A stretch of DNA of 8,937 nucleotides from a bacterium (GTDB lineage: Bacteria; UBP15; UBA6099; JAJRTR01). The notes under the pieces are model-generated. The model did no database searches and had not been told where the DNA came from. It worked only from the letters and a program-made list of their open reading frames with translations. Shown piece by piece: positions 1-8,937 of the stretch (the stretch's first letter is position 1; each line of letters opens with the position of its first letter). The DNA is taken from NCBI GenBank assembly GCA_024278215.1, contig JAJRTR010000092.1, positions 1 through 8,937 on the forward strand. The letters run 5' to 3'. The translations under genes and the position numbers were made by a program.

Positions 1-145
1 TGCTATTGTCCATAGCTGCGTTGTCGGCACAAAATCGTCCTCGACGTACTCTACAAGTACGCCTGCGAGGATTTTATACCTCCGCCTTGCTCCGAACAAT
101 TTCGCTCGACCTCGCTACGAACATAATTTTGCAATTGGCTCCCAT
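1..145. repeat. Palindromic dispersed repeat, copy 1 (left part outside window)
   Basis: Non-coding sequence with no credible reading frame. Bases 31-50 and 56-75 form an imperfect inverted repeat (15 of 20 positions pair) around the 5-base loop 51-55, with AAAATC...CGTACT on one side and AGTACG...GATTTT on the other. The right edge, 118-141, matches bases 2170-2193 at 22 of 24 positions (it begins CGAACATAATTT and ends GGCTC), and there it forms the terminal arm of a second element. The first bases of the window (TGCTATTG) resemble the complement of that element's other arm (CAATAGCA), so this copy probably extends to the left. Boundaries are uncertain. The structure points to a non-autonomous palindromic repeat rather than a gene. 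Confidence 0.5.
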
Positions 146-304
146 ATAAAACATATTCGCGTTAAAGTTCTTACATCTGAGAATAATTTTTCTGTGAGTC
201 GTTTTGTGTACTCTTTCGTCCCACGTAATCATTATACAACATATAATCGAGTCTTTGCACTTCCCGCCGACTGTTTTCTTCAGGGTAATACTAAGCGCCA
301 AAGC

Positions 305-327
305 AAAAAAAGGCCAATCGGCCTTTT
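305..327 (-). terminator. Rho-independent terminator of the small leftward gene
   Basis: A perfect hairpin AAAAGGCC-aatc-GGCCTTTT lies at 308-327. Read leftward it is a GGCC/GGCC stem followed by seven T (311-305), the classic intrinsic terminator form. It starts 36 bases after the stop codon of the small gene at 363, which supports that gene being real. Read rightward it also ends in four T, so it may work in both directions. Confidence 0.8.
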
Positions 328-362
328 ATCAACCACTCTTGCAGGTACAGGTGACGGATATT

Positions 363-545
363 TCAGATGTATATGTCTATATTCGGCACACTTCCAGGTC
401 CGATATTCTTCATCGGTTTCGCTTCTGTCATCACCGAAGCTTTGTCGACCTGGAAAAGTTGGATAAGAATTTTCCCCTGTGTCTGTCGAAGATCTGAAAT
501 CATCGCATCCATGTATCCAAAATTTGTCCCCGTTATACCGTTCAC
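363..545 (-). CDS. Small 60-residue protein, unknown; possibly YjfB-type motility-associated
   Basis: The product has 60 residues, begins MNGITGTNFGYMDAM (GTG start) and ends PNIDIYI. No signal peptide or membrane segment is visible. The case for a real gene is its setting: an AAAGGGAGGG ribosome site 6 bases before the GTG, a sigma-28-like promoter at 663-690 and an intrinsic terminator 36 bases after the stop. Small proteins of the YjfB group (putative motility proteins) have similar length, a central helix with a QG-type segment and a C-terminus ending in an IDv-type motif. The middle (QTQGKILIQLF) and end resemble this loosely, and such genes are known to be sigma-28/sigma-D dependent. 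The family call is tentative. A second in-frame GTG at 578, with GGAGGA before it, would give 71 residues. The Shine-Dalgarno of the shorter form lies inside a hairpin (554-574). Confidence 0.55.
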   Translation of the reverse strand: MNGITGTNFGYMDAMISDLRQTQGKILIQLFQVDKASVMTEAKPMKNIGPGSVPNIDIYI

Positions 546-553
546 TTTACACC

Positions 554-574
554 CTCCCTTTGAAAATAAGGGAG
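554..574 (-). promoter_or_regulatory. Hairpin covering the ribosome binding site of the small gene
   Basis: Perfect 7-bp inverted repeat CTCCCTT-N7-AAGGGAG. In the leftward transcript the 3' arm (AAGGGAG) is the Shine-Dalgarno of the GTG start at 545, and the 5' arm (CTCCCTT) would pair with it and block it. An alternative in-frame GTG at 578 with its own GGAGGA lies just before the hairpin, so ribosomes starting there would melt it. This looks like a translational control element or a two-start arrangement. The pairing is seen directly; the regulatory role is inferred. Confidence 0.5.
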
Positions 575-662
575 CCACTTTTCTTCCTCCGTGAATCAAA
601 GTAACTTCTTTATAGAAACAACCTCCGTGTTGTTCCGTATTACTATTTCAACTTCTATTTAT

Positions 663-690
663 GTATCGGCATTTTTTTCTGTGAAGTTTA
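663..690 (-). promoter_or_regulatory. Candidate sigma-28 (FliA/SigD) promoter for the small gene
   Basis: On the minus strand TAAA (690-687) is followed after 16 bases by GCCGATAC (670-663). The FliA consensus is TAAA-N15-GCCGATAA, so 7 of 8 bases of the -10 match and the spacer is one base long. Transcription would start near 656 and give a leader of about 110 bases. No comparable sigma-70 promoter was found in this interval. The spacing deviation keeps confidence moderate. Confidence 0.45.
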
Positions 691-844
691 GCCGTTTCAG
701 AAAAAAAATATTATCTTTCTTTGCAGATATGGATAAATTCAAAAAGACCTTTAGATAAGGGGAAAAATACTTATTTGACGGGGGATGAACCCGGCGGCGT
801 GGAACACGACTGAAACGGTTTGATTTTAACGTATAACTCTGAAA

Positions 845-1912
845 TCAGGAATCTGCGACGAGACCGGCGACAAGATCGCCCACTTCTGTTGTCGTTTTAC
901 CCATCCTGCCGGCGGACAGCGAATCGATGCGGTTGGCCGTGACTTCCATAACAGCGTTTTCGACACGCGCGGCGGATTCGGAAAGTCCGAAATGTTCGAG
1001 TATCATCTGGGCAGCGCAAATCGCGGCCAGCGGGTTGATCTTGTTCTGTCCCGTATATTTCGGGGCCGAGCCGCCGATGGGTTCGAACATGGAGACGCCC
1101 TCGGGATTGAGGTTGGCACCGGCGGCGATACCCATGCCGCCCTGTATCATCGCTCCGAGGTCGGTTATGATGTCGCCGAACATATTGTCCGTAACTATTA
1201 CATCAAACCATTCCGGGTTTTTCACCATCCACATGCAGATGGCGTCCACGTGCGCGTAATCCGTCTCGATATCTTTGTATTCTTCTTTTACTTCATTAAA
1301 AGTCCGTTCCCACAGGTCGAAAGCATAAGTGAGGACATTGGTCTTGCCGCAGAGTGTCAGCTTATTCTCACGGTTTCGCTTCCTGCAGTAGTCGAAAGCG
1401 AACCTGACGCAGCGTTCGACACCGGCACGCGTGTTGATGGACTCCTGCACCGCAACTTCCATCGGCGTCCCTTTGCGCAGGAAGCCGCCGGCACCGGCAT
1501 ACAGGCCCTCGGTGTTTTCGCGAACCACCACAAAGTCTATATGTTCCGGTTTTTTGTCCTGCAGTGGCGTATCCACTCCGGGATAGAGCTTCACCGGCCG
1601 GAGGTTTATATACTGGTCGAGCTCGAAGCGCAGCCTGAGCAGAATACCTTTTTCAAGTATTCCGGGCTGCACGTCGGGGTGTCCGATGGCACCGAGAAAG
1701 ATAGCGTCGAAGCCGCGAAGTTCGTCCACCGCCGTATCCGGCAGCACTTCTCCGGTTCTCATGTATCTTTCACCGCCGAAATCAAATTTCTGGTAATCGA
1801 ATTTAAGGCCGTCTTTTCGTGCTACGGCGTCGAGTACTTTTATGCCCTCGGCAACTACTTCCGGCCCTGTGCCGTCGCCGGGTATGACTGCTATCTTATA
1901 ATTGTCCGCCAT
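845..1912 (-). CDS. leuB: 3-isopropylmalate dehydrogenase-type decarboxylating dehydrogenase
   Basis: The product has 355 residues, normal for LeuB, which oxidises and decarboxylates (2R,3S)-3-isopropylmalate in the cytoplasmic leucine pathway. The N-terminus IAVIPGDGTGPEV is typical. Aligned by eye to the Thermus enzyme, substrate arginines R95, R105 and R130, Y137, K189 and the metal-binding aspartates D222, D246 and D250 are all present; NMFGDIITD is the family signature. The nucleotide-binding loop reads GGSAPKYTG (279-287) instead of the usual HGSAPDIAG. The K-Y pair is what NADP-dependent isocitrate dehydrogenases use, so cofactor preference is open. The start is ATG at 1912 with GGAG 8 bases upstream; the longer in-frame extension lacks family similarity. 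No other leu genes are visible. A related role (homoisocitrate, tartrate or isocitrate dehydrogenase) is possible but less likely. Confidence 0.82.
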   Translation of the reverse strand: MADNYKIAVIPGDGTGPEVVAEGIKVLDAVARKDGLKFDYQKFDFGGERYMRTGEVLPDTAVDELRGFDAIFLGAIGHPDVQPGILEKGILLRLRFELDQYINLRPVKLYPGVDTPLQDKKPEHIDFVVVRENTEGLYAGAGGFLRKGTPMEVAVQESINTRAGVERCVRFAFDYCRKRNRENKLTLCGKTNVLTYAFDLWERTFNEVKEEYKDIETDYAHVDAICMWMVKNPEWFDVIVTDNMFGDIITDLGAMIQGGMGIAAGANLNPEGVSMFEPIGGSAPKYTGQNKINPLAAICAAQMILEHFGLSESAARVENAVMEVTANRIDSLSAGRMGKTTTEVGDLVAGLVADS

Positions 1913-1965
1913 TTTCAGTCTCCATTTTGTTTGAATCGTATGCGCACCGTTTCCGCGCCCGGTAT

Positions 1966-1993
1966 ATTCTAACAGAACGGGAAATATTCTCAA
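1966..1993 (-). promoter_or_regulatory. Sigma-70-type promoter of leuB
   Basis: On the minus strand TTGAGA (1993-1988) and TAGAAT (1971-1966) are separated by 16 bases; each matches its consensus at 5 of 6 positions. The predicted start near 1959 leaves a leader of about 47 bases ending in the GGAG ribosome site. I see no leader peptide with leucine codons or T-box structure in it. Confidence 0.55.
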
Positions 1994-2113
1994 CTGTAAC
2001 AGTAAGATTATGTCTGTCCCGTGATTTGCCCGCATATTTCACCGGTGCGGGTCGGCACAACAGGTTTTTACGCACATTTTAACCAATGCCGCGGTTTTGC
2101 GTCCTATCATATA

Positions 2114-2194
2114 AGAGCCAATAGCAAAATTTCGATTCTGCTGCAGTCGGCTGCATTTGTTCATGCCTGCGAACATAATTTCGCAATCGGCTCT
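2114..2194. repeat. MITE-like palindromic repeat, copy 2
   Basis: An 81-base element bounded by inverted arms 2114-2130 (AGAGCCAATAGCAAAAT) and 2178-2194 (ending GGCTCT), which pair at 14 of 17 positions across a 47-base centre. The right arm and the bases before it (2170-2193) match 118-141 at 22 of 24 positions, so this is a dispersed family. It lies in the divergent spacer, 40 bases before the exported-protein gene, and may carry its 5' leader. No coding capacity is visible. Confidence 0.55.
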
Positions 2195-2233
2195 ATTGAA
2201 GACATATTTTTCTACTACTTTCCGGAGACCATT

Positions 2234-3172
2234 ATGAACACGAATGTAAAGAGGATTCTGCTGATTGCGTTGTTAGCGGTATGTTTTATCCTGCACGGCG
2301 AGGCCCGGAGCCTCCAGCCCGAAGAAGTACTGACGCAAAATATAAAATATTACGAAGCACGGATAAAAGCCCTCAACCTGATAAACGGATTGTACCTGGA
2401 CAGGGATCAGCTTTCCGCTATTCTGGATGTGCTGTACGATCTTCAGGATTACAAACAGGAATTGATGGAAAGAGCGGGCGAGGAAACCCGGCTGCTCGAA
2501 AAACGGTATGCCGAGCTCGAATCGGACCTGCTCGATGACGACATAGTCGACGACCGCCTCGAGACGGCCGCGAGGGTGCAGAAGAACAAACTGGATAATC
2601 TCGAGATGCAGTACAGGAAGAAACTCGTCTCGTTTGAATCCGTACTGAACGGCATATTCACCGAAAAGCAACTGGGGATCATCGAGGATTATAAGCCCTG
2701 TGTGATTCCGCATAAGGATACCAACAACGCGCGCATCGGGCAGTCGGACGGTGCGGACCAGAGGGCGATTACCGGTATGAGGCGCATGAGGCAATTGAAC
2801 CGGTGGGAATTTGAAGGTGCTGTGTCCTCCATGATCGCGAGACAGATAAACAGGATGGAGCAGAAGAAAGGTATTTACGGACAGCAGGAGCGGGACGCGG
2901 AAGTCGAGAGGCTCAGCGACCTCGCATGGCGGATTTATGATATGGATGACGTCGAGTTTGAAGTCGAAAAATACGATCTTGCGCGTGAGATGCAGCCTGT
3001 CGCGCCGAAAAATGTGCGGAAACGTGAGCAGAACATGAAGATGAAGGATTCGAACAAGCAGGGTAACAGGGTCAAACGGAAAAATGAAATCGGCAAGACC
3101 GGCCGGCTGTTTCTCGATGTGAGACTGATAGATATTTTCGAAACCAAGCTCGAAAATTACGCTGCGAGGTGA
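2234..3172 (+). CDS. Exported coiled-coil protein of unknown function
   Basis: The product has 312 residues. A Sec signal peptide is clear: basic start MNTNVKR, hydrophobic stretch 8-20 and a likely cut after HGEA (24). Residues about 72-135 are rich in E, K, R and L and should form a coiled coil. It is flanked by two short motifs resembling the LTxxQ repeats of Spy/CpxP periplasmic chaperones: LYLDRDQ (53-59) and FTEKQ (142-146). The latter is followed by YKPCVIP (153-159) with a lone cysteine. The C-terminal third is strongly basic (about 263-290). I recall similar exported proteins with a YKPC-type motif in poorly cultured lineages but know no function. The start is ATG at 2234 with GGAG six bases before it; the longer ORF would bury the signal peptide. 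It is divergent from leuB and convergent with the DUF4097-type gene. Confidence 0.75.
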   Translation: MNTNVKRILLIALLAVCFILHGEARSLQPEEVLTQNIKYYEARIKALNLINGLYLDRDQLSAILDVLYDLQDYKQELMERAGEETRLLEKRYAELESDLLDDDIVDDRLETAARVQKNKLDNLEMQYRKKLVSFESVLNGIFTEKQLGIIEDYKPCVIPHKDTNNARIGQSDGADQRAITGMRRMRQLNRWEFEGAVSSMIARQINRMEQKKGIYGQQERDAEVERLSDLAWRIYDMDDVEFEVEKYDLAREMQPVAPKNVRKREQNMKMKDSNKQGNRVKRKNEIGKTGRLFLDVRLIDIFETKLENYAAR

Positions 3173-3178
3173 ACGGTT

Positions 3179-4138
3179 TCAGCGTCGTCCGCGCCGCCTG
3201 TTTAAAGAAGGGTCCATGAATACCGAGTTTTTTATCTTCACATTGCCGCCGTTGGTGGTGATACTCACTTTCGTGTCTTCGCCGATGCCTCCCACATAGT
3301 ATTTTGTCTCGACAAAACCACCGGTCGCACCGTCAAGTTTTATATCTGTTTTTTTCTCGAGTTTCGCACCGGCAATATCCACTTCGCCCTCTCCGGCTTT
3401 TATGACAAATGATATGGATTCATCCTCGGGATATGTGAAATCGACATTTCCGCCGTTGGTAATAATCACAACGGCAGGCGCTTCTATTTTTTCTTTTATC
3501 CTGTAGGTCACAGTCGCCGCACCGGTCTCGGCGAAACTCAATTCCGGGCATCCCTCTATCGAAATCGTTCCTCTCTCGGAACTGACAAGCGATTCGCCTT
3601 CGACATCCCGCAACCTGACCGCGCCACTTGCCGTCTGTACTTCCACACCGCCGTCGAAATCTGCAATATCCGCGTCGCCCTCTTCGGTTTCTATATCGAG
3701 GGACATATCGCGCGGCGCGCGAATCGAGTAATCCACATATGCCGTAAGTCCGTCGAATATCCGGCTGTCCGCATTCGAGCCTACTACGATTCTGTCCATC
3801 GGCACTTCAACGACAAGCTTTATCTCTCTCGCAATATTTCTGGCTGTGTCGAGTTCCGGTGCGCGTGCCGTTTTTATCGCTTTGATCTTTATGTCGTCAC
3901 GATCTTCGCCCCGAATGTATATTATGCCTGAAGTTCCCGTCACAGACATCGGCAGCTTGTTTTCCCACTTTATGACACGCCGCTCGGTGACCGAGTAGCG
4001 CCTGCCCGCTTCGGCTGTTTCCGGCTTGACGCCGGTGCCCGCATTATCCTGAGATAACAATGTAGCGCTTAATAACAACAATGCAGCGCAGCACAATGCG
4101 GGTATAGAGGTAGACAACTTTGGGATGTATAATTTCAT
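3179..4138 (-). CDS. Exported DUF4097-type beta-repeat protein
   Basis: The product has 319 residues. Residues 1-29 form a signal peptide with a long Ala/Leu core; no lipobox cysteine is placed correctly, so a periplasmic or surface location is likely. The rest consists of short beta-strand repeats of the DUF4097/putative-adhesin kind. Typical turns are TGTSGIIYIRG, VDYSIRAP, IETEEGDADI, TASGAVRLRDVEG, and TNGGNV twice near the end (about 225 and 295). Such proteins build a right-handed beta-solenoid-like sheet stack; their biochemical role is mostly unknown. The tail is basic (NRRRGRR). The start at 4138 has only a weak purine site, so translation may depend on the upstream gene, which ends 45 bases before it. 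The stop lies 6 bases from the stop of the convergent exported coiled-coil gene. Confidence 0.75.
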   Translation of the reverse strand: MKLYIPKLSTSIPALCCAALLLLSATLLSQDNAGTGVKPETAEAGRRYSVTERRVIKWENKLPMSVTGTSGIIYIRGEDRDDIKIKAIKTARAPELDTARNIAREIKLVVEVPMDRIVVGSNADSRIFDGLTAYVDYSIRAPRDMSLDIETEEGDADIADFDGGVEVQTASGAVRLRDVEGESLVSSERGTISIEGCPELSFAETGAATVTYRIKEKIEAPAVVIITNGGNVDFTYPEDESISFVIKAGEGEVDIAGAKLEKKTDIKLDGATGGFVETKYYVGGIGEDTKVSITTNGGNVKIKNSVFMDPSLNRRRGRR

Positions 4139-4183
4139 TTAATCGGTTTCTTGTTTAAAGCCGCGTTTGTGAAATAAGGGGGC

Positions 4184-4906
4184 TTATAACTCTTCTTCCG
4201 AATCGAATTTGTCCGCGTAAAGTTCGCGAATCCGTTCCATTGTGTCCTGGGCTTTTCTGGTAAGAACCTTCAGTCCGTATAGACCGAGGACTTTGCGGAA
4301 CAGACTTTCATTGTCCTGCCGTGGCTCTTTCCACAGGCAATGGCGCATCACAGTGGCCAGCTCCGCCGGCGGGACGTCGTCTATGCCGCGCGGCCCGAGT
4401 GTCCGCGGCACGACCGGGTTCTCTGTTATGACCCTGACAACGCGCTCGGCGTATTCCGGCTCATCGCCTTCGTCTCTCATAATGAGCAGTTCGTCGGCAA
4501 TCGCCTCCTGGAGGATCGCGTTGAAGATGGCCCTGATTTTTCCGCCCACCTTGCTGATACCAGCGGCTTTCACATACGTCCGGTATGCATTGACAGCTTT
4601 CATCGGGCCTTCGACATCTATTATTTCAATCAGCGCGTCCTTGATCTCCTCCGGTTTGATCTCGCGCGGGTCTTCAAGCGGCCGCTCTTCCCATCTTGTG
4701 TATTCCAGCAGTTCAATGTCGCCGATCTGCATTCGGAATATATCCGGCGCGCCTGCAAGGAGTTGCTCCGTCCACTGCTTCAAATTCCCTTCATCTACTC
4801 CGTATTCCTCGCATATCGTTTGCGCGTCTATTCTTTCGACGAGATATTTCCGCAATATCCCGGTTTTCTTTTCAGGCGAATAGTTTGCTTCCATTTCTTT
4901 TTTCAT
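4184..4906 (-). CDS. Transposase-type HTH plus winged-helix protein, unknown function
   Basis: The product has 240 residues with no signal or membrane segment. Residues about 12-50 (KTGILRKYLVERIDAQTICE through LKQW) look like the helix-turn-helix of IS3/IS66-type transposases. Residues about 86-145 resemble the winged-helix segment of DUF3320-type tails of superfamily I helicases (EGPMKAVNAYRTYVKAAGI, then GGKIRAIFNAIL). Residues 175-230 (IDDVPPAELATVM, then FRKVLGLYG) match the last part of the same tail. No helicase, nuclease or transposase catalytic domain is present, so this may be a stand-alone DNA-binding protein. The start is ATG at 4906 after GGGGTGAC; the upstream extension is unlike protein of this family. 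It precedes the DUF4097-type gene by 45 bases. Domain calls are by eye; the HTH is the surer one. Confidence 0.65.
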   Translation of the reverse strand: MKKEMEANYSPEKKTGILRKYLVERIDAQTICEEYGVDEGNLKQWTEQLLAGAPDIFRMQIGDIELLEYTRWEERPLEDPREIKPEEIKDALIEIIDVEGPMKAVNAYRTYVKAAGISKVGGKIRAIFNAILQEAIADELLIMRDEGDEPEYAERVVRVITENPVVPRTLGPRGIDDVPPAELATVMRHCLWKEPRQDNESLFRKVLGLYGLKVLTRKAQDTMERIRELYADKFDSEEEL

Positions 4907-4934
4907 GTCACCCCGACACACCTTTTCTCCTCTT

Positions 4935-4962
4935 ATTATATCCGGAACATGTGTGTTTTGAA
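4935..4962 (-). promoter_or_regulatory. Sigma-70-type promoter of the HTH/winged-helix gene
   Basis: A perfect TATAAT (4940-4935, minus strand) lies 16 bases after TTCAAA (4962-4957; 4 of 6 bases match TTGACA). Transcription would begin near 4928, leaving about 22 bases before the ATG at 4906. It lies in the 104-base gap after the methyltransferase and would make the HTH and DUF4097-type genes a separate transcript. Confidence 0.5.
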
Positions 4963-5010
4963 AGAATATGGCGGGATCGCACCGCGCTTCGCGCTTTACA
5001 TCGGCACCTG

Positions 5011-5655
5011 TCACGTACTGCTTTTCTCCGCCGGTTTTTCAAAAACAGCGACATAGAAATCGAACCATCTTTTTCTGAAAAATACGGCTTCGATAAAAAC
5101 GAAATCCATAAAATATTCCTTCGTTTCAGCGAGGTTCCTGTGATAGGCACCGACTTCAATCGCTGCTATGAAATTGTGCATGAAAGTTGTTTTGTCAGAC
5201 GGCGCAACGGGGTCGAGCAGCACGAACCGCCCGCCCGGCGCAAGCACGCGATATGTTTCCGCCGCCATGCACTCGAGAGCGGCATCGTCCAGATGGTGCG
5301 CGATTTTACATGCCGACACCGCCGAAAAGACATTGTCCCCAAACGGCAACTCGGCAGCGTCGCCGCGCACTACGCCATAATAATTCTTCTCTGTCGCTCG
5401 CGGCAGAAGTCCCCTGTCAAACTCCAGTGCGACTACATGCCCACCAAGGGCCGCCGGGTCTATCTCCCCGCTTCCCGAGCCTATATCGAGAATTGGCTTG
5501 TCTCCCCTGGGAAGCCGCTCTCTTATAAGCGAGATTTCCATGCGGTAGCCGCCCTCGATCATGTTTCTCAAGGGCAACAACCACCGTGAAGGCAGCAGCC
5601 CCGCAGGTCTTAACGCTTTTCCTCCGCCTGTTCCTGTTTTTTTCGAGGGCATCAT
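5011..5655 (-). CDS. Class I SAM-dependent methyltransferase
   Basis: The product has 214 residues and a Rossmann-type methyltransferase core of the Methyltransf_11 kind. Motif I is ILDIGSGSGEI (55-65). The acidic residue after strand 2 is E78 in VVALEFD. Motif II is GDAAELPF (98-105), followed by the KIAHHLDD segment (116-123), and the post-motif is LAPGGRFVLLDP (138-149). The substrate is not predictable; the fold serves quinone, lipid and small-molecule methylases. A UbiE/MenG role is not supported by specific motifs. An in-frame stop just upstream limits the start to ATG 5655 or 5652; the AAGGA site is about 15 bases away, unusually far, so initiation may be weak. It lies 100 bases after the radical SAM gene in the same direction. 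Confidence 0.8.
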   Translation of the reverse strand: MMPSKKTGTGGGKALRPAGLLPSRWLLPLRNMIEGGYRMEISLIRERLPRGDKPILDIGSGSGEIDPAALGGHVVALEFDRGLLPRATEKNYYGVVRGDAAELPFGDNVFSAVSACKIAHHLDDAALECMAAETYRVLAPGGRFVLLDPVAPSDKTTFMHNFIAAIEVGAYHRNLAETKEYFMDFVFIEAVFFRKRWFDFYVAVFEKPAEKSST

Positions 5656-5709
5656 AATCGTCCAAAGTTTTCCTTATGGTGCCGGTCAAGCACAATAAGC
5701 GGGTCTGTA

Positions 5710-5730
5710 ATTTCGAGCAAATCCCGAAAT
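5710..5730. repeat. Short inverted repeat between radical SAM and methyltransferase genes
   Basis: ATTTCG (5710-5715) and CGAAAT (5725-5730) form a perfect 6-bp inverted repeat around 9 bases. No T-run follows on either strand, so it is not a convincing terminator; it could be a weak hairpin or a chance palindrome. Confidence 0.25.
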
Positions 5731-5755
5731 CATCAGTTGCATAAAGTCGAATCGC

Positions 5756-6640
5756 TTACAGGTCGACGGGATAGAATTCCGAGTCCCCGAATTCTTCCAC
5801 ATATTCAATTCTCGGGCCGGGACATTTTGTTTTCAGTGAACACCGGGAACAAACAGGAATGTGCCTGCACGCTTCGAAGGGTGATTCCTCGGCCTTGAAA
5901 GCGTGGCCGCCGGGAGTTACGATCAGCAGATCGTATTTCCTGACAGAGAAAACCAGGCTTTCCCTGCCTTCGAGACAGCATGGAGGAATGTGGGACGTGC
6001 GTACACGGGCCGAAGACATCACCGGCAGATCCACCGTATCGAGCACTGCCCGGCCTGCCCTGGCGATACCCGGCGTGAGGTCACGGTTTCGGCCCCCGGA
6101 CCCGAATATCGAGAACAGCCAGAGACTGAATTTGTTTACCCCGATTTCCGCGAACCGGCCCAGAGCAGCGGCGGCGCCTTCGCAACTGTGCGAGCTCAGG
6201 AGGAAATCGATCTCGACGTCGGCACCGTAATGGACAAGATGCTTTATGCCCATTTCCGTCATTTCGAAAGCGCCTTTTCTGCCTGCGAGCATATCATGGA
6301 TTTCAGGGGTGTGCCCCCACACCGAAATCGTGAATCTATCTATGCCCGCTTCGATACATTCGACTGCAAATTCCGGATAGCAGAATCGCAGGCCATTGCT
6401 TTTCACCTCGATAAACTCGTAGCCCATCTCCCTTGCTGCCGCGACAAGTTGCAGAAAATCTCTATAAATCGTCGGTTCGCCGCCGCCGAATGTTATCTCC
6501 GTCGCGCCAGCCGCCCTGTATTCTTTCATAAGCGTAGCGGCGGCCCGGGGCGTAAGTTCATTACCTGCTGATTGCCCGGCCGAGCAGAAGCAGCATCGGG
6601 TATTGCACCTGTGCCACAGAATAAGCTCTATTCTTCTCAT
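5756..6640 (-). CDS. Radical SAM protein with C-terminal cysteine cluster
   Basis: The product has 294 residues. The radical SAM motif CxxxCxxC is present at C12, C16 and C19 (CNTRCCFC), followed by the SAM-contact motif GGGEPT (52-57). The C-terminal part has six more cysteines: C221 and C222 (IPPCCLEG), then C258, C264, C267 and C273 (CSRCSLKTKCPG). This suggests an auxiliary Fe-S cluster, as in SPASM/Twitch enzymes, though the spacing is not a standard SPASM motif. Such enzymes use a 5'-deoxyadenosyl radical on peptides or small molecules; the substrate is unknown. I chose ATG 6640 because it begins just before the first strand, but no clear Shine-Dalgarno precedes it. A TTG at 6718 would add 26 residues and overlap the RidA gene. 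With ATG 6640 the gene begins 40 bases after RidA stops, so the two are probably co-transcribed. Confidence 0.82.
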   Translation of the reverse strand: MRRIELILWHRCNTRCCFCSAGQSAGNELTPRAAATLMKEYRAAGATEITFGGGEPTIYRDFLQLVAAAREMGYEFIEVKSNGLRFCYPEFAVECIEAGIDRFTISVWGHTPEIHDMLAGRKGAFEMTEMGIKHLVHYGADVEIDFLLSSHSCEGAAAALGRFAEIGVNKFSLWLFSIFGSGGRNRDLTPGIARAGRAVLDTVDLPVMSSARVRTSHIPPCCLEGRESLVFSVRKYDLLIVTPGGHAFKAEESPFEACRHIPVCSRCSLKTKCPGPRIEYVEEFGDSEFYPVDL

Positions 6641-6680
6641 TTGTATGTTCGGAGGTCGGCTTTCAAAACGGAATCCCGTA

Positions 6681-7112
6681 CTATTTCTCGATGATCGCGA
6701 TAGCTTCCATTTCGACAAGAAGCTCGGGGCGGCAAAGGGTCGCTTCGATACATGTACTCGCCGGAAATTCGCCGAGCCCCTGCTCTTTGAAAAAATTCAG
6801 CCGGATATCGGCGAGTTCTTCGTAATGCTCGTCCATGTGCTTAATATAAAAGGTTGTTCGGACAATATCATCCCACGAGGAACCTTCGCTTTTCAGCAAT
6901 TCAGTAACATTTCTCAGCATCCGGGCCGCCTGCGCTCCAAAGTCTCCGATATGAATACTTGCCCCTTTTTCATTGACGCTTGCCGTTCCTGAAATAAAGA
7001 GCATGGTCATTCCTTTAAGGTCTACCCTCGTACCTCTCGAAAAAGGAACAGGCCGATCATAATCATAAGCTTCATTTAAGATATGGGGCGCTTTAATTGG
7101 CCTTTTTTGCAT
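6681..7112 (-). CDS. RidA/YjgF-YER057c-UK114 family protein
   Basis: The product has 143 residues, slightly longer than the usual 125-130. The family core is clear: LFISGTASVNEKG, the QAARMLRNVTELL helix, DDIVRTTFYIKHMD and the C-terminal CRPELLVEMEAIAII. R128 in CRPEL corresponds to the catalytic arginine of RidA imine/enamine deaminases (R105 in E. coli), so deaminase activity is plausible. RidA proteins clear reactive enamines released by PLP enzymes, but none is encoded next to it here. The start is ATG 7112 with GGGAGAAG before it; the ORF could be extended upstream, but that part is not family-like. It is probably the first gene of a unit with the radical SAM gene, since 189 non-coding bases separate it from the MaoC gene. 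A divergent Rid subfamily with another substrate is possible. Confidence 0.85.
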   Translation of the reverse strand: MQKRPIKAPHILNEAYDYDRPVPFSRGTRVDLKGMTMLFISGTASVNEKGASIHIGDFGAQAARMLRNVTELLKSEGSSWDDIVRTTFYIKHMDEHYEELADIRLNFFKEQGLGEFPASTCIEATLCRPELLVEMEAIAIIEK

Positions 7113-7189
7113 TATTTCTTCTCCCGGAATAGAGTTATTGCGACTGTAAGAAAACACCTGAAATATCCGCTGCAGGAAGGCATAGTCTG

Positions 7190-7203
7190 AACGCACCTGC
7201 GTT
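7190..7203. promoter_or_regulatory. 14-bp palindrome upstream of the RidA gene, possible operator
   Basis: AACGCA-cc-TGCGTT is a perfect 6-2-6 palindrome centred about 85 bases before the RidA start. Its size suits a dimeric regulator. A weaker palindrome, CGACA-N6-TGTCG, lies at 7222-7237. No strong promoter could be picked out in this 189-base gap, so the role is unproven. Confidence 0.3.
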
Positions 7204-7301
7204 TACAACATTTCTTTTCAACGACAATATCCTGTCGCCCGCGGAGCGATAAGAACCTGCCGGCCTGCGAAAAGTCGCGTTTGGGTCAAGTCAAATACAG
7301 C

Positions 7302-7706
7302 TTACAGCCTGACGACGGCGAAAGCGTTGGAAATGACATTCACTTCGCCGTTTTTTGTGTCTGCCGACAGCTCGATCTTCGCTTCCGTATCCGACTTTTC
7401 GACGACTTTGCCGGAAACGACAACGGTGTCGAGCGGTTTCACTGGTTTCGCGAAACGCACTTTTATCCTTTTCAGCGCCTCGGGGTCGCCACCGGCGTTG
7501 TCCACGACAGCCTTCGCGACAAACGACATGGTGCAGAGGCCCTGGAGGATGTTGCCGCCGAGGCCGACCATGTTGCCGAATTCCGGGTCGATGTGTATCG
7601 GGTTGAAATCGCCGCCCGCGCCCGCGTAATATATCGGCTGATATTTGCCCACCTGATTTTTCTGTTCTTCTATCGCGTCACCGACATTAAGGTCTTTTAT
7701 CGACAT
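7302..7706 (-). CDS. MaoC-type (R)-hydratase/dehydratase, catalytic subunit
   Basis: The product has 134 residues and is a single hot-dog domain. The R-specific hydratase motif is intact: GDFNPIHID with D33 and H38, the catalytic Asp-x4-His, followed by GGNILQGLCTMSF. It should add or remove water at enoyl-CoA or enoyl-ACP double bonds. The start is ATG 7706 with a strong GGGGAGG site. That site lies against the stop codon of the upstream MaoC-N-type gene (15-base gap), so translation is probably coupled. The pairing resembles the HadA/HadB dehydratases of mycobacteria, where a catalytic subunit joins a subunit lacking the catalytic residues. It is cytoplasmic. Whether the flux is degradative or biosynthetic is not shown. 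Confidence 0.85.
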   Translation of the reverse strand: MSIKDLNVGDAIEEQKNQVGKYQPIYYAGAGGDFNPIHIDPEFGNMVGLGGNILQGLCTMSFVAKAVVDNAGGDPEALKRIKVRFAKPVKPLDTVVVSGKVVEKSDTEAKIELSADTKNGEVNVISNAFAVVRL

Positions 7707-7721
7707 GTTCGGAGCCTCCCC

Positions 7722-8165
7722 TCATGATCCGCGGATGACGAATGTCAACAGCCCGCGCACGGTCATCTCGCCGTTCTGATTTTTCGATACAGTTTCTTCT
7801 ATAACGAAGTCTTTGCCTTTTTTGTTGAATATATCCTTGATTACGCCTTCCGTCGTTATCAGGTCGCCGCTTTTGACGGTCACCCCGAACTCGAATTCCT
7901 GCTCGCCGTGCACCAGCATCATCAAGTTCAGCGCGAGTTCCCGGTCGAGCAGCATCTGTTCGATAACATCTTTAGCATAAACAACAGCGAACATGGGCGG
8001 CGCGATTACCGGTCTGCCTTCCTTTTCCGCCGCGTCGAAGTCGAGGTATCGCGGGTTCATATCGCCCGTGGCTTTCGCGAATTCCTTGATCTTCTCGCGA
8101 CCGACTTCGTATTTTGTCGGTCCGTACTTCTTTCCGATGAATTTCGTGTCTACCAGTTTGACCAC
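7722..8165 (-). CDS. MaoC-N/FAS1-type dehydratase, non-catalytic partner subunit
   Basis: The product has 147 residues, a hot-dog domain of the FAS1-like dehydratase (MaoC_dehydrat_N) group. Typical features are FAKATGDMNPRYLD (28-41) and the RPVIAPPMFAVV segment (51-61). At the place of the catalytic Asp-x4-His the sequence reads DMNPRY, so the histidine is missing and the subunit is probably structural or substrate-binding. It should form a heterodimer with the MaoC protein encoded 15 bases downstream. The start is GTG 8165 with AAGGAAGGGA directly before it. The acyl-CoA dehydrogenase gene ends 35 bases upstream, so the three genes form one unit. Confidence 0.83.
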   Translation of the reverse strand: MVKLVDTKFIGKKYGPTKYEVGREKIKEFAKATGDMNPRYLDFDAAEKEGRPVIAPPMFAVVYAKDVIEQMLLDRELALNLMMLVHGEQEFEFGVTVKSGDLITTEGVIKDIFNKKGKDFVIEETVSKNQNGEMTVRGLLTFVIRGS

Positions 8166-8200
8166 TCCCTTCCTTAACTCCTTTATTTATGTTGTTATTT

Positions 8201-8937
8201 TCACACCTTTTCACCGATGACATCGTCGGCGATGCTCATGCGCAACACTTCGGATGTGCCGTCGGCGATCTCCAGATACTTTGCGTCGCGGTATATGCGC
8301 TCGATAGCGTGTTCCTGCGTATAGCCTGCGCCCGCGAATATCTGTAATGACCGGTTCGCGTTCTTCACGGCAGACTCGGAGGCGAAAAGTTTGGCGATGG
8401 CGATATCCATCGAAGCGCTCAGCGCGCCCGTTTCAAAGTTCCACGCGGCGAAGTATATCAACTGTTTGCTCGTGTCGTATTCGCAGTACATGTCGGCGAC
8501 CTTGAAGGCGACTTCCTGGTATGCGCCGATGGGTTTGCCGCCCGAACTGCGTGTTTCGGCGTAGTTTTTGCCGAGTTCGAAAGCCGCTCTCGCGATGCCG
8601 GCGGAAACGGCGGCGGTGTGTAGGCGCGCGAGGTCCGTGAGTTTCGCGGCAACCGCCTCGCCATCGCCTTCCGCGCCGATGAGATTATCGGCTTTCACGC
8701 GGCAGTTTTCGAGTGTCAGCGCCGCGCCGGGCGCGCCGCGCATGCCCATCGTTCGCACCTGTTCGCCGATCGCGACGCCGCCCGCCGCCTTTTCGACCAG
8801 GAACGCGCTGAGCGAGTCGCCGGTTTTGGCGAGCACAACAATAATATCAGCTTTCGCGGCGTTTGTGACGAAAGCTTTTTCGCCGTTCAGCACATAATCG
8901 TCGCCGTCTTTTACGGCTGTCGTTTCAATATCTGAAA
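8201..8937 (-). CDS. Acyl-CoA dehydrogenase, C-terminal part (5' end outside window)
   Basis: The last 245 residues are present; a full family member has about 380, so the N-terminal helical domain is missing. The reading frame is open to the window edge and begins with SDIETTAVKDGDDYVLNGEK, the typical middle beta-domain. Later markers are MGMRGAPGAALTLENCRV, RSSGGKPIGAYQEVAFKVADM and the FAD-contact segment FAGAGYTQEHAIERIYRDAK. FAD-dependent alpha,beta-dehydrogenation of an acyl-CoA (or the reverse reduction) is expected, with electrons passed to ETF. At the position of the catalytic glutamate in the YEGTS motif of short- and medium-chain enzymes there is aspartate (IADGTSE, codon 8261-8263). 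The protein may therefore use aspartate, as some ACAD10/11-type enzymes do, or a base elsewhere. It heads the hydratase pair downstream. Chain-length preference cannot be told. Confidence 0.9.
   Translation of the reverse strand, partial: SDIETTAVKDGDDYVLNGEKAFVTNAAKADIIVVLAKTGDSLSAFLVEKAAGGVAIGEQVRTMGMRGAPGAALTLENCRVKADNLIGAEGDGEAVAAKLTDLARLHTAAVSAGIARAAFELGKNYAETRSSGGKPIGAYQEVAFKVADMYCEYDTSKQLIYFAAWNFETGALSASMDIAIAKLFASESAVKNANRSLQIFAGAGYTQEHAIERIYRDAKYLEIADGTSEVLRMSIADDVIGEKV

Follow-up and report, generated by a model that had tools for sequence, protein, structure and literature searches.

CsrA has the SELEX consensus RUACARGGAUGU, which works best when displayed in a loop of six bases above AC/GU pairs; the protein binds ANGGAN hexaloops, and it represses from a hairpin together with a site on the Shine-Dalgarno (PMC7652899). 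CsrA covers the Shine-Dalgarno of hag, and FliW relieves the occlusion (PMC6529632). Small RNAs that depend on sigma-28 act on flagellin in E. coli, FliX being one example (PMC10578931), and sigma-28-dependent non-coding RNAs are also described in Campylobacter (PMC4626219). Furthermore, YjfB, an uncharacterised small protein, co-occurs with the sigma-28 module (PMC11607428).

The window (the whole stretch of DNA that was analysed, 8,937 nucleotides) contains, on its minus strand, a small gene that resembles these systems in several respects. With good probability, it is a late (class III-type) flagellar gene that is transcribed by sigma-28 and repressed by CsrA with relief by FliW, and whose product is a YjfB-like accessory protein; judged by its sequence, it very probably belongs among the late flagellar genes, and annotation based on protein families would overlook it. 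Its sigma-28 (FliA) promoter, TAAAC-N15-GCCGATA (equivalently TAAA-N16-GCCGATA), conforms to the sigma-28 type TAAAG-N15/16-GCCGATAA and lies at 664..690, with TAAA at 690-687, then 16 nt and GCCGATA at 670-664; the same motif stands before flagellar genes. The open reading frame of 60 codons (363..545), which is backed by homologues and by the coding pattern among them, begins with a GTG at 545-543 preceded by GGGAGGGTGTAAA and ends with a stop codon at 365-363. An intrinsic terminator, AAAAGGCC-GATT-GGCCTTTT plus a T-run (308..327, minus strand), is the top-listed one of the window and begins about 35 nt past the stop codon. Promoter, GTG frame with Shine-Dalgarno and terminator were thus all found where the first-pass annotation had placed them, the terminator at a distance that it gave as 36. 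It had called the unit self-contained, which overlooks a CsrA-type leader between promoter and reading frame.

This leader contains two CACGGAGG motifs of the CsrA consensus, 36 nt apart, at 629-622 and 593-586. Both are predicted to fold as ACGGAG hexaloops, and the leader is more stable than its shuffles (z -4.2). The first hairpin, GGAACAAC-ACGGAG-GTTGTTTC (615..636, minus strand), presents a CsrA-type ANGGAN hexaloop with a closing pair probability of 0.99, while the second (574..605, minus strand; closing pair probability 0.98) holds the second CACGGAGG and a Shine-Dalgarno in its loop and GTG 578 in its stem. That GTG (576..578, minus strand) is in frame with the main reading frame and has its own Shine-Dalgarno at GGAGG-N7-GTG spacing, which is the second CACGGAGG motif itself. 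The start codon is ambiguous, and with this GTG in use the product would have 71 aa in place of 60. A further hairpin, CTCCCTT/AAGGGAG (554..574, minus strand), sequesters part of the Shine-Dalgarno that serves GTG 545. The leader therefore shows what is found in CsrA-repressed leaders of the glgC/hag type, namely a GGA in an ANGGAN hairpin loop and a GGA over the Shine-Dalgarno, here that of GTG 578.

Two CACGGANG motifs with starts 33-37 nt apart are present in the leaders of G000, G001, G002, G005 and G006. Stem differences between leaders are partly compatible with pairing (AACAAC/GTTGTT vs GACGAC/GTTGTC; inner TTC/GAA vs CC/GG). A well-formed hairpin 1 is predicted for the window and G002, whereas the G005 version is bulged and that of G001 weak. 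Against shuffled sequences, a clear gain in folding stability was seen for the window leader only, with no significant gain for those of G001, G002 and G005. In G001, G005 and G006, a GTG equivalent to that at 578 opens a short leader frame that stops 3-4 bases short of the main start, an arrangement that suggests translational coupling of the two. The paired CACGGAGG is absent from the paralogue in the same genome and from a second group of homologues (G001, G003, G004, G006); hence, control by CsrA does not extend to the whole family. It should also be noted that one more site with two CACGGAGG motifs, on C98 of the own genome, was considered as a flagellar leader and rejected because it sits at the end of an unrelated reading frame, and that Rfam gave nothing above threshold for the start of the window, the paralogue locus or the csrA-flagellin loci.

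The flagellin genes of these genomes, judged by their upstream regions, have the same leader layout as the window gene. An ANGGAN hairpin with a stem of at least 5 bp occurs in 8/18 flagellin leaders against 0/81 control upstreams (shuffle mean 0.07), and CANGGAGG serves as the Shine-Dalgarno in 13/18 against 0/81; the controls are the upstream regions of 81 long, unannotated reading frames of the own genome and the flagellin leaders are related to one another, so that these figures serve as contrasts and not as probabilities. Each of the seven genomes has a single copy of csrA, which in the genome of the window adjoins fliW. As a separate observation, a conserved GGAGGTGnnAAnGGCTACC element without an Rfam match lies upstream of the csrA-adjacent flagellin (L073, L075, L079) and is possibly a structured RNA.

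A TAAAG promoter precedes flgL within a flgK-flgL-fliW-csrA-flagellin stretch (C51; FlgK, flagellin-type FlgL, FliW and CsrA by Pfam). It is from this gene order, together with the leader architecture that the window gene has in common with the flagellins, that we infer control by CsrA and FliW; given the paired CACGGAGG leader, its flagellin-like layout and the presence of csrA and fliW, its transcription by sigma-28 and repression by CsrA, much as for flagellin, are probable. Sigma-28 polymerase would transcribe it once FliA is free of FlgM, as the promoter and the company it keeps in the regulon suggest. CsrA dimers would then occupy both GGA hairpins, masking the Shine-Dalgarno at 590-586, until flagellin export frees FliW and repression is relieved, as for Bacillus hag. 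The small product would thereby be made in step with flagellin, most likely as a YjfB-like flagellar accessory protein.

The first-pass annotation had suggested that the gene could belong to the sigma-28 motility regulon as one of its scattered members, and the sequence evidence supports this reading well: fliA is present in the genome, scoring above its curated cut-off, the motif precedes flagellar genes, and the promoters of the homologues are sigma-28-like (TAAAG/TCAAG/TTAAG-N15/16-nCGATA). The pattern TAAA-N15..17-GCCGATA occurs at 24 sites in the 4.5 Mb genome, compared with 8 for the reversed control. When the matches were read singly and those with TAAAG, a 15/16-nt spacer between TAAA and GCCGATA and an intergenic position were selected, all preceded a flagellar gene, a paralogue or a small RNA. 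Besides flgL, these are fliD (C146, by Pfam), an flgM-like gene (C180; named from its sequence, with no Pfam match), a flagellin with an inserted stretch (C170; flagellin by Pfam, its probable start lying several hundred bases downstream of the site), a paralogue of the window protein (C14) and the small RNA (C156). In the C170 flagellin (L035, G000:C170:36984-37355, minus strand), the flagellin N-domain is confirmed and the insert resembles by eye a VWA domain (DVVWVLDRTGSMGPPLA). Flagellin-N matches number 7 to 21 per genome across G000-G006, with 15 in the own genome, some of them in open frames of 900-1000 residues. None of the window genes scanned is flagellar, as had been noted before; these neighbours are metabolic or of unknown function, and include isocitrate/isopropylmalate dehydrogenase, DUF4097, methyltransferase, radical SAM, RidA-like and MaoC-like genes.

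The protein had been described as an orphan, which does not hold. A paralogue at C14:9851-10009 is 36% identical to it, and homologues of nearly equal length occur in each of the seven genomes sampled from the order, the own genome and six others, with profile-search E values down to 1e-27 in the latter; the conservation in related genomes on which the earlier proposal depended is thus in place. The relatives found are metagenome-assembled genomes, and those named among the seven include UBP15_UBA6099 and ADurb.Bin236. No convincing homologue was found outside the order among 290 genomes, and no relative in the viral collection. Residues M1, Q23, L27, L30, P44 and D57 (window numbering) are invariant across the family, most members have a PLANI/L block, and synonymous changes prevail between close homologues (e.g. 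15 synonymous vs 2 nonsynonymous codons).

A likeness to YjfB had also been suggested, with PF14070 as the family to search. The PF14070 HMM gives no match up to E 10 for the window protein and its eight relatives (0 of nine members), nor any match in the own genome, and formal assignment to the family was accordingly rejected. An hhalign comparison with a profile of 13 PF14070 proteins is weakly suggestive at best, with a local match over 19 of 60 columns (probability 24%, E 0.0008). Nevertheless, the two families are alike in size (about 60 aa), in their termini (M-D/S ... D-I/V-x-A, with a C-terminal DI/DV-x-A ending), in a common QGxxLLxL stretch and in having sigma-28-type promoters, which precede several PF14070 genes of other phyla; the exact form TAAAG-N15/16-nCCGATA was seen before 3/16 PF14070 genes examined in the sampled genomes. 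The window family differs in its failure to match the HMM, its CsrA-type leader and a conserved PLANI/L block before the C-terminus that the PF14070 members examined do not show. Thus, although not filed as a member, the window protein may work like YjfB. That it is a true but diverged YjfB, a view compatible with our preferred explanation and in keeping with the co-occurrence of YjfB and the sigma-28 module (PMC11607428), we hold to be somewhat less probable than the opposite, given the HMM result, the short profile match and the bona fide PF14070 gene that G002 has beside its window-type gene. This gene (L106, G002:C391:2281-2433, minus strand) has a TCAAG-N15-GCCGATA promoter.

Other readings depart further from a late flagellar gene. 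The transcript of about 350 nt, made under sigma-28 and bearing two near-consensus CsrA sites, could act mainly as an RNA, its GGA hairpins soaking up CsrA during sigma-28 activity, with the protein secondary; in Campylobacter, the flagellin mRNA is described as dual-function in the CsrA-FliW network (PMC4894983). However, only two sites are clear, whereas known sponges such as CsrB have many, the second lies on a Shine-Dalgarno as in repressed mRNAs, and the protein is conserved across the order with its homologues under coding constraint, all of which makes this reading improbable. We consider it more improbable still that the promoter is a chance match before a gene unrelated to motility. 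The window indeed lacks flagellar neighbours, and some pattern matches elsewhere in the genome fall inside genes, but the same promoter precedes the paralogue and the homologues, and the leader is of the flagellin CsrA type.

Outside the window, the paralogue is followed by an element of about 70 nt, as are the homologues of G001, G005 and G006. This element appears to encode a small RNA that comprises a hairpin, a free CUCCUCCU and a terminator, and it has its own TAAAG/TTAAG-N15/16 promoter with a -10 resembling CCGATA. Eleven copies with a nearly identical 30-base core occur in the seven genomes, two of them at G000:C14:9723-9790 (L081) and G000:C156:2493-2560 (L087), both on the minus strand, the others being L080, L082-L086 and L088-L090. 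Three blocks of the RNA are complementary to the csrA-adjacent flagellin: the 5' end UUGACAUGGUU matches the start region AACCAUGUCAA, CUCCUCCU the Shine-Dalgarno of the same gene, and GAGCCACC a stretch some 30-45 nt upstream. The three blocks are collinear in 7/7 genomes, although pairing of the third is less certain in that it would need the terminator to be opened. In the four genomes computed, the duplex reaches -49 to -59 kcal/mol (z -3.8 to -6.4), and the target stretch occurs once per genome, in one flagellin mRNA each. Complementarity to the start codon and Shine-Dalgarno points to repression of this flagellin. A duplex with the window mRNA (-45 kcal/mol, z -3.4, at GTG 545) was dismissed, since the complementary stretch was not seen in the orthologous leaders. 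Outside the order, the best match (G228) covers the terminator only.

Taken together, these results favour, on balance, an undescribed flagellar circuit in a UBP15-like candidate phylum, one in which a small protein family under sigma-28 control and flagellin-type CsrA hairpins is paired, in sister genomes, with a free-standing small RNA driven by sigma-28. If so, the output of the csrA-adjacent flagellin would be set both by CsrA-FliW and by an antisense RNA made under the same sigma factor, and the late flagellar regulon would gain a small protein family in a lineage known here from metagenome-assembled genomes alone. CsrA control of flagellin-type leaders would be readable from sequence in this lineage and would extend to a non-flagellin gene. 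A small RNA with one matching flagellin target in each of seven genomes makes a testable prediction on how flagellin is limited, and the conserved leader offers a starting point for working out what YjfB-like proteins, uncharacterised though linked to the flagellum, actually do.

Among known systems, the CsrA-FliW switch on the hag leader of Bacillus subtilis is the nearest to the window leader, in that a GGA site lies on the Shine-Dalgarno and fliW-csrA is present; hag has, in addition, a GGA site further upstream and a promoter for sigma-D. Unlike hag, the window leader controls a 60-aa non-flagellin protein, its motifs are 36 nt apart, and the start covered by CsrA is separated from the main start by a leader reading frame. 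The companion small RNA is of a known kind, given the sigma-28-dependent small RNAs of E. coli and Campylobacter, while it has no match of its own in Rfam. Like MotR, FliX, UhpU and FlgO of E. coli and CjNC1/CjNC4 of Campylobacter, it would be controlled by sigma-28 and act on flagellar mRNA, and it is predicted to lower flagellin, as FliX does. It differs from all of these in being free-standing with its own promoter, in being seen only in this order, and in that it is complementary to one flagellin at its start codon and Shine-Dalgarno.
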